DNA of 59,603 nucleotides from Nitrospirota bacterium (GCA_021811105.1 JAJZPM010000017.1:1-59603); one strand, 5' to 3'. Shown: positions 1-59,603, numbered from the stretch's first letter. Numbers and translations are program-made. Notes: generated from the sequence alone by a model not told the origin.

Positions 1-99
1 CCTTTCGTTTCCCGGCTACACAGCCGTGATAGGACTTCGACCTGCTCTCAACATGCTTGCTCTTAACAAATATCTCTCTCGTTTTGGGAAATTGTTCAT
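1..99. other. Unassigned left-edge sequence abutting a truncated MATE gene
   Basis: The first hundred bases do not encode the N-terminal half expected for the MATE transporter that follows, and the MATE frame has a TAA at 64-66. Another frame is open from the window edge to a TGA at 101-103, and one minus-strand frame is also open, but I recognise no protein in either. It may be the end of a mobile element or a rearrangement junction next to an assembly break. Confidence 0.4.
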
Positions 100-711
100 T
101 TGAAAAATGTTCGCGCAACAGACTCAATAGTCCTTTACAACATTCTTGGCAGGCTGGGTGGGGCGAGCATCACTGCCATGGCCTCGATCACGAACGGCCT
201 CAGGATAGAGGCGGTCATCTACCTGCCGGCCTTCGCCCTGAATATGACCGCATCTGTGCTGGTCGGACAGAACCTCGGCGCGGGCCGGGCCGACAGGGCA
301 GAAAAGGCGGGCTGGAAGATCTCGCAGGTCGGGATGGTCTTCATCAGCCTAATGGCGGTCATCATATTCGTCTGGGCCGAACATTTTGCTTCTCTCGTAA
401 CAAGAGACCCCTCGGTAATCGCCGAGACGACCCGCTACCTCAGATTCAACATGCTCTCCGAGCCGTTCATGGCCATGAGCGCCATCCTCGGCGGGGGACT
501 CCAAGGGGCGGGTGACACAAAGGGGACGATGTGGGTGATAATCGTCGCGATGTGGTTCATCAGGCTTCCCCTCGCCTATGCGTTAGCCCTCGTGCTCGGC
601 TACGGGGCGACGGGTGTCTGGGTGGCCATGATCACTTCGATGGCCTTCCAGGGGACACTCATGGCGTTGCGCTTCCGGCACGGACATTGGAAGAAGCTTC
701 ATGTAGAATAG
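100..711 (+). CDS. MATE-family multidrug efflux transporter, C-terminal half only
   Basis: The encoded segment of about 200 residues matches the second half of MATE (multidrug and toxin extrusion) cation antiporters. It has hydrophobic membrane spans, the typical block NGLRIEAV..LPAF followed by ASVLVGQNLGAG, and a later GGGLQGAGDTKGTM loop. Full-length MATE proteins are about 450 residues, so roughly half is missing. The frame is closed by a stop at 64-66 and the TTG used as start here has no clear ribosome binding site. A half transporter is unlikely to work. Either the gene has been truncated by rearrangement, or the window edge joins unrelated sequence. Confidence 0.75.
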   Translation: MKNVRATDSIVLYNILGRLGGASITAMASITNGLRIEAVIYLPAFALNMTASVLVGQNLGAGRADRAEKAGWKISQVGMVFISLMAVIIFVWAEHFASLVTRDPSVIAETTRYLRFNMLSEPFMAMSAILGGGLQGAGDTKGTMWVIIVAMWFIRLPLAYALALVLGYGATGVWVAMITSMAFQGTLMALRFRHGHWKKLHVE

Positions 712-746
712 TTATATAAGCGGGTACATAGTGACATAAACTTTTA

Positions 747-850
747 TAAAATCCCTCCTAACCTCCCTTCGCCAAAGGGAGGGATTACCCCTCTTTTCCG
801 CCTCGGCGGATCAGCCGGGGCTGAGGCAAAGAGGGGCGAGGGGAGATTTT
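747..850. repeat. Imperfect long inverted repeat, TTTGCC/GGCAAA type, copy 1
   Basis: The outer arms read AAAATCCCTCCT and GGGGAGATTTT, and inner arms contain CCTCCCTT..CCAAAGGGAGG and CCCCTCTTT..AAAGAGGGG. The element fills the gap between the MATE fragment and the CysRS paralogue. A related element lies at 43995-44073, so this is a dispersed intergenic palindromic family rather than a single terminator. Confidence 0.7.
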
Positions 851-892
851 CCGGTAAAGTTATCTAAATATTGGACTCATAAAAGGGAATAT

Positions 893-2113
893 ATGCTGAA
901 ACTCTTCAACACATTCGGAAGAAAGATCGAACCCTTCAGGCCGGTCAACAGGAAAGTCGTTACCGTCTTCACCTGCGGTCCTTCGGTCTATCAGAGGTCG
1001 CATGTCGGCAATTTCAGGACCTTTCTGTTCGAGGACGTACTCGTGCGGTATTTCGAGTATTCGGGGTATGCGGTAAAAAGGGGGATGACCATTACCGATA
1101 TCGAGGACAAGGCTATCGAGGAGGCCGCAAAGAGAAAGACAAGCGTCGGGCATCTTGCAGACGAAAATCTCAGGGTCTTCATAAAAGAGATGAAGCTGCT
1201 CAGGATGAAGATACCCGATTACCTTTCGAGGGCTTCGGAGAGCATCGGCCAGTCGGTCGAGATCATCAAAAAGCTCCTCTCACGCGAGGTCGCGTATCGT
1301 CATGAAGGCAACATCTATTTCGATCCGACGCGGTTCCCGGGGTTCGGGCAGTTGTACGGTCTCGATATGAGTAAATGGCCGAAAGAAAAGAGGCGGTTTC
1401 ACAAAGACACCTATCCTGGCATGAGATGGAACCGCGGCGACTTCATACTCTGGCACGGGTGCAGGGAGGGCGATGCAGTCTGCCTGGAGACGGAAATCGG
1501 GAAGGGAAGGCCTTCCTGGAACGTGCAGGACCCGAGCATGGTGGCGCGCCACTTCAGCGAGACGCTTTCGGTCTACTGCGGCGGGATCGACAATCTCATC
1601 AGGCACCACGACTATTCGCGGGCTGTACTTGAATCGGTGCGGCCTCATCCGATGGCGAGGTTCTGGCTCCACTGCCTGCACTTGCATGTGAAAGGGCAAA
1701 AGATGTCCAAGAGCAAGGGGAACATCTACTATGTTGATACGCTCCTGAAAAAGGGCTATACCCCGGAGGAAGTCAGGTTTTTCCTGATCTACGGACACTA
1801 CAGGGAGAGGTTGAATTATACAGAGTCGAATATGAAGAAGGCGGCCGGGAAGCTGAGAGATTGCAGGGGCGTGGTGAAGAAGATATCGGGAAAAGCTTCT
1901 TCTTCGCCGGACGAAGCTGCGGCCCTTGAAGTACGGGAGATCTTTACGGCAAAGATGGACGACAACCTTGACGTGCGTTCGGCATTCGACGCGTTGCAGG
2001 GTTTTCTATCCGGTGTCGACGTTCCGAAACTGAACCCGCGGGAAGCGGCCGGGATCTTAAAGGCCCTGAAAGAGCTCGACCGGGTCCTCCAGGTGATCTT
2101 CCCTGTTGAATAA
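893..2113 (+). CDS. Divergent cysteinyl-tRNA-synthetase paralogue (class I aminoacyl-ligase fold)
   Basis: This 406-residue protein aligns from its first residue with CysRS. It has Cys28 in FTCGPSVY, a HIGH-like HVGN at 37-40, TDIEDK, and a perfect KMSKSKGN at 270-277. In E. coli CysRS the zinc that recognises cysteine is held by C28, C209, H234 and E238. Aligned here, C28 and the His (H238) are kept, but the second Cys is Asp (D213, in WNVQDPSM) and the Glu is Ser (S242, in HHDYSRAV). The HGGG signature is CGG. The protein also lacks roughly the last 50 residues that help bind the anticodon. ATP activation of a carboxylate is therefore likely, but cysteine-tRNA charging is doubtful. MshC is another known CysRS-derived ligase of similar length. 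It is followed after 18 bases by a radical SAM gene, probably co-transcribed. The RBS is AAAGGGA before ATG. Confidence 0.85.
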   Translation: MLKLFNTFGRKIEPFRPVNRKVVTVFTCGPSVYQRSHVGNFRTFLFEDVLVRYFEYSGYAVKRGMTITDIEDKAIEEAAKRKTSVGHLADENLRVFIKEMKLLRMKIPDYLSRASESIGQSVEIIKKLLSREVAYRHEGNIYFDPTRFPGFGQLYGLDMSKWPKEKRRFHKDTYPGMRWNRGDFILWHGCREGDAVCLETEIGKGRPSWNVQDPSMVARHFSETLSVYCGGIDNLIRHHDYSRAVLESVRPHPMARFWLHCLHLHVKGQKMSKSKGNIYYVDTLLKKGYTPEEVRFFLIYGHYRERLNYTESNMKKAAGKLRDCRGVVKKISGKASSSPDEAAALEVREIFTAKMDDNLDVRSAFDALQGFLSGVDVPKLNPREAAGILKALKELDRVLQVIFPVE

Positions 2114-2131
2114 AAAGAAGAAGAGTCCGAC

Positions 2132-3655
2132 ATGATCCTTATCCATCCACCTGTTGCAAAGCCTTCGGAACCTCCCGCGGGTATCGCCAGACTGTCCGGT
2201 GCATTAAGCGCATACGACATATCGCACAGGGTAGTAGACGCAAACCTCGAAGGTCTTCTTCATCTTTTGGAAAAAGCTTCCTGCCGTTCTGCGGACGGGC
2301 TGGACACATGGACAAGGCGTGCAGTACGGAACGTACCGAAGAATCTCATGGTGGTGAGGGATGCTGCGTCTTATCGGGTCCCGGACCGTTATAAAAGAGC
2401 GGTCATGGACCTCGCCCGCGCGATGGAATCTTCCTGCCGCGGGACGCGCGTTACCCTCGGGCTCGCGAATTATCAGCGGCAGGACCTCTCGCCGCTCAGA
2501 TCGGCCGACCTCATCTTTGCCGCGAAACACCCTGAACTCGATCCGTTCTATCCTTATTTCAGCCGACGAATCGAAGGCCTGCTCGAAGAATCCGTACCGT
2601 CCGTCTTCGGTTTCTCCCTGAATTATCTCAGCCAGGCGCTGACGACTTTTTCGATGATAGGGCATCTGAAAAAAATATTGCCTGAGGCGGCGATAGTGCT
2701 CGGCGGCGGCCTGGTCACCTCCTGGGTGCGCGGGCCTGCGTGGAAAGACCCGTTTCAGGGACTCGTCGACCGCTTCGTTGCGGGCCCGGGGGAAGGGCCG
2801 CTTCTTTCGATGATGGGGGCCGATCAGACGACGCAGAGGCTCTTCAGACCGGACTACCGCGCATTCGCCATGACGGACTATCTTTCGCCCGGACCAGTCC
2901 TTCCCTACAGCGCGTCGGCAGGCTGCTACTGGAACAGATGTTCCTTCTGCCCGGAAAATGCCGAGGGCAACCCTTATGTACCCTTTACTCCGCGACGGGT
3001 CCTTGCGGACCTCGGAGCTATTCTGCCGGAGACAGATACGGCACTCATCCACCTGCTCGACAATGCGGTCAGTCCTTCTCTGATGAAGGCTCTTGCCGAT
3101 AATCCACCTAGGGCTCCCTGGTACGGCTTCGCCCGTTTCAGCAGGCAGTTGACCGACATTGATTTCTGTATGTCGCTCAGGCGCTCCGGCTGTGTCATGC
3201 TGAAACTCGGGCTCGAGTCGGGAGATCAGGACGTCCTCGACCGCATGCAAAAGGGGATCGACCTCAATACCGCGTCCGCGGCATTGAAGACTCTTAAGAA
3301 GGCTGGCATCGGGACTTATGTCTATCTCCTCTTCGGTACCCCGGAAGAGACCCTTCCATCTGCAAGGAAAACGCTCGACTTTACCGTCAGGCACAGGGAT
3401 GAGATCGGCTTTATGAATATTGCGGTGTTCAATATGCCGGTAAACGCAGTGCCGCCCGGCATTGCGGTAAGCGGTTTCTATGAGGGCGACCTGTCCCTCT
3501 ACACAGATTTTGTCCATCCCTCCGGCTGGGACCGCAGGGCTGTGAGAAATTTCCTGGAGAATGAATTCAGGCGCAGCAGGCCGGTCTCCACCATACTAAG
3601 AAAAGACCCGCCTGTCTTCACCTCGAACCACGCCCCGTTTTTTCTGATGGGATAA
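2132..3655 (+). CDS. B12-binding-type radical SAM protein linked to the CysRS paralogue
   Basis: The protein has 507 residues. It opens with HPPVAKPSEPPAGIARL, typical of the N-terminal cobalamin-binding-like domain of B12 radical SAM enzymes, and VLGGGLVTSW near residue 190 fits the same fold. The iron-sulfur cluster motif is C265, C270, C273 (GCYWNRCSFC), a CX4CX2C spacing instead of the usual CX3CX2C. LGLESGDQDVLDRMQKG and a C-terminal TIM-barrel pattern follow. Such enzymes make a 5'-deoxyadenosyl radical for methyl transfer or rearrangement on an unknown substrate. The gene starts 18 bases after the CysRS-like gene, which suggests that the two act together, possibly on an aminoacyl or peptide substrate. 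The substrate cannot be read from the sequence. Confidence 0.85.
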   Translation: MILIHPPVAKPSEPPAGIARLSGALSAYDISHRVVDANLEGLLHLLEKASCRSADGLDTWTRRAVRNVPKNLMVVRDAASYRVPDRYKRAVMDLARAMESSCRGTRVTLGLANYQRQDLSPLRSADLIFAAKHPELDPFYPYFSRRIEGLLEESVPSVFGFSLNYLSQALTTFSMIGHLKKILPEAAIVLGGGLVTSWVRGPAWKDPFQGLVDRFVAGPGEGPLLSMMGADQTTQRLFRPDYRAFAMTDYLSPGPVLPYSASAGCYWNRCSFCPENAEGNPYVPFTPRRVLADLGAILPETDTALIHLLDNAVSPSLMKALADNPPRAPWYGFARFSRQLTDIDFCMSLRRSGCVMLKLGLESGDQDVLDRMQKGIDLNTASAALKTLKKAGIGTYVYLLFGTPEETLPSARKTLDFTVRHRDEIGFMNIAVFNMPVNAVPPGIAVSGFYEGDLSLYTDFVHPSGWDRRAVRNFLENEFRRSRPVSTILRKDPPVFTSNHAPFFLMG

Positions 3656-3675
3656 AGTGCGCGGGGGAGGCTTCT

Positions 3676-3957
3676 TCAGAAGAAATAGTAAAGCCCTGCC
3701 CACAAAAAGCAGCCGGATACCGAGAGGATCTTCTCCATCGAATTCAGCCTTTCGCTCCTTGCGACAAAGTAGATGCTGAGAGGTGAGGTGAGAAAACAGG
3801 CGGTGATATAGATCCATTTCGGAAGCGCCTTCATCCCTTTCGACTCCTGCACGATCTCGCAGAACGGACACTCGACCTCGCCTTCGAGCCTGTGGCCGCA
3901 CCGTGCGCATCTCGTTATCCCCAAAGCATCGTCTGTTCTTTCCTGATCGTCAGTCAC
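3676..3957 (-). CDS. Small zinc-ribbon membrane protein
   Basis: The 93-residue product has an N-terminal CxxC...CxxC pair (CARCGHRLEGEVECPFC, about residues 17-33), typical of a zinc ribbon. Two hydrophobic stretches follow near residues 48-66 and 76-93. The GTG start shares its first G with the TAG stop of the upstream ABC-F gene (TAGTG), so the two are translationally coupled. Function is unknown; a membrane-anchored zinc ribbon is as far as the sequence goes. Confidence 0.7.
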   Translation of the reverse strand: MTDDQERTDDALGITRCARCGHRLEGEVECPFCEIVQESKGMKALPKWIYITACFLTSPLSIYFVARSERLNSMEKILSVSGCFLWAGLYYFF

Positions 3958-5822
3958 TACACCTCATTCAACTCTGCGAGCTGCTGCTCGAACTCCCTTG
4001 TCTTCTCCCCGAGCTCGTCCGTCAGCCTTTCGAGCTCGTCGAAGAGGGCGTCAATGCTTCCCCTTGCTTCATGCATGGATTTCGAGAGCATTCTGATAGT
4101 TTCACCGGCTCCCTTCACCGAAGCGTCTACAAGCCCCTGCGTATCCCTTTTCATCTGGTCTTCAAGCGAAGTAATCGCCTCTTCGACCTCGGCTATTCGG
4201 ACCTGAATCCGCCCCAGCGTCCGTGAACGGCTATCGATGATCTCCGCCTTTATCCTCCGCAGATCTCTCCGGTTTCCGCCGTTGCCCCTCCCTTCGGTCG
4301 CCTGTTTTCGGTCCACTGACGCATCTTCCCCGTCTTTCCAGCCGTCCTTCGCCAGAAAGTCCTGATAGGTCCCTTCGAAGACAGACACCCTGCCATCGTC
4401 GAAGACGATCAACCGCTCGGCAACTGACTTGAGGATCCTTTCACTGTGGGTGACGATCATGACCGCGCCGTCGAATGCGTCTATTGCCTCGATCAGGGAA
4501 TCGACCGACTCCATGTCGAGGTGGTTCGTCGGCTCGTCGAGAAGGAGGAGGTTCGAGGGGCCCACGAGAAGCTTGCCGAGGAGCACCCTGCTCTTCTCCC
4601 CGCCCGAAAGGACGCTGATCTTCTTCAGTGCCGCATCTCCCTCGAACATCATGATGCCGCAGATGGTGCGCGCCGACTTGCGGCTGTACTCGGGGTGTGC
4701 GTCGAGTATCTCCTGCTCGACCGTTTTCGCAGGATCAAGCCGCTCGATATTCGTCTGTCCGAAATAGGCGATCTTCGTCTGAGGGTGGCGCACAACCGAG
4801 CCGTCGAGGGACCGCAGCTCCCCTGCGAGCAGGTTCAGGAGCGTGGTCTTGCCCCGTCCGTTTTTTCCGATGACCGCAATCCTGTCCTTTTTCCCGATAG
4901 TAAGGCTGAGCCGGCTGATCAGGGGCGGACCTTCAGGATCGAAGGCGAAGGAGACGTCCTTCGTTTCGAGGAGCGCTTTGCCGGTAAAGGCCGCCGGCAC
5001 GAACGAGAAATCAAGGTCTTTGATCCCGGCCATCTTCTCAAGGCGCTCTTTTTTTTGCAGGGCCTTGATCTTCGACTGGACCGCGCTCGCCCTCGTCGCC
5101 TGAGCCCTGAAGCGGTTGATGAACTGCTCGACCTCTTTTCGCTTCTTCTCCTCGTTGATCCGCGTCTGTTCGTATACTTCTTCCTCCATAAGGATCTGAT
5201 CGTAAAGCTTCTGGGTCGGACCGGCAATCTTACGGACCTTCTGCCGATGGATGCCCATGGTATGGGTGGTTACACTGTCCATGAAATCCCTGTCGTGGGT
5301 GATCAGGATCAGCTCGCCCTTCCAGCTTCTGAGAAAGCGGGTTAGCCAGCGGATCGAGACGATGTCGAGGTAGTTCGTCGGCTCGTCCAGAAGAAGAAGG
5401 TTCGGTTCCGAAACGAGCAGTTTGGCGAGGTTCAGACGCACCTGGTAGCCTCCCGACAGTTCGAGTGGATCGCGTGAAAAATCCTCCTTCGGAAAACCAA
5501 GCCCCATCAGGATGGATTCCACCCTGTAGGATTCGTCCCTTCCGTCGTCCGAAGGTTTGAGTCCGAGGCAGCCCTCCTTCAGAACCGTGTCTTCGGTAAA
5601 TCTCAGGTGCTGAGAGAGATAGCCGATGCTATAGTTGTTGGGGACGCCGATGACGCCGGAATCCGGTTTTCCCTCGCCGGTGATCATCTTAAGGAGCGTC
5701 GTCTTGCCGTGGCCGTTCCTGCCGACAAGGCCGATCCGCTCGCCGGAGTTGACCGTAAAGCCGATGTCGTCGAATATCACCTGCGCGCCGTACGACTTCG
5801 AAAGATTGCCGACCTGGATCAT
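3957..5822 (-). CDS. ABC-F family ATPase (Uup/EttA-like ribosome-associated factor)
   Basis: There are two ABC domains in one 621-residue chain and no membrane spans. Walker A motifs are GRNGHGKT (34-41) and GKNGRGKT (319-326), signatures LSGGYQ (about 122) and LSGGEKS (about 405), Walker B LLLLDEPTN in both halves, and switch His in ITHDRDF and VTHSERI. The linker between domains (about 205-265) is rich in charged residues, as in the P-site tRNA interaction motif of ABC-F proteins. A C-terminal coiled coil spans about 520-620, as in Uup. ABC-F proteins act on ribosomes in the cytoplasm, in translation control or antibiotic protection. The exact subfamily is not settled. It is coupled to the downstream zinc-ribbon gene. 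Confidence 0.9.
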   Translation of the reverse strand: MIQVGNLSKSYGAQVIFDDIGFTVNSGERIGLVGRNGHGKTTLLKMITGEGKPDSGVIGVPNNYSIGYLSQHLRFTEDTVLKEGCLGLKPSDDGRDESYRVESILMGLGFPKEDFSRDPLELSGGYQVRLNLAKLLVSEPNLLLLDEPTNYLDIVSIRWLTRFLRSWKGELILITHDRDFMDSVTTHTMGIHRQKVRKIAGPTQKLYDQILMEEEVYEQTRINEEKKRKEVEQFINRFRAQATRASAVQSKIKALQKKERLEKMAGIKDLDFSFVPAAFTGKALLETKDVSFAFDPEGPPLISRLSLTIGKKDRIAVIGKNGRGKTTLLNLLAGELRSLDGSVVRHPQTKIAYFGQTNIERLDPAKTVEQEILDAHPEYSRKSARTICGIMMFEGDAALKKISVLSGGEKSRVLLGKLLVGPSNLLLLDEPTNHLDMESVDSLIEAIDAFDGAVMIVTHSERILKSVAERLIVFDDGRVSVFEGTYQDFLAKDGWKDGEDASVDRKQATEGRGNGGNRRDLRRIKAEIIDSRSRTLGRIQVRIAEVEEAITSLEDQMKRDTQGLVDASVKGAGETIRMLSKSMHEARGSIDALFDELERLTDELGEKTREFEQQLAELNEV

Positions 5823-5892
5823 GAATTTTATTGTAACGGAATGGAGACGCTTATTGACAGCGTCGTGACAGACCGAGCAACGGGGTAAGCAG

Positions 5893-5920
5893 GTAGGGGC
5901 GTATCGCGATACGCCCCTAC
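5893..5920. repeat. Perfect 28-bp palindrome, GTAGGGGC family, copy 1
   Basis: The sequence begins GTAGGGGCGTATCG and the second half is its exact reverse complement. It lies between the start of the ABC-F gene and the end of the chemoreceptor gene. It shares its GTAGGGGC...GCCCCTAC ends with 19462-19493 and, less perfectly, with 35558-35578. Confidence 0.85.
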
Positions 5921-5944
5921 GTTATAAAAGGTGGGGCTCGCCTT

Positions 5945-8398
5945 TCATGTCGCAAACCATCCCGTCATTGCGTTGAGCTCAGAGGCGAGTTGCGAAAGGT
6001 CTTCTGATGAACGCTTTATTTCTGCAACTGAATTGCCCAGATGGCGCGTCACGCCGGCTATGGTTTCCATGGTCTGAGAGACCTCTTCAGCTGTTGACGA
6101 CTGCTCTTCTGTGGCAGTTGCAATCCTCTGCACCCTGTCGGTCACATTCCCAACATAGGAGACCATCCTGTCGATTAATGCCAGGGTGGATTCAATATCA
6201 GCGAGGACCTTTTCGGTGAACATCTTTTCCTCTCTGATTATTCCTACGGAATCGGCGATCTCTGCGTCCATAATCTTCACCGTTTGCCCGATCTCGTTCG
6301 TGGCCTGGGCCGTCCTCTCTGCGAGCTGCCTGACGCTGTCGGCCACGACTGCGAACCCCCTTCCCTGTTCCCCTGCCCGGGCGGCCTCTATGGCTGCGTT
6401 AAGTGCAAGGAGGTTGGTCTGATCGGCGATATTCTTGATTAAAGTGACGATGCCGTTGATCTGGGCCGATTTTTGACCCAGCGATTCAATCTTGTCCGCT
6501 GAATCTCTCACGGTATCGACAAAGTGCGTCAGCACTTTTACGGTTGTGCCCATGGCTTCCTTCCCTTGGAGTGCTGTTTCGTTCATTTTCTGCGCAGCAT
6601 CAGAGGTGTCCATGGCGTTCCTCGCCACGTCCATGATCGTCTGCGACATCTGATTCATAGCCGTCGCTGACTGCTCAATCTGCACTGTTTGCTCCTGCGA
6701 ACCCTTTCCGAGCACTGCAGCAGTCGCCGACAACTCCTCGGAACTGCTGGCGAGACTTCCAGTGGCAGAGCGGATCTTGCCCACGATTTCACTCAGGTTC
6801 GTGACCATCTTCGCCATGGCTGACTGAACAATGCCGACCTCGTCCTCTGCCTTCACCTTGATCTCATTTTTCAGATTGCCCTGGGCTACGTCGTTGGAGA
6901 CACGCATGAGATCGCCAAGGGGCTGTGCAATGGACCGGTAAACCCATGTGCCGAAGGCAACACCCACTATGACCGCACCGATGCTGATGGCTGCGATGAA
7001 GATGATACTGAAACGAACCATCCTGTTCACGGTCCCGATGGCCTTCTCCTGCTCACCCCGGGCTGCGGTAACGGACTCTCTCCCCTTCTCCGCCTGCTTC
7101 TGGACAGTGTCCCTGAGTCTTTCGGTAGCCTCGAATGCCTTGGTCCTCATGGCAAGCTGATGGCGGATCTTGGCAAGAACACCGTCCTTCGCCATGAGAA
7201 GCGTCCTGATCGACATCAAGGAGCCCTCCGCATTGCGGAGCCCCTTCATCTCTTCTTTTGCATCAAGTTTTACCAGGGCCGTTGCCAGGTTCTTCCTGGT
7301 TGAGTCGATTCTCTCAAAGACCCTTCCGAGGTCGGCATCGACACCCTCCACCTCCTCCGGCTTCGTGAGAGTAAAAAGACGGGTCGACAAACCCTCCACC
7401 GAGAATCCCAGGGCAACGAGCTCGGAATTGCTTATCAGCACGCTATTCGCCGTCGACGCCTGCGCAAAAATGGTCCCCTGCCCGTCGGTTTCTTTCCTGT
7501 AATTGTCGGCTGCCGATATCTCCTCCTGCTCAATCGTGAGCAGGAGAGACGAGATCTTTTCACCTGCCTCTCTATTCGCCGCCTCGTACCGGTCTTTTGC
7601 ATCGGTATTCTGCTGACTGATCAGGGACATCTGAAGGTTCACCAGCTCTGAAATCTTCCCCTCAATGGCTTTCACATTTGACAGGAGGTTCTTGTCTCCC
7701 CGGAGGTAGTCGTTTTGGAGGGTCTTGCTGATCGCCGAATTAGACTTGCCCCGGCCTATGATCAGGGCTTTTTTCTCCCGGGCCTGCCGTATTTCGAAGT
7801 ACGCGATCTGGAGGTCCTTGAGACTCGCCTTCAGCAATTCTATTTTCCTGAGCCGGGACGAAATGCCCTTCGTATCATTCATGGACGTTACGAAGGCCCC
7901 TGAACGGTTAGCCTGGAGTCTTTTTATCGACGCGTCCAACTCCCTTAGCCTCTGCATGGTCTCTTTTAATTTTTGTGAGATGGAGATAGCGACTGCGCCG
8001 GCATCTTTTTCTGCGAGTAGTCTTCCCTCTGTTATTGTGAAAACATCCCGCGCTATCCTATCCACCTCGTCATAGGCCTCGATTTGTCTGCCGCCGGAGA
8101 GTGTTTCGAGGGAATTCTGGGCACGGCTGCACTCCTCCAGGGACTTCAAGGCTGCTTCCCGGGAAGCCTGATACTCCTCCATCTTCGAAGCGGTGCCCAC
8201 CTTGATGAGATCAGCTGTGACGGTCTGCATCGTCCTCTGAAAATCAACGGTCCTCAACTGAAAGGGGGTGCTCTGCTGCGTCAGGTAGAAGAGCCTGCTC
8301 TTCACGAAAACCATCCCTGTCACACTCGTGGCAACGACGGCGCAGACGATCAACAGGACGATAACTACATTCAGAGTCAATTTGGTCTTAATGGTCAT
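5945..8398 (-). CDS. Methyl-accepting chemotaxis protein with very long helical sensor domain
   Basis: The 817-residue chemoreceptor has TM1 at about 9-31, a periplasmic region of about 430 residues that is almost wholly helical, TM2 at about 462-484, and a HAMP domain from about 485. The signalling tip is clear ([19 protein letters not shown]), followed by [17 protein letters not shown]. The sensor region is about three times the size of a single four-helix bundle, so it may be a bimodular or tandem helical-bundle domain. No C-terminal NWETF-like pentapeptide for CheR/CheB docking is seen. The gene directly follows a periplasmic binding protein on the same strand, which suggests sensing through that protein. 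No che genes lie nearby. Confidence 0.92.
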
Positions 8399-8491
8399 TG
8401 TCTAGCCTCTTACCTTCCCGTAGGCGAATCTCCGCGGTGCTTGTAGAAGTCAGCCCGCAGTATCTTTTTTTTTTTACGCCCCGTCTCTGCG

Positions 8492-9253
8492 CTACTTTAT
8501 ATATTTCTGACCTTCACCCTGGATGAAATTGATGAGCTTCTGAACCGAAGGGGAAGGGCTGCCCTTTGTCACCAGTATTATCGGCCTCGAAACCTCGGGG
8601 GTTTCCGGAGACTTGACCGTCTCATCCACGATAGTCATGGGGCCGATTCCTATTGCCTCAGGGTTTGCAGCCACGTTCTGCCTGACATCCGTAGCTGTTG
8701 TGGCATCGAGAACCTCTGTTGCAACTTTTTCCCCGTCGAGCATGTGCTCTTCGAACATGCTGTTCGTTCCCGGGATGAGCTTGCCCCAGACAACGATGAT
8801 CGGCATGTTCTTGCCCCCCACCTCCTGCCAGTTGGTTATCCTGCCGGTGAAAATCCCCTTGAGTTGCTCTTTGGAAAGCTTTGCAACAGGGTTATCCTTA
8901 TGGACAATTATAATAATTTTGTCCTTTCCTATGGTGAACTGATGGAGGGATGATGGGTCCTTTACCTCGGTCCCGTCTTTCTTCATCAGGGCCATCCAGT
9001 CATCGAAGCTCAGGCCTGCTGCTGCGGCATCCACAGCCCCCTTTTCCAGGTCTGAAAGGGCGATCTTCGGGCCTGAAGCGATTATGACAAGTTTTGTCCC
9101 GGAGGCCTTTTCAAAATGTTCCTTCACCGGTTCCAGGACATTACTGACCGGTGCTGCCCCGGCGCCCACCTTGATTTCATCCGCACTGCCTGCAATACTC
9201 CAGGTCAACAGAAAAGCGGCGGCAACTGCCAACACTACTGTAATCTTCTTCAT
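8492..9253 (-). CDS. PstS-like periplasmic substrate-binding protein paired with the chemoreceptor
   Basis: The protein has 253 residues, with a Sec signal peptide (about 1-24, ending SIAGSADE) and a PBP-like fold. Motifs such as EQLKGIFTGRITNWQEVGG are characteristic of PstS-type phosphate/anion binding proteins, as is the late PIILVTKGSPSP segment. No PstABC transporter genes are adjacent; the next gene downstream is the chemoreceptor at 5945-8398. That makes a soluble sensor protein that docks on the chemoreceptor as likely as a transport role. The start has an upstream purine-rich RBS (GAGGTAGAGAG). Confidence 0.85.
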   Translation of the reverse strand: MKKITVVLAVAAAFLLTWSIAGSADEIKVGAGAAPVSNVLEPVKEHFEKASGTKLVIIASGPKIALSDLEKGAVDAAAAGLSFDDWMALMKKDGTEVKDPSSLHQFTIGKDKIIIIVHKDNPVAKLSKEQLKGIFTGRITNWQEVGGKNMPIIVVWGKLIPGTNSMFEEHMLDGEKVATEVLDATTATDVRQNVAANPEAIGIGPMTIVDETVKSPETPEVSRPIILVTKGSPSPSVQKLINFIQGEGQKYIK

Positions 9254-9516
9254 GTCTCTCTACCTCCTCGTCATAATTTTTTTGTTTCTGAGGATAGACA
9301 ACGAAAAGAGTCTTCTATCCTTGCCCGAGCTTTTCTATTTATCGGCAATAATAGAAAAAGATTTAGTGTTCAGGAAAAGAGAGGGGCTTTTGCCTTAGTT
9401 CTGGGGGCCTTGGTCTTGCAGATTGATCTGCTAATATTGCATAGATTAATATTAATGGGTGACCCCTTTTTGGCGTATTTGAGCAGACGCATTTCTATTA
9501 ATAAGGAGAGAGCAGA

Positions 9517-9921
9517 ATGGAAGCTGTGAAGGTCGTCATTCGGTATCTCAATGGACGAATCATCAAAGGGTTCACGAATGATTTTTTTCCGAACAAGCCG
9601 GTTTTTCATCTCCGCCCGGCAGATAGCAAGCCTTCGGACAAGGGCGTCGAGATATCCGTGTCTGAGCTCAAGGCAATTTTCTTCGTGAAGGACTTCGCCG
9701 GCAATCCGCCCTATAACGAGAAGAAAGCGTTTGGCGGGGGGCCGCAAGCGTCCGGCCGCAGGGTGGAGGTGATCTTTTCCGACGGCGAGGTGCTTGTCGG
9801 CGTGACTTTGGGTTATGACCCGAACCGCATGGGCTTCTTCGTCACGCCGGTAGATCCTGACTCTAACAATCTGAGGGTTTTTGTGGTATCCAAGTCCATT
9901 GCGAGATTCAGGTATCTCTGA
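9517..9921 (+). CDS. Conserved hypothetical protein (DUF6982-like)
   Basis: This 134-residue soluble protein has two similar beta-rich halves. KVVIRYLNGRIIKGFTNDFF at the start is echoed by RRVEVIFSDGEVLVGVTLGY near residue 83, followed by FFVTPVDPDSNNLRVFVVS. This resembles a family recalled as DUF6982, common in Nitrospirota and Deltaproteobacteria; the assignment is from memory. The repeated V.(Y/F).(N/D)G.(I/V)..G pattern suggests duplication of one small beta domain. A strong RBS (AAGGAGAG) lies 8 bases before the ATG. The flanking genes are on the other strand, so it is a single-gene unit. Confidence 0.7.
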   Translation: MEAVKVVIRYLNGRIIKGFTNDFFPNKPVFHLRPADSKPSDKGVEISVSELKAIFFVKDFAGNPPYNEKKAFGGGPQASGRRVEVIFSDGEVLVGVTLGYDPNRMGFFVTPVDPDSNNLRVFVVSKSIARFRYL

Positions 9922-10004
9922 TATCCGCGGAGTCACCCACAGCTATTTCAAAGCTGATGACACAATGCTAAAGTACCTCGGTTGGCAGCCAGGCGGAAAG
10001 CGGC

Positions 10005-11882
10005 TCAGGCGCTGAAGGTATGTTCTCTCACGAAAGACAGTGCGGCGAGGAAGATGCCGTCGGCGTCGATCCCGTACTTCGTCTTCAGACTGCCGGGCTT
10101 GCCCTGCTCGATGAACTTGTCGCCGATACCGAGCCGCTTCACTTTCACGTGATTGATCTCCGCGTCTGACAGATATTCGATCACCGCCGACCCGAAACCT
10201 CCCTGAAGCACGTTCTCCTCGATCGTGACGATCCTCGGGACCCGCGACACAACCTCCCGGATCATCTCGCCGTCAATCGGTTTCACAAACCGTGCGTTGA
10301 TCACTGTGGCATTTACCCCCGCCTTTTCGAGCCGCTCCGCGGCGGTCAGCGCAGGCAGGACGCAACTGCCGAGTGCGATCAGCGCGATGTCTTCCCCTTC
10401 CCTCAATGTCTCCGACCGCCCGAGGCTGAGATCTTCACACGGCAGGTCTGCCTCAGGAACCTTCCCCCGCGGATAGCGTATAGCAGACGGTCCTTCATGC
10501 TTTACCGCAAATTCGAACATCTTTCTCATCTCGGCGGAGTCCTTCGGGGCCATCACGACGAGTTCGGGGATATGCCTGAGGTAGGAGACGTCGAAAAGCC
10601 CGTTATGAGTGGGACCGTCTTCTCCGACGATCCCGGCCCTGTCGATGGCAAAAATTACCGGAAGCTTTTGCAGGCAGACGTCGTGGATAATCTCATCGTA
10701 TCCGCGCTGCAAAAACGTCGAGTAAATCGCCACCACCGGCCTCAGGCCCCGCGTTGCGAGTCCAGCGGCGAAGGTCACCGCATGGGGTTCGGCAATCCCC
10801 ACGTCATAAAATCTGTCCGGATATTTTCCGGCAAAGCACTCCAGTCCAGTCCCCTCCTTCATCGCGGCCGAAACCGCGATGATCCGCCTGTCGTTCGCGG
10901 CGATGTCCGAAAGAACCTTCCCGAACGCGGCGCTGTATGTGGTCGCGCCATTCCCGCCTATCAGCGATCCTGTCTCGAGTTCGAACGGTCCTATCCCGTG
11001 GAAGACGCAGGGGTCCTTCTCCGAAAATTCGTATCCCTTTCCCTTCTTCGTGATCACGTGGACGAGTGTCGGCGAGGTCGACGGCTTTATCCGTTTCAGG
11101 GTGTCGATGAGAAGGTCGATATTGTGCCCGTCGATCGGGCCGACGTAATCGAACCCAAGCTCTTCAAAGAGCACGCCTGGCAGGATCAGTCCCTTGACCG
11201 ACTCTTCGAACTTCTGCGCAATCTTCGCCATCGGTGCGCCGAGTTTGGGGATACCTTCGAGAAAGGACTTCGTCTCCTTCTTGAACCTCCGGTAAAACTC
11301 GCCGGTGAGGATGCGGTTCATATACGCCGACAGCGCGCCGACGTTTTCGGAGATCGACATCTCGTTGTCGTTCAGGATCACGATCAGGTCCTTCTTCAGA
11401 TGTCCCGCGTGGTTCAGCCCTTCCAGCGCAAGTCCTCCGGTCAGCGCACCGTCCCCGATCACCGCGACGACCTTGAACTTCTCCCCGTTCTTGTCGCGTC
11501 CCTCTCTGATGCCGAGTGCCGCTGATATCGAGGTGGAGCTGTGGCCGGTGTTGAAGGCGTCGTGGACGCTCTCTTCGCGCTTGGGGAAGCCGGCGATGCC
11601 GCCTTCCTTCCTGATAGTGGGAAACGAATCTCTCCTGCCGGTGATCAGCTTATGGCCGTATGACTGGTGCCCCACGTCCCATACGATCTTGTCCTCCGGC
11701 GAGTTGAAGACATAGTGGAGGGCAAGCGTCAGCTCTATGACGCCGAGGTTCGAGGCGAGATGGCCGCCGTTGACCGAGACGGTCTGGATAATCGTCGTTC
11801 GCAGCTCTTTCGCCAGTTTCCGGAGTTCCTCCGGCTTGAGTTTCTTGATGTCGGACGGAGAGTTGATCGAATCGAGAATCAT
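10005..11882 (-). CDS. dxs: 1-deoxy-D-xylulose-5-phosphate synthase
   Basis: The cytoplasmic thiamine-diphosphate enzyme condenses pyruvate and glyceraldehyde 3-phosphate to DXP, the first step of the MEP isoprenoid pathway. The 625-residue length is normal. Visible features are GGHLASNLGVIELTLALHYV, VWDVGHQSYGHK (about 68-78), the ThDP/Mg motif GDGALTGG (143-150), the transketolase centre DRAGIVGEDGPTHNG, and a C-terminal transketolase domain. The ATG overlaps the TGA of ispA by one base (TGATG), so the two isoprenoid genes are coupled. Confidence 0.97.
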   Translation of the reverse strand: MILDSINSPSDIKKLKPEELRKLAKELRTTIIQTVSVNGGHLASNLGVIELTLALHYVFNSPEDKIVWDVGHQSYGHKLITGRRDSFPTIRKEGGIAGFPKREESVHDAFNTGHSSTSISAALGIREGRDKNGEKFKVVAVIGDGALTGGLALEGLNHAGHLKKDLIVILNDNEMSISENVGALSAYMNRILTGEFYRRFKKETKSFLEGIPKLGAPMAKIAQKFEESVKGLILPGVLFEELGFDYVGPIDGHNIDLLIDTLKRIKPSTSPTLVHVITKKGKGYEFSEKDPCVFHGIGPFELETGSLIGGNGATTYSAAFGKVLSDIAANDRRIIAVSAAMKEGTGLECFAGKYPDRFYDVGIAEPHAVTFAAGLATRGLRPVVAIYSTFLQRGYDEIIHDVCLQKLPVIFAIDRAGIVGEDGPTHNGLFDVSYLRHIPELVVMAPKDSAEMRKMFEFAVKHEGPSAIRYPRGKVPEADLPCEDLSLGRSETLREGEDIALIALGSCVLPALTAAERLEKAGVNATVINARFVKPIDGEMIREVVSRVPRIVTIEENVLQGGFGSAVIEYLSDAEINHVKVKRLGIGDKFIEQGKPGSLKTKYGIDADGIFLAALSFVREHTFSA

Positions 11883-12769
11883 CAGTTCCTCCTTGCCAGC
11901 AGATAGCGGGCGATCTCCCGAAGGGGGGCTGCCTCCGAAGAAAAAATATCGAGTGAAGAAAGCGCGTCAGTGACAAGATGCTCTGCGATCCCGCGGGACT
12001 GCTCCAGGCCGTACAGGCGGGGATACGTCATCTTGTTGATCTTCTCGTCAGAACCCACGGTCTTTCCAAGTTCCTCCGTCTTTCCCACTACATCAAGTAT
12101 ATCATCAACCACCTGAAATGCGTGCCCTATATTTTCACCGTAGCGCGTCAGCGCGTCGATCCTCTCTCCGCCGCTCCCCGAAAGGATGCCGCCGACCTTG
12201 ACGGATGCGCGGATCAGCGCCGCGGTCTTGTGCCGGTGGATGAACTGCAGCGTCTCGCCGTCCGGCTCCGCGTTCTCCGAAAGAATGTCCTGCACCTGGC
12301 CCGCCACCATGCCCTGTGCTCCGGAGGCCGACGCAATCTCCTTCGAAGCCTGAAGCAGGTCGTCTCCCCTGACGGAGGGGCAGAAGGAAGGGTCGGACAA
12401 TATGCAGAACGCCTCGGTCAGAAGCGCGTCGCCGGCGAGTATCGCGACCGCCTCGCCGAATACCTTGTGGTTAGTCGGCTTCCCCCGTCTCAGGTCATCG
12501 TCGTCCATCGCCGGGAGATCGTCATGGATCAGTGAATAGGTGTGGATGAGTTCGAGGGTCGCAGCATAAGGCACAATCTCCGCGCCCCTCCGGCCGCATG
12601 CCTCGTAAGCCGCCATCGCAAGAATGGGCCTGATCCTTTTTCCGCCGGCGAAGAGCGAGTAGAGCATCGCCTCCCGCAGCACCTCCGGTCTCCTCTGCTC
12701 CTTAAAATATCTCCGGAAAAAGGAATCTACAGACTCTTTTCTGTCCCTGAGATAGGTTTTTATGTCCAT
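11882..12769 (-). CDS. ispA: Geranyl/farnesyl diphosphate synthase (short-chain polyprenyl synthetase)
   Basis: The 295-residue trans-prenyltransferase elongates IPP/DMAPP. The first aspartate-rich motif is DDLPAMDDDDLRRGKPT (83-99), with the two-residue insertion (DDx4D) of bacterial FPP synthases; the second is DDILD near residue 217. AGGKRIRP at 41-48 binds IPP. It sits upstream of and overlaps dxs. A small xseB-type gene often found beside ispA is absent here. Confidence 0.94.
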   Translation of the reverse strand: MDIKTYLRDRKESVDSFFRRYFKEQRRPEVLREAMLYSLFAGGKRIRPILAMAAYEACGRRGAEIVPYAATLELIHTYSLIHDDLPAMDDDDLRRGKPTNHKVFGEAVAILAGDALLTEAFCILSDPSFCPSVRGDDLLQASKEIASASGAQGMVAGQVQDILSENAEPDGETLQFIHRHKTAALIRASVKVGGILSGSGGERIDALTRYGENIGHAFQVVDDILDVVGKTEELGKTVGSDEKINKMTYPRLYGLEQSRGIAEHLVTDALSSLDIFSSEAAPLREIARYLLARRN

Positions 12770-12793
12770 GTATGCACCAGGGCAATCGCCCGT

Positions 12794-14332
12794 TCATTCC
12801 CATTCGATTGTGCCGGGGGGCTTCGAGGTGATGTCGTAGACGACCCTGTTGACGCCCTTGACCTCGTTGATGATCCTGTTCGATATCCTGCCCAGCAACT
12901 CGTCGGGTATCTTCGCCCAGTCGGCAGTCATGCCGTCGAGGCTCGTCACGGCCCGCACCGCGACAACACTCTCATAGGTCCGCTCGTCCCCCATCACCCC
13001 GACGCTCTTTATCGGCAGTATGACGGCGAAGGCCTGCCAGATCTCCCTGTACAGACCGGCTGATTTTATCTCCTCCAGCACGATCGCGTCGGACTCCTTT
13101 AGTATGTCGAGCCTGTCCTCAGTGATCTCGCCGATGCACCTTATGGCAAGACCCGGCCCCGGGAATGGATGCCGCCAGCATATCTCCTCCGGCAGCCCGA
13201 GTTCCTCCCCCAGCACCCTCACCTCATCCTTGAACAGCTCACGGAGCGGCTCTATCAGTTTCAGCTTCATTACCTCGGGCAGTCCGCCCACGTTATGATG
13301 GCTCTTGATCACCGCCGAAGGTCCCTTGAAGGAGACGCTTTCGATCACGTCGGGATAGAGCGTCCCCTGCGCAAGGAATTCCGCATCCTCTATCTTTCTT
13401 GCCTCGTCCTCGAAGACCGAGATGAACTCGTTGCCGATGATCTTCCTCTTCCGCTCCGGTTCGGTCGCCCCGCTGAGTTTATCGAGAAATCTCTTCCTCG
13501 CGTCGACGTAAATCAGTCTGATATGGAAATGGTCCTCAAAGGTCCTCTTGACCTTCTCCGCCTCCCCTTTTCGCAGAAGACCGTTGTCGACGAAGATGCA
13601 GGTCAGCTTGTCGCCGACAGCCCTGTGCACCAGCAGGGCCACGACGGAAGAGTCCACCCCGCCGCTCAATGCGCAGATCACCTTTTTTGCACCGACCTTT
13701 TCACGGATGTCCGAGACCGACCAGTCGATGAAGGACGACATCTCCCACGTCGGCTTGCACCCGCAGATACCGAACACGAAATTATGCAGGATGCGGATGC
13801 CCTCATCGGTATGGACCACTTCGGGGTGAAACTGAAGGGCATAAAACCTTTTCTTCCTGTCCGCCATCACCGCCACCGGCGAATTGTCCGTATGGCCTAT
13901 CGCGGAAAAACCCCGGGGGAGAGCCTCGATCCTGTCTCCGTGGCTCATCCAGACCTTTGTCTTCGGAATGATGCCCCAGAGCAAATCCGCATCATCGTCA
14001 ACGAGAAGTTCGGCCCGTCCGTATTCCCTCTTTGCCGCCTTCGCGACCTTTCCCCCCAAGGTATGGGCCATCAGTTGCATCCCGTAGCATATCCCGAGCA
14101 CCGGCACCCCCAGGCCGAAGATCTCATCATCGGGAAGCGGCGCGCCATCGTCGTAGACGCTCGAAGGCCCTCCCGAGAGTATTATCCCCTTCGGACGGAA
14201 CTCCCGTATCTTTTCTATCGGCACGTTGAAGGGCAATATCTCCGAGTATACCTTGTTCTCCCTCACCCTGCGGGCGATGAGCTGCGTATACTGCGAACCG
14301 AAGTCGAGCACCAATATCCTGTCTTCATGCAT
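12794..14332 (-). CDS. guaA: GMP synthase (glutamine-hydrolysing)
   Basis: This enzyme makes GMP from XMP with ATP and glutamine. The 512 residues comprise an N-terminal class I glutamine amidotransferase domain (nucleophile C82 in GICYGMQ, with H169 and E171), an ATP pyrophosphatase domain with P-loop SGGVDSS (223-229), and the C-terminal dimerisation domain ending KPPGTIEWE, diagnostic for GuaA. It lies on the same strand as guaB, but the two are separated by a repeat element at 14390-14486. Confidence 0.97.
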
Positions 14333-14389
14333 GATTAAATAGAGTCTCCCGCCGCCGCGTTAATACAAGATTCACAGGCAAAACCCAGT

Positions 14390-14486
14390 GTCTGTCATTC
14401 CCGCGAAGGCGGGAATCCAGCCCCCTGTATTCCCCTCAGCAAAGGAAACGACGCTGGATGCCGGATCGAGTCCGGCATGACGGACA
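14390..14486. repeat. Intergenic inverted repeat of the CATTCCCGCGAAGGCGGGAAT type
   Basis: The outer arms are GTCATTCC and GGCATGAC. The left part contains the hairpin CCCGCGAAGGCGGG, and the inner arms are AATCCAG and CTGGAT, followed by the second hairpin CCGGATCGAGTCCGG. This bipartite REP/MITE-like design is widespread in proteobacterial and related genomes. It sits between guaB and guaA. Confidence 0.8.
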
Positions 14487-14521
14487 TGGCTTTGCATCTG
14501 CCGTAACCAATGACGTCTTTG

Positions 14522-15979
14522 TCACCATTCGGGTCTGTAGTTCGGCGCTTCCTTCGTAATGATGACGTCGTGGACATGGCTCTCCCTCAGGCCCGCGTTG
14601 GTAATGCTGATGAACTTCGCCTTTCTCTTGAGCTCCGCAAGGTTCTTCGCACCGCAGTACCCCATGCCCGACCGGAGACCGCCCATGAGCTGATGCACGC
14701 TCTGCGCGAGAGTACCCTTGTAAGGCACCCTTCCCTCGACGCCTTCCGGCACCAGTTTTTTCGTCTCGACACCCTCCTGCTGATAGCGGTCTTTTGCGCC
14801 CTGTTCCATGGCGCCGATGGAGCCCATGCCCCGGTACACCTTGTAACTCCTTCCCTGATAAAGGACCACTTCCCCCGGGGATTCGTCCACCCCCGCGAAA
14901 AGGCTCCCGATCATCACCGCGTCCGCCCCGGCGGCAAGCGCCTTCGTGATATCGCCGGAATACTTGATCCCGCCGTCGGCGATAAGGGGGATCTTGTACT
15001 TCTTGGCAACCGCATAGCAGTCCCTGATCGCAGTAAGCTGAGGCACTCCCGCGCCGGCTACGATCCTCGTCGTGCAGATAGAACCGGGGCCGATACCGAT
15101 CTTCACGGCATCCGCGCCCGCCTTGATGAGGTCGAGTGTCCCTTCGGCAGTCGCCACATTGCCCGCGACGACTTCTATGCCGAATTTCTTCTTGATCGAA
15201 CGGAGCGTCACCATAACGGACTTCGAGTGACCGTGCGCCGTATCGATTACGACCAGGTCAACGCCCGCGTTCACGAGCAGTTCGACCCTGTACATCGTAT
15301 CTTCTCCGGTGCCGACCGCGGCGCCGACCATCAGGCGGCCGAGTTTGTCTTTGCATGAATTCGGGTACTTCCTCCTCTTCTCGATGTCCTTTATCGTGAT
15401 GAGTCCTTTCAGCCTGAATTCCCTATCGACGATCGGCAGTTTTTCTATCTTGTACTTGTTCAGGAGTCCCTTCGCCTCTTCGAGCGTCGTGCCGACACCG
15501 GCGGTGATGAGGCGCTCCTTCGTCATGACCTCCGAGACTTTTCTGCTCAATTTCGTCTCGAACCTCAGGTCCCTGTTCGTCAGAATGCCTGTAAGTTTCC
15601 CGTTGACGGTGACCGGCACGCCCGAAATCTTGTATCTCTCCATAAGCGCCACCGCCTCGGATATCGGCGCATCAGGGGAGACGGTGATAGGATCGATGAT
15701 CATCCCGCTCTCCGACTTCTTCACCTTGTCAATTTCGAGGGCCTGTTTTTCGGGGTTAATCGCCCGATGGACGATCCCTATTCCGCCTTCCCTGGCAACA
15801 GCGATCGCCATATTTGCGTCCGTAACCGTGTCCATGGCGGAGCTCAGAATGGGTATATTGATCCGTATCCTGCCCGTAAGCCTGGCATGGACGTCAACGC
15901 TGTTGGGCAGCACTTCGGATTTGGCGGGCAACAACAGGACATCATCGAAGGTCAAACCTACTTTTATGTTCTCAGACAT
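14522..15979 (-). CDS. guaB: Inosine-5'-monophosphate dehydrogenase
   Basis: NAD-dependent oxidation of IMP to XMP, the committed step to GMP. The 485-residue protein has the (beta/alpha)8 barrel with catalytic Cys302 in GSICTTR, the IMP phosphate loop, VAGNVAT, and a regulatory pair of CBS domains inserted at about 93-205. The C-terminal flap carries VEGRVPYKG. The RBS AGGAG lies 7 bases before the ATG. A TTGCTT-N18-TAAAAT promoter candidate lies at 16004-16033, divergent from the cytochrome promoter. Confidence 0.97.
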
Positions 15980-16003
15980 GCCGTTCTCCTGAATTTTCTA
16001 AAA

Positions 16004-16033
16004 ATTTTAACACGTTGCGATTTAAGAAAGCAA
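16004..16033 (-). promoter_or_regulatory. Candidate sigma70 promoter of guaB
   Basis: On the minus strand, TTGCTT (16028-16033) and TAAAAT (16004-16009) are separated by 18 bases, a short distance upstream of the guaB start. The match is moderate; location and spacing support it. Confidence 0.45.
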
Positions 16034-16056
16034 TGAACGCCCCCTTTTTTTTCTGC

Positions 16057-16085
16057 TTGACAGCCTGTTTTTTTTGCATTATAGT
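16057..16085 (+). promoter_or_regulatory. Strong sigma70-type promoter for the triheme cytochrome gene
   Basis: A perfect -35 TTGACA (16057-16062) is followed by exactly 17 bases and TATAGT (16080-16085). Predicted transcription starts near 16092, leaving a 5' leader of about 115 bases before the ATG at 16209. Confidence 0.75.
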
Positions 16086-16208
16086 GTGGACAGAGAACGC
16101 AGCTTTCCGGCTTTTACATTAGTGACCCGTTCCTGTTACAATATCGCCTGCGTATGTTGATTCCTGTTTTTCAGGACTAATGATTCCATTACGAAAGGGG
16201 GTGAAGAG

Positions 16209-16514
16209 ATGAGGATAGTAACACTGATACTGACAGTATTCATCGCATTGGCATTTGTGGGCAGTGCACTCGCAGTGCCGGCGGGCAAGACCGTCGAATT
16301 CAAGGACGGCGCTATGGGCAAAGTCATTTTTGACGGCAAGGTGCATGCAGACAAAGGTCTCAAGTGCAATGACTGCCATACCAAGATCTTCCCGATGAAA
16401 AAGACCGAGCTTAAGATGTCGGAGATGAACGAAGGGAAAGAGTGCGGCGCATGTCATAACGGCGAGAAGGCATTCAGCGTCAAGAAAGACTGCGGGAAGT
16501 GCCATAAGAAGTAA
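16209..16514 (+). CDS. Small periplasmic triheme cytochrome c (c7/c3 type)
   Basis: The precursor is 101 residues, with a signal peptide at 1-22 (cleaved near ALA). The mature chain of about 79 residues carries three CxxCH heme sites at 53-57 (CNDCH), 79-83 (CGACH) and 95-99 (CGKCH), with H46 and other His residues as possible axial ligands. Size and heme count match the three-heme c7 (PpcA-like) class of periplasmic electron carriers in metal- and sulfur-reducing bacteria. The spacing between hemes 1 and 2 is short. The gene stands alone, with a near-consensus promoter, RBS GGGGGTGAAGAG and a strong terminator, which suggests high expression. Redox partner unknown. Confidence 0.88.
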   Translation: MRIVTLILTVFIALAFVGSALAVPAGKTVEFKDGAMGKVIFDGKVHADKGLKCNDCHTKIFPMKKTELKMSEMNEGKECGACHNGEKAFSVKKDCGKCHKK

Positions 16515-16534
16515 TAGCCCTTTTTGTTTTCTTT

Positions 16535-16574
16535 AAAAAAGAAAGGCCGGATTTTATCCGGCCTTTCTTTTTTT
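16535..16574. terminator. Bidirectional rho-independent terminator
   Basis: The stem GAAAGGCCGG / CCGGCCTTTC has a short ATTTTAT loop. It is flanked by an A-run on the left and a T-run on the right, so it can end both the cytochrome transcript (+) and the ilvE transcript (-). Confidence 0.92.
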
Positions 16575-16588
16575 CTATGGAAGCCCTC

Positions 16589-17503
16589 TTAGATCCGTGT
16601 CAGCCATGAGGCGTACTTTTTGTTCCGCCCCTTTACTACGTCAAAAAAGACCGACTGCAGCTTTTCGGTGATCTTCCCGCGTTTTCCGCTGCCGACCTTC
16701 CTGCCGTCGACCTCCCTGATCGGCGTCACCTCGGCGGCGGTCCCGGTAAAGAACGCCTCATCCGAAATGTAGAGTTCGTCCCTCGTGAAGCGCTCCTCGA
16801 TCACCGGTATCTTTTGGTCTTTCGCGATCTGTATGACGCTTTCCCTCGTAATCCCTTCCAGGATGGAGGTCAGCGGCGTAGTCTTGATACGTCCGTCCCT
16901 GACGATGAATACGTTCTCTCCGCTGCCTTCCGATACATACCCCTCGGTGTCGAGCATGAGCGCCTCGTCATACCCGCAGGCTATCGCCTCTTTCTTGGCG
17001 ATCTGGGAGTTGACATAATAACCGCAGACCTTCCCTCTCGTCATGTCCACGTTGACATGGTGCCTCGTGAAAGAAGACACCTTAACCCTGATGCCGTTTC
17101 TGATCCCCTCGTCGCCGAGGTACGCGCCCCACGGCCAGACCGCGATCGAAACCCTGACCGGATTGTCTTTAGGATACAACCCCATTGCCCCGTAGCCTAT
17201 ATAAACGAGCGGCCTGATGTAGCATTCCCGTATCTTATTCACCCTGACGGTTTCGATGATCGCCGATGCGATCTCCTTGCGTGAAAAAGGCATTTCCATC
17301 ATGAAGATGTGCGCCGAGTCGAAGAGCCGCTCGACATGCTCCTGAAGACGGAAGATGGCCGAGCCCTTATCGGTCCTGTAGCATCGTATCCCCTCGAACA
17401 CCCCAAGACCGTAATGGAGGGTGTGGGTGAGCACATGGACGTTTGCATCGTCCCAGCCGACGAACCTTCCGTCCATCCATATCTTTTTCGTTTTTTCGAT
17501 CAT
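16589..17503 (-). CDS. ilvE: Branched-chain amino acid aminotransferase
   Basis: This PLP fold-type IV transaminase interconverts valine, leucine and isoleucine with their 2-keto acids. It has 304 residues. The N-terminal motif is [20 protein letters not shown], the substrate-side segment is [11 protein letters not shown], and the PLP lysine is K158 in [29 protein letters not shown] and LEGITRESV follow in the normal order. A TTGACA-N18-TTTAAT promoter at 17512-17541 places the transcript start almost at the ATG, so the mRNA is probably leaderless. It shares a bidirectional terminator with the cytochrome gene. Confidence 0.94.
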
Positions 17504-17511
17504 GGCGTTAT

Positions 17512-17541
17512 ATTAAAGCAATACCGTCCATTCCCTGTCAA
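17512..17541 (-). promoter_or_regulatory. Candidate ilvE promoter giving a near-leaderless mRNA
   Basis: On the minus strand, TTGACA (17536-17541), an 18-base spacer and TTTAAT (17512-17517) end 8 bases before the ATG at 17503. Transcription would begin about two bases from the start codon. Confidence 0.55.
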
Positions 17542-17688
17542 TAAATTTCGGAGATGATACTGTGCAACTTTGCACCGGCTTTGGTAAAATTAATGCTGCT
17601 GCATGCTTCCTCCGGATGCGCCCCGAAATATTCAGAAGGCATTCGGCAGGCGGAATAAACACAAGCGGAAAGCAGGCAAGGAGATACT

Positions 17689-19461
17689 GTGACTTCGATA
17701 TCCATGATCGGGAAACTGACGACTATGTTCTCACGGGCCTTTGAGTCATGCGGGCTTGATCCCCGGCTCAGCAGGGTCATTATTTCCGACAGGCCCGATT
17801 TAGGCCAGTTTCAATGCAACGGCGCGCTCGCTGCCGCCCGGTCGGAAAAGAAAAACCCCAAGGCTATTGCCGAGGCGGTCATAGAGGCGCTGCAAGACAG
17901 ACAAATATTTTCCGATATATCCATAGCCGGTGCCGGCTTCATCAACCTCACCCTTACCGATGCATTCCTGGCCTCCCATATGGAAGAAATGGCTGGTGAC
18001 GACCGCTTAGGTTGCGCAAAGACGTCGCAACCCAGGAACGTTGTCATCGATTTCGGCGGGCCGAATGTTGCAAAGCCTATGCATGTCGGCCATCTCCGTT
18101 CGACGATAATAGGCGGTTGCCTGCAGAGACTTCTCCGCTTCACGGGTGAAAACGTCACAAGCGACATTCACCTCGGAGACTGGGGCCTCCAGATGGGAAT
18201 GCTCATATGCGAGCTCAGGCGCAGGCAGCCTGAACTTCCGTACTTCGACGTTTCCTATGCCGGCCCGTACCCGGATAAGACGCCGGTGACCATAGACGAC
18301 CTGGAGGAGATGTATCCGGTTGCGTCGGCCCGCTGTAAAGGCGACGAGAAAGAGATGGAAGCGGCGCGGACGGCGACAGCAGAGCTTCAACAGGGACGGC
18401 CCGGCTATCGCGCGCTCTGGAACCATTTCGTGAACGTGTCCGTCAACGCCTTGAAGGACGATTTCGGAAAGCTCGGCGTATCCTTCGATCTCTGGAGGGG
18501 CGAGAGCTATTATAACGACCGGCTTCCCGGAATGATCGAACAACTGAAGGAAAGAGGCCACGCCCGGGTAAGCGAAGGGGCGGTCGTAATACCGGTCTCT
18601 TCCCCTTCCGACAAGAAGGAGGTACCACCGCTGATCCTCGAAAAATCCGAAGGAGGCTACTTATACGGGACCACTGATCTGGCGACGATCGAAGAGCGGA
18701 CCGGCGAACTGCACGCAGATCTGGTCCTTTATGTCGTAGACAAGCGTCAGCACCTGCATTTCGAGCAGGTCTTCCGCGCCGCGCGTATTGTCTCATTCGC
18801 CCGCAACGCAGGACTGGAACATATCGCATTCGGTACGATGAACGGTCCGGACGGAAAACCTTTCAAGACAAGGGCAGGCGGGGTGATGAAATTAAAAGAC
18901 CTGATTTCCATGGTGACCGAAAACGCCTTGGTCAGGATGCGGGAGAACCGCATCGCTGAAGATTTTGACGAGGCCGAGCGGCAGGGTATCGCGCGCCAGG
19001 TGGGGATTGCGACGCTGAAGTTTGCCGATCTGGGCAATCACCGGACGTCCGATTACGTCTTCGATGTCGCAAGCTTTTCAAGGTTCGAGGGCCGGACCGG
19101 CCCCTATCTACTTTATACGGCCGTCAGGATCAAATCCATCCTGCGCAAGGCGAAGGATGAAGGCCTGAACCCGGGGCCGATTCTGGCGCCCACCGTCCCC
19201 GTCGAACGGGAACTGATGCTCAATCTCTCGTGGCTCCCTGAAAAAATCAGGAACGCCTCCGCCGAACGCTCCCCGAATTATCTCTGCGACTTCGTCTACA
19301 CCCTCGCGCAGGTATTCAGCCGGTTCTATCAGCAGTGCCACATCCTGAGTGAGAAGGACCCTGCCGTCCAATCATCCTGGCTAGCTCTGTCGCAGCTCTG
19401 TCTTAGTGAGCTTGAGCTTGTACTTTCTCTGCTGGGGATGAATGTTCCCGAAAGGATGTAG
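17689..19461 (+). CDS. argS: Arginyl-tRNA synthetase
   Basis: This class I synthetase charges tRNA-Arg. The 590-residue protein has the N-terminal Add-1 domain (about 10-100, with DRPDLGQFQCNGALAAA), the HIGH motif as HVGH (132-135) preceded by DFGGPNVAKPM, and LGDWGLQMG. The KMSK region is degenerate (PFKTRAGGVMKL), as is common in ArgRS, and a C-terminal DALR anticodon domain ends in LGMNVPERM. The GTG start is supported by RBS AAGGAG. The TAG stop directly abuts a GTAGGGGC-family palindrome. Confidence 0.96.
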   Translation: MTSISMIGKLTTMFSRAFESCGLDPRLSRVIISDRPDLGQFQCNGALAAARSEKKNPKAIAEAVIEALQDRQIFSDISIAGAGFINLTLTDAFLASHMEEMAGDDRLGCAKTSQPRNVVIDFGGPNVAKPMHVGHLRSTIIGGCLQRLLRFTGENVTSDIHLGDWGLQMGMLICELRRRQPELPYFDVSYAGPYPDKTPVTIDDLEEMYPVASARCKGDEKEMEAARTATAELQQGRPGYRALWNHFVNVSVNALKDDFGKLGVSFDLWRGESYYNDRLPGMIEQLKERGHARVSEGAVVIPVSSPSDKKEVPPLILEKSEGGYLYGTTDLATIEERTGELHADLVLYVVDKRQHLHFEQVFRAARIVSFARNAGLEHIAFGTMNGPDGKPFKTRAGGVMKLKDLISMVTENALVRMRENRIAEDFDEAERQGIARQVGIATLKFADLGNHRTSDYVFDVASFSRFEGRTGPYLLYTAVRIKSILRKAKDEGLNPGPILAPTVPVERELMLNLSWLPEKIRNASAERSPNYLCDFVYTLAQVFSRFYQQCHILSEKDPAVQSSWLALSQLCLSELELVLSLLGMNVPERM

Positions 19462-19493
19462 CCGTAGGGGCATGGCATGCCATGCCCCTACGG
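19462..19493. repeat. Perfect 32-bp palindrome, GTAGGGGC family, copy 2
   Basis: CCGTAGGGGCATGGCA is followed by its exact reverse complement. It starts on the base after the argS stop. Its right half supplies the TAG stop codon (19488-19490, minus strand) of the convergent SRPBCC gene. It may act as a shared terminator-like hairpin, though no T-run follows. Confidence 0.88.
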
Positions 19494-19949
19494 TGGGACA
19501 CCGCCTTCCGCCAATTCCTTAAGCTTCCGGAGACATCTTTTCCCGCGCGAACGGGGCAGATGATGAGAAACCAAGAGTGCGGCCCCGTACAGGAAATTCC
19601 TTTTATTTCCGTATATCGCAATCTCATGTTTCATCAGCGTCCCTTCTTTCGATCCCCTGAGTTCAAAGACTTCCTGGAGATATCCGTGCGCCGGCAGGGT
19701 CCCTCCTTTCAGGTGGATCACCATCCTGACAGGCTTTTCATACTCCAGAATCTCACAAAGAAAGTTATTTGGCCCGGCACCGATTTCATACCGCATTCTG
19801 AAACGGGAATTGGCAGCCCACTTCCCCGCTGATACCGGAATGATCGTCCTCATCCGTTCGTTCCAGAGCACGATGAGCCTGGGATCGGCCAGAAAGGGCC
19901 AGACCGCTTCAGGCGGGACCGACAACTCAATCCTGCCTCTCAGGACCAC
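19488..19949 (-). CDS. SRPBCC (START/polyketide-cyclase-like) superfamily protein
   Basis: The protein has 153 residues. Its N-terminal pattern is typical of helix-grip-fold SRPBCC proteins: a beta strand (LRGRIELSVPPEAVWPFLADP), then a Trp-containing helix (LIVLWNERM). A long C-terminal helix with basic residues ends the chain. Such proteins bind hydrophobic ligands; the ligand here is unknown. It is the last gene of a probable operon with the asparaginase-like and ABC exporter genes, 22 bases after the former. The final stop codon lies inside a palindromic repeat, so the repeat may have reset the C terminus. Confidence 0.72.
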   Translation of the reverse strand: MVLRGRIELSVPPEAVWPFLADPRLIVLWNERMRTIIPVSAGKWAANSRFRMRYEIGAGPNNFLCEILEYEKPVRMVIHLKGGTLPAHGYLQEVFELRGSKEGTLMKHEIAIYGNKRNFLYGAALLVSHHLPRSRGKRCLRKLKELAEGGVPP

Positions 19950-19971
19950 GGGAACGTCCTCTTTGGCAGCA

Positions 19972-20853
19972 TCAGTGTTCCCTCACCATCGCGTGGTGCG
20001 CCATCGGCCTGTTTGAGGTCACCGCATAACCTTTTCCCGAAATCCCAATCAGACCGACCGGAATCTCGGCCGCAAAAAGCCCGATTCCGTCTCTGCATGC
20101 CGACTGTACATATCCGTCTTCACCGAACCCGTCATACACTTTTTTTGCGAGCATCCGCCTTATGATCTCCTCACCTATTCCCGTCGCAGCGACCGCACCG
20201 GCCGGACCCGCGTAGAAACCGCACCCGATCATCGGGGTGTCCCCGACCCTTCCGACCAGCATAGGCACCGCGCCGCCCGTTGATGCCGCAACCGCGAAGA
20301 CGCCGTTTCCGTCGACCGCTACTGCGCCTATCGTGTCGCAGGAAAGTCCGTCGAAGAATGATGGTCCGATATCCTTCCAGAGAGGGTTTATCTCTCCCAA
20401 CCTTCCTTCTTTCAGGAGCGCGCTGACCTTCTCGTGCCTTTTCAGCGCCTGGGCCGATACTTCCTGCAGCGCGGCGACCCCGATCTTTTCAGCAAACGCC
20501 TCGGCCCCCGTCCCCGCAAGCGCGACGTGCGGGGTCAGCGCCACGCCGCGCGCGACCGCCACAGGGTTCTTTACGCCCCTGATATTTATGACCATTCCCA
20601 GATTCCCCCCTGAATCCATGACCGCGGCGTCCATCTCTACGGTCTTACCGTCGATCCTGAGTACCGAGCCGCTTCCGGCGTTGAACCTGCCGTCGTCTTC
20701 CAGAACGCGGCAGGCCTCGACCACGGCATCCAGGGCCGGCCCGCCTCCCTCAAGAATTCTGAATGCGGCCAGGCATGCGGACTTACACCCGTCTGAAAGG
20801 TCTTCCGGCGAACCTGCACCGCCATGGACGACAATCCCGAAGTCAAGCCCCAT
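19972..20853 (-). CDS. Isoaspartyl peptidase / L-asparaginase (plant-type Ntn hydrolase)
   Basis: The 293-residue precursor of the Thr-dependent Ntn-hydrolase family cleaves itself before the nucleophile Thr174 (GLSCDTIGAVAV). The N terminus FGIVVHGGAGS, the FNAGSGSVLR segment (about 57-66) and the GCGFYAGPAGAVAATGIGE block are diagnostic. Members hydrolyse isoaspartyl dipeptides and asparagine in the cytoplasm; I see no signal peptide. The gene follows the ABC permease gene by 8 bases. Confidence 0.92.
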   Translation of the reverse strand: MGLDFGIVVHGGAGSPEDLSDGCKSACLAAFRILEGGGPALDAVVEACRVLEDDGRFNAGSGSVLRIDGKTVEMDAAVMDSGGNLGMVINIRGVKNPVAVARGVALTPHVALAGTGAEAFAEKIGVAALQEVSAQALKRHEKVSALLKEGRLGEINPLWKDIGPSFFDGLSCDTIGAVAVDGNGVFAVAASTGGAVPMLVGRVGDTPMIGCGFYAGPAGAVAATGIGEEIIRRMLAKKVYDGFGEDGYVQSACRDGIGLFAAEIPVGLIGISGKGYAVTSNRPMAHHAMVREH

Positions 20854-20861
20854 ACTGGCGG

Positions 20862-21629
20862 CTACCCCTTCCGTTCGAAAGCCTTCCCGCCGATGGTCAC
20901 GAAGAACACGGATGCCGCAACAATGACCAGAAGGTCTATGACGAACGGGAAATCAGGGCTCATTGGGCCTTTTTCGAGCGGGAAGATGAGGTGTTTGAGC
21001 GCGTCGATGCCGAAGGTCAGTGGATTCACCTTCGTGAAATACTGAAGCACCGGCGGCATGACCTTTACAGGATACATCGCACCGGAGAGGAAGAACATCG
21101 GCATCACGATAAAGTTCATGATTACGCTGAAGCTCTCGTAACTCTCATAAAAAGAGGCGAGCACGATCCCGAATGAAGAGAGGGCGAAGGCAAGGACCGC
21201 GCAGACAAAGACGATACCGATAATCTCCAGCGGGCCTATCCGGAGACCGAGGAACGGAAAAAAGGCGAGGATGATCACCGACTGTATCGTCGACAGCAGC
21301 ATACCGCTCATCGCCTTTCCGATCACCACCGAAAACCTGGATATGGGGGCCACAAGGATCTCTTTCATGAAGCCGAACTCCTTGTCCCAGATGATGGAAA
21401 TCGAGGAGAAGATCGAGCTGAAGAGGATCGTCATTCCGAGTATGCCCGGGAAAATGAATTGCATGTATGAGACCCCCCGGCCCGTCGGCACGAGCCTCGA
21501 CATGCCGCCGCCGACAAGAAAAAGCCACACCAGAGGTCTAGCGATCGTCGAGACGAGGCGGCTCCTTTCCCTGACGAACTTCTTGAACTCCCTTGCCACG
21601 ATCACGTAAACGGCGTTAGCCTCTATCAT
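20862..21629 (-). CDS. ABC-2 type exporter permease (DrrB/NodJ-like)
   Basis: The 255-residue membrane protein has about six hydrophobic spans. The N-terminal cytoplasmic segment REFKKFVRERSRLVSTIARPLVWLF and the MQFIFPGILGMTILFSS, WDKEFGFMKEILVAPISR and MNFIVMPMFFLSGAMYP blocks match DrrB/NodJ/ABC-2 permeases. It overlaps the 3' end of the cognate ATPase gene by 14 bases, so the two form one exporter. The substrate (drug, lipid or polysaccharide) is not evident. Confidence 0.9.
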   Translation of the reverse strand: MIEANAVYVIVAREFKKFVRERSRLVSTIARPLVWLFLVGGGMSRLVPTGRGVSYMQFIFPGILGMTILFSSIFSSISIIWDKEFGFMKEILVAPISRFSVVIGKAMSGMLLSTIQSVIILAFFPFLGLRIGPLEIIGIVFVCAVLAFALSSFGIVLASFYESYESFSVIMNFIVMPMFFLSGAMYPVKVMPPVLQYFTKVNPLTFGIDALKHLIFPLEKGPMSPDFPFVIDLLVIVAASVFFVTIGGKAFERKG

Positions 21630-22602
21630 GCCGCCTCCTGTAGGAACGTACCGCTTCTTTGATATCGTCTCCCGCCGAGGCGTACTCCTCGCGTATCTCC
21701 TTACCGGTGAGTTTCAGGAAGACGTCGTTCAGCGTCGGCCTCTGCATCCTCACCGACAGTACCCTCTCGCCGATCTCACGGATGATGTCCGGTATGCAGG
21801 CCTCCCCCTTCAGAACGGAGATGAATATCTCGCCGTCCTTTTCTGACGCCTCGACGCCGAAAAGCTCCCTGATCTGACCCGCCGCTTTTTGGTTGTCCGT
21901 GGTCTTAAGGTAGATCACATCCCCGCCCACGATCTTCTTCAATTCTTGGGGAGTACCCGATGCGATGATCCTTCCCTTGTCGATGATCGCTATCTTGTCG
22001 CAGACCTCCGCCTCCTCCATATAGTGGGTGGTCATGAAGATCGTCACGTTATGTCTTTTCGGCAGGTCCGTAATGAATTCCCAGAGGTTCGACCTGCTCT
22101 GCGGGTCGAGGCCGAGCGTCGGCTCGTCGAGGAAGAGCACCTTCGGACGGTGGATCAGCCCCCTCGCCACTTCGAGCCTGCGCTTCATTCCGCCCGAGAA
22201 GGTCTTGATGAGATTATCGGCCCTGTCGGACAGCTCGGCAAACGCCAGCGCGTCGTCCACCCTTTTTTTTCTCTCGGCCTTGTCGACATCGTAGAGATAT
22301 GCGTGGAAGAGAAGATTTTCCCGTGCAGTCAGGTCCTTGTCGAGCGAACTGTCCTGAAAGACAATCCCGATAGACCGCCTCACCTCGGACGACTCGGAAT
22401 GGCAGTTATGGCCGTTGAGATATGCGGTCCCGGAAGTCGGTGCGAGCAGCGTGCAGAGAATGCTGATCGTCGTGGTCTTTCCGGCGCCGTTCGGACCGAG
22501 AAAGCCGAAGATCGTGTTCTCCTCTACTTCAAAGGAAATCCCGTCCACGGCGGTGATTGCGCCGAACTTTTTGACGAGACTGTCCACCTTGATGATCTGC
22601 AT
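21616..22602 (-). CDS. ABC exporter ATPase (DrrA-like)
   Basis: The 328-residue ATP-binding subunit has Walker A GPNGAGKTT, signature FSGGMKRRLEVARGLIH, Walker B VLFLDEPTLGLDP, and switch His in MTTHYMEEAE. The C-terminal extension of about 90 residues, ending near LNDVFLKLTGKEIR, is usual for DrrA. I prefer the ATG at 22602 (MQIIKVDSLVKKFG). A GTG at 22647 in frame would add 15 residues but lies inside an intergenic inverted repeat and does not match the family start. It is coupled to the permease. Confidence 0.9.
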   Translation of the reverse strand: MQIIKVDSLVKKFGAITAVDGISFEVEENTIFGFLGPNGAGKTTTISILCTLLAPTSGTAYLNGHNCHSESSEVRRSIGIVFQDSSLDKDLTARENLLFHAYLYDVDKAERKKRVDDALAFAELSDRADNLIKTFSGGMKRRLEVARGLIHRPKVLFLDEPTLGLDPQSRSNLWEFITDLPKRHNVTIFMTTHYMEEAEVCDKIAIIDKGRIIASGTPQELKKIVGGDVIYLKTTDNQKAAGQIRELFGVEASEKDGEIFISVLKGEACIPDIIREIGERVLSVRMQRPTLNDVFLKLTGKEIREEYASAGDDIKEAVRSYRRRHDRG

Positions 22603-22642
22603 AGAAAAGTTTACCAGAAATAATCCTAAAAAAGAGCGATTG

Positions 22643-22746
22643 ACCACGGAGACACCGAGTCACGGAGTTGAAAAGTGATAAAACTTCTAGGCACAAGAAC
22701 TTTCGCTATCCAGGGTGTTTACTCGGTGTCTCTGTGCCTCCGTGGT
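22643..22746. repeat. Long inverted repeat with CCACGGAGACACCGAG arms
   Basis: The left arm ACCACGGAGACACCGAGT..CACGGAG pairs with the right arm ACTCGGTGTC..CCTCCGTGGT across a spacer of about 50 bases. This CACGGAGACAC/GTGTCTCCGTG type of element is often seen dispersed in environmental bacterial genomes. It separates the divergent DrrA-like and decarboxylase genes. Confidence 0.85.
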
Positions 22747-22840
22747 ACATTAACTGTTGTTTATATTGGACTGGGGCAGGTTGCAATTTATTGCCCAAAT
22801 GTCTTTAAATAATTGTTCGGACAAAACGAGAGAACAAAAT

Positions 22841-23995
22841 ATGAAAAGCAGGTTCAGGATAGACAAGACCCACACCGAGATCGCGGCGAAATCTACGATC
22901 AAAAAGGCCCTCGCCTTTCTGAAGACAACGGACCTCGAGCCGCCGTACCTCCTGATCGACACAGCAATTGTGAAGAAGAAGGTGCGCGCCATCGGCAAGA
23001 ACATCCGGAAGGCGAAGGTCTTCTACGCAGTCAAGGCAAACCCGGACATCGAGGTCCTCAAGCTGATAGACAGCCTCGGCCTGGGTTTCGAGATCGCCTC
23101 CGAAGGCGAGCTCGCCATTCTCCTCTCTATCGGGGTAAAACCGTCGCGCATCATCACGAGCAACCCGATAAAGTCCTTCAGGTTCCTGCGCATGCTGGCG
23201 GAATGCAACCTGCCCTATTACGCATTCGATTCAAAAGACGAGGTCAGGAAGCTCCGCGACTACGTCCCCGGCTGCAATGTGTATGTACGGCTCACGGTCC
23301 CGAACGAAGGGTCGGAATGGCCGCTCAGCAAGAAATTCGCGGTCGAACTCGATGAGGCTGAAGAGCTTCTCCTCTACGCAAAGAAGAAGGGGCTGAACCC
23401 CGTAGGCATCACCTTCCATGTCGGCTCTCAATGCACGAACATCTACAACTGGAATTCAGCCCTCGACAAGGCCAAGATACTCTGGGACAGGATGGAAGAC
23501 AGGGGGATCAGGCTATCGGTGCTGAACATCGGCGGCGGCTATCCGATACGCTATACGAAGAGCGTTGTGGACATCCCCTCAATCGACAAGAACGTCAACA
23601 ACCTCATCTACGAGAAATTCCCGAAGAATGTCAAAGTCTTCATCGAGCCCGGCAGGGCTGTCGTGGGAGACGCCGGTATATTCGTATCGAGAGTCGCCGG
23701 AAAGGCCCGGCGTGGTGACGATGAATGGCTGTACATTGACGTGGGGGTGTTCAACGGGCTGATGGAGAGTGTAGGAGGGATAAAGTACCGGTATATAGTC
23801 GAGGGTTCCACCATGGTGAAAAAATGGACCCTTGCCGGGCCGAGCTGCGACAGCTTCGACGTGATCGACAAGGACGTGCTTCTGCCGGAACCGCCGATAG
23901 GCGGCAGGATACTGATCCTTTCGAGCGGGGCATATACCATCTCGTACGCCTCGGAATTCAACGGTTTTTCGATCCCGAAGACTATCCTTATTTAG
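22841..23995 (+). CDS. Type III PLP-dependent decarboxylase (ornithine/lysine decarboxylase-like)
   Basis: The 384-residue protein has the alanine-racemase-like fold III barrel. The PLP lysine is K65 in FYAVKANPD, followed by ASEGEL, FHVGSQCTN, NIGGGYPIRY and EPGRAVVGDAG. In the C-terminal domain the GPSCDSFDVI motif supplies the second-subunit catalytic Cys-Asp, as in eukaryotic-type ODC. I start at ATG 22841; an upstream TTG at 22757 is in frame but starts beside the repeat. speE follows 9 bases later, so putrescine or cadaverine production for polyamine synthesis is the likely role. Ornithine versus lysine or diaminopimelate preference is not proven by sequence alone. Confidence 0.88.
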   Translation: MKSRFRIDKTHTEIAAKSTIKKALAFLKTTDLEPPYLLIDTAIVKKKVRAIGKNIRKAKVFYAVKANPDIEVLKLIDSLGLGFEIASEGELAILLSIGVKPSRIITSNPIKSFRFLRMLAECNLPYYAFDSKDEVRKLRDYVPGCNVYVRLTVPNEGSEWPLSKKFAVELDEAEELLLYAKKKGLNPVGITFHVGSQCTNIYNWNSALDKAKILWDRMEDRGIRLSVLNIGGGYPIRYTKSVVDIPSIDKNVNNLIYEKFPKNVKVFIEPGRAVVGDAGIFVSRVAGKARRGDDEWLYIDVGVFNGLMESVGGIKYRYIVEGSTMVKKWTLAGPSCDSFDVIDKDVLLPEPPIGGRILILSSGAYTISYASEFNGFSIPKTILI

Positions 23996-24004
23996 GAGGA
24001 GATC

Positions 24005-24841
24005 ATGATAAGATTTTTCGAGAAAGACCCCTACGCGCCGATACAGTATTCCTACGAGGTCTCGAAAGTCCTTTACCACAAGAGAAGCAAGTTCCAGGAC
24101 ATCATGGTCTTCGAAAACCCCTTCTTCGGAAAGGTGCTGGTGCTCGACGGTGTCGTCCAGATCACCGAGAGGGACGAATTCTTTTATCATGAAATGCTCG
24201 TACATGTCGTCATGAACGCACATCCGGACCCGCGGAAGGTGATCGTAATCGGCGGCGGCGACGGCGGCACGGTGCGTGAGGTCCTCAAGCATAAGTCTGT
24301 CGAAAAGGTCTTCTTTATCGAAATAGATAAAGACGTCATCGGCGTGTCGAAGAAATTCTTCCCCGGCGTCGCCTCAGGCATCGGGGACAAAAGGGTCGAG
24401 ATCAAATGCATGGACGGCGCCGAATTCGTCAGGGGCAGGCGGTCCGACATCGACGCGGTGATCGTGGACTCCACCGATATCGTCGGGTTTGCGAAGAGCC
24501 TCTTCACGAGGAATTTCTTCAGGGCGATCAACAACTGTCTCACCGAAGACGGCATGTTCGTGACGCTCTCCGAATCCCTGCACTTTCACAAGGACATGGT
24601 GGTGGAGGTGCAAAAGACGATGAAGGCGGCGTTCCCGGTGGTCGACCTCTACACGGCCTCACTCGCGACGTATGCCGGCAACTGGTGGTCTTTTTCCGTG
24701 GGCTCGAAAAAACTCGATCCGCGGGAGATCAGGCGCAAAGACAGGATCAGGACAAAATATTACAGCCGCGAGATACACGGATCTGCCTTCCTGCCGAAGG
24801 ACATGTACTCCAGGCTGATGTCGGGGAGACTCGGCTGGTGA
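24005..24841 (+). CDS. speE: Spermidine synthase (polyamine aminopropyltransferase)
   Basis: The enzyme transfers aminopropyl from decarboxylated SAM to putrescine. Its 278 residues show the N-terminal beta hairpin (FQDIMVFENPFFGKVLVLDG), the gate region ITERDEFFYHEML, the SAM loop GGGDGGTVREVL (83-94), acidic VFFIEIDKDV, and catalytic D155/D158 in VDSTDI. The RBS AGGAGG is ideal. The gene is co-transcribed with the upstream decarboxylase; lgt follows. No speD is present in the window. Confidence 0.94.
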   Translation: MIRFFEKDPYAPIQYSYEVSKVLYHKRSKFQDIMVFENPFFGKVLVLDGVVQITERDEFFYHEMLVHVVMNAHPDPRKVIVIGGGDGGTVREVLKHKSVEKVFFIEIDKDVIGVSKKFFPGVASGIGDKRVEIKCMDGAEFVRGRRSDIDAVIVDSTDIVGFAKSLFTRNFFRAINNCLTEDGMFVTLSESLHFHKDMVVEVQKTMKAAFPVVDLYTASLATYAGNWWSFSVGSKKLDPREIRRKDRIRTKYYSREIHGSAFLPKDMYSRLMSGRLGW

Positions 24842-24858
24842 GGCAGGCGGAATAGCGC

Positions 24859-25632
24859 GTGATCCCTTATCCTCACATCGACCCTGTCATTGTCCGCATA
24901 GGCCCCTTCTCCGTCAGGTGGTACGGGATGATGTACCTGCTGGGCTTTACGGCATCCTTTCTGCTTGTCCGCTATCAGATAAAGAAAAAGGGCCTCAATT
25001 TCGCAAAGGACTTCGTCGACTCGCTGTACTCCTACCTCATCCTGGGGCTTCTCCTCGGCGCCAGATTAGGTTATGTGCTCTTCTACGATCTGGCGGCGTA
25101 CATTCGTCGCCCACTCGAAATATTCGCGGTCTGGCACGGCGGCATGTCTTTCCACGGCGGCCTTATCGGGAGCATACTGGCGGGTATTCTTTTTTGCCGC
25201 AAATACAGGGTGGATTTCTGGCAGGTTTCGGACCTTGTGATCGTCACCGCGCCGATAGGGCTCGGCCTCGGACGGCTTGGAAACTTCATAAACGGAGAAC
25301 TCTACGGAAGGGTGACGAATGTCCCCTGGGCGATGGTGTTTCCGGGTGGCGGGCCTCTGCCCCGCCACCCTTCGCAGCTCTACGAGTTCTTTCTGGAGGG
25401 CGTCGTCCTCTTTACGGTTCTCTGGCTGCTGAAAAACAGGATTTCCAGGTCCGGGGTCCTCACCTCGCTCTTCATCATACTATATGGAACATTCCGTTTT
25501 ACCCTGGAGTTTTTCAGAGAGCCGGACGTACAGCTCGGCTATATCCTGGGACCGTTCACCATGGGCCAGCTGCTGAGCTCTGCTATGATAGCAGTCGGGC
25601 TGGTCATTTTTTTTCTGAGAAAAAGAGGGTGA
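24859..25632 (+). CDS. lgt: Prolipoprotein diacylglyceryl transferase
   Basis: This integral inner-membrane enzyme adds diacylglycerol to the lipobox Cys of prolipoproteins. The 257-residue chain has about seven spans. The motifs VRWYGMMYLLGF near the N terminus, WHGGMSFHGGLIG (about 92-104) and the Lgt signature GLGRLGNFINGELYGR are present, as is RHPSQLYE. It has a GTG start 17 bases after speE. At least two predicted lipoproteins in this window (the RND outer-membrane factor and the gene at 56673) would be its substrates. Confidence 0.95.
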   Translation: MIPYPHIDPVIVRIGPFSVRWYGMMYLLGFTASFLLVRYQIKKKGLNFAKDFVDSLYSYLILGLLLGARLGYVLFYDLAAYIRRPLEIFAVWHGGMSFHGGLIGSILAGILFCRKYRVDFWQVSDLVIVTAPIGLGLGRLGNFINGELYGRVTNVPWAMVFPGGGPLPRHPSQLYEFFLEGVVLFTVLWLLKNRISRSGVLTSLFIILYGTFRFTLEFFREPDVQLGYILGPFTMGQLLSSAMIAVGLVIFFLRKRG

Positions 25633-25791
25633 TGTTCCCGGCATAAAGTTCTCGCGTCTGTGACCTGTCCTCAGTGGTATGGATGCGTTATGCGCCTGAT
25701 GCTCAACATCATAATAGTGCCCTGATGCTGAGAGGATTTCACGTTCATTAGAAGCGACCTCGCATCCGCCGAGAGTCTTTACACTAAGCCT

Positions 25792-28700
25792 TCACTTCTT
25801 TCTCGCCTGCAGGACGTTGAAGATAACAGGCATGACGATTAAGACGAGAGGAAGCTGAATGAACAGCCCGGAAATAATCGCTATGGCGAGCGGTTGTTGC
25901 ATTGCAGCGCCCTGACCAATCCCCAATGCAAGCGGCAACAGCGCGAGGATGGCCGCCAGGACGGTCATAGCGATAGGTCGCATTCGGTTCTTGCCGGCGG
26001 TGACCAATGCGTCCTTCCGTTCCATGGTATACGGCATATCATAATATTCGGATACATAAAATATGGCGACTTCCGTTGCGATACCGACGATCATGGTCAT
26101 GCCCATCATGGATGAGATGTTCAACTCGGTCCCCGTAACGAACAGGCCGATAAATACCGCGGCCATGCCCAGAAGAGTAGTTGACAGAATTGCCAGGGCC
26201 ACACGGAAACTTTCGTAAAGGAAAAGCAGAAGGAGAAAAACAAGCGCAACCGCCGCGGTAAATACGGCCATCAGACCGCTAAAGGCAATCTGCTGCTGTC
26301 TGTAAAGTCCTCCAAGGCTGTAATAGACACCGTTTGGGATTAATCCGGGGGTTTTGAGCACCTCCTTCACATTCCGGATAACGGAGCCCATATCCTTTCC
26401 ACTTATGCGGCCGGTAACGGCTATCATCCTTTTCAGGTCATCGCGCATTATCTGCGGCTGCCCGGTAATTGCGCGTATAGTCGCAATCCTGCCAAGCGGA
26501 AAAAGATGCCCGTCAGGCGCCCCCAGCAGAAGCTTCGGGATGTCCGTTTCATTCGTCCTGAAGCTCTCCGGAATCCATACCCTCACGCCTACCATCTTGG
26601 GTCCCTTCTGCACCTGGGTGGTCTCAAGACCGCTCAGAAAGGATCCGAGGTCTTTTGTGACGGATTCCGGGTCCACACCTTCAAGTGCGGCCTTCACCCG
26701 GTCAACCCTGATGTCAAGGGCGTCACCCGCAAGGACGATTCCGTTGTCCACATCCACTACGCCTGGGATAGTGCTTATCAGGGCCGCGACCTTGGGGCCC
26801 AGCTGCCCCAGGAGTATGCCGTTGTCGGAATATATCTTTATCTCGATCGGCTGGGGCACTGCGGTCAAGTCTCCGATCAAGTCTTCCATCAGCTGGGCCA
26901 TTTCGATACGCAATCCCGGCACAGAGCGTTCCACCTGCTTTCGTACATAGTCCATCACTTCTTCGATTGACCGGCGAGGAAAAGGTTTAAGCCGCACAAA
27001 AAAATCCCCCTGATAGGCCTCTGTTACGCCGCCTCCAAGCTGGAGTCCCGTGCGCCTGGAGTACGTGTCGACTTCAGGCGTTTTACGCAAGATATCCTCC
27101 ACCTGCCTGAGAAGGCGGTCCGTCTCGGTCAATGATGTCCCGGGTGCCGCCCGGTAATCAAGAATAAACCCCCCTTCGTCCATCTTCGGCATAAACCCGG
27201 AACCGAGATGCTTGTAACTTATCCATCCGGCAAAAACAAGAAGGACAACCGGCAGGAGCACCAGCAGCGGGCGACCAAGGAAGCGGCCCATTATCTTTTC
27301 ATATCCTTTATGGGCCTTCTCTGTGGCGAAACCGCCCTCCTTCTGGTCGGCGTCTTTCCGGGCCAGCAGGTGGTCGGCAAGCAATGGGACCGCAAGCCAC
27401 GCCACAAAATAGGAGATCAAAAGGCTGGCAGCCATGGTCAGCGACAGGGCCTTAAAAAACGCGCCTGTCACTCCGGAAAGGAAGGCCAGCGGCGCGAAGA
27501 TGATGACCGTTGAGGCGGATGAGCCCATAAGAGGCCTTGTAAACTCGCCTGCGGCCAGCATTACTTTATTGTGGTGGTCGCCTGGATTGCCGCGCAGGCG
27601 TCTGACAACATGCTCCAGCATAACGATAGTGTCATCGATGATAAGCCCAACGGCTGCAGCCATGCCTCCGAGCGTCATGATATTGAAGCTCTGGTGCAAT
27701 GCGTAAAGCAGAAGCACAGCAGCGGCCAGCACGCCAGGCACCGTGATAATTGCTATGAGCGTGATCTTCACGTTACGGAGAAAGATGAAAAGTATCAGGG
27801 CCGCCAGGGCAACTCCTATCAATATGGCATCTCTGACATTGCTTGCGGAGGAAATAATAAGCCGGCTCTGGTCGTACCAGTTGGCGATTTTGACTCCGGC
27901 CGGTATCCGACTTTTGAAGGCCGCCAGTTTTGCCTTCAGCTCACGGGCTATCCGGACAGTATTTCCACCCGGCTGCTGATACACATTAAGCAGTACGGCA
28001 TCGTGGCCATCTGCGGTGACCCGGGTCCATTGGGGCGCCCTGTCGCGGCTGACAGCGGCTATATCTTCCAGCAGCACGGGCCCGTCTTTTCCGGAGCGGA
28101 GCACGGTATTGCGGACCTGGTCAAGCCCTGAAAATCTGGTATCGGACATGACCAGGTAAAGCTTGTAGTGGTCCTCAAGATGTCCGATTGCTGTTATGAC
28201 GTTTGCTACGGAAAGCGCCCGGGCCACCTCGGAAAGGGAAAGACCGTAGGATGCAAGCTTGACCGGATCGACCGTGACGCGGTATTCCTCCAGATTGCCT
28301 CCCTGGACCTGGACTCTGGCTACGCCCTCTACAGTAGAGAGAAGAGGGCGGAGTTGATAGAACGCTATATCGCGAAGATCCGTCAGAGAACGGGTATCGG
28401 AGGTAAGACTGTAGGCCAGCACCGGGTCTACGGTGGGGTCCATTCGTTTTACCCTGAAAGTCGTAGCTGCAGGCAAGGATGGCATTATCTGGTTTATCGC
28501 AGATTCAACCTGAAGCATTGCCGCAACCATATCAACGCCCCAGCCGAAGTTTATGGAGACTTCAGCGCTGCCGCGGCTTGTTGTCGAGCGGACATTGACG
28601 ACTCCCGGCACGGACCTCACGGCCTCTTCAACAGGCCAGGTCACTTCAATAGCCATTTGGTCTGCCGGACGGTCTCCGGAGTCCAGTTCGGCAACCACCC

Positions 28701-28830
28701 GGGGAAAGCTGACGTTCGGGAACAGGGACACGGGAAGTTTACGGCTGCTTGCGATCCCGCCAAGCATAAGTACCGCCAGAAGAAAAAGGATCGATCGGCG
28801 GTGATACTGGATCCAGCCGGAGAGGGTCAT
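25792..28830 (-). CDS. RND efflux transporter, inner-membrane pump subunit
   Basis: The 1012-residue RND permease shows the usual two-fold layout: TM1 near 13-31, a large periplasmic loop, TM2-6 from about 335, a second loop, and the final TM cluster to the C terminus. TM4 has GGMAAAVGLIIDDTIVMLEH, with two adjacent Asp residues for proton relay as in HAE-type pumps, and GSSASTVIIFAPLAFLSGVTGAFF follows. It ends the export operon and overlaps the adaptor gene by 4 bases (ATGA). Substrates are unknown; the adaptor and kinase resemble metal- or envelope-stress systems, but this pump lacks a clear CusA-type metal motif that I could identify. Confidence 0.92.
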   Translation of the reverse strand: MTLSGWIQYHRRSILFLLAVLMLGGIASSRKLPVSLFPNVSFPRVVAELDSGDRPADQMAIEVTWPVEEAVRSVPGVVNVRSTTSRGSAEVSINFGWGVDMVAAMLQVESAINQIMPSLPAATTFRVKRMDPTVDPVLAYSLTSDTRSLTDLRDIAFYQLRPLLSTVEGVARVQVQGGNLEEYRVTVDPVKLASYGLSLSEVARALSVANVITAIGHLEDHYKLYLVMSDTRFSGLDQVRNTVLRSGKDGPVLLEDIAAVSRDRAPQWTRVTADGHDAVLLNVYQQPGGNTVRIARELKAKLAAFKSRIPAGVKIANWYDQSRLIISSASNVRDAILIGVALAALILFIFLRNVKITLIAIITVPGVLAAAVLLLYALHQSFNIMTLGGMAAAVGLIIDDTIVMLEHVVRRLRGNPGDHHNKVMLAAGEFTRPLMGSSASTVIIFAPLAFLSGVTGAFFKALSLTMAASLLISYFVAWLAVPLLADHLLARKDADQKEGGFATEKAHKGYEKIMGRFLGRPLLVLLPVVLLVFAGWISYKHLGSGFMPKMDEGGFILDYRAAPGTSLTETDRLLRQVEDILRKTPEVDTYSRRTGLQLGGGVTEAYQGDFFVRLKPFPRRSIEEVMDYVRKQVERSVPGLRIEMAQLMEDLIGDLTAVPQPIEIKIYSDNGILLGQLGPKVAALISTIPGVVDVDNGIVLAGDALDIRVDRVKAALEGVDPESVTKDLGSFLSGLETTQVQKGPKMVGVRVWIPESFRTNETDIPKLLLGAPDGHLFPLGRIATIRAITGQPQIMRDDLKRMIAVTGRISGKDMGSVIRNVKEVLKTPGLIPNGVYYSLGGLYRQQQIAFSGLMAVFTAAVALVFLLLLFLYESFRVALAILSTTLLGMAAVFIGLFVTGTELNISSMMGMTMIVGIATEVAIFYVSEYYDMPYTMERKDALVTAGKNRMRPIAMTVLAAILALLPLALGIGQGAAMQQPLAIAIISGLFIQLPLVLIVMPVIFNVLQARKK

Positions 28831-29918
28831 CGGGACTCCGCTATCCGGACCGGCATTCCGTCTTTTAATTCATAGTTCCCTACAACCACGACCTGTTTTC
28901 CCGGCTTCAGGCCGGTGCCGGAAATTTCGATTTCCCCTCCGCTTTCAAGCCCGACCTGAACTATATGCTTCACCGCATGCCCCCCCCTGACGGTAAAAAG
29001 GAAATGGTTGCCGTCTTCCGTAAGCACCGCATCACGGGGCACGACCAGACCCTTCGAAGACGCCACGGTTATCCTGCCCAGGATGTATTCACCGAGCAGA
29101 AACCGTGATGACTCCGGCAGGTTAACGAATACATCCACCAGACGCGATGTTGGATTTACGGCACGTGATATTTTTCTGATTTTCCCTGTAGTACCTTCCG
29201 ATACAGGCACGTCTACGTAGGTAATCAAAACAGGCTCGCCGGGATGCAACCGGCCGATGTCAGCTGGTTCGACCCCCAGCCGCACCTCAAGACGGTTCTG
29301 TGCGACAATGTCCATGAGCGGATTTCCTGCGGGGACGATCGCACCCTCCTGTATATAGACCTTACTCACCAGCCCCGTGACATCCGTACGGATCAACTTT
29401 TTTACGCCGATACCCCGCTGCCTCAGGCTTTTCAGTCGCAGCTGGGCCTGCTGGAAGGCCTGTTTAGCCTGAAGAAGCTGGGTGTTCGTTGCCAGTTTGA
29501 GGTCAAACATCTGCTGTACGTGACTCAGGTTCTGTTCTGAGGTTTCATAATCATTCTGTGCCCGTTCAAGCTGAAGATAGGTATTGGGACTTGGTTCGAC
29601 TTCAATCAGGACTTCTTTCAGGGAAATCTTCTGGCCGCTGCTTACCATGATATGGCGAACCCGGCTCTCATAGGGAATGGAAACCACCTGTGTTGCGCCT
29701 GGAGCCGGAACGACTTCTCCGTAGACTGAAACGGTAAGAGCTATTGCGTTTCTTTTGAGAGGGATGACCTTAACGCTTGCTACAGGACTGTCTGTTCCCT
29801 CCGGGCTGCCGGTACTTTTTGCTTCTTGCGTTTGCCTCTTGTGATAGAACAAGAAGATACCAACCAGGATACAGGCGATGATAATGCCGACAAGGATATT
29901 TCTTATGGGCCGTTTCAT
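28827..29918 (-). CDS. RND periplasmic adaptor (membrane fusion protein)
   Basis: The 363-residue protein has one N-terminal membrane anchor (about 8-25), then lipoyl halves (VVSIPYESRVRHIMVSSGQKIS and LIRTDVTGLVSKVYIQEGAIV) flanking a helical hairpin at about 110-170. A beta-barrel follows and a membrane-proximal domain ends in KDGMPVRIAESR. It links the RND pump to the outer-membrane factor. It overlaps both neighbours (ATGA downstream, one base upstream), showing tight coupling within the pump operon. Confidence 0.92.
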   Translation of the reverse strand: MKRPIRNILVGIIIACILVGIFLFYHKRQTQEAKSTGSPEGTDSPVASVKVIPLKRNAIALTVSVYGEVVPAPGATQVVSIPYESRVRHIMVSSGQKISLKEVLIEVEPSPNTYLQLERAQNDYETSEQNLSHVQQMFDLKLATNTQLLQAKQAFQQAQLRLKSLRQRGIGVKKLIRTDVTGLVSKVYIQEGAIVPAGNPLMDIVAQNRLEVRLGVEPADIGRLHPGEPVLITYVDVPVSEGTTGKIRKISRAVNPTSRLVDVFVNLPESSRFLLGEYILGRITVASSKGLVVPRDAVLTEDGNHFLFTVRGGHAVKHIVQVGLESGGEIEISGTGLKPGKQVVVVGNYELKDGMPVRIAESR

Positions 29919-31348
29919 TATTCCGGGTCCTCCTTCTCCCCGCGCTGTCCGAGATATCGACCCGCCGTTATTTCGAGGGCGATATAGAAATCCGATAGGT
30001 CCTGCTTCAGCTTGAGGAGGTCCAGCTGTTTGGTAAAAAGCTTGTCGAGTTCATTGTAGTAGCTGAGAGCATCGATGTTCCCCTCGAGGAACCCGTTGTA
30101 AGAAGTCCGGACCAGGTTTCTTAACGACTCTATCGTTTTTTCTGCTGCGTCGATCTGCTTTTCAACGGACTTCATGTTCGCAAGAATGCTTTCAGCCTGG
30201 GCCCTCGCTTCAAAGACGCGGTTTATATATTCATCGAAGAGCTGTTGACGGGTCGCCTTTTCTATTGCAATGTGTCCCTGGTTGCGATCAAAGAAAGGGA
30301 GGCTGATCGATAGGGAAAAGCCGGTTGTTACAACATTCCCCGTATCCCGGGAGTGAGAAGGGCCGATACTGATGGCGGGGAACTGGGCGCGCACTGCCGC
30401 CCTGAGGTTGGCCTCCTGGCTCTGATATCCCATCTTGAGCGCAATAAGGTCAAGACGCCTGTTCTCCAGCCCGTCCATAATCTTTTCGAGAGGAGGAAAG
30501 GTTTCCGCGGAGGGCAATGCGATATCCTTCTGTAGTTTAGTGTTATATTGCGGAGGCAGGCCAAGAACACTGTTAAGTGCCAGCTTTTCCTGCTCTGACT
30601 GTCTGCCGACATCAAGGACCGAGGCGCGCACCCTCTGAAAGGCGGCTTCAGCCGCCTCCAAATCGAGTATCGTCATATCACCCAGTCCCACCGCCTTTTG
30701 GATCGCCTCAAGATTCGTCCGGAGTTTTCTTTCTTCCTCGCGGGAGACGGAGAGCTGTTTTTCCAGGTAAACGAGCCTGTAAACGAGTTGCTTTGCCGAC
30801 TCTGCCACCTGCCATTCCTTCCATGCTATATCAAGGTCGACTGAGGCTCTCTGTGCGCGGGCCGCATCGATTTGAGCCCCCCGGGTTATAAGGGATGTAA
30901 GAGGCCAGTCAAGCGACAGACCGTAGGCGCTCACAGTCCCCCGGGTATTTCCGCCTGTCGGGACATCGAGGCTGTAGGCAAATGTAGGGTCGGGAAGAAT
31001 GCCCGCCTGCAAAAGCTGTGCTGCCGCAATCCCCCTCCGGTCCCGCTCGGCACGGAGGGAAGGGTTCGTAATAACGGCCATGACAGCCGCCTGATCTGCC
31101 GAGAGTCCTCTTTTGAAGTCGATCTCGGTCGGTTTCAATATGGTATGCCTGATCTCTTTTGCCTGGATGATTACAGATTCCGTATCCGGAGACTTGAGCC
31201 CTTCTGAAACCGCGGCCCGGTCCAGCGGTTTCGGCTGATACCCGGCACAACTTTGAAGAAACAGCAGGAACGGCACAAGTAAAATACCCCCGCCCCTCTC
31301 AACGATCAGATATAGATATCTCTTTATTGGCAACGGTGATCCGCGCAT
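29918..31348 (-). CDS. TolC-family outer-membrane factor lipoprotein
   Basis: The protein has about 476 residues, a signal peptide and lipobox LFLQSC, then two OEP repeats rich in long helices with internal similarity (QAAVMAVITNPSLRAERDRRG; NRRLDLIALKMGYQSQEANL). This matches CusC/NodT-type outer-membrane channel lipoproteins. I start at the ATG at 31348, which has AAGGA 8 bases upstream; a GTG at 31366 in frame lacks a ribosome binding site. It forms the outer-membrane exit of the RND pump encoded downstream. Confidence 0.9.
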   Translation of the reverse strand: MRGSPLPIKRYLYLIVERGGGILLVPFLLFLQSCAGYQPKPLDRAAVSEGLKSPDTESVIIQAKEIRHTILKPTEIDFKRGLSADQAAVMAVITNPSLRAERDRRGIAAAQLLQAGILPDPTFAYSLDVPTGGNTRGTVSAYGLSLDWPLTSLITRGAQIDAARAQRASVDLDIAWKEWQVAESAKQLVYRLVYLEKQLSVSREEERKLRTNLEAIQKAVGLGDMTILDLEAAEAAFQRVRASVLDVGRQSEQEKLALNSVLGLPPQYNTKLQKDIALPSAETFPPLEKIMDGLENRRLDLIALKMGYQSQEANLRAAVRAQFPAISIGPSHSRDTGNVVTTGFSLSISLPFFDRNQGHIAIEKATRQQLFDEYINRVFEARAQAESILANMKSVEKQIDAAEKTIESLRNLVRTSYNGFLEGNIDALSYYNELDKLFTKQLDLLKLKQDLSDFYIALEITAGRYLGQRGEKEDPE

Positions 31349-31399
31349 GATAGATTCCTTTTTCACTTTCGTGCTTCCCCCGCAGCGAGCTGCGCGCGC

Positions 31400-32815
31400 T
31401 TACCCGACATGTTCGTCCGCCTTCAGATGAACAGATACTCTGGTCCCCTCGCCTTCGATGCTCTCGATCTGCATCCTGCCCCCCTGCAGCTTCACGATTT
31501 CCCTGCAGATGCTCAGACCCAGGCCGATACCGCCCCGATCTTTTAAGTGGGATTTGCCAGCACGATAGAACCGGTCAAATACCTTATCCAGGTCGGCTGC
31601 CGGTATGCCGATTCCCGTATCGCGTATTTCAGTCACAATATAACCCGCTTCTCCGATAAAGGAAATATCTATTTTTCCTCCGGGTACGTTGTATTTAATG
31701 GCATTCTCGATAAGATTACTGAAAAGCTCCAGCAATGCAGTACGGTCTCCAATAATCTTCGCCTCAGCAACCGACGGCATGTGTATGCTGACGCCTTTCT
31801 GTTCAGCAAGAGGACGCAGCAGCCTTGCCGAATCACGCACAAGTTCGCCGAGATTAATCGCTTCAGGGGTAAGCTCAACTGTATCGGTACTTAAACGGGC
31901 GAGCGCAAGCAGTTTCTGGACTATCTCCGACATTATCGTCGCTGCCCCGCTGATAATCGAGAGGGCATTCTGGTATTCCCTGGCACTTCTCTCTTTCCTC
32001 AGGAGTATTTCGCTTTGGCTCAGGATAACCGACAGCGGGGTCCTCAGTTCATGGGAGGCGTTAGCAGCAAACTGCCTCTGGCGGGTGAACGCCTTTTCGA
32101 GCCGATCAAAGGTGCGGTTAAAAGAAGATGCAAGCACTGTTAATTCTTTCGGGACGCTTTCAGTGCTTACCCTGCCGGAAAGGTTCGACTCTGAGATGCC
32201 GTCTATTTTCTCCGAGATCTCTCTTATGGGGGTAAGAGCCTTTTTCGCTATCAGAAATCCTCCGGCTGCGGAGATTACTATGATGAAAATAACCGAGGAA
32301 GAAAGGACAATCCCGTAACTCTTGAGCAGATATAGCCGGTCCTGCATATTTACGGCGCACTGTACAATGATTCCCTGCTTATTGAGCGTTGCCGGATTTT
32401 GGGGATCGCGCTCACCCGGGACAGGGAAATTGACAAGTCTGACAGGTTTCTTACCTAAAAGGATGGTCTTAAAAGCAATGCCAATTTCCCCTGCACTGAA
32501 TGGAAGTTCCAGATTCCCCAAAGATGCTGCTTTCTCTAATGTGGTCCCGTTAAATCGGCGTATCTGGAAGAAATTATTTGATTTTGGTGAGTTGTATTCC
32601 CACATCACATCATCCGAAAAGTTAAATTCCGTTTCATCGCGGTCAGTGCTGATCAAGGTTGCTATCGCCTTTGCCCTGGAAAGGAGGCTTGAATCGAGGG
32701 AGTGGTAAACGATCTTGCTGAGGCTGAAATAGAGGAATATCCCTAGCAGTGACAGCGTCACAAACAAAACAACCATGTAGAATAAGATGACCTTAGACTT
32801 TATCGAGGTAAACAT
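31400..32815 (-). CDS. HAMP-containing sensor histidine kinase of the efflux operon
   Basis: The 471-residue kinase has TM1 at about 9-31, a periplasmic sensor of about 130 residues, TM2 at about 168-190, HAMP (KALTPIREISEKIDGI), and H-box ASHELRTPLSVI with phospho-acceptor H255. The ATPase domain shows NLIENAIKY, DTGIGIP and GIGLGLSICREIV. The layout is that of CusS/heavy-metal-type kinases. It lies one base after the response regulator gene and upstream of the pump genes, so it most likely controls this operon. Confidence 0.94.
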   Translation of the reverse strand: MFTSIKSKVILFYMVVLFVTLSLLGIFLYFSLSKIVYHSLDSSLLSRAKAIATLISTDRDETEFNFSDDVMWEYNSPKSNNFFQIRRFNGTTLEKAASLGNLELPFSAGEIGIAFKTILLGKKPVRLVNFPVPGERDPQNPATLNKQGIIVQCAVNMQDRLYLLKSYGIVLSSSVIFIIVISAAGGFLIAKKALTPIREISEKIDGISESNLSGRVSTESVPKELTVLASSFNRTFDRLEKAFTRQRQFAANASHELRTPLSVILSQSEILLRKERSAREYQNALSIISGAATIMSEIVQKLLALARLSTDTVELTPEAINLGELVRDSARLLRPLAEQKGVSIHMPSVAEAKIIGDRTALLELFSNLIENAIKYNVPGGKIDISFIGEAGYIVTEIRDTGIGIPAADLDKVFDRFYRAGKSHLKDRGGIGLGLSICREIVKLQGGRMQIESIEGEGTRVSVHLKADEHVG

Positions 32816-32816
32816 T

Positions 32817-33485
32817 TTATCCCTTCAGCATATATCCGGCGCCGCGAAGGGTGTGAATGAGCTTTTGCTTAGAGCCCCTGTCTATCTTATTCCTGATGCG
32901 GTTGATGAAGACATCAATGACATTACTGTCGAGGTCAAAGTTCTGGTCGTAAAGGTGCTCCGTAAGGGCGGTCCTGTTCAGTACCTTGTCCCTGTTAACC
33001 GCCATATACTCAAGGAGGGCGTATTCCTTGGACGAAAGCAAAATGGGTCCGCCACTCCTTCTTACCTGGTGGGAGGCAGTATCGATAACAAGATCTCCTA
33101 TCTCGATAACGGACGATTTAACCTCGGAAGCACGCCTGAGCAACGCCCTCATTCTTGCAAGGAGCTCTTCGAAATGGAAGGGTTTTATCAGATAATCATC
33201 AGCGCCGCTGTCCAGTCCTGATACCTTATCCATCACGGCATCCTTTGCGGTGAGCATAAGAACGGGTGTCTTAATCCCTGCCTTGCGAATACTCTTAAGG
33301 ATTGTGATGCCGTCGACGATAGGCAGCATAATATCCAGGATAATGATGTCCGATGGCTCGTTCTCTGCCATGAAAAGTCCATTCTCACCGTCATAGGCGA
33401 CATCCACTGCATACCCTTCTTCCTCTAACCCCTTTTTGATAATATCGGCCAGAGATTTTTCATCCTCAACAATCAGTATGCGCAC
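32817..33485 (-). CDS. OmpR/PhoB-family response regulator
   Basis: The 222-residue protein has an N-terminal receiver with acidic pocket E8/D9, phospho-acceptor D51 (IIILDIMLP), Thr and Lys switch residues (MLTAKD, IKPFHFEEL), and a C-terminal winged helix (about 125-220, ending in RGAGYMLKG). It is the partner of the kinase whose gene starts one base downstream. It is embedded inside the operon it probably regulates. Confidence 0.95.
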   Translation of the reverse strand: MRILIVEDEKSLADIIKKGLEEEGYAVDVAYDGENGLFMAENEPSDIIILDIMLPIVDGITILKSIRKAGIKTPVLMLTAKDAVMDKVSGLDSGADDYLIKPFHFEELLARMRALLRRASEVKSSVIEIGDLVIDTASHQVRRSGGPILLSSKEYALLEYMAVNRDKVLNRTALTEHLYDQNFDLDSNVIDVFINRIRNKIDRGSKQKLIHTLRGAGYMLKG

Positions 33486-33488
33486 CGT

Positions 33489-34022
33489 TTATACTATCCC
33501 CTTCCGTCTCCTGAGTGCAATTGCAGCAAAAATCAGCCCGATGAGGATAGGTTCACCAATGGCTATCGGCAGCACATTATGAGGATTAAGCCTGAGTATC
33601 CTTTGTATCTCAAGGCGCGACATCATGCTGCTCACAGGGGTGTTGTCGTTCTTGTCCACTACTGTTATATACGCCACATAACTGCCGGAATCAATCAGTC
33701 GCATCGGCCATTTGCCCTCGTATGTCCCATGCGGCGGAATAGTTTCGATCTTGACCGCCTTGTTGGCGCTCCAGTCCTCAAGGTCCATGGGGGATTCCTT
33801 ACCCTGGGTAATATTCGCCAATGAGATATAGGCGATAATATTGCTTACCTCAACGTCTGAACTGTTGGTTATTGTTCCCGTATAAGTTATTGTATCACCC
33901 ATATTCGCCTGAATCGACGGTGGATTAATGGTAACAGCAATGCGGCTTGCCGCAGAGGCAGGCGTGTAATTCACGATAATTGCCATAAAAATTATTGATA
34001 GTAGTAGGGAAGACTTTTTCAT
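33489..34022 (-). CDS. NEW3-like secreted membrane-anchored protein
   Basis: The 177-residue protein has a signal peptide (1-24), a single Ig-like beta domain and a C-terminal membrane span (about 150-172) followed by RRRKG. The middle carries PPSIQANMGDTITYTGTITNSSD, resembling the NEW3/alpha-galactosidase-associated domain found beside ABC-2 exporters. The gene is 9 bases after the ABC permease gene and 3 before the regulator gene. It may be an extracytoplasmic partner of the exporter; the role is inferred from context. Confidence 0.72.
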   Translation of the reverse strand: MKKSSLLLSIIFMAIIVNYTPASAASRIAVTINPPSIQANMGDTITYTGTITNSSDVEVSNIIAYISLANITQGKESPMDLEDWSANKAVKIETIPPHGTYEGKWPMRLIDSGSYVAYITVVDKNDNTPVSSMMSRLEIQRILRLNPHNVLPIAIGEPILIGLIFAAIALRRRKGIV

Positions 34023-34031
34023 TGCATCACC

Positions 34032-34781
34032 TCACATTTCAAGCCTCGATACGCTTCGTTTTAAAAACCACAAAGACAGCAGCGTGTAGCCGCAGATAAT
34101 AGCGACACGGCCTGTCTGATAGCCGAAACCCTGGTTGTCTATGACGACGCTGTCAAAGGTATTGATGGCATCAGCAAAGGGATTTATTAGATCGAGTATT
34201 CTGCCGAACCATGTCCCCCTCAGGGCTGCTGAAAGAAATATGGGCGACCCTGCAAGCAGAAATATAAAAAATGAGATGATCAGGGAGTTTTTCATGGATT
34301 TTATCCTGGCCGAAAGCCCCATGGAAAAGGCGGAAAAGGTAATGGTAAGGAGCGTTCCAAGGATGGCGAGATAGACAATACCGAAAAGGAGATTCTGCCC
34401 GCCTTTGCACACAACAAAGAGATAGGGCAGAGAAATTGCGAAGATTATCCCCCAGTTTATCAGCGCAGCCCCGAGCTTTCCCATGGCAACTTCTGTTTTG
34501 TTAACCGGACTTAAAAGAAGCGATTCAAGTGTCCCTCTTTCTATTTCTCCGGCAAAGGCATCGGCGCCGAATATAAGCCCTATCAGGATCCCAAGAGCAG
34601 TAACGAAGTTCATGATCATGTAAAGCATTTGCCCCTGGTCAAGGAGGCTTAATTCGCTATTGGTAAGAAAGAGGTAGCTCAGGACGCTCAAAATAATGGA
34701 TGTTAAGATATACCATAAAAAGCCTTTTGGAGTTAAGACACTCTCCCTTATTTCTTTTTGCATGATATATATTGTCTTCAT
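34032..34781 (-). CDS. ABC-2 type permease of the metal/envelope exporter
   Basis: This membrane protein of 249 residues and six spans has the NosY-like pattern: a cytoplasmic start (MQKEIRESVLTPKGFLWYIL), then FGADAFAGEIERGTLESLLLSPVNKTEV and a final SLWFLKRSVSRLEM. It is translated from an ATG that overlaps the ATPase stop by 4 bases. It pairs with the upstream ATPase. Confidence 0.88.
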   Translation of the reverse strand: MKTIYIMQKEIRESVLTPKGFLWYILTSIILSVLSYLFLTNSELSLLDQGQMLYMIMNFVTALGILIGLIFGADAFAGEIERGTLESLLLSPVNKTEVAMGKLGAALINWGIIFAISLPYLFVVCKGGQNLLFGIVYLAILGTLLTITFSAFSMGLSARIKSMKNSLIISFFIFLLAGSPIFLSAALRGTWFGRILDLINPFADAINTFDSVVIDNQGFGYQTGRVAIICGYTLLSLWFLKRSVSRLEM

Positions 34782-35494
34782 TGTGCCCCCTCCTTTGTGG
34801 ACAGGAAAAAGATATCTTCTATTGTCCCTTTGCCCTTCATCTCTCTAAGATCACCTGCCCTGACTATCTTCCCGTAATTGAGGATGGCTATCCTGTTACA
34901 GAGTCTTTCCACATCGTCCAATAGATGGGTGGAGAGAAAGATGGTTGTACCCTGTTTTTGATTGAGGTCTATCAGGAGGTCATGAATATCCCTTCTGCCC
35001 TTTGGGTCAAGGCCGTTTGTAGGCTCATCAAGAAACAAGAGTTTTGGCCTGTTAATAAGCGCCCGCGCAATACCGAGTCTCTGCTTCATGCCGCGGGAAA
35101 AGCTACGGATGAGATGGCCTTCCTTTCCATTAAGTCCTACATCATCCAGCAGCTTTAAAATGCCCTGTTTTGATTTCTTCTCTTCATACAGATTGGAGAA
35201 AAACTCGATATATTCATAAGCGGTCATCCATTCATAATAGCCGTTGGATTCCGGTAGGGCATTCACAAGTCTTTTTACTTCCATGATTTCTCTGAAAACA
35301 TCATGTCCTTCAATAATTACCTGCCCCGAATCGGCCCTGATTATGCCCGTCAGGATGCGGATGGTAGTTGTCTTCCCCGCTCCATTCGGGCCGAGGAATC
35401 CGTAAATGTCACCATCTTCAACAGTGAAATTTAGACCGTCCAGTGCCGTACGTTCGTCATATTTCTTAATCAGGTTTTCTACCCTTATGACCAC
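34778..35494 (-). CDS. ABC transporter ATPase of the exporter operon
   Basis: The 238-residue ATPase has Walker A GPNGAGKTT, signature FSRGMKQRLGIARALIN, Walker B LLFLDEPTNGLDP and STHLLDDVE. It begins with GTG preceded by AAGGAGG. It is the first gene of an eight-gene run of same-strand genes with gaps of at most about 50 bases: ATPase, permease, NEW3-like protein, regulator, kinase, outer-membrane factor, adaptor, RND pump. That joins two export machines and one sensory system in one unit. Regulation is probably by the encoded OmpR-type regulator. Confidence 0.9.
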   Translation of the reverse strand: MVIRVENLIKKYDERTALDGLNFTVEDGDIYGFLGPNGAGKTTTIRILTGIIRADSGQVIIEGHDVFREIMEVKRLVNALPESNGYYEWMTAYEYIEFFSNLYEEKKSKQGILKLLDDVGLNGKEGHLIRSFSRGMKQRLGIARALINRPKLLFLDEPTNGLDPKGRRDIHDLLIDLNQKQGTTIFLSTHLLDDVERLCNRIAILNYGKIVRAGDLREMKGKGTIEDIFFLSTKEGAQ

Positions 35495-35557
35495 GGCTTC
35501 TTCCTCCTTCCCCTATATAAGGGAACCATAACTCAATTTTATTTCCCATTTAGGGTA

Positions 35558-35578
35558 GGGGCGGAAAACTTCCGCCCC
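35558..35578. repeat. GGGGCGGAA/TTCCGCCCC hairpin, GTAGGGGC-related, copy 3
   Basis: Nine-base arms with a 3-base loop, preceded by TA as in GTAGGGGC, so it is related to the palindromes at 5893 and 19462. It lies just after the PepSY gene and before the exporter operon, where it could end or attenuate read-through. Confidence 0.7.
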
Positions 35579-35587
35579 CTTTGGTTC

Positions 35588-35983
35588 TTACTTTTCGTCT
35601 CCTTCTTCGCGACCGTTGTCGGAGTCTTCTCCTTCCCGGCCTTCATTGTCCTTCTGGTCGGTCCCAATCTTGAGGACTTTCCCGTTGCCCGCATCGACCT
35701 TCACATCCACAACCTGCTTGTCAGCCTTTGCGATCTCGACACCATAGACGAGGTAGCCGTTTTCGTTTTCCAGTTCCACCTTCAGCGCCTTCCCCGGAAC
35801 TGCTTGCATTGCTGCATTTACGGCTGAATCGAGGGATATCTTCGCCATTCCTGCAAAGGCTGCCTCATCATCGCTTTTGACCTGGATGCTGCCCGCGTGC
35901 TTTGCCTGCTTGGCGGAAACCCCGCCGATGGCGATAAGGGCTGTTAGAACAACACCTCCGATGACTGTCATCATCCTTTTCAT
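35588..35983 (-). CDS. Secreted PepSY-domain protein
   Basis: The protein has 131 residues when started at the ATG at 35983, which has a textbook Shine-Dalgarno (AAGGAGGTGA) 6 bases upstream; a longer in-frame start lacks one. A signal peptide (1-25, ...GGVSAKQA) is followed by one PepSY domain (ISLDSAVNAAMQAVPGKALK, then ELENENGYLVYGVEI and VDAGNGKVL). The tail is very acidic and Glu/Asp/Gly-rich. PepSY proteins are periplasmic or extracellular and may inhibit proteases or bind metals. It lies upstream of the exporter operon and may be co-regulated with it. Confidence 0.85.
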   Translation of the reverse strand: MKRMMTVIGGVVLTALIAIGGVSAKQAKHAGSIQVKSDDEAAFAGMAKISLDSAVNAAMQAVPGKALKVELENENGYLVYGVEIAKADKQVVDVKVDAGNGKVLKIGTDQKDNEGREGEDSDNGREEGDEK

Positions 35984-36008
35984 GTCCGTCACCTCCTTTC
36001 TTACAAAA

Positions 36009-36049
36009 ATCGTAAACCGCATTTGATTTCAGCTTACGATTTCATTATA
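36009..36049 (-). promoter_or_regulatory. PepSY gene promoter with downstream ATCGTAA inverted repeat
   Basis: A perfect minus-strand -10 TATAAT (36044-36049) has no recognisable -35, which suggests activator dependence. Just downstream, ATCGTAA (36009-36015) and TTACGAT (36034-36040) form a 7-base inverted repeat with an 18-base spacer, a possible operator or leader hairpin. Confidence 0.5.
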
Positions 36050-36107
36050 GGGAAGGAAAGATTACAGGAAGATGAACGGCTGGGCGTAACACGGCTGGGC
36101 GTTGCAC

Positions 36108-36137
36108 TTGACACCCGCAAATAATAATTGTTAGATT
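36108..36137 (+). promoter_or_regulatory. hrcA operon promoter
   Basis: TTGACA (36108-36113) with an 18-base spacer to TAGATT (36132-36137). Transcription would start around 36144, within the CIRCE element, so HrcA binding would block it. Confidence 0.65.
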
Positions 36138-36138
36138 A

Positions 36139-36165
36139 TTAGCACTCGACAATGGAGAGTGCTAA
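36139..36165 (+). promoter_or_regulatory. CIRCE operator for HrcA
   Basis: Perfect match to the consensus: TTAGCACTC, nine bases, GAGTGCTAA. It ends three bases before the hrcA ATG. The only Shine-Dalgarno-like sequence (GGAGAG) lies within the spacer and right arm, so operator and ribosome binding site overlap. Confidence 0.97.
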
Positions 36166-36168
36166 GCC

Positions 36169-37194
36169 ATGCTTGATGAACGAACAAAACAGGTTCTATT
36201 CGCGGTAATACAGTGCTACATTAACGCCCCGGGGCCGGTCGGCTCAAGGGTCGTAACGAAGAAATTCTCGTTCGGCCTTTCCCCGGCAACAATACGCAAT
36301 ATTATGTCGGACCTAGAGGAGATGGGATACCTGCAGCAGCCCCACACGTCAGCCGGGAGGGTCCCGACAGACATAGGATACCGGTATTACGTCGACTCGA
36401 TGCGTTCCGAGAAACGTCTTATCAACAAGGACTTCCTGTTGGAGCTAAACAGGAAACTCGAACTTCTCAAGAAGGACATCAACGCCTTTCTCGACGAGGC
36501 CTCGAAGATGCTGTCCTACCTGTCTCATTACATAGGAGTCACCATGTCTCCGAACACAGGCATCACGACGCTCGACAGAATCGAGTTGATCAAATACAGG
36601 GACAGCCAGGTCGCGGTGATACTCTTCACGGACGAGGGGTTGATCAAGAACCGGATCATCTCGGTCGACGCGGCGCTCTCCCAAAGGGACCTGAACAGGA
36701 TCGCCGCGTATATCAGCTCCCATTTTTCCGGCAGGACGATCGAAGAGATCAGAAAGGTGGTCGTAAAGGAACTTGCCAGGGAGAAGGTGCTCTGCGACAG
36801 CCTTGTCGAAGAAGCGATGAAGATCTGCGGCGCGGTTTTTTCCGCCTCGCCCGGCAACGTATATATCTCCGGACTGTCCGAGGTCCTCGCCCTGCCCGAC
36901 TTCTGCGACATCGACAGGATAAAGGAACTCCTGAAGACGATCGAAGACAAGCACATCATCATCAAGCTCCTCGACAAAATCGCGGACGAGGACGGGCCCC
37001 AGGTGATTATCGGGTCCGAAAACCCGCTCGACGAGATGAAGACATTCAGCATCGTCGCAGCGACTTACAAGGAAGGCAGCAGGCCGATGGGCGCCGTCGG
37101 CATAATCGGTCCGACGAGAATGAACTATCTGCAGGCGATCTCGATCGTCGACCTGACGGCCGCCTATATCACCGAAATGTTGTCATATAAATAA
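36169..37194 (+). CDS. hrcA: Heat-inducible transcription repressor HrcA
   Basis: The 341-residue repressor binds CIRCE and controls class I heat-shock genes, folding with GroE help. The N-terminal winged helix (GSRVVTKKFSFGLSPATIRN, then MSDLEEMGYLQQPHTSAGRVPT, about 22-65), the GAF-like middle and the C-terminal PMGAVGIIGPTRMNY block are all diagnostic. The ATG lies just after the CIRCE element. It is the first gene of hrcA-grpE-dnaK-dnaJ-rsmE. Confidence 0.97.
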   Translation: MLDERTKQVLFAVIQCYINAPGPVGSRVVTKKFSFGLSPATIRNIMSDLEEMGYLQQPHTSAGRVPTDIGYRYYVDSMRSEKRLINKDFLLELNRKLELLKKDINAFLDEASKMLSYLSHYIGVTMSPNTGITTLDRIELIKYRDSQVAVILFTDEGLIKNRIISVDAALSQRDLNRIAAYISSHFSGRTIEEIRKVVVKELAREKVLCDSLVEEAMKICGAVFSASPGNVYISGLSEVLALPDFCDIDRIKELLKTIEDKHIIIKLLDKIADEDGPQVIIGSENPLDEMKTFSIVAATYKEGSRPMGAVGIIGPTRMNYLQAISIVDLTAAYITEMLSYK

Positions 37195-37205
37195 GGGAGA
37201 GTATT

Positions 37206-37838
37206 GTGGCAGAACGTGAACCCATTGATAATGCCCCTGGAGAGGACCCGGACGAGGAACTCGTTGTGGCGGAGGACCAGGAAGAGCAGACCGGGGAGGA
37301 AACTCCCGAACCGCGCCTTCCGGCCGATGCGGAGGCCCTCCAGGAACTCAACAACAAGTACTTGAGGTTATACGCGGAATTTGATAATTATAAGAAAAGG
37401 GTAAACAAGGACAAGGAAGAACTGGTGCGGTACGGCAACGAATCCCTGCTGTACGCGCTTCTGCCGGCGATAGACAACCTCGAGCTCGCGCTGAAACACG
37501 GCGCCTGCGATCCCAAGACCGGGGTGGTGCAGGGCGTCGAAATCACGCTGAAGGAACTGCAAAGGACACTCGAAAAATTCGGCCTTACGAGGATAGGAGC
37601 TGTGGGGAAGAAGTTTGACCCTGCGGTGCACCACGCGATGACCCAGGTGGAGCGGGCGGACATGGAAGAAAAAATGGTGGCTGAGGAACTGCGTGCCGGG
37701 TACCGGTATCACGACAAGGTACTGCGGCCGTCCCTGGTCGCCGTGTCGGTAAAACCGAAGAAGGCCGCAGAGGCGGAAGATGAAGACAGTACACAAAGAG
37801 CACAATACGATATAGAAGAAAACATAGAGGAGGAGTAA
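37206..37838 (+). CDS. grpE: Nucleotide exchange factor GrpE
   Basis: The 210-residue DnaK cofactor has an acidic disordered N terminus (about 1-50), a long helix ([21 protein letters not shown]) that forms the dimer coiled coil, and a C-terminal beta wing with [30 protein letters not shown]. The GTG start has RBS GGGAGAG. It is 11 bases after hrcA and 4 bases before dnaK. Confidence 0.95.
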
Positions 37839-37842
37839 TAAA

Positions 37843-39756
<1,914 letters not shown>

Positions 39757-39774
39757 AGAAAAGGGTATAATAAA

Positions 39775-39806
39775 GGGTCCGGGGCCAGTGGCATCGGACC
39801 TTTTTT
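39775..39806 (+). terminator. Terminator-like hairpin between dnaK and dnaJ
   Basis: GGTCCG and CGGACC pair around a 13-base loop and are followed by TTTTTT. It probably ends part of the dnaK transcript, lowering dnaJ expression relative to dnaK. Confidence 0.75.
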
Positions 39807-39877
39807 ATTGCATGGCGTATGCACCGTTATGTTACGAGACAACGGGGACAGATATGCTGAAAAACATCTGATAAACA

Positions 39878-40990
39878 ATGAAAGACTACTACGAGATACT
39901 CGGGGTATCGCGGGACGCATCGGAGGCCGAACTCAAGAAGGCCTTCCGGCAACTCGCGATGAAATACCACCCGGACAGGAACCCCGATGACAAGGCGTCC
40001 GAGGAGAAATTCAAGGAAATCAACGAGGCATACTCCTGCCTGAGTGATCCGACGAAACGGGCGAACTACGACCGGTACGGTTCGGCCGAAGGACCGGGCA
40101 TGGGCGGGGCAGGATACGGTCCATTCGCGGCGGGGACCGGGTTCGGGGACGTCTTCGAGGACATCTTCGGAGATTTCTTCGGCGCCTTCGGCGGACAGAG
40201 GAGACAGAGACCTTCGAAAGGCGACGACCTCCGGTATGATCTGAACATAACCCTTTCGGATGCGGTATTCGGCATCGAAAAGATCATAGAATTTCAGAAG
40301 TGGGAGGACTGTGAGACCTGCAGGGGCTCGGGGTCGGAGCCCGGGAAACAGCCCGCGGTCTGCCCGAACTGCAGGGGCACCGGACAGATCCGGTTTCAGC
40401 AGGGCTTTTTCAGCGTCTCGAAGACCTGCGGCAAGTGTTACGGAAAAGGCAAGATCATCACCGACCCGTGCAAGGCCTGCAAGGGTCAGGGGAAGGTCCA
40501 GAAGATAAAGAGCATAAACGTCAAGATCCCTGCCGGCGTGGACAATGGCTCGCGGCTCAAAATATACGGAGAAGGCGAGCCCGGCCTGTACGGCGGACCC
40601 AAGGGCGACCTATACATCGTGCTCGGCGTTGAGGAGCATCCCTTCTTCAAGAGAGACGGAACGGAGATCTATTGCGAGGTCCCGCTTTCCTTCACTCATG
40701 CCGCATTAGGGGGGGAGATTGAAATCCCCACGCTTGAAGGCACGGCGAAGATAAAAGTGCCCGCCGGAACACCTTCCGGGCGGCTTTTCCATCTGAAGGG
40801 AAAGGGCGCGCCGAGGGTGGGCGGTCACCAGAGGGGAGACCAGATTGTCAAGGTGTACATCGAAGTACCGAAGAAACTCACCCCCCGACAGAGAGAACTC
40901 CTCGAAGAATTCGCCTCAATCAACGGCGACGAGGTCTCAAAGAGCTTTAAGGAAAAACTGAAGGACCTCTTCACCGGCGTCGAACACTGA
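39878..40990 (+). CDS. dnaJ: Chaperone DnaJ (Hsp40)
   Basis: The type I Hsp40 has 370 residues. The J domain carries HPD (31-33, in [10 protein letters not shown]), followed by a Gly/Phe-rich stretch (about 70-108), a four-repeat CxxCxGxG zinc domain ([32 protein letters not shown]) and the C-terminal substrate domains. It stimulates DnaK ATPase. The gene follows dnaK by 121 bases and rsmE begins 6 bases after its stop. Confidence 0.97.
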
Positions 40991-40996
40991 TTTCCC

Positions 40997-41716
40997 ATGC
41001 CGAGGATCTTTCTGCCCTCCGTGGACGTGCATGACGGCCCTCTTTCGATCAAAGGAGAAAAGGCGAAATATCTTTCTGCCGTGCTGCGCTGCAGGCCGGG
41101 CGACCGCCTGCTGATATACGACGACCAAGGGAACGCTTACTCGTCGAAGATCACAGGCGTCGCCGCGAGGGAAGTATTGGTCGAGCTTATCGAAAAAATG
41201 GACCGGAACACCGATTCGCCGCTCCATATCACGCTTCTCCAGGGGCTGCTCAAAGGGGAGAAGATGGACCTCGTCGTGCAAAAGGCGACCGAACTGGGAG
41301 TGCAGGAGATCATCCCCGTGGTCACCGAGAGGAGCCAACTCCGTGAGACGAGGAAGATACCCCGGTGGGCCAGGATCGCTGAAGAGGCGTCGCGCCAGGC
41401 GGGGAGGAATTCAGTCCCCCGCATTCATCAAACCGCGGATTTCGAAGGACTGCCCCCGGGACCCCCCGCAAGCGGCATTATCTTTTGGGAACGGGGAGGA
41501 GACAAACTCGGCGTAGTGCTGAAACAGTGTGGCGCCCGTGGCTCAATCTCTCTGTTTACCGGCCCGGAGGGAGGCTTCTCCGAAAAAGAAATTGCCTCGG
41601 CAGCGGAAAAAGGATTTCTCGTGGCGACACTCGGCCAAAGGATCCTCAGGGCGGAGACGGCCGCGATTACAGCGGTTGCAATCACCCAGTTCGTCCTCGG
41701 CGACCTGGGGGTATGA
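40997..41716 (+). CDS. rsmE: 16S rRNA (uracil-1498-N3)-methyltransferase
   Basis: The 239-residue SPOUT-class enzyme uses SAM. It has an N-terminal PUA-like domain (HLSAVLR-like KYLSAVLRCRPGDRL), LLQGLLKGEKMDLVVQKATELG, and the C-terminal trefoil-knot region LFTGPEGGFSEKE and LGQRILRAETA, the RsmE signatures. It commonly follows dnaJ, as here. Confidence 0.94.
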   Translation: MPRIFLPSVDVHDGPLSIKGEKAKYLSAVLRCRPGDRLLIYDDQGNAYSSKITGVAAREVLVELIEKMDRNTDSPLHITLLQGLLKGEKMDLVVQKATELGVQEIIPVVTERSQLRETRKIPRWARIAEEASRQAGRNSVPRIHQTADFEGLPPGPPASGIIFWERGGDKLGVVLKQCGARGSISLFTGPEGGFSEKEIASAAEKGFLVATLGQRILRAETAAITAVAITQFVLGDLGV

Positions 41717-41792
41717 AAATCTTCCCGACGGCGTTGCGGATATCGCGGTCTGTGATAATTCGGATATTGATGTATAATAAAAGCACAGAGAG

Positions 41793-43094
41793 ATGAATCT
41801 CGAGATATTATTTATTCTGGTCTTCCTGGTCCTGAATGGCTTCTTCGCCGCCTCGGAAATCGCCGTAGTCACGGCGCGAAAATCCTTCGTCAGGCAGCTT
41901 TCGGAAGAGGGGAACCACAGGGCCGAGGCGCTCCTGAAACTTCAGTCGGAGCCGGACAAGCTGCTTGCCACCGTCCAGATCGGGGTGACCGTCATGGGCT
42001 CCATCACGTCCGCCATCGGCGGCGCCGCAGCGGTAAAATTGCTGAAACCCCTTCTTGCCGGCTTTCCCGTTCCTTTTATCTCGTCGGCCGCCGAGGTGTT
42101 GTCGATCGGGATCACCGTCGCGGTGATCTCGTACTTCACCCTGGTTATCGGAGAACTTGTCCCCAAATCGATCGCGCTGAGAAACCCGGAAAAGGTAGGG
42201 CTCCTTGTGGCCCGTCCGATAGCCCTGATCGCGAAGGTCTCTTCCTTCTTCGTGACGATACTCACCAAGAGCAGCAACCTGATCCTCAGCCCCTTCGGCG
42301 CAAAGGCCTATTCCGAGCGCTCGTTCATCAGCGAGGAAGAGATCAAACTCCTGATAGAGGAAGGCAGGGACAAGGGGATCTTCGAGCGGACCGAGCAGGA
42401 ACTCATCCATAGCGTCTTCCGGTTTACCGATATCTCGGTGAAGGGCGTCATGGTACCCACTACCGAGATGGTCGCCTTCAGCGTTAAGGAGCCGGCTGAA
42501 ACGATCATCACGAGGATCGCGGAGGAGAATTTCTCGCGCTACCCTGTGTACGATAAAGACCGCTCCGACATAAAGGGCATCCTTTACAGTAAGGACGTGT
42601 TCAACGAACTCGCCTACAAGAGGGATGTGGCGATATCGAACCTCCTCCACTATGCCCTCTTCGTTCCGGAGAGCATGAAGATAAGCACGCTGATGCGGGA
42701 GATGCAGAAGAAGAGGCTGCATATGGCGATCGTCGTGGATGAGTACGGCGCAGTAGCGGGACTCGTAACCATCGAGGACCTGCTCGAGGAAATCGTCGGC
42801 GAGATACGGGACGAATACGACACCGAAGTCCGCGTGCAGACGCTGAAGGACGGCGCCATGCTTGTCGACGCCTCTATGGCGATCAGGGACCTCAACGAAG
42901 ATTACCATTTCGACATCCCCGAATCGAATGAATACGACACGCTAGGCGGATATCTTCTCTCAAGTTTCCAACGGCTTCCCTCGACCGGAGATACCCTGAG
43001 CACGGATTCACGCAAGTTCACGATCGTCAGCATGAAGGGCCGCCGCCTCCTGAAGATAAGGGTCGAAACCGTCCAGACACCGATCGGGGGGTAG
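41793..43094 (+). CDS. CNNM/CorC-type membrane protein (hemolysin C family)
   Basis: The 433-residue protein has a DUF21 membrane domain of about four spans (1-190, NGFFAASEIAVVTARKS at the start), a CBS pair (about 215-335; MVPTTEMVAF and VVDEYGAVAGLVTIEDLLEEIVGEI), and a C-terminal CorC_HlyC domain. Family members are linked to magnesium or cobalt efflux and membrane ion balance; they are often mislabelled hemolysins. It is a single gene, convergent with panB. Confidence 0.9.
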   Translation: MNLEILFILVFLVLNGFFAASEIAVVTARKSFVRQLSEEGNHRAEALLKLQSEPDKLLATVQIGVTVMGSITSAIGGAAAVKLLKPLLAGFPVPFISSAAEVLSIGITVAVISYFTLVIGELVPKSIALRNPEKVGLLVARPIALIAKVSSFFVTILTKSSNLILSPFGAKAYSERSFISEEEIKLLIEEGRDKGIFERTEQELIHSVFRFTDISVKGVMVPTTEMVAFSVKEPAETIITRIAEENFSRYPVYDKDRSDIKGILYSKDVFNELAYKRDVAISNLLHYALFVPESMKISTLMREMQKKRLHMAIVVDEYGAVAGLVTIEDLLEEIVGEIRDEYDTEVRVQTLKDGAMLVDASMAIRDLNEDYHFDIPESNEYDTLGGYLLSSFQRLPSTGDTLSTDSRKFTIVSMKGRRLLKIRVETVQTPIGG

Positions 43095-43143
43095 CAATGC
43101 TGACCGGAGTATCGCAGGCTGTCTGCCGCGCTGCTTATGCCGG

Positions 43144-43944
43144 CTATTTAAAACTCGTTTCCTCGGAGGGGAAGATCCCCTTTTCGACCTCTTCCCGGTA
43201 CTCCCTGACGGCCTTGAGCGCGGACTCCTTAAGGTTTGCATAGCGCTTCACGAATTTCGGCACGAACCTCTCGAACAGGCCGATCACGTCATGCAGCACC
43301 AGCACCTGACCGTCGCAATGCGGGCCTGCTCCTATGCCGATCGTGGGGATCGAGAGTTCCGCCGTGATCCTTTCTGCCAGAGCCATCGGGATCGCCTCGA
43401 GAAGAAGGGAAAAGGCGCCGGCGTCCTCCACAATGCGGGCCTCCTCGATCAGCCTGTTCGCGGCCTCTTCAGTCTTTCCCTGGACCTTATAGCCGCCCAT
43501 CCTGTGTATCGATTGCGGCGTGAGTCCGATATGGGCCATCACCGGGATGTCGGAACGCGTCATCGCCCTGATCTGATCGGCGACTTCCGCTCCTCCTTCG
43601 AGCTTTATTGCTGCGGCCCCCGCCTCTTTGAGAAACCTGCCGGCGTTCCGCACCGCGTCTGCGACACCGGTCTGATAGGACATAAACGGCATATCTCCCA
43701 CCACCATCGCGTTCTTCACTGCGCGGGTCACGAGTTTCGTATGATAGATCATCTCGTCCATCGAAACAGGGAGGGTATTTTCGAGCCCCTGCACCACCAT
43801 GCCGAGCGAGTCTCCGACGAGGATTGCGTCAACGCCGGCCTCGTCGACTATCTGGGCAAAGGGATAGTCGTAGGCGGTGAGCATCGTGATCTTCTTCCCC
43901 CCGGCCTTCTTCTTCATAAAATCCTGGATCGTCGTCTTAGGCAT
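43144..43944 (-). CDS. panB: 3-methyl-2-oxobutanoate hydroxymethyltransferase
   Basis: First committed step of pantothenate synthesis: transfer of hydroxymethyl from 5,10-methylene-THF to ketoisovalerate. The 266-residue barrel has [27 protein letters not shown], metal ligands in [33 protein letters not shown] and the late [18 protein letters not shown]. The RBS GGGAGG supports the ATG at 43944. No panC or panD is adjacent. Confidence 0.96.
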
Positions 43945-43994
43945 GATGAAGCCTCCCTAAATGGAATAATTACTAAGGGTCCACAATAATCCTG

Positions 43995-44073
43995 AAAATC
44001 TCCCCTCCCCCTCTTTGCTAAAGAGTCCCGAAAGCTTTCGGGATTTGGCAAAGGGAGGTCAGGTGGGATTTTA
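43995..44073. repeat. Imperfect long inverted repeat, TTTGCC/GGCAAA type, copy 2
   Basis: Arms AAAATCTCCCCTCCCC and GGTGGGATTTT enclose CTCTTTGCTAAA / TTGGCAAAGGGAGG and a central perfect hairpin TCCCGAAAGCTTTCGGGA. It is related to the element at 747-850 and lies upstream of panB. Confidence 0.75.
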
Positions 44074-44194
44074 CGAATCATTGTCGTCCCTATTTTGAGA
44101 CTATAATAACATTCGCATATATCTTCTTGCGCGCAATATGGCATGTTCCTACATCACAGGGTTTTTCGGCGGGTCTTATCAAGCGCTCGGGCCG

Positions 44195-44206
44195 GTATGC
44201 TATACT
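44195..44206 (+). promoter_or_regulatory. Extended -10 promoter for the DUF2301-like gene
   Basis: TGC directly precedes TATACT (44201-44206), an extended -10 box with no good -35. The ATG at 44212 begins about where transcription would start, pointing to leaderless translation. Confidence 0.45.
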
Positions 44207-44211
44207 TCAGT

Positions 44212-44838
44212 ATGGGCGAAAGAGAGTTTTACCAGCCGCTTACCAGGGAAGACAAGATCACGGTGGTTCTGTACCGGACGGGAATATTTCTGTCGACTGT
44301 GATCGTCTGTGCAGCAGCAGCCGTTGCAATGTTCGCCTTCGAAAACCCGGATCTCTTCGATACGCGGATAATCTATTCCGGTCTTGCGGCCGATCTGCTG
44401 CTCCTCGCCCTCTACTTCAGCGTCGGGCTGAGCGTCTTCTTCATCCATCTCTATGTCGGAAAATTCCACAGGATCCTCAAGAAGATCTATTACCTTGCCG
44501 CGGCGTGCCTTGTCATTCTCTTCCTCCTTGGCAAGGGAAACCCCGCTGCCGTGCTCTTCGGCGGCCGCCCATACGGCGCATTTCTCCTGATCCCCATCTC
44601 GCTCTGTCTCGGGTTCGTGACCGCCAAAGAAGCGTTTTGCTTCCAGCTTACAGAAGGATATCTGTTAGCCTTTCTCATGCCTGCATATATCTTCTTTTAC
44701 TCGGCAGGCCTCTTCAGCCAAAAGAATGCCTCCTATGGTCTCGCCCTGATTGCCGGACTGCTCCTCCTTTTCATGTTCCGGAAAGTTTTTCAGCCGGCAC
44801 ACTACGATATCGGGGACAAGTCGGCGTATCAACCCTGA
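44212..44838 (+). CDS. Multi-span membrane protein, DUF2301-like
   Basis: The 208-residue protein is mostly hydrophobic, with about seven spans after a short cytoplasmic start (MGEREFYQPLTREDKITVVLYRTG). FSVGLSVFFIHLYVGKFHRILKKIYY resembles the DUF2301 family of integral membrane proteins, whose role is unknown; the match is from memory. I start at the ATG at 44212, the first residue of the conserved block. No ribosome binding site precedes it, and the -10 box is 5 bases away, consistent with a leaderless mRNA. Longer in-frame starts at 44143 and 44197 are possible. Confidence 0.65.
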   Translation: MGEREFYQPLTREDKITVVLYRTGIFLSTVIVCAAAAVAMFAFENPDLFDTRIIYSGLAADLLLLALYFSVGLSVFFIHLYVGKFHRILKKIYYLAAACLVILFLLGKGNPAAVLFGGRPYGAFLLIPISLCLGFVTAKEAFCFQLTEGYLLAFLMPAYIFFYSAGLFSQKNASYGLALIAGLLLLFMFRKVFQPAHYDIGDKSAYQP

Positions 44839-44921
44839 TCCGGGAACATAAGTCCTAAATGCAGAAGCCTCAAACCGGAGACGGGGGAAATGCCTCGGGT
44901 TGAGTTTTGGCCCGGCGGTTG

Positions 44922-44951
44922 TTGACACTCGGAGAACAGAAGCTGTAGAGT
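44922..44951 (+). promoter_or_regulatory. Candidate promoter of the second radical SAM gene
   Basis: TTGACA (44922-44927), 18 bases, TAGAGT (44946-44951), about 75 bases upstream of the ATG at 45026. The -10 match is only moderate. Confidence 0.45.
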
Positions 44952-45025
44952 ATAAAAGACACGGTCAGTCCCTGCAGGCAACGTCACCCGCGGGTGTGAT
45001 CCGGAACAAAAAAGAAATCATTCAC

Positions 45026-46534
45026 ATGCATATACTTCTTGTCTATCCGGAATATCCGGACACGTTCTGGAGCTTCAAATACGCTCTAAAATTCATCTCG
45101 AAAAAGGCGACCCTTCCTCCGCTCGGACTTCTCACCGTTGCCTCGATGTTGCCGGCGGAATGGGAGAAGAAGCTTGTCGACATGAATGTGGAGAAACTGC
45201 GGGACAGCGACATTCTCCGGGCGGACTATGTTTTTCTCAGCGGCATGTCGATACAGAAGGAATCGGCAAAGGCAGCGATACGGCGGTGCAAGGAACTCGG
45301 CGCCACTGTCGTCGCCGGCGGGCCTCTCTTTACTGCCGCCCCTGAAGAATTCGGGGACGTCGACCACCTCGTTCTCAACGAAGCAGAGTTGACCCTTCCT
45401 CTTTTCCTTGCGGACCTCGCGCAGGGCAAGGCCCGCAGGATCTATGACGCGGACGGCTGGGCGGACGTCAGGACCACCCCTGCACCGCTACTGGACCTCG
45501 TCGGCACGAAATACTACGCGTCGATGAATATCCAATATTCCCGCGGCTGCCCGTTCGACTGCGAGTTCTGCAATATCACGGTGCTCTACGGCAGGATGCC
45601 GAGAACCAAGGACAAAGAGCAGGTGATCGCGGAGCTCGAAAATATCTATGCGCGGGGATGGAGAGGCGGGGTCTTCTTCGTAGACGACAACTTCATAGGC
45701 AATAAGGCGAAGCTGAAGAGGGAGGTCCTTCCTGCGATCATCGAATGGATGGAGAAGAGGGACCGGCCGTTCACACTCTCGACCGAGGCCTCGATAAACC
45801 TCGCCGACGACAGGGAACTCATGGACCTTATGGTCATGGCCGGTTTCGACACCGTCTTCGTCGGCATAGAGTCCCCGAACGAGGAGAGCCTGAACGAGGG
45901 CGGAAAGGTCCAGAACAAGAACCGCGACCTCATCGCCTGTGTTAAGAAGATCCAGAAGGCAGGGCTGGAAGTGCAGGCCGGTTTCATAGTCGGCTTCGAC
46001 AAGGACCCTGCGTCGATATTCCATCAGGTGATCCGTTTTATTCAGGAAAGCGGCATCGTCACCGCCATGGTCGGCCTGCTGAACGCGCCTAGCGGCACGC
46101 ACCTCTACCGGCGACTGGAGAGAGAAGGAAGACTGCTCCATGCCCCGACCGGCGACAACACGGACTGCACGATCAACTTCATGCCCAAGATGAACTACAA
46201 TGCCCTCATCAGCGGATACAGGGAAATCGTCGACACGATCTACTCCCCGAAGCACTACTACGCCAGGGTCAGGCGTTTTCTCAGGGAATACCGGCCCGCG
46301 CAGTCTTCGTCGTATCATTTCCGTTTCAATTACGTCAAGGCCGGGATCAAATCAACGGTCCGCCTCGGGATAATCGGCAAGGAGCGTTGCTATTACTGGA
46401 AGCTTTTCTTCTGGTCGCTTTTTACGAGACCCCGCCTCTTTCCCCTCGCCATCACCTTCTCTATCTATGGATACCATTTCAGGAAGATCTTCGAGAAACA
46501 CTTCAAAGTGATCGACGGCGAGCGGTTTGCCTGA
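45026..46534 (+). CDS. B12-binding radical SAM protein with C-terminal DUF4070-type domain
   Basis: The protein has 502 residues from the ATG at 45026. The N-terminal cobalamin-binding fold (about 1-150) starts MHILLVYPEYPDTFWSFKYA and includes VAGGPLFT. The radical SAM barrel has C175, C179, C182 (SRGCPFDCEFC, the normal CX3CX2C), FVDDNFIGNK and FVGIESPNEESL. The C-terminal region of about 130 residues, with the PKHYYARV segment, resembles the DUF4070 extension. Unlike many hopanoid-type relatives it stands alone, so the substrate is open. It differs from the protein at 2132-3655 in cluster spacing and neighbours. Confidence 0.88.
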   Translation: MHILLVYPEYPDTFWSFKYALKFISKKATLPPLGLLTVASMLPAEWEKKLVDMNVEKLRDSDILRADYVFLSGMSIQKESAKAAIRRCKELGATVVAGGPLFTAAPEEFGDVDHLVLNEAELTLPLFLADLAQGKARRIYDADGWADVRTTPAPLLDLVGTKYYASMNIQYSRGCPFDCEFCNITVLYGRMPRTKDKEQVIAELENIYARGWRGGVFFVDDNFIGNKAKLKREVLPAIIEWMEKRDRPFTLSTEASINLADDRELMDLMVMAGFDTVFVGIESPNEESLNEGGKVQNKNRDLIACVKKIQKAGLEVQAGFIVGFDKDPASIFHQVIRFIQESGIVTAMVGLLNAPSGTHLYRRLEREGRLLHAPTGDNTDCTINFMPKMNYNALISGYREIVDTIYSPKHYYARVRRFLREYRPAQSSSYHFRFNYVKAGIKSTVRLGIIGKERCYYWKLFFWSLFTRPRLFPLAITFSIYGYHFRKIFEKHFKVIDGERFA

Positions 46535-46671
46535 CCGGGCGTTTCGGTTTTTCCGAAGGCCACGGCGTTATGGCGCAAAAAAGTGCGGGAAAATCTGTTA
46601 AAATAAAAAGAAACTTCCGCCAGTGAATAAGCCCTTTTAAAAAATATTAGAATTCAGGAGAGATTCATTCT

Positions 46672-47529
46672 ATGCATCGCCGGGACAGCCTCTTAGAGGA
46701 CCGAGGGACTGTTGATCGAAGAAGGGCAATGTTTGTCCTGCCGGCGGTCTGCCTTTTGCTGTCGGTACTCGCGTTCCCGGCGACCTCCAGCGCGAAGAGC
46801 GTTCCGTCTCCCTGCAGGATTTATCATCCGAGCGACGACAGGATCGAGAGCGAATGCCGGCGGATGAAAAAGGGCGAGACACTCGAGAGTCTTTTCGGGG
46901 GAAGATGGACCGATGTCGCACGCTTCAACAGAATAGACAGGCGGCATACCTATCCCGGCATGCCGATCAAGGTACCGAAGAACCTCGATGATATCAGGGA
47001 CTTTACTCCTATGCCGAGAGAATACGACCCCGCGAGACAGGAACCGAAATTTATCCTGGTCGATCTCTCCGAACAGTTTCTCGGGGCATACGAATACGGC
47101 AATCTCGTCTTCTCGGCGCCGGTCGCCACCGGCGGCAAAGACAACCCTACCCCGGCCGGGAAGTTCCGGGTCACTGCGATACACAGCGATCACGTATCTT
47201 CGCTTTATTATGTCGAAGATACGGACAAGCTCTATCCGATGAATTATGCGCTCAGATTCTTTATCAATCGCGACGGGGTGGCGTTCTGGATCCACGGGCG
47301 CGACATCCCGGGCTATCCCGCATCCCACGGCTGCATAGGCCTTTATGACGAGCAGATGCAGAAGAAGTACTATCACTTCCCGAAGAAGCCGGTCCTTGAA
47401 GATGCAAAAAAACTCTTTGAATGGATCATTTCTCCGCGCAAGGACGAAGGAAAATTTCAGGTCATAGAGGACGGCCCGCAGGTGCTGATCACCGGCAAGG
47501 CGCCCCAGCCGGTCCGGAAGAGAAAATAA
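46672..47529 (+). CDS. L,D-transpeptidase (YkuD/ErfK) with LysM-like domain
   Basis: The 285-residue exported enzyme has an N-terminal hydrophobic signal or anchor (about 19-40), a LysM-like segment (about 64-102: MKKGETLESLF...YPGMPIKVPKNL), and a YkuD domain (about 125-270). The catalytic signature is HGRDIPGYPASHGCIGL, with nucleophile C221 and H208/H219. Such enzymes make meso-DAP 3-3 crosslinks or attach lipoproteins to peptidoglycan. The RBS AGGAGAG fits. A truncated paralogue lies at 59218. Confidence 0.92.
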   Translation: MHRRDSLLEDRGTVDRRRAMFVLPAVCLLLSVLAFPATSSAKSVPSPCRIYHPSDDRIESECRRMKKGETLESLFGGRWTDVARFNRIDRRHTYPGMPIKVPKNLDDIRDFTPMPREYDPARQEPKFILVDLSEQFLGAYEYGNLVFSAPVATGGKDNPTPAGKFRVTAIHSDHVSSLYYVEDTDKLYPMNYALRFFINRDGVAFWIHGRDIPGYPASHGCIGLYDEQMQKKYYHFPKKPVLEDAKKLFEWIISPRKDEGKFQVIEDGPQVLITGKAPQPVRKRK

Positions 47530-47592
47530 ACCTTTCTAAAGAAAAGCCTTCCCGATCCCGTATAGCCAAAACCCTATGTGGGAAGCGCCGTC

Positions 47593-48954
47593 CTATTCCC
47601 CGTCGAGCCCGAACTTCTTCAGCTTCCTCCAGAGCGAGACCCTGTCTATGCCCAGTATCTGGGCGGCGATCGTCTTGTTATGGCCGACTTCGCCCAGGAC
47701 CCAGTTGATATACGTCATCTCCTGCTCCTCGAGTGAAGGGATCTTGCCCTCCTTTTTCCTGAATGTCCGTATGCTCAGTTCCCTCAGGTCTTCGGGAAGG
47801 TGCGCCATCTCTATCGACCCGCCGTTGGAGAGCGCAACGCCCCTTTCGATGATGTTTTCGAGCTCCCGCACGTTTCCGGGGAAGTCGTAGTTCATCAGTA
47901 TCGCCGTCACGTCCGGGGAAATCTCCCGTATCTCTTTCTTCATCACTGTCGCATATTTCTTCAGGAAGTAGTAGCTAAGAAGAGATATGTCGTCTTTTCT
48001 CTCCGACAGAGGCGGGACACGGAGCGTCACGACGTTCAGCCTGAAGTAAAGGTCCTGCCTGAAACCGCCCTTCTTGATCACCTCCTGAAGGTCCCTGTTC
48101 GTGGCCGCCAGAAACCTGACGTCCACCCTCATAGGAGCGGTGGCGCCGAGCCTCAGGACCTCTTTTTCCTGGATGACCCTCAGGAGCTTCACCTGCATCG
48201 AGAGGGACATCTCGGTGATCTCGTCCAGAAAGAGCGTGCCCCCGGAGGCCATCTCGATAAGCCCCTTTTTCATCGCCGAGGCGCCGGTAAAGGCGCCCCT
48301 CTCATGACCGAAGAGTTCGTTCCCCAGGAGTTCTTCGTTGAAGGCGCCGCAGTTGACGGCACAAAAAGGACCTTCGCCTCTCCTGCTGTACAGGTGGATA
48401 TACCGCGCGAAGAGTTCTTTGCCGGTGCCGCTTTCTCCCGTGACAAGGATGTTGCAATCCGTAGGGGCGATCTGCCGCGCGGTCTCGAGAAGCCTCTGCA
48501 TCTCCGCGTCCTGGGTGATGATCTTCACCCTGCCCTGATAATTCTCGATCTGCTCGCGCAGTCGTGCGTTTTCCTGTTTGAGCTTCACCTTTTCCGACGC
48601 TTCCCTTACCACCTTCCTCACTTCGTCGAGCTTGAAGGGTTTTGTGATGTAATCATACGCGCCCTTCTTGATCGCCTGTATGGCAGACTGGACAGTAGCA
48701 TATCCCGTAATCACGATCACCTCGCTGTCGGGGTACAGGGACCTGCATTTCTTGAGTATCTGCAGCCCATCGACCTTCTCCATCTTAAGGTCCGTGAGCA
48801 CTACGTCGTAACGCCGGTCCTCGATCATCTTCAGCGCGTTCGGCCCGCTCTGCGTGCTCTGGACCGCGTAGCCCTCGCGCACCATGATATGCTCAAGGTT
48901 CCTGATTGCGATCTGTTCGTCGTCCACGATCAGAAGCTTTGTCTTGTATTCCAC
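47593..48954 (-). CDS. NtrC-family sigma54-dependent response regulator
   Basis: The 453-residue protein has a receiver at 1-122 (phospho-acceptor D55 in VVLTDLKMEK, T83, K105 in TKPF), an AAA+ sigma54-interaction domain (about 145-375; Walker A GESGTGKE at 173-180, GAFTGA loop 220-225), and a C-terminal Fis-type HTH (GHNKTIAAQILGIDRVSLWR). It is encoded 39 bases after the kinase gene. Its receiver is nearly the same as the one inside the Lon-type protease at 54581. A likely target is the divergent TSUP/USP operon, which has a sigma54-like promoter. Confidence 0.95.
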   Translation of the reverse strand: MEYKTKLLIVDDEQIAIRNLEHIMVREGYAVQSTQSGPNALKMIEDRRYDVVLTDLKMEKVDGLQILKKCRSLYPDSEVIVITGYATVQSAIQAIKKGAYDYITKPFKLDEVRKVVREASEKVKLKQENARLREQIENYQGRVKIITQDAEMQRLLETARQIAPTDCNILVTGESGTGKELFARYIHLYSRRGEGPFCAVNCGAFNEELLGNELFGHERGAFTGASAMKKGLIEMASGGTLFLDEITEMSLSMQVKLLRVIQEKEVLRLGATAPMRVDVRFLAATNRDLQEVIKKGGFRQDLYFRLNVVTLRVPPLSERKDDISLLSYYFLKKYATVMKKEIREISPDVTAILMNYDFPGNVRELENIIERGVALSNGGSIEMAHLPEDLRELSIRTFRKKEGKIPSLEEQEMTYINWVLGEVGHNKTIAAQILGIDRVSLWRKLKKFGLDGE

Positions 48955-48993
48955 TGTTCCCTCCTTGGCGGCGCGGGTCCGCGCCGGCGGTCC

Positions 48994-50454
48994 TCATTCA
49001 GCGGCGCCGTCACAGAGCGCCTCCTTCATCGGGAGCTTGATGAGAAAGGTCGTGCCCTCCCCTTCCGCACTCACGACCTTTATGGACCCCTCGTGCTCCT
49101 CGACGATCTCCCTGGCAACATAGAGACCGAGGCCGGAACCCTTGCCGTCTTCCTTCGTCGTAAAGAAAGGGTCGAAAATATGTTTGACCGTGTCAGCGTC
49201 CATCCCCACGCCGGTGTCGCGCACCCGTATCTTCACGAGCCTGTTTTCGTTGTCTTCCTCAGCAGAGATCGAGATGGTACCGCCGTCCGGCATCGCGTCG
49301 ATCGCGTTCTTTACGAGGTTGAGGATCGCCTGTTCGAGTCTCTGCTTGTCGGCCGTGATCCAGCTCGTCTCGGGCACGTCCACCCGGACCTCTACCTTGG
49401 ACGGGATGTCTCCCTGCACAAGCCTGATCGTATCTTCGACGAGGCCCCTGAGCGCGATGGGCTTGCTCTTGAATTCCTTTTTTCTCGAAAACTCCAGCAG
49501 GGAAAGGACCATCGCCTTCGCCCGTTCCACCTCATTCTCGATCTGCTGCATCAACTCCTTCTTGTATCCGACGTCGTGGTATTCGATCTCTTCATGGAGT
49601 ATCTGGCAGGAACTGAATATGTTAGAAAGAGGATTGTTGAGCTGATGGGCGACGCCCGACACCATGGTCCCGAGGCAGGCGAGCTTCTCGGACTGCATGA
49701 TGAAACGCATCTGCCGGAGCTCGAGCTCCTTCAGCATCCTGCTGAAGGCATTGCTCAGAGAGACGATCTCCCTGTCGGAAGAAGCGATAGCGAGAGAGTC
49801 GAACTTGCCGTCTATGATCTTCTGTATGCCCTCCTCCAGCTGTTTGAGGGGGCTGACGACCATGCGTGAGAGATAATGGCCCACGATAAGCCCTACGATC
49901 ACGAGAAACGCGATCGACAGCATGAGGACGCGTCCGGAAGAGGCGATCAATGATTGAATATACGTCCTTTCGGCGACGGATATCGCCTCTGTCGCGTCGA
50001 CGATCTTCTTCCCCCTCTCCCTGATCCTTCCCTCCACTTCGTAGGCTTCGATCAGGCCGCGCGTCTTGTCCATGCCGTAGTATCTCTGCATGAGCGATTT
50101 GTATTCCCTGATATCGTCCCCCAGCCTGTCCACGTCCGTCTTTATCTGCAGCCTCCGGATCCCCTCCCTGTTTTTCGCGATGATCTCCTCGGCCTTCTTC
50201 GTAAAGCGGAGGTTCTCGGCGAAGTCCTCGTTGTCGCGGTAAAGGAAATAGTTCTTCTCAAACCGCCGCATCTCGAGCGTCGTGTCGAAGAACTCGGAGA
50301 TGATGAAGCTGAAAGAGATCTTTCCGTCGATCCTCGTAAGGTTGAAGTAATTGAGGATCGAGACGAAGATGATCAGGAAGAGACAGAAGTAATAGCCGAA
50401 CCTCACTTTATTCTGAATGCTCGAGGCAAGCCTGATCATAGCCGATTCTACCAT
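48994..50454 (-). CDS. Membrane sensor histidine kinase (NtrB/ZraS-like)
   Basis: The 486-residue kinase has TM1 (about 20-38), a helical periplasmic sensor domain of about 135 residues, TM2 (about 175-196) and HAMP (about 197-250). The H-box GVAHQLNNPLSNI has H270, and the HATPase domain shows NLVKNAIDAMPDGG, DTGVGMDADTVKHIFDPF and TTKEDGKGSGLGLYVAREIV. The HQLNNPLSNI form is typical of kinases partnered with NtrC-type regulators. Because the neighbouring regulator and the Lon receiver are so alike, it may phosphorylate both. Its signal is unknown. Confidence 0.93.
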   Translation of the reverse strand: MVESAMIRLASSIQNKVRFGYYFCLFLIIFVSILNYFNLTRIDGKISFSFIISEFFDTTLEMRRFEKNYFLYRDNEDFAENLRFTKKAEEIIAKNREGIRRLQIKTDVDRLGDDIREYKSLMQRYYGMDKTRGLIEAYEVEGRIRERGKKIVDATEAISVAERTYIQSLIASSGRVLMLSIAFLVIVGLIVGHYLSRMVVSPLKQLEEGIQKIIDGKFDSLAIASSDREIVSLSNAFSRMLKELELRQMRFIMQSEKLACLGTMVSGVAHQLNNPLSNIFSSCQILHEEIEYHDVGYKKELMQQIENEVERAKAMVLSLLEFSRKKEFKSKPIALRGLVEDTIRLVQGDIPSKVEVRVDVPETSWITADKQRLEQAILNLVKNAIDAMPDGGTISISAEEDNENRLVKIRVRDTGVGMDADTVKHIFDPFFTTKEDGKGSGLGLYVAREIVEEHEGSIKVVSAEGEGTTFLIKLPMKEALCDGAAE

Positions 50455-50461
50455 CCCCTCA

Positions 50462-50474
50462 TTGCAAATTGCAA
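50462..50474. promoter_or_regulatory. TTGCAAATTGCAA palindrome, possible enhancer site 1
   Basis: Two TTGCAA boxes abut with one extra A, giving a near-perfect palindrome between the divergent kinase and TSUP operons. It is centred 86 bases from a similar site at 50548-50560, close to eight helical turns, and about 200 bases upstream of the sigma54-like promoter. Confidence 0.45.
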
Positions 50475-50547
50475 TACCATAGTTTCTTATGCAACGCCTG
50501 CGAAAGAAGCATTAGAAGGGGCTGAGTACTCCAACGGCAATTAAGCG

Positions 50548-50560
50548 TTGCATTATGCAA
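50548..50560. promoter_or_regulatory. TTGCATTATGCAA palindrome, possible enhancer site 2
   Basis: A perfect 6-base-arm inverted repeat (TTGCAT, T, ATGCAA), about 110 bases upstream of the predicted sigma54 start. Together with the site at 50462 it looks like a pair of activator sites for the NtrC-type regulator. Confidence 0.45.
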
Positions 50561-50637
50561 TGATAGGCGGCCTGCGCCAATATCGGCACCGTCCGCGACT
50601 TTCCTTCGGGATCAAAGGGTTAGACGCCGTTTAAGAT

Positions 50638-50654
50638 CTGGCACGGCTCTTGAG
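50638..50654 (+). promoter_or_regulatory. Candidate sigma54 promoter of the TSUP/USP operon
   Basis: CTGGCACGGCTCTTGAG matches the -24 element (TGGCACG) fully. It has the correct 10-base spacing to the -12 element, but that reads TTGA rather than TTGC. It lies 55 bases before the first ATG, next to a gene for a sigma54-dependent activator. Confidence 0.5.
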
Positions 50655-50708
50655 ATTATCCATAGCCATAAGAACCGATGGTTCGGCAAACCAAATGGAG
50701 GTGCAGAA

Positions 50709-50888
50709 ATGAAAGAGTTCCTCAAGAGACTGGAAACAATATTCACGGCCGTGGCGTTCACCGAGGCGGGAGAACTGGAGAAGGCCAGCCAGTGCATGGC
50801 TCATGCTGTGGCCCTGTCTCCTGCCTGCGGCCAGGGAGAGATCATTCCCGGTCAGCGTATGCCCCTGGTGCCGGAGGGCGATTCATGA
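50709..50888 (+). CDS. 59-residue protein with AEAGE-type helical motif (first of three)
   Basis: A short gene with RBS GGAGGT 6 bases before ATG. Its N-terminal half, FLKRLETIFTAVAFTEAGE followed by LEKAS, matches the starts of the next gene product and of the small protein at 54355. The pattern is a hydrophobic helix, (T/S)A(V/I).F.EAGE, then a charged helix. The C-terminal part holds two Cys and no known domain. The stop overlaps the next ATG (ATGA). It is the first gene of the TSUP operon. Function unknown; a regulatory or adaptor peptide is an inference from its repetition. Confidence 0.75.
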   Translation: MKEFLKRLETIFTAVAFTEAGELEKASQCMAHAVALSPACGQGEIIPGQRMPLVPEGDS

Positions 50889-51364
50889 AGACGGGCCGCT
50901 TTGACGACCTCATGTCGGCAATCTCGTTCGCCGAAGCGGGCGAACACGAGAAGGCCAGGGAGTTGCTAAAGGGCAGGGACACCATACTCCTTGCGACCTC
51001 GGAGCGGGCGATCGACCGGAGTGTAATGAAGTATGCGCTCAATCTGAGCAAACGTATCGAGACCGCAATCGATGTTCTCTATCTGACCAGGTCCGGCGAA
51101 CGCCACGTCCTGCTCGATGCGTTCATGAGTGAGGCCGCGAAGGCCGGCATCGACTGTACGCTCGTCAAGCGGGACGGATGCATGAAGAAGGCGATCCTCG
51201 ACTACACCGAAAAGAGGCGGAATATCCTGTTCGTCGTAATCGGGTCTACGCCGGAACTCGATATCGAGTGCAAAACAGCAGAGAAGACTCTCTCCGAAGC
51301 ATGGAAAAAGCTGAAATGTCCGCTAGTGGTGGTATCGAAGGGCGGCATGCCCTCGATCGCGTAA
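50885..51364 (+). CDS. AEAGE motif fused to USP-like domain
   Basis: The 159-residue protein begins DDLMSAISFAEAGEHEKAREL, the same motif as the small proteins on either side of the operon. A universal-stress-protein-like alpha/beta domain follows from about residue 32: DTILLATSERAIDRSVMKYAL, a central strand VDVLYL-like, and LKCPLVVVSKGG at the end. The ATP-binding glycine motif of UspA is not obvious, so it may be a non-ATP-binding USP. The ATG overlaps the preceding stop. Confidence 0.78.
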   Translation: MKTGRFDDLMSAISFAEAGEHEKARELLKGRDTILLATSERAIDRSVMKYALNLSKRIETAIDVLYLTRSGERHVLLDAFMSEAAKAGIDCTLVKRDGCMKKAILDYTEKRRNILFVVIGSTPELDIECKTAEKTLSEAWKKLKCPLVVVSKGGMPSIA

Positions 51365-51399
51365 ACAAAAAAAATCTTTTTTCAAGGAGGACTGATTCA

Positions 51400-52692
51400 A
51401 TGAGCATCGGAAGAAGGGTATTTGAATTCTTAAAGATGGCGTCGATGCAGCACGCCAGGTGGGACTATGAAGTATCCATGTCCATTCTCAAGAACCGTAA
51501 AAAGATGTTGATCCTATTGGCCGCGATCGTGCCGATCCTCGCCGTCAGCCTGCTCGAGGCGGGCGACATGATCGGAAGCAAGACCGCATACGCGCCCGCG
51601 TTTTATTCTACGAATATTTTCCTCGTGTCGATCGCGATCGGCCTGTGCGCGGGCCTCATCACCGGGTGTATCGGCGCGGGAGGCGGCTTCATCATCACCC
51701 CTGCCCTCATGGCAGCAGGCGTAAAGGGCATCTTGGCGGTCGGCACCGACCTCTTCCATATATTCGCCAAGGCGATCATGGGGACGGCGGTCCACAAAAA
51801 ACTCGGCAACGTATCGACCAAGCTGGCAATAGCCTTTCTCGTGGGGTCCGGTGGAGGTACATTCATCGGGGGGTATATCAACAAATCGCTTTACGACAGG
51901 GACCCGCTCCTGAGCGAGGCGTTCATAAGCCTCGTATACGCGGTATTACTCGGCTTCCTCGGCTTCTACGCGCTTGCCGATTTTCTCAAATCAAGAAAAG
52001 GCACAGCCTCCAGCGGCTCGCATGATGCACACGGCGGTCCGTCAGGTCTGACCACGCTTGCCGTTAAGGTCCAGAACGTCAATATTCCCCCCGCCATCCG
52101 GTTCGACGAGGACTATGTTGCGGGCGGCAGGAAGATCTCGGGCGTGATCGTCGCGATGGGCGGCGTCGTCGTCGGACTTCTCGCGGCGATCATGGGCGTC
52201 GGCGGGGGATTCGTGACTTTCCCGATGTTTGTATACGTCTTCGGTGTCTCTTCCATGACCACGGTCGGGACCGACATCCTCCAGATCATCTTCACTGCCG
52301 GCCTTGCCGCAATAGGCCAGTATGCGATTTACGGTTACGTGTTTTACACGCTGGCCATGGGCATGCTGCTTGGCTCGCTCATCGGCATTCAGGTCGGCGC
52401 GCTTACGACAAAGGTCGTCAAGGGCATCCATATCAGGGGCTTCTATGCGGTATCGATACTGGCCGGTTTCGTCAACAGGGCAGCGACCCTTCCGAAGAAA
52501 CTCGTCGAACTCGAGGTGATCAACATATCGAAGGACGTGGTGAAGATGATCGAGTCGGCCGGGAATATCGTATTCTGGGTCGTCGTGGGGCTCTTTGCCG
52601 CATGGGTCATCAGCAAATTCATAGTCAATATAGGGAAGCTCAGGGGCGAGAGCGAGGAAGTAAGCCCTGTGCTTGCAAAGGAGGAGGCATAA
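51400..52692 (+). CDS. TSUP-family (TauE/SafE) anion transporter
   Basis: The 430-residue protein starts at the ATG at 51400, with RBS AAGGAGG. An N-terminal cytoplasmic segment of about 35 residues precedes TM1. Two TSUP halves carry the family glycine motifs: CAGLITGCIGAGGGFIITPAL (about 85-105) with VGTDLFHIF, and LLAAIMGVGGGFVTFPMFVYV with VGTDILQIIF. About 8-9 spans are predicted. TSUP proteins move sulfite, sulfonates, sulfate or related anions. In sulfur-metabolising anaerobes similar genes sit next to USP and small unknown genes. The likely substrate is a sulfur oxyanion or organosulfonate, but this is inferred from the family. Confidence 0.9.
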   Translation: MSIGRRVFEFLKMASMQHARWDYEVSMSILKNRKKMLILLAAIVPILAVSLLEAGDMIGSKTAYAPAFYSTNIFLVSIAIGLCAGLITGCIGAGGGFIITPALMAAGVKGILAVGTDLFHIFAKAIMGTAVHKKLGNVSTKLAIAFLVGSGGGTFIGGYINKSLYDRDPLLSEAFISLVYAVLLGFLGFYALADFLKSRKGTASSGSHDAHGGPSGLTTLAVKVQNVNIPPAIRFDEDYVAGGRKISGVIVAMGGVVVGLLAAIMGVGGGFVTFPMFVYVFGVSSMTTVGTDILQIIFTAGLAAIGQYAIYGYVFYTLAMGMLLGSLIGIQVGALTTKVVKGIHIRGFYAVSILAGFVNRAATLPKKLVELEVINISKDVVKMIESAGNIVFWVVVGLFAAWVISKFIVNIGKLRGESEEVSPVLAKEEA

Positions 52693-52693
52693 C

Positions 52694-53431
52694 ATGATAG
52701 TAAGAAATAAAAAAATGTTCAGCATGGGGGCTGTCTTCGCAATCTCGTTTCTCGCGGTGCTCTTCATGATATTCTCGCCGGTCTTCGGAGGGAAAAACGG
52801 CCTGCAGTTCGCGGACGACAGCTTCAACAGGCTTTCAAAAGGTTCTTCGTACTTTATCCCGAAGGTCGCAAAGAGCAATGAGAGGTTTATTGGAAGAATG
52901 TTTGCTGTAGGCATCAAAGTGGACAAACCCGAAGACAAGCCCGGCGACGCCGAAAAGAGGGCCGTGAATATCCTTAAAGTATTCACTGCGGCCGGCGCCG
53001 CGGTGCAGGTAACCGGAACATCCGTTAAGATTGAAGGAGACCTCGGCAAGGTCCTAGAGTCCGCGCTGCAGGATTCGGATGCCATGTTCAGGAACGACGG
53101 CGAGAAGATCAAGGCCAGATACGGGACAGACGATGAGAAGAAGATGTTCAGGCAGTGGCACAACGCCCTTGGAAAGATCATGAAGGAATTCCAGAAGGAA
53201 AAGAAGATCGAGGAGGCAAAAATGGTCTCCGACGTGATGAAAAAGGCCATTGAACCGGCGTATAACTTTTACAAAATCGACGGCGACAAGGTAGTAGACC
53301 ATGCAGGCATGCTCTCCGGTCTCCTCGTGTTCTATGTGACCTATACGATGTGGTGGGGCTATGCCATATTCTACATGTTCGACGGACTCGGACTCAGCAT
53401 GAAAAAGGCCAAGGTGAAGAAGGAGGCGTAA
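52694..53431 (+). CDS. Unknown two-TM protein conserved with TSUP gene
   Basis: The 245-residue protein starts at the ATG at 52694 with GGAGG 9 bases before, one base after the TSUP stop. TM1 is at about 8-30 and TM2 at about 210-232 (LLVFYVTYTMWWGYAIFYMFDG). Between them lies a soluble, probably periplasmic domain of about 175 residues rich in Lys and Asp. I recognise no family. The placement suggests a subunit or regulator of the transporter. The last codons and the stop form one arm and loop of a perfect inverted repeat. Confidence 0.8.
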   Translation: MIVRNKKMFSMGAVFAISFLAVLFMIFSPVFGGKNGLQFADDSFNRLSKGSSYFIPKVAKSNERFIGRMFAVGIKVDKPEDKPGDAEKRAVNILKVFTAAGAAVQVTGTSVKIEGDLGKVLESALQDSDAMFRNDGEKIKARYGTDDEKKMFRQWHNALGKIMKEFQKEKKIEEAKMVSDVMKKAIEPAYNFYKIDGDKVVDHAGMLSGLLVFYVTYTMWWGYAIFYMFDGLGLSMKKAKVKKEA

Positions 53432-53443
53432 CGCCTCCTTCTT
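53417..53443. repeat. Perfect inverted repeat spanning the stop codon of the two-TM gene
   Basis: 13-base arms (AAGAAGGAGGCGT and its reverse complement) with a single central A; the TAA stop at 53429-53431 sits in the turn. It lies 17 bases before the uspA-like ATG and could stabilise the upstream mRNA or attenuate the downstream gene. No U-run follows. Confidence 0.75.
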
Positions 53444-53460
53444 CCAAAGGGAGAACGGGC

Positions 53461-54318
53461 ATGGGAAGATACAGGAGAATACTGGTAGCGGTCGACGGTT
53501 CGGAATCGAGCAAAAACGCCTTCCGGCAGGCATGCAGGATCGCGTTCATGGACAAGAGCTGGCTGACGGTCATCACCACGATACCTCCCTATGAAGACCT
53601 CTTCCAGATACCGAGCATTCAGGAGAAGGTGAGCAGGGCGCTTAGGGAGGAAGGCGAGAAGGTGCTGGCCGGCACCAGGAAGATCGCAAAGGAAGAGGAC
53701 GCCTATATCAAGACCGTCCTCGAAGAGGGCACACCTTTCCAGACCATTGTCGACACCGCGGAGGAGGGAAACTATGACCTCATCGTCATGGGGAGGCACG
53801 GGACAAAACCGATCGAGTGGGCGCTCGTCGGCAGCGTCACTGCCCGGGTCATAGGAAACAGCCAGCGGGACATCCTCGTCTTCCCCTTGAACACGACTAT
53901 CGGATGGGGCCGTATCATGGTTGCGACCGACGGCTCAAGGTACAGCAGGCTCGCAACGGAAAAGACGATCGACATCGCAAAGGCCTACGACAGTGAGGTC
54001 TGCGCGGTCTCGGTCGTCGACGTGACTGAGGAGTTCCAGGCCCAGGCCCCCGAAGCGGTCGAGAAACTCGTCGAAAAGGCGAAAGGCTATGTCGAAGAGG
54101 TGAAGCAAAGTGCCGGAGCCGCAGGAGTAAAGATAGAAGCTCTAGTGAGAGAAGGAGAAAGCTACAAAGTTATCACCGACCTCTCGAGGAAGTTTAAAAG
54201 CGAAGTCATCATCATGGGTAGCCACGGCAGGACAGGAGTAAAACGGCTCCTCATGGGGAGCGTTACCGAAAAGGTGATCGGCTATGCGCCCTGTCCCGTA
54301 CTCGTCGTGAGGGGATGA
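53461..54318 (+). CDS. Tandem universal stress protein (UspA family)
   Basis: The 285-residue protein has two Usp domains (about 1-142 and 146-285). Both start with the usual hydrophobic strand plus DGS (ILVAVDGSESSKNAF; IMVATDGSRYSRLA). Both have the ATP-binding pattern near the end: MGRHGTKPIEWALVGSVTARV and MGSHGRTGVKRLLMGSVTEKV. The RBS GGGAGA precedes the ATG. Usp proteins bind ATP and act in stress and energy limitation; here the gene is in one operon with a transporter. Confidence 0.93.
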   Translation: MGRYRRILVAVDGSESSKNAFRQACRIAFMDKSWLTVITTIPPYEDLFQIPSIQEKVSRALREEGEKVLAGTRKIAKEEDAYIKTVLEEGTPFQTIVDTAEEGNYDLIVMGRHGTKPIEWALVGSVTARVIGNSQRDILVFPLNTTIGWGRIMVATDGSRYSRLATEKTIDIAKAYDSEVCAVSVVDVTEEFQAQAPEAVEKLVEKAKGYVEEVKQSAGAAGVKIEALVREGESYKVITDLSRKFKSEVIIMGSHGRTGVKRLLMGSVTEKVIGYAPCPVLVVRG

Positions 54319-54354
54319 CCAAATTATGGATAATCGGCACGAAAGGAGAAGAAG

Positions 54355-54525
54355 ATGAAGACGCTATGGCAAAGAATCGAAAAACTTATGACGGCCGTTA
54401 CCTTCGCCGAGGCGGGCGAGCACGAGACCGCGCGGGAGATCATGCGGGAAGAGGAGAAAACGGACAGGCCGAGACCGGCAAAGCGGCCGGACAGGACCCT
54501 GCGCGCCTCGTCGCCGGGGCAGTAG
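54355..54525 (+). CDS. 56-residue AEAGE-motif protein (last gene of operon)
   Basis: The RBS AAAGGAGAAGA precedes ATG. The first 33 residues (WQRIEKLMTAVTFAEAGEH, then ETAREIMRE) match the small protein at 50709 and the N terminus of the USP-like protein at 50885. The tail is rich in Arg, Pro and Lys and probably disordered. It closes the operon just before a terminator and the convergent Lon-type gene. Function unknown. Confidence 0.75.
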   Translation: MKTLWQRIEKLMTAVTFAEAGEHETAREIMREEEKTDRPRPAKRPDRTLRASSPGQ

Positions 54526-54550
54526 GAGCGGCCGGACATAGACACCTCAG

Positions 54551-54580
54551 GAGCCGGGCGGTCTGCCCGGCTCTTCGTCT
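54551..54580 (+). terminator. Terminator of the TSUP/USP operon
   Basis: GAGCCGGGC and GCCCGGCTC pair perfectly around a 5-base loop and are followed by the T-rich TTCGTCTTC. It lies between the convergent small gene and the Lon-type gene and may serve both. Confidence 0.75.
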
Positions 54581-56578
54581 TCAGACCAGAAGGTGGTCCA
54601 CCGCTTCGTCGACGGTGTCGACGAGAACGATCTCTATGTCTCGCCGCACCTCTTCGGGCAGGTTGTCCGCCTCGACCTTGTTCCTGGACGGCAGGACGAC
54701 CGTCTTCAGCCGCGCCCTCCGAGCCGCCAGCACTTTTTCCTTCACCCCGCCGACCGGCAGGAGACGGCCGCTCAGGGTAATTTCCCCGGTGATCGCCGCC
54801 GACCTCTTTGCGGGCCTGCCGGTCAGAAGCGAAATAAGCGCCAGTGCTATCGTCACTCCGGCGGACGGACCGTCCTTGGGGATGGCCCCGGCGGGTACAT
54901 GGATGTGGACATCGTGGTCCTTGAAGAAATCTTCGCTGATGCCGGACCTGGCCGCGTTGCTCCTGATGTAACTTAACGCCGCCTGGGCGGACTCGCGCAT
55001 GACGCCGCCAAGGGAGCCGGTCAGGATGAGTTCCTGCTTTCCCTTCATCTTCAATGCCTCGATGAATATGATGTCGCCGCCGACTTCGGTCCAGACGAGC
55101 CCCGTCGTCACCCCGATCCGGTCTTTTTCCTCCATCTGCTCGAAGTAGTATTTCCGCGGACCGAGCAGACGTTCCACCATCCCCCTGTCGATCCTTATGT
55201 TCTGCGCACCCACGCCGTGCTGTACGAAATCCCTGGCGATCTTCCGGCAGATCGCGGCGATCTGCCTGTCGAGGTCGCGGATGCCCGCCTCGTGCGTATA
55301 CTCCTGAACGACCTTCTGTACTGCATCGCCCTGAAACTCCGGAGGATAGATCGAGATGCCTGTTTCCCTGATCTGCCTCGGTACGAGGAACTGCGACGCG
55401 ATCATCACCTTCTCCTCTTCCGTGTATCCCGAGAACTGGATCACCTCCATACGGTCCCTGAGGGGATCCATGATGTTGTCCGCCACGTTCGCCGTAATGA
55501 TGAACATAACGCCCGAAAGGTCGAAGGGCACGTCAAGATAGTGGTCCATGAAATGGGCGTTCTGTTCGGGATCGAGCGCCTCGAGCAGGGCGGAGGCCGG
55601 GTCACCCTTGAAGTCCTGGCCTATTTTGTCGAGTTCGTCCAGGATCAGGACGGGATTGGAAGAGCCCGAGCGCCGGATCTCCTCGATGATCCTGCCGGGC
55701 ATCGCCCCTGCATAAGTCCGGCGGTGTCCCCTGATCTCGGCCTCGTCCTTTATCCCGCCGAGCGATATCCTCCCGAATTTCCTTCCGAGTGCCCGCGCGA
55801 TCGAGCGTCCGAGCGAGGTCTTTCCGGTCCCGGGCGGGCCCGCAAAGCAGAGGACCGACCCCTTGACCTCGGCCTGCAGGTCCTTCTTTTCGACCGCCTC
55901 TTTGACCATCGCCCTCACTTCATCGAGTTTAAAAGGCTTGGCGATATAGTGAAAGGCGCCTTTTTTCATCGCCTCGACCGCCGTGTCGATCGTCGCGTAG
56001 CCGGTGATCATGATCACCTGTGTCTGAGGATACGCCGACTTCGTCTTTTCGAGGATTTCCATCCCGTCGATCTTCTCCATCTTGAAGTCGGTGAGGATCA
56101 CATCGAAATTCGTATTCCTTATCCGTTCCAGCGCCTCGACGCCATTGGCCGCGGTCACTACCGAATAATTCTCCTTCGAAAGAATATGTTCGAGGTTCCG
56201 TCTTGCGACCTCCTCGTCGTCTACGACGAGTATCTGGGGCGAGCGGTTCATCCGGAGTTTCTTGACCGCAAGGTGTTCGAGCATCCTCTCCTTGATAGCC
56301 TGGAGCCCGTAGTGGTCTTCGTCGAGGATCTTCTCCGCCCGCTTGATGTCGAGGTTGTCTTCGGTCCTGAGACTCCACGGAAGAGAGACGAGATATTCGA
56401 TGTAGGCGAGCCCTATGGTGTATTCCGAAGTGGAGGGACTGATCTTCCTGAGCATCTCGAGTTCCCGGATCGCCGTTTCTTCGGCATTGGAGGGCATCCC
56501 CGCGTCGGCGATCTTATTTTTTAGATCCTCCAGGAGCGGATCGGGCTGCGTGTCTTCTGCCTTCCTGAACAGCTTCAT
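54581..56578 (-). CDS. Lon-type AAA+ protease with an inserted CheY-like receiver domain
   Basis: The 665-residue protein has no Lon N-terminal substrate domain. Residues 1-108 match the helical segment before the Lon ATPase (ILDEDHYGLQAIKERMLEHL). A complete receiver domain (about 114-235) is then inserted: acidic pocket D120/D121, phospho-acceptor D164 (ILTDFKMEK), T192 and K214 (AKPF). Lon sequence resumes with Walker A GPPGTGKT (247-254), LGGIKDEAEIRGHRRTYAGA, and the protease domain with catalytic dyad S572 (PKDGPSAG) and K613 (GGVKEK). So proteolysis may be switched by phosphorylation. The receiver closely resembles that of the NtrC-type protein at 47593, implying a shared kinase. Confidence 0.94.
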   Translation of the reverse strand: MKLFRKAEDTQPDPLLEDLKNKIADAGMPSNAEETAIRELEMLRKISPSTSEYTIGLAYIEYLVSLPWSLRTEDNLDIKRAEKILDEDHYGLQAIKERMLEHLAVKKLRMNRSPQILVVDDEEVARRNLEHILSKENYSVVTAANGVEALERIRNTNFDVILTDFKMEKIDGMEILEKTKSAYPQTQVIMITGYATIDTAVEAMKKGAFHYIAKPFKLDEVRAMVKEAVEKKDLQAEVKGSVLCFAGPPGTGKTSLGRSIARALGRKFGRISLGGIKDEAEIRGHRRTYAGAMPGRIIEEIRRSGSSNPVLILDELDKIGQDFKGDPASALLEALDPEQNAHFMDHYLDVPFDLSGVMFIITANVADNIMDPLRDRMEVIQFSGYTEEEKVMIASQFLVPRQIRETGISIYPPEFQGDAVQKVVQEYTHEAGIRDLDRQIAAICRKIARDFVQHGVGAQNIRIDRGMVERLLGPRKYYFEQMEEKDRIGVTTGLVWTEVGGDIIFIEALKMKGKQELILTGSLGGVMRESAQAALSYIRSNAARSGISEDFFKDHDVHIHVPAGAIPKDGPSAGVTIALALISLLTGRPAKRSAAITGEITLSGRLLPVGGVKEKVLAARRARLKTVVLPSRNKVEADNLPEEVRRDIEIVLVDTVDEAVDHLLV

Positions 56579-56636
56579 GGGATATATTTTACCCTAAACG
56601 CGCCGAAAGAAGGCGATCGGACACGGGAAGAACAAT

Positions 56637-56666
56637 TTGACAGGCAGGGCCCTTCATGCGTAGAAT
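56637..56666 (+). promoter_or_regulatory. Promoter of the lipoprotein gene, leaderless
   Basis: TTGACA (56637-56642), 18 bases, TAGAAT (56661-56666). The ATG at 56673 starts 7 bases after the -10 box, where transcription should begin, and no ribosome binding site is present. Confidence 0.6.
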
Positions 56667-56672
56667 AGCGGC

Positions 56673-56993
56673 ATGCAGCAGACCGGGACAACGATATTCC
56701 TCGCCGCGATTCTCTTCGCCCTCCTGCTCTTTCCCGCCTGCAAGGAGAAGCCGAAGAACCCGGTTGCCGAATACGGTGACGCGCTCATCGGCTCTTACAA
56801 AGGCGCGCAGAACGCAGCCGACCTGGCCACCCTGGACGGGCTGAAGAAGGCCGTTCAGGCATACCATGCGGCAAACGGATCGTATCCCGCAGAGCTTAAG
56901 GACGTGGAAAGTCTCATAGGCGGTCCGGTCGACTTCGGTGAATACGACTACGATCCTGCGACCGGGACCGTAACGCCTAAGCCGCAGAAGTAG
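56673..56993 (+). CDS. Small lipoprotein with pseudopilin-like C-terminal region
   Basis: The 106-residue precursor has a signal peptide and lipobox LLFPAC (C23 lipidated by Lgt). The segment DLATLDGLKKAVQAYHAANG, followed by SYPAEL, is like the part of type II secretion and type IV pilin-like proteins that follows the N-terminal helix (minor pseudopilin GspG type). A Tyr/Asp-rich strand region and a short PKPQK end follow. It lacks the prepilin cleavage site. It is a single gene divergent from the Lon-type gene. Confidence 0.75.
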   Translation: MQQTGTTIFLAAILFALLLFPACKEKPKNPVAEYGDALIGSYKGAQNAADLATLDGLKKAVQAYHAANGSYPAELKDVESLIGGPVDFGEYDYDPATGTVTPKPQK

Positions 56994-57054
56994 CCACTTC
57001 TCGCAATCCGAAACCGGAATCAACTGGTATCTTAATCTGTTTTTCTTCAGTCAT
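56977..57054 (-). pseudogene. Possible remnant ORF after the phosphoribosyltransferase gene
   Basis: ATG at 57054 with an excellent RBS (GGGAGG, 5 bases upstream) overlapping the end of the PRTase gene, but only 25 codons before TAG. The first residues, MTEEKQIKIPVDS, look like the start of the dienelactone-hydrolase-like proteins often encoded beside such PRTases. After that the frame does not resemble anything. It may be the stub of a lost gene; it runs antisense into the lipoprotein 3' end. Confidence 0.35.
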
Positions 57055-57712
57055 TTTTACCTCCCTTCTGCAGCGCTTCGGATTCCTTCAGAATCTCCAC
57101 CACTTCCTCATCAGTTACCTGGGCAAAATCCCGATAGTAGTTCCCTACTGCAAGAAAATCTGAAGGCGTGTAAAGACAGATGAACTCATCTGCCATCGCG
57201 CCAAGCTCACCGGCGGTATCGCGCGGGGAAACTGGAACAGCTACTACCAGCCTCCCTATCTTCTCCTCTTTCAACGTCGCGATAGCCGCCTTTATTGTGG
57301 CCCCTGTTGCCACGCCATCATCAACCAGGATGATCGTTTTGCCATCGAGCTTTTCAATCCGACTGCCGCCCCTATAGAGTTTTATCCTGCGGACTATTTC
57401 CTCTTTCTGTGCCGATATAGCATCTTCGATGTACTTCCCTGTCACTGCGCCATAGGAGATAATGCGCTGATTCAGGACCACGGCCCCAGTCTCTGAGACC
57501 GCCCCTATAGCCAACTCCGGTTGCCCCGGAAACCCTATTTTCCTTACTATAAGGATATCCAGAGGCGCGTCTATGGCACAGGCAACTGCGAACCCTGTAA
57601 CGACCCCACCGCGGGGGAGTGCCAGAACAAGAACCTCCTTGCCGGCCTTGTAGTGCTTTAGCTTCTTGGCGAGCTGGATCCCCCCATCCATTCTGTCAGC
57701 GAACACAGTCAT
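57047..57712 (-). CDS. Phosphoribosyltransferase-family protein (type I PRTase)
   Basis: The 221-residue protein has an N-terminal RMDGGIQLAKKL, LALPRGGVVTGFAVA (about 30-45), VRKIGFPGQPELAIGAVSE and the PRPP-binding loop ILVDDGVATGAT (about 128-139). This belongs to the widespread PRTase group annotated only by fold, often linked with hydrolase or stress genes. The ATG overlaps the stop of a 26-codon ORF (ATGA). Natural substrate unknown. Confidence 0.85.
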   Translation of the reverse strand: MTVFADRMDGGIQLAKKLKHYKAGKEVLVLALPRGGVVTGFAVACAIDAPLDILIVRKIGFPGQPELAIGAVSETGAVVLNQRIISYGAVTGKYIEDAISAQKEEIVRRIKLYRGGSRIEKLDGKTIILVDDGVATGATIKAAIATLKEEKIGRLVVAVPVSPRDTAGELGAMADEFICLYTPSDFLAVGNYYRDFAQVTDEEVVEILKESEALQKGGKND

Positions 57713-57789
57713 TCTGTCCCGTCAGGTAGCGCCCACTTCCTTTCATATAATTGACGAGCCACCTCATCTATTTCTTCTTGTAAGTTCAT
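57709..57789 (-). CDS. 26-residue ORF coupled to the PRTase gene
   Basis: ATG at 57789 with RBS AAGGAG 5 bases upstream; it ends in TGA that overlaps the PRTase ATG. The product MNLQEEIDEVARQLYERKW plus a short tail resembles a cut-down DUF2934-like helix-turn. It may be a real micro-gene, a translational coupling leader or a remnant. Confidence 0.4.
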   Translation of the reverse strand: MNLQEEIDEVARQLYERKWALPDGTE

Positions 57790-57898
57790 TTCGCTCCTTG
57801 GAAGCCTTCGGTCGCAGTTTGGAATGCCAATATTCTACTGCTGTTCCAAGTTTACTAGCATTTCGGACGCTGTCAAGGCATGCCTATTCCCCTCTAAA

Positions 57899-58525
57899 TC
57901 AGTCACCCCGGCAAGACAATATTTCTCTAAGCATATCGCTCCGCACTTTGATGCCGTATCTCCTGCCGAGTTCGCGCTTAATATCATTTTCGCGGCGGAT
58001 GCCTTCGTCCGTCAGCCTTGTGATAAAACCGGTCATATCTTCCCAAAGGTGCCATGGGAAAATAACCCACCGCCATTTTACGATCTTTCTCAGAAAATAG
58101 TCAGGTACTACTTTGGAGCAGGTTTTGTGTATCAGCACCGCTGTCCTGACCTCTTTCGGTTCAAACCCTGTCAAGTATTGCAAAGAAACCCTCAGGGTGT
58201 CACCCGTATCGGTAATATCGTCCACCAGTAACACCCTTTTGTTCTTAATATTTGCGCTTAGAGGAAATTTAATGAACGCTTTTTTCTTTCGAACGGCTGC
58301 AATCCCCCAGTGTTCGGCCTTGAATGCCGCCAAATCATGGATCGTCAAGTAATCGCAGACTATCCTCGCCGGGATATAGCCTCCCCTTCCTATGGCTATG
58401 ACGATATCGGGAACGTAACCGGAGTCCTTTATTATCCATGAAAGCCCTTTTGCATCCCTTACAACGGACGACCACGAAAGAATCTGACACCTGAACCTTT
58501 CACCGGAAGGCAACATCGAGCTCAC
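57899..58525 (-). CDS. Phosphoribosyltransferase (hypoxanthine/xanthine PRTase-like)
   Basis: The 208-residue type I PRTase has IVIAIGRGGYIPARIVCDYL (about 41-60) for pyrophosphate binding and the PRPP loop VLLVDDITDTGDTL (98-111). The C-terminal segment WHLWEDMTGFI.., then a helical tail with RRENDIKRELGRRYG, is longer than in plain Hpt/Gpt enzymes. It may salvage purine bases, but the specificity residues do not decide it. It is on the same strand as the other PRTase, separated by about 110 bases with no gene. Confidence 0.8.
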   Translation of the reverse strand: MSSMLPSGERFRCQILSWSSVVRDAKGLSWIIKDSGYVPDIVIAIGRGGYIPARIVCDYLTIHDLAAFKAEHWGIAAVRKKKAFIKFPLSANIKNKRVLLVDDITDTGDTLRVSLQYLTGFEPKEVRTAVLIHKTCSKVVPDYFLRKIVKWRWVIFPWHLWEDMTGFITRLTDEGIRRENDIKRELGRRYGIKVRSDMLREILSCRGD

Positions 58526-58671
58526 CCCAAGACTCTTTCACAACTGAAGTATAGCTGCTTTATAGCAACATTTTATCAGCTTTCATTTTCAAATGTGCGG
58601 GGCAGTATCAAAAATTATGCACGTCCACCTTTCTCAAGATGACCGATAGCGAAAGGCCTCTTTATATAATG

Positions 58672-58697
58672 CCCGTAGGGAGGGAATAAAACGGGCA
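58672..58697 (-). terminator. Weak hairpin downstream of the cysteine-rich small gene
   Basis: GCCCGT and ACGGGC pair around a 14-base loop, just after the end of the minus-strand gene at 58704. The following bases are A/T-rich (ATTATATAAAG) but not a clean T-run. Confidence 0.35.
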
Positions 58698-58703
58698 GCT
58701 GTC

Positions 58704-58901
58704 TTACATGACACGATAAAGATATTGCCTCGCAGGCGTCATCTTTTTCCCGCCTGCCAGGCTCTGGAAAAGATTGCATTTCTTGAAATTCTTGCTGTCG
58801 TCACAGTATTCCCGGAGCCCGAATAAAGTAGGCATATACGATTTATTTCCGGCTTGGCACTTTGACATCGCGCATCGCACAAGATAGGGGCATTTCAACA
58901 T
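58704..58901 (-). CDS. Small cysteine-rich protein of unknown function
   Basis: The 65-residue product has a near-perfect Shine-Dalgarno (AAAGGAGGTGAT) 3 bases before ATG. Cys residues lie at 4, 10, 15, 33 and 42 (CPYLVRC, SKCQ, EYCDD, KKCN), suited to metal or cluster binding. The order resembles small cysteine-rich proteins seen in Nitrospirota and Deltaproteobacteria, but I cannot name a family. No signal peptide is evident. It is a single gene in the A+T-rich tail. Confidence 0.7.
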   Translation of the reverse strand: MLKCPYLVRCAMSKCQAGNKSYMPTLFGLREYCDDSKNFKKCNLFQSLAGGKKMTPARQYLYRVM

Positions 58902-59217
58902 ACTATCACCTCCTTTGTTCTATTTAAATTTCGAGGGCAGATGCTTTGGCATTTCCTTCATGTGAAACCTGCCGAACCCCGACCCCGTTAGTTGGTGCAG
59001 GATGCATACCAAAGGGCAAGAATCAGAATAGAAAAAAAAATGATTTGAATAATTACGCAGGGTTATTCCCGAGACATCGTCATCACATAGAACGGAATAA
59101 GATGTGACATGACACATAAGTGGGGCAGCGCAGGGTGTAGCATGCCACACAATAAAAAACTATATAGAGAAGAAATTCAGAGGAAAAAATCATCTCCGAG
59201 CTACTCTTGGGACTGCA
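58902..59217. other. Intergenic, A+T-rich, no supported gene
   Basis: About 316 bases between the cysteine-rich gene and the truncated transpeptidase. It contains the ribosome binding site of the former and A/T runs. A 76-codon open frame on the minus strand (58920-59150) lacks family resemblance and is not called. Confidence 0.6.
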
Positions 59218-59480
59218 TCAGCGTTTTCTTGAAACTGCCGGTGACTGTCCGGTAATAACGATTATGGGGCCGTCCTTGATCACCTGGAACTTCCCGTTAT
59301 CCGCCGCAGGAGATATAACCCATTCAAAAAAAGTTTTGGCGTCTTCAAGCACCGGCGCCCATGGATATCCGTAATATTTCTTCTGCATCTCCTCGTCATA
59401 AAGTCCGATACAGCCGTGTGAAGCAGGATAACCGGGAAGGTCCCTGCCGTGGATCCAAAAAGCCACCCCTCTTTTACTTA
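59218..59480 (-). pseudogene. L,D-transpeptidase (YkuD) gene truncated by an IS element
   Basis: The surviving C-terminal part of about 86 residues includes the full catalytic signature (HGRDLPGYPASHGCIGL) and is close to residues 200-285 of the paralogue at 46672. The homology stops around codon KRGVAFWIHG near 59480. Upstream sequence becomes A+T-rich and non-homologous and leads into a transposase start at 59537. The signal peptide, LysM-like domain and first half of the YkuD domain are missing, so the gene is dead. The open frame continues to 59526 only by chance. Confidence 0.85.
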
Positions 59481-59504
59481 TTAACCGTCTCATAATAGTC
59501 TTTA

Positions 59505-59514
59505 CATAATTATG
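59505..59514. repeat. CATAATTATG palindrome in presumed IS left-end region
   Basis: A perfect 10-base palindrome, repeated in part as CATAATTAT at 59524-59532. It lies between the transpeptidase break and the transposase start, where terminal repeats or the transposase promoter would be expected. Confidence 0.4.
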
Positions 59515-59536
59515 AAGTTGTGGCATAATTATATCC

Positions 59537-59603
59537 GTGAAGAATATTGATGCACGGCGGCTTGATCATAAGACATTGACGGAGTTGAGGAGCCGTGCGG
59601 TTC
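59537..59603 (+). mobile_element. IS630-family transposase, 5' end (runs off the window)
   Basis: A GTG at 59537 opens a frame reading VKNIDARRLDHKTLTELRSR at the window edge. This is the typical N terminus of IS630-type transposases (M-N-IDAR-L-HKTLEELR-RAV), which continues into a helix-turn-helix. Only 22 codons are present. IS630 elements insert at TA; the insertion beside the transpeptidase fragment fits this. Confidence 0.75.

Follow-up and report, generated by a model that had tools for sequence, protein, structure and literature searches.

The standard example so far of a cysteinyl-tRNA synthetase (CysRS) turned small-molecule ligase is MshC, the L-cysteine:GlcN-Ins ligase of mycothiol biosynthesis. 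MshC is a truncated CysRS, which retains the HIGH and KMSKS motifs and lacks the anticodon domain. In its crystal structures, zinc is held by C43, C231, H256 and the thiol of the substrate, and the alpha-amine is contacted by T46, T83 and the main chain of G44 (PMC9736012). Another CysRS without an anticodon domain, CysRS* of Desulfobacterales, charges an unusual selC*-type tRNA-Cys (PMC7609411). A search of the literature for CysRS paralogues of the type described below, and for synthetase paralogues and exporters, returned MshC and CysRS* only.

Here, we analyse a stretch of 59,603 nucleotides from a Nitrospirota bacterium (the window), near one end of which lies a gene for a CysRS-like protein (Table 1). 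We use the name CYSL for the protein family that includes this gene product. We propose that CYSL is a tRNA-independent, MshC-like amino-acid ligase that evolved separately from MshC and whose product is exported, and that the radical SAM gene beside it is a chance neighbour; we put the probability of this reading as a whole at roughly one half. An adenylate-forming, biosynthetic role was also suggested in a preliminary description of the locus, and it is still the best reading of CYSL.

Table 1. Positions of CYSL, its active-site motifs and the related genes discussed in the text. Positions without a contig or locus name are those of the window.
Feature	Position	Strand	Evidence or remark
MATE-family exporter, C-terminal 208 aa	85..711	+	TIGR00797 matE, 7.2e-35; cut by contig start
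MATE exporter, N-terminal part	G000:C60:121-891, edge of contig C60		
CYSL (406 aa), truncated CysRS paralogue and predicted amino-acid ligase	893..2113	+	ATG start; domain, alignment and fold matches
Cys28, first zinc ligand, kept	974..976	+	Alignment; invariant in CYSL family
HVGN (HIGH motif), ATP site kept	1001..1012	+	Sequence, alignment
Asp213 (GAC) for zinc ligand Cys209	1529..1531	+	Alignment; defining substitution, 60/60 members
Y228-C229-G230-G231 for HGGG	1574..1585	+	Alignment
HHDYS (238-242): retained zinc ligand His238; Ser242 replaces Glu238	1604..1618	+	Alignment
KMSKS loop kept (KMSKSKGN)	1700..1714	+	Sequence, alignment
Radical SAM protein, 507 aa	2132-3655	+	Radical_SAM 3.9e-9; 18-base gap after CYSL
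Canonical CysRS ORF, 707 aa	L002 1138-3261, contig G000:C10	-	N-terminal serine-acetyltransferase (CysE)-like part
selC*-like tRNA-Cys, anticodon GCA	G000:C10:25953-26043 (L228 50-144)	-	Above tRNA-Sec gathering threshold

CYSL matches CysRS throughout in a Pfam profile search (tRNA-synt_1e, 1.8e-69), with a score below the cut-off of the canonical model (TIGR00435 cysS, 282.7 bits versus 340) and far below that of the MshC model (TIGR03447, 176.5 bits versus 485.1). The protein is shorter than CysRS (461–490 residues) and ends where the anticodon domain would start; its PDB match stops at about residue 391–400 of the 461 in CysRS. An AlphaFold2 model (mean pLDDT 93.2) has its best PDB matches, along the length of the model, with CysRS (Z 47.9) and MshC (Z 42.7), and sequence identity to canonical CysRS is about 30% over the catalytic part. 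The preliminary description had called the protein a CysRS paralogue with HVGN and KMSKSKGN motifs, Asp213, Ser242, CGG in place of HGGG and no anticodon region, and our alignment agrees, with YCGG at the HGGG position. All 60 family sequences checked contain W[NS]xQD and HHDY, and none has the C-terminal domain. Comparison with a congener (94–95% protein identity) gives dN/dS values of 0.11–0.22, indicative of purifying selection. The invariance of the Asp and HHDY changes, together with these dN/dS values, implies that they are not due to chance or assembly errors. In-frame TGA codons in relatives were considered as candidate selenocysteine codons and set aside; they fall at the end of the alignment and look like ordinary stops.

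The zinc ligands of E. coli CysRS, C28, C209, H234 and E238, align to Cys28, Asp213, His238 and Ser242 of CYSL, so the canonical zinc site is absent. The protein had earlier been described as lacking two zinc ligands. Both substitutions are real, but this wording is overstated, because in MshC, which still binds both zinc and cysteine, the Glu ligand is also Ser and likewise follows a Tyr (HHEYS versus HHDYS in CYSL). Ser242 is thus no argument against either, and of the two changes only Cys-to-Asp at position 213 signals a new substrate. MshC residues C43, C231 and H256 of the metal site correspond to C28, D213 and H238 in CYSL, while T46, T83 and G44, which contact the alpha-amine, correspond to S31, T68 and G29. 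CYSL therefore shares with MshC the missing anticodon domain, the ATP-site motifs and the equivalent of the alpha-amine contacts, and differs from it in the Cys, Cys, His site that binds cysteine, both cysteines of which are kept in MshC. By the alignment, the grip on the alpha-amino acid is kept and only the side-chain site altered, so that CYSL probably continues to use a small L-alpha-amino acid as its substrate. The Cys209-to-Asp change is accompanied by further pocket changes, H206N, E208Q and G225C, and together these suggest that cysteine is no longer the substrate. Synthetase zinc sites that contain a carboxylate or His, as in methanogen-type SerRS and in ThrRS, bind serine or threonine; by this analogy, serine or 2,3-diaminopropionate would be reasonable guesses. 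We do not conclude that CYSL has no zinc at all: many family members have Cys229, which a few replace by Thr or Ala, and, speculatively, C28, D213, H238 and C229 could still hold a metal. The metal site would be either Cys-Asp-His or none.

A radical SAM gene follows CYSL on the same strand, as first described; the open reading frame and the 18-base gap are confirmed. Its assignment to the radical SAM proteins stands. As to the label B12-type, the protein has weak similarity to families of that type (TIGR04479, 64 bits where the cut-off is 600), and Pfam finds no B12-binding domain in it. The preliminary description proposed that the two genes form one biosynthetic unit, which would adenylate a substrate and modify it radically. 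This gene order recurs in one congener, and within the window's family most genomes with CYSL also have the radical SAM gene. When we tested the partnership in 61 genomes and 13 neighbourhoods, however, adjacency proved to be confined to this genus. In relatives, orthologues of the radical SAM protein, mostly 55–63% identical, are encoded away from CYSL, and in 13 relatives (56–63% identity) the gene stands alone, its neighbourhoods showing no recurrent partner beyond two genes in three close relatives. Moreover, at least eight genomes have the radical SAM gene without CYSL, and two (G148 and G164) have CYSL without the radical SAM gene. We therefore reject the radical SAM protein as the partner of CYSL and regard it as a chance neighbour; that the two work as one unit now seems very improbable. 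The radical SAM orphan family has its own conserved features, an N-terminal HPPVAKPxEPPAGIARLSG segment and a GC[YF]W..C.FC (CX4CX2C) cluster motif. Separately, one Deltaproteobacteria MAG encodes another type of radical SAM-like protein (L037 7268-8542) 56 bp after CYSL, which looks coincidental.

The conserved partner of CYSL is instead an exporter, of either the MATE or the ABC-2 type. In the window, only part of the MATE gene is present, because the contig ends within it, which explains why it was missed at first reading. Its two halves match residues 9–265 and 249–456 of one MATE, and, as these pieces lie on two contig edges and overlap slightly, C60 and C87 are probably neighbouring contigs. 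A MATE of the same type lies directly upstream of CYSL, 3–242 bp away on the same strand, in about 20 loci, two of them from Desulfobacterota-type genomes. These orthologues are full-length, except that in L043 a contig edge leaves only a piece; the other flanks of CYSL vary. Of the 78 relatives whose status is known, both genes are present in 15, only MATE in 3, only CYSL in 5 and neither in 55 (Fisher 2e-9), and outside the window's family the respective numbers are 3, 1, 3 and 46 (p = 0.003), although the genomes are related, so these counts are not independent and are inflated by kinship. Phylum-wide, this MATE is found in 21 of 26 CYSL genomes and, among the roughly 340 genomes without CYSL, in about 15, the counts coming from two genome draws that overlap but are not identical. 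Four of the 21 genomes with both genes have them unlinked, and ten of the about 15 genomes with MATE and no CYSL belong to one family.

Other lineages have other exporters. An ABC-2 exporter, DrrAB-type or similar, adjoins CYSL in five Spirochaetota loci and in both Desulfohalobiaceae loci, and adjoins the sister gene discussed below in four of five Methanoperedens. One Nitrospirota genome (G018) lacks the MATE gene and has an HlyD-ABC-ABC2 set beside CYSL instead. Even with kinship-inflated counts, the presence of distinct exporter types in separate lineages leads to the same conclusion. As a control, the exporter queries were run near 14 radical SAM loci and matched only the window's own MATE. 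The linkage is not universal: such an exporter is not adjacent in about one third of the window-clade CYSL loci, nor in any of the Syntrophobacteraceae or Methanofastidiosia loci.

The rebuilt side-chain pocket of CYSL and its frequent position beside a drug-type exporter, in several bacterial and archaeal lineages, suggest that it probably makes a small secreted molecule and does not serve protein synthesis. CYSL would bind ATP and a small L-alpha-amino acid, form the aminoacyl adenylate at its intact HIGH and KMSKS sites, and pass the aminoacyl group to a small-molecule amine, a step comparable to that of MshC in the mycothiol pathway. The adjoining exporter would then pump the product out; this is MATE in Nitrospirota and some Desulfobacterota, whereas Spirochaetota, Desulfohalobiaceae and the Methanoperedens sister group have an ABC-2 exporter of the DrrAB or a similar type. 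The sequence, site pattern, family, phylogeny, exporter linkage and redundancy for Cys-tRNA are direct observations; the ligase reaction, its amino acid and acceptor, and the export of the product are inferred from them. No acceptor-making enzyme recurs beside CYSL, and the other recurring neighbours that could be identified look like housekeeping genes; the acceptor would thus have to be a common metabolite. There is a partial parallel in MetRS-like ligases predicted in non-ribosomal peptide pathways, some of whose operons include an efflux transporter (PMC2922099). These too are class I synthetase paralogues recruited as amide-forming ligases, but they derive from MetRS and have cupin and lysine monooxygenase genes as neighbours, whereas CYSL usually has the exporter only.

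That these exporters are of drug type, namely a MATE (matE, distantly related to EmmdR/YeeO and SolL) and a DrrAB-type ABC, lends some weight to a role in resistance or detoxification, in which CYSL would add an amino acid to a toxic compound that the exporter then removes, or would replace a CysRS hit by a drug. We consider this improbable. A stand-in for CysRS would require both the anticodon domain and the cysteine site. Among the neighbours of CYSL, we saw no recurring gene for resistance or regulation, and the PADLOC defence models have no match to it. It is also conceivable that CYSL transfers the aminoacyl group straight to a macromolecule, for instance a protein or a modified base in a tRNA. 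GluQ-RS and EpmA, which do so, are truncated synthetase paralogues that likewise lack the anticodon domain, and a macromolecular acceptor is compatible with the data on CYSL itself. This idea leaves the repeated exporter linkage across lineages unexplained, and we rate it a little lower still than detoxification. Should the ligase reading hold, it implies a secreted metabolite, so far undescribed, in anaerobes relevant to nitrogen, sulphur and methane cycling.

A further question is whether CYSL serves tRNA-Cys in translation. The preliminary description judged this unlikely and raised the matter of a normal cysS elsewhere in the genome; a canonical CysRS is indeed present, within a 707-aa ORF on another contig. 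(Many genomes of the order have an ORF of about 710–750 aa at cysS, which suggests that the CysE-CysRS fusion is widespread there.) Canonical CysRS is found in 13 of 14 listed CYSL-bearing genomes of the window's family and, whole or as fragments, in nearly all bacterial CYSL hosts covered by a wider search. SepRS is encoded in all ten archaeal hosts, five Methanofastidiosia with CYSL and five Methanoperedens with the sister gene, and nine of these ten lack canonical CysRS. The family is therefore maintained in hosts that can make Cys-tRNA without it, given cysS in the bacterial hosts and SepRS in the archaeal ones. No tRNA gene occurs in the window or in the 33 family loci scanned. Both the SepRS hosts and this absence of adjacent tRNA genes strengthen the initial judgement, and a role of CYSL in charging tRNA-Cys for translation is unlikely.

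A more specialised tRNA synthetase, comparable to CysRS*, deserves separate mention. Like CYSL, CysRS* is a second CysRS copy of anaerobic bacteria without an anticodon domain, and selC* tRNAs have been reported from Nitrospirae (PMC7609411). The window's genome itself has a selC*-like tRNA-Cys(GCA) in addition to tRNA-Sec. (The genuine tRNA-Sec lies on contig C78, and selC*-like tRNA-Cys is present in several genomes of the phylum.) The same type of tRNA, however, occurs in genomes without CYSL (G003, G005, G028, G033, G087) as well as in genomes with it, and in the former, canonical CysRS must serve it. The gene for CysRS* reportedly lies downstream of selC*/selB*; CYSL, in contrast, never adjoins a tRNA gene in the scanned loci, and no selB was recognised among the recurring CYSL neighbours inspected; the reported coupling of CysRS* is thus not seen here. 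The occurrence of CYSL in spirochaetes and in SepRS archaea, and the change of its Cys-binding zinc ligand to Asp, also argue against such a role, although CYSL and CysRS* were compared by description only. Since selC*-like tRNA-Cys occurs without CYSL, we do not favour a CysRS*-like function; it is unlikely, if a stronger contender than detoxification.

The phylogeny, which the preliminary description proposed to build with CysRS and MshC, places CYSL apart from MshC. CYSL forms a single clade (support 100/100) on a long stem, and is joined as sister (99/92) by a truncated CysRS-like protein from Methanoperedens in which both Cys ligands are intact. Together they nest among archaeal and spirochaete CysRS, while MshC falls elsewhere, on a long branch. 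Forcing MshC to join CYSL makes the tree 42 log units worse (AU p 0.035, or 0.014 when the sister is included), with MshC represented by one partial row (PDB chain 8hfm), retrieved with an MshC query sequence. Score and tree, with this single partial row, lead us to reject orthology of CYSL with MshC, and the placement implies that the anticodon domain was most likely lost separately in the two lineages. CYSL is in our view a variant of the MshC kind and not a member of MshC. Unlike canonical CysRS, whose fold it shares, CYSL lacks the anticodon domain, has a rebuilt zinc site and occurs alongside canonical CysRS or SepRS.

CYSL relatives are found in 26 of 396 Nitrospirota genomes and in about 12 of 247 Spirochaetota genomes, where the other matches are ordinary CysRS. 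Matches occur in 14 of 395 Desulfobacterota genomes, one of them (34% identity) not CYSL, and the family is also present in Methanofastidiosia. CYSL is a real, conserved and apparently undescribed subfamily of CysRS-derived, putative ligases. If they are ligases, it would be a second, independently derived lineage of CysRS ligases, with a rebuilt pocket and its own exporter. A broader proposal is that an exporter-coupled small-molecule pathway extends across three bacterial phyla and archaea, with cysteine swapped for another amino acid by the Cys-to-Asp change at the metal site, after an MshC-independent loss of the anticodon domain. We offer this only tentatively, and consider it the less probable of our two proposals.

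The Methanoperedens protein (L059, L060, L061, L063, L070) resembles CYSL in its length (about 403 aa), the missing anticodon domain, the TDIED motif, Ser31 and the neighbouring exporter. It differs in keeping Cys209 and HIE; Glu238 is Val in most sequences and retained in one. It is probably still a cysteine enzyme, and possibly an archaeal cysteine ligase in its own right. With the cysteine site kept in one and changed in the other, the Methanoperedens protein and CYSL would provide a natural before-and-after pair for a change of synthetase substrate. Finally, the plasmid collection contains matches to CYSL of about 30% identity or less only, mostly annotated as ordinary cysS or unannotated. 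Genes of this kind, CysRS-like and with about 30% identity to CYSL, are present on many Klebsiella plasmids, often with no annotated feature at that position.
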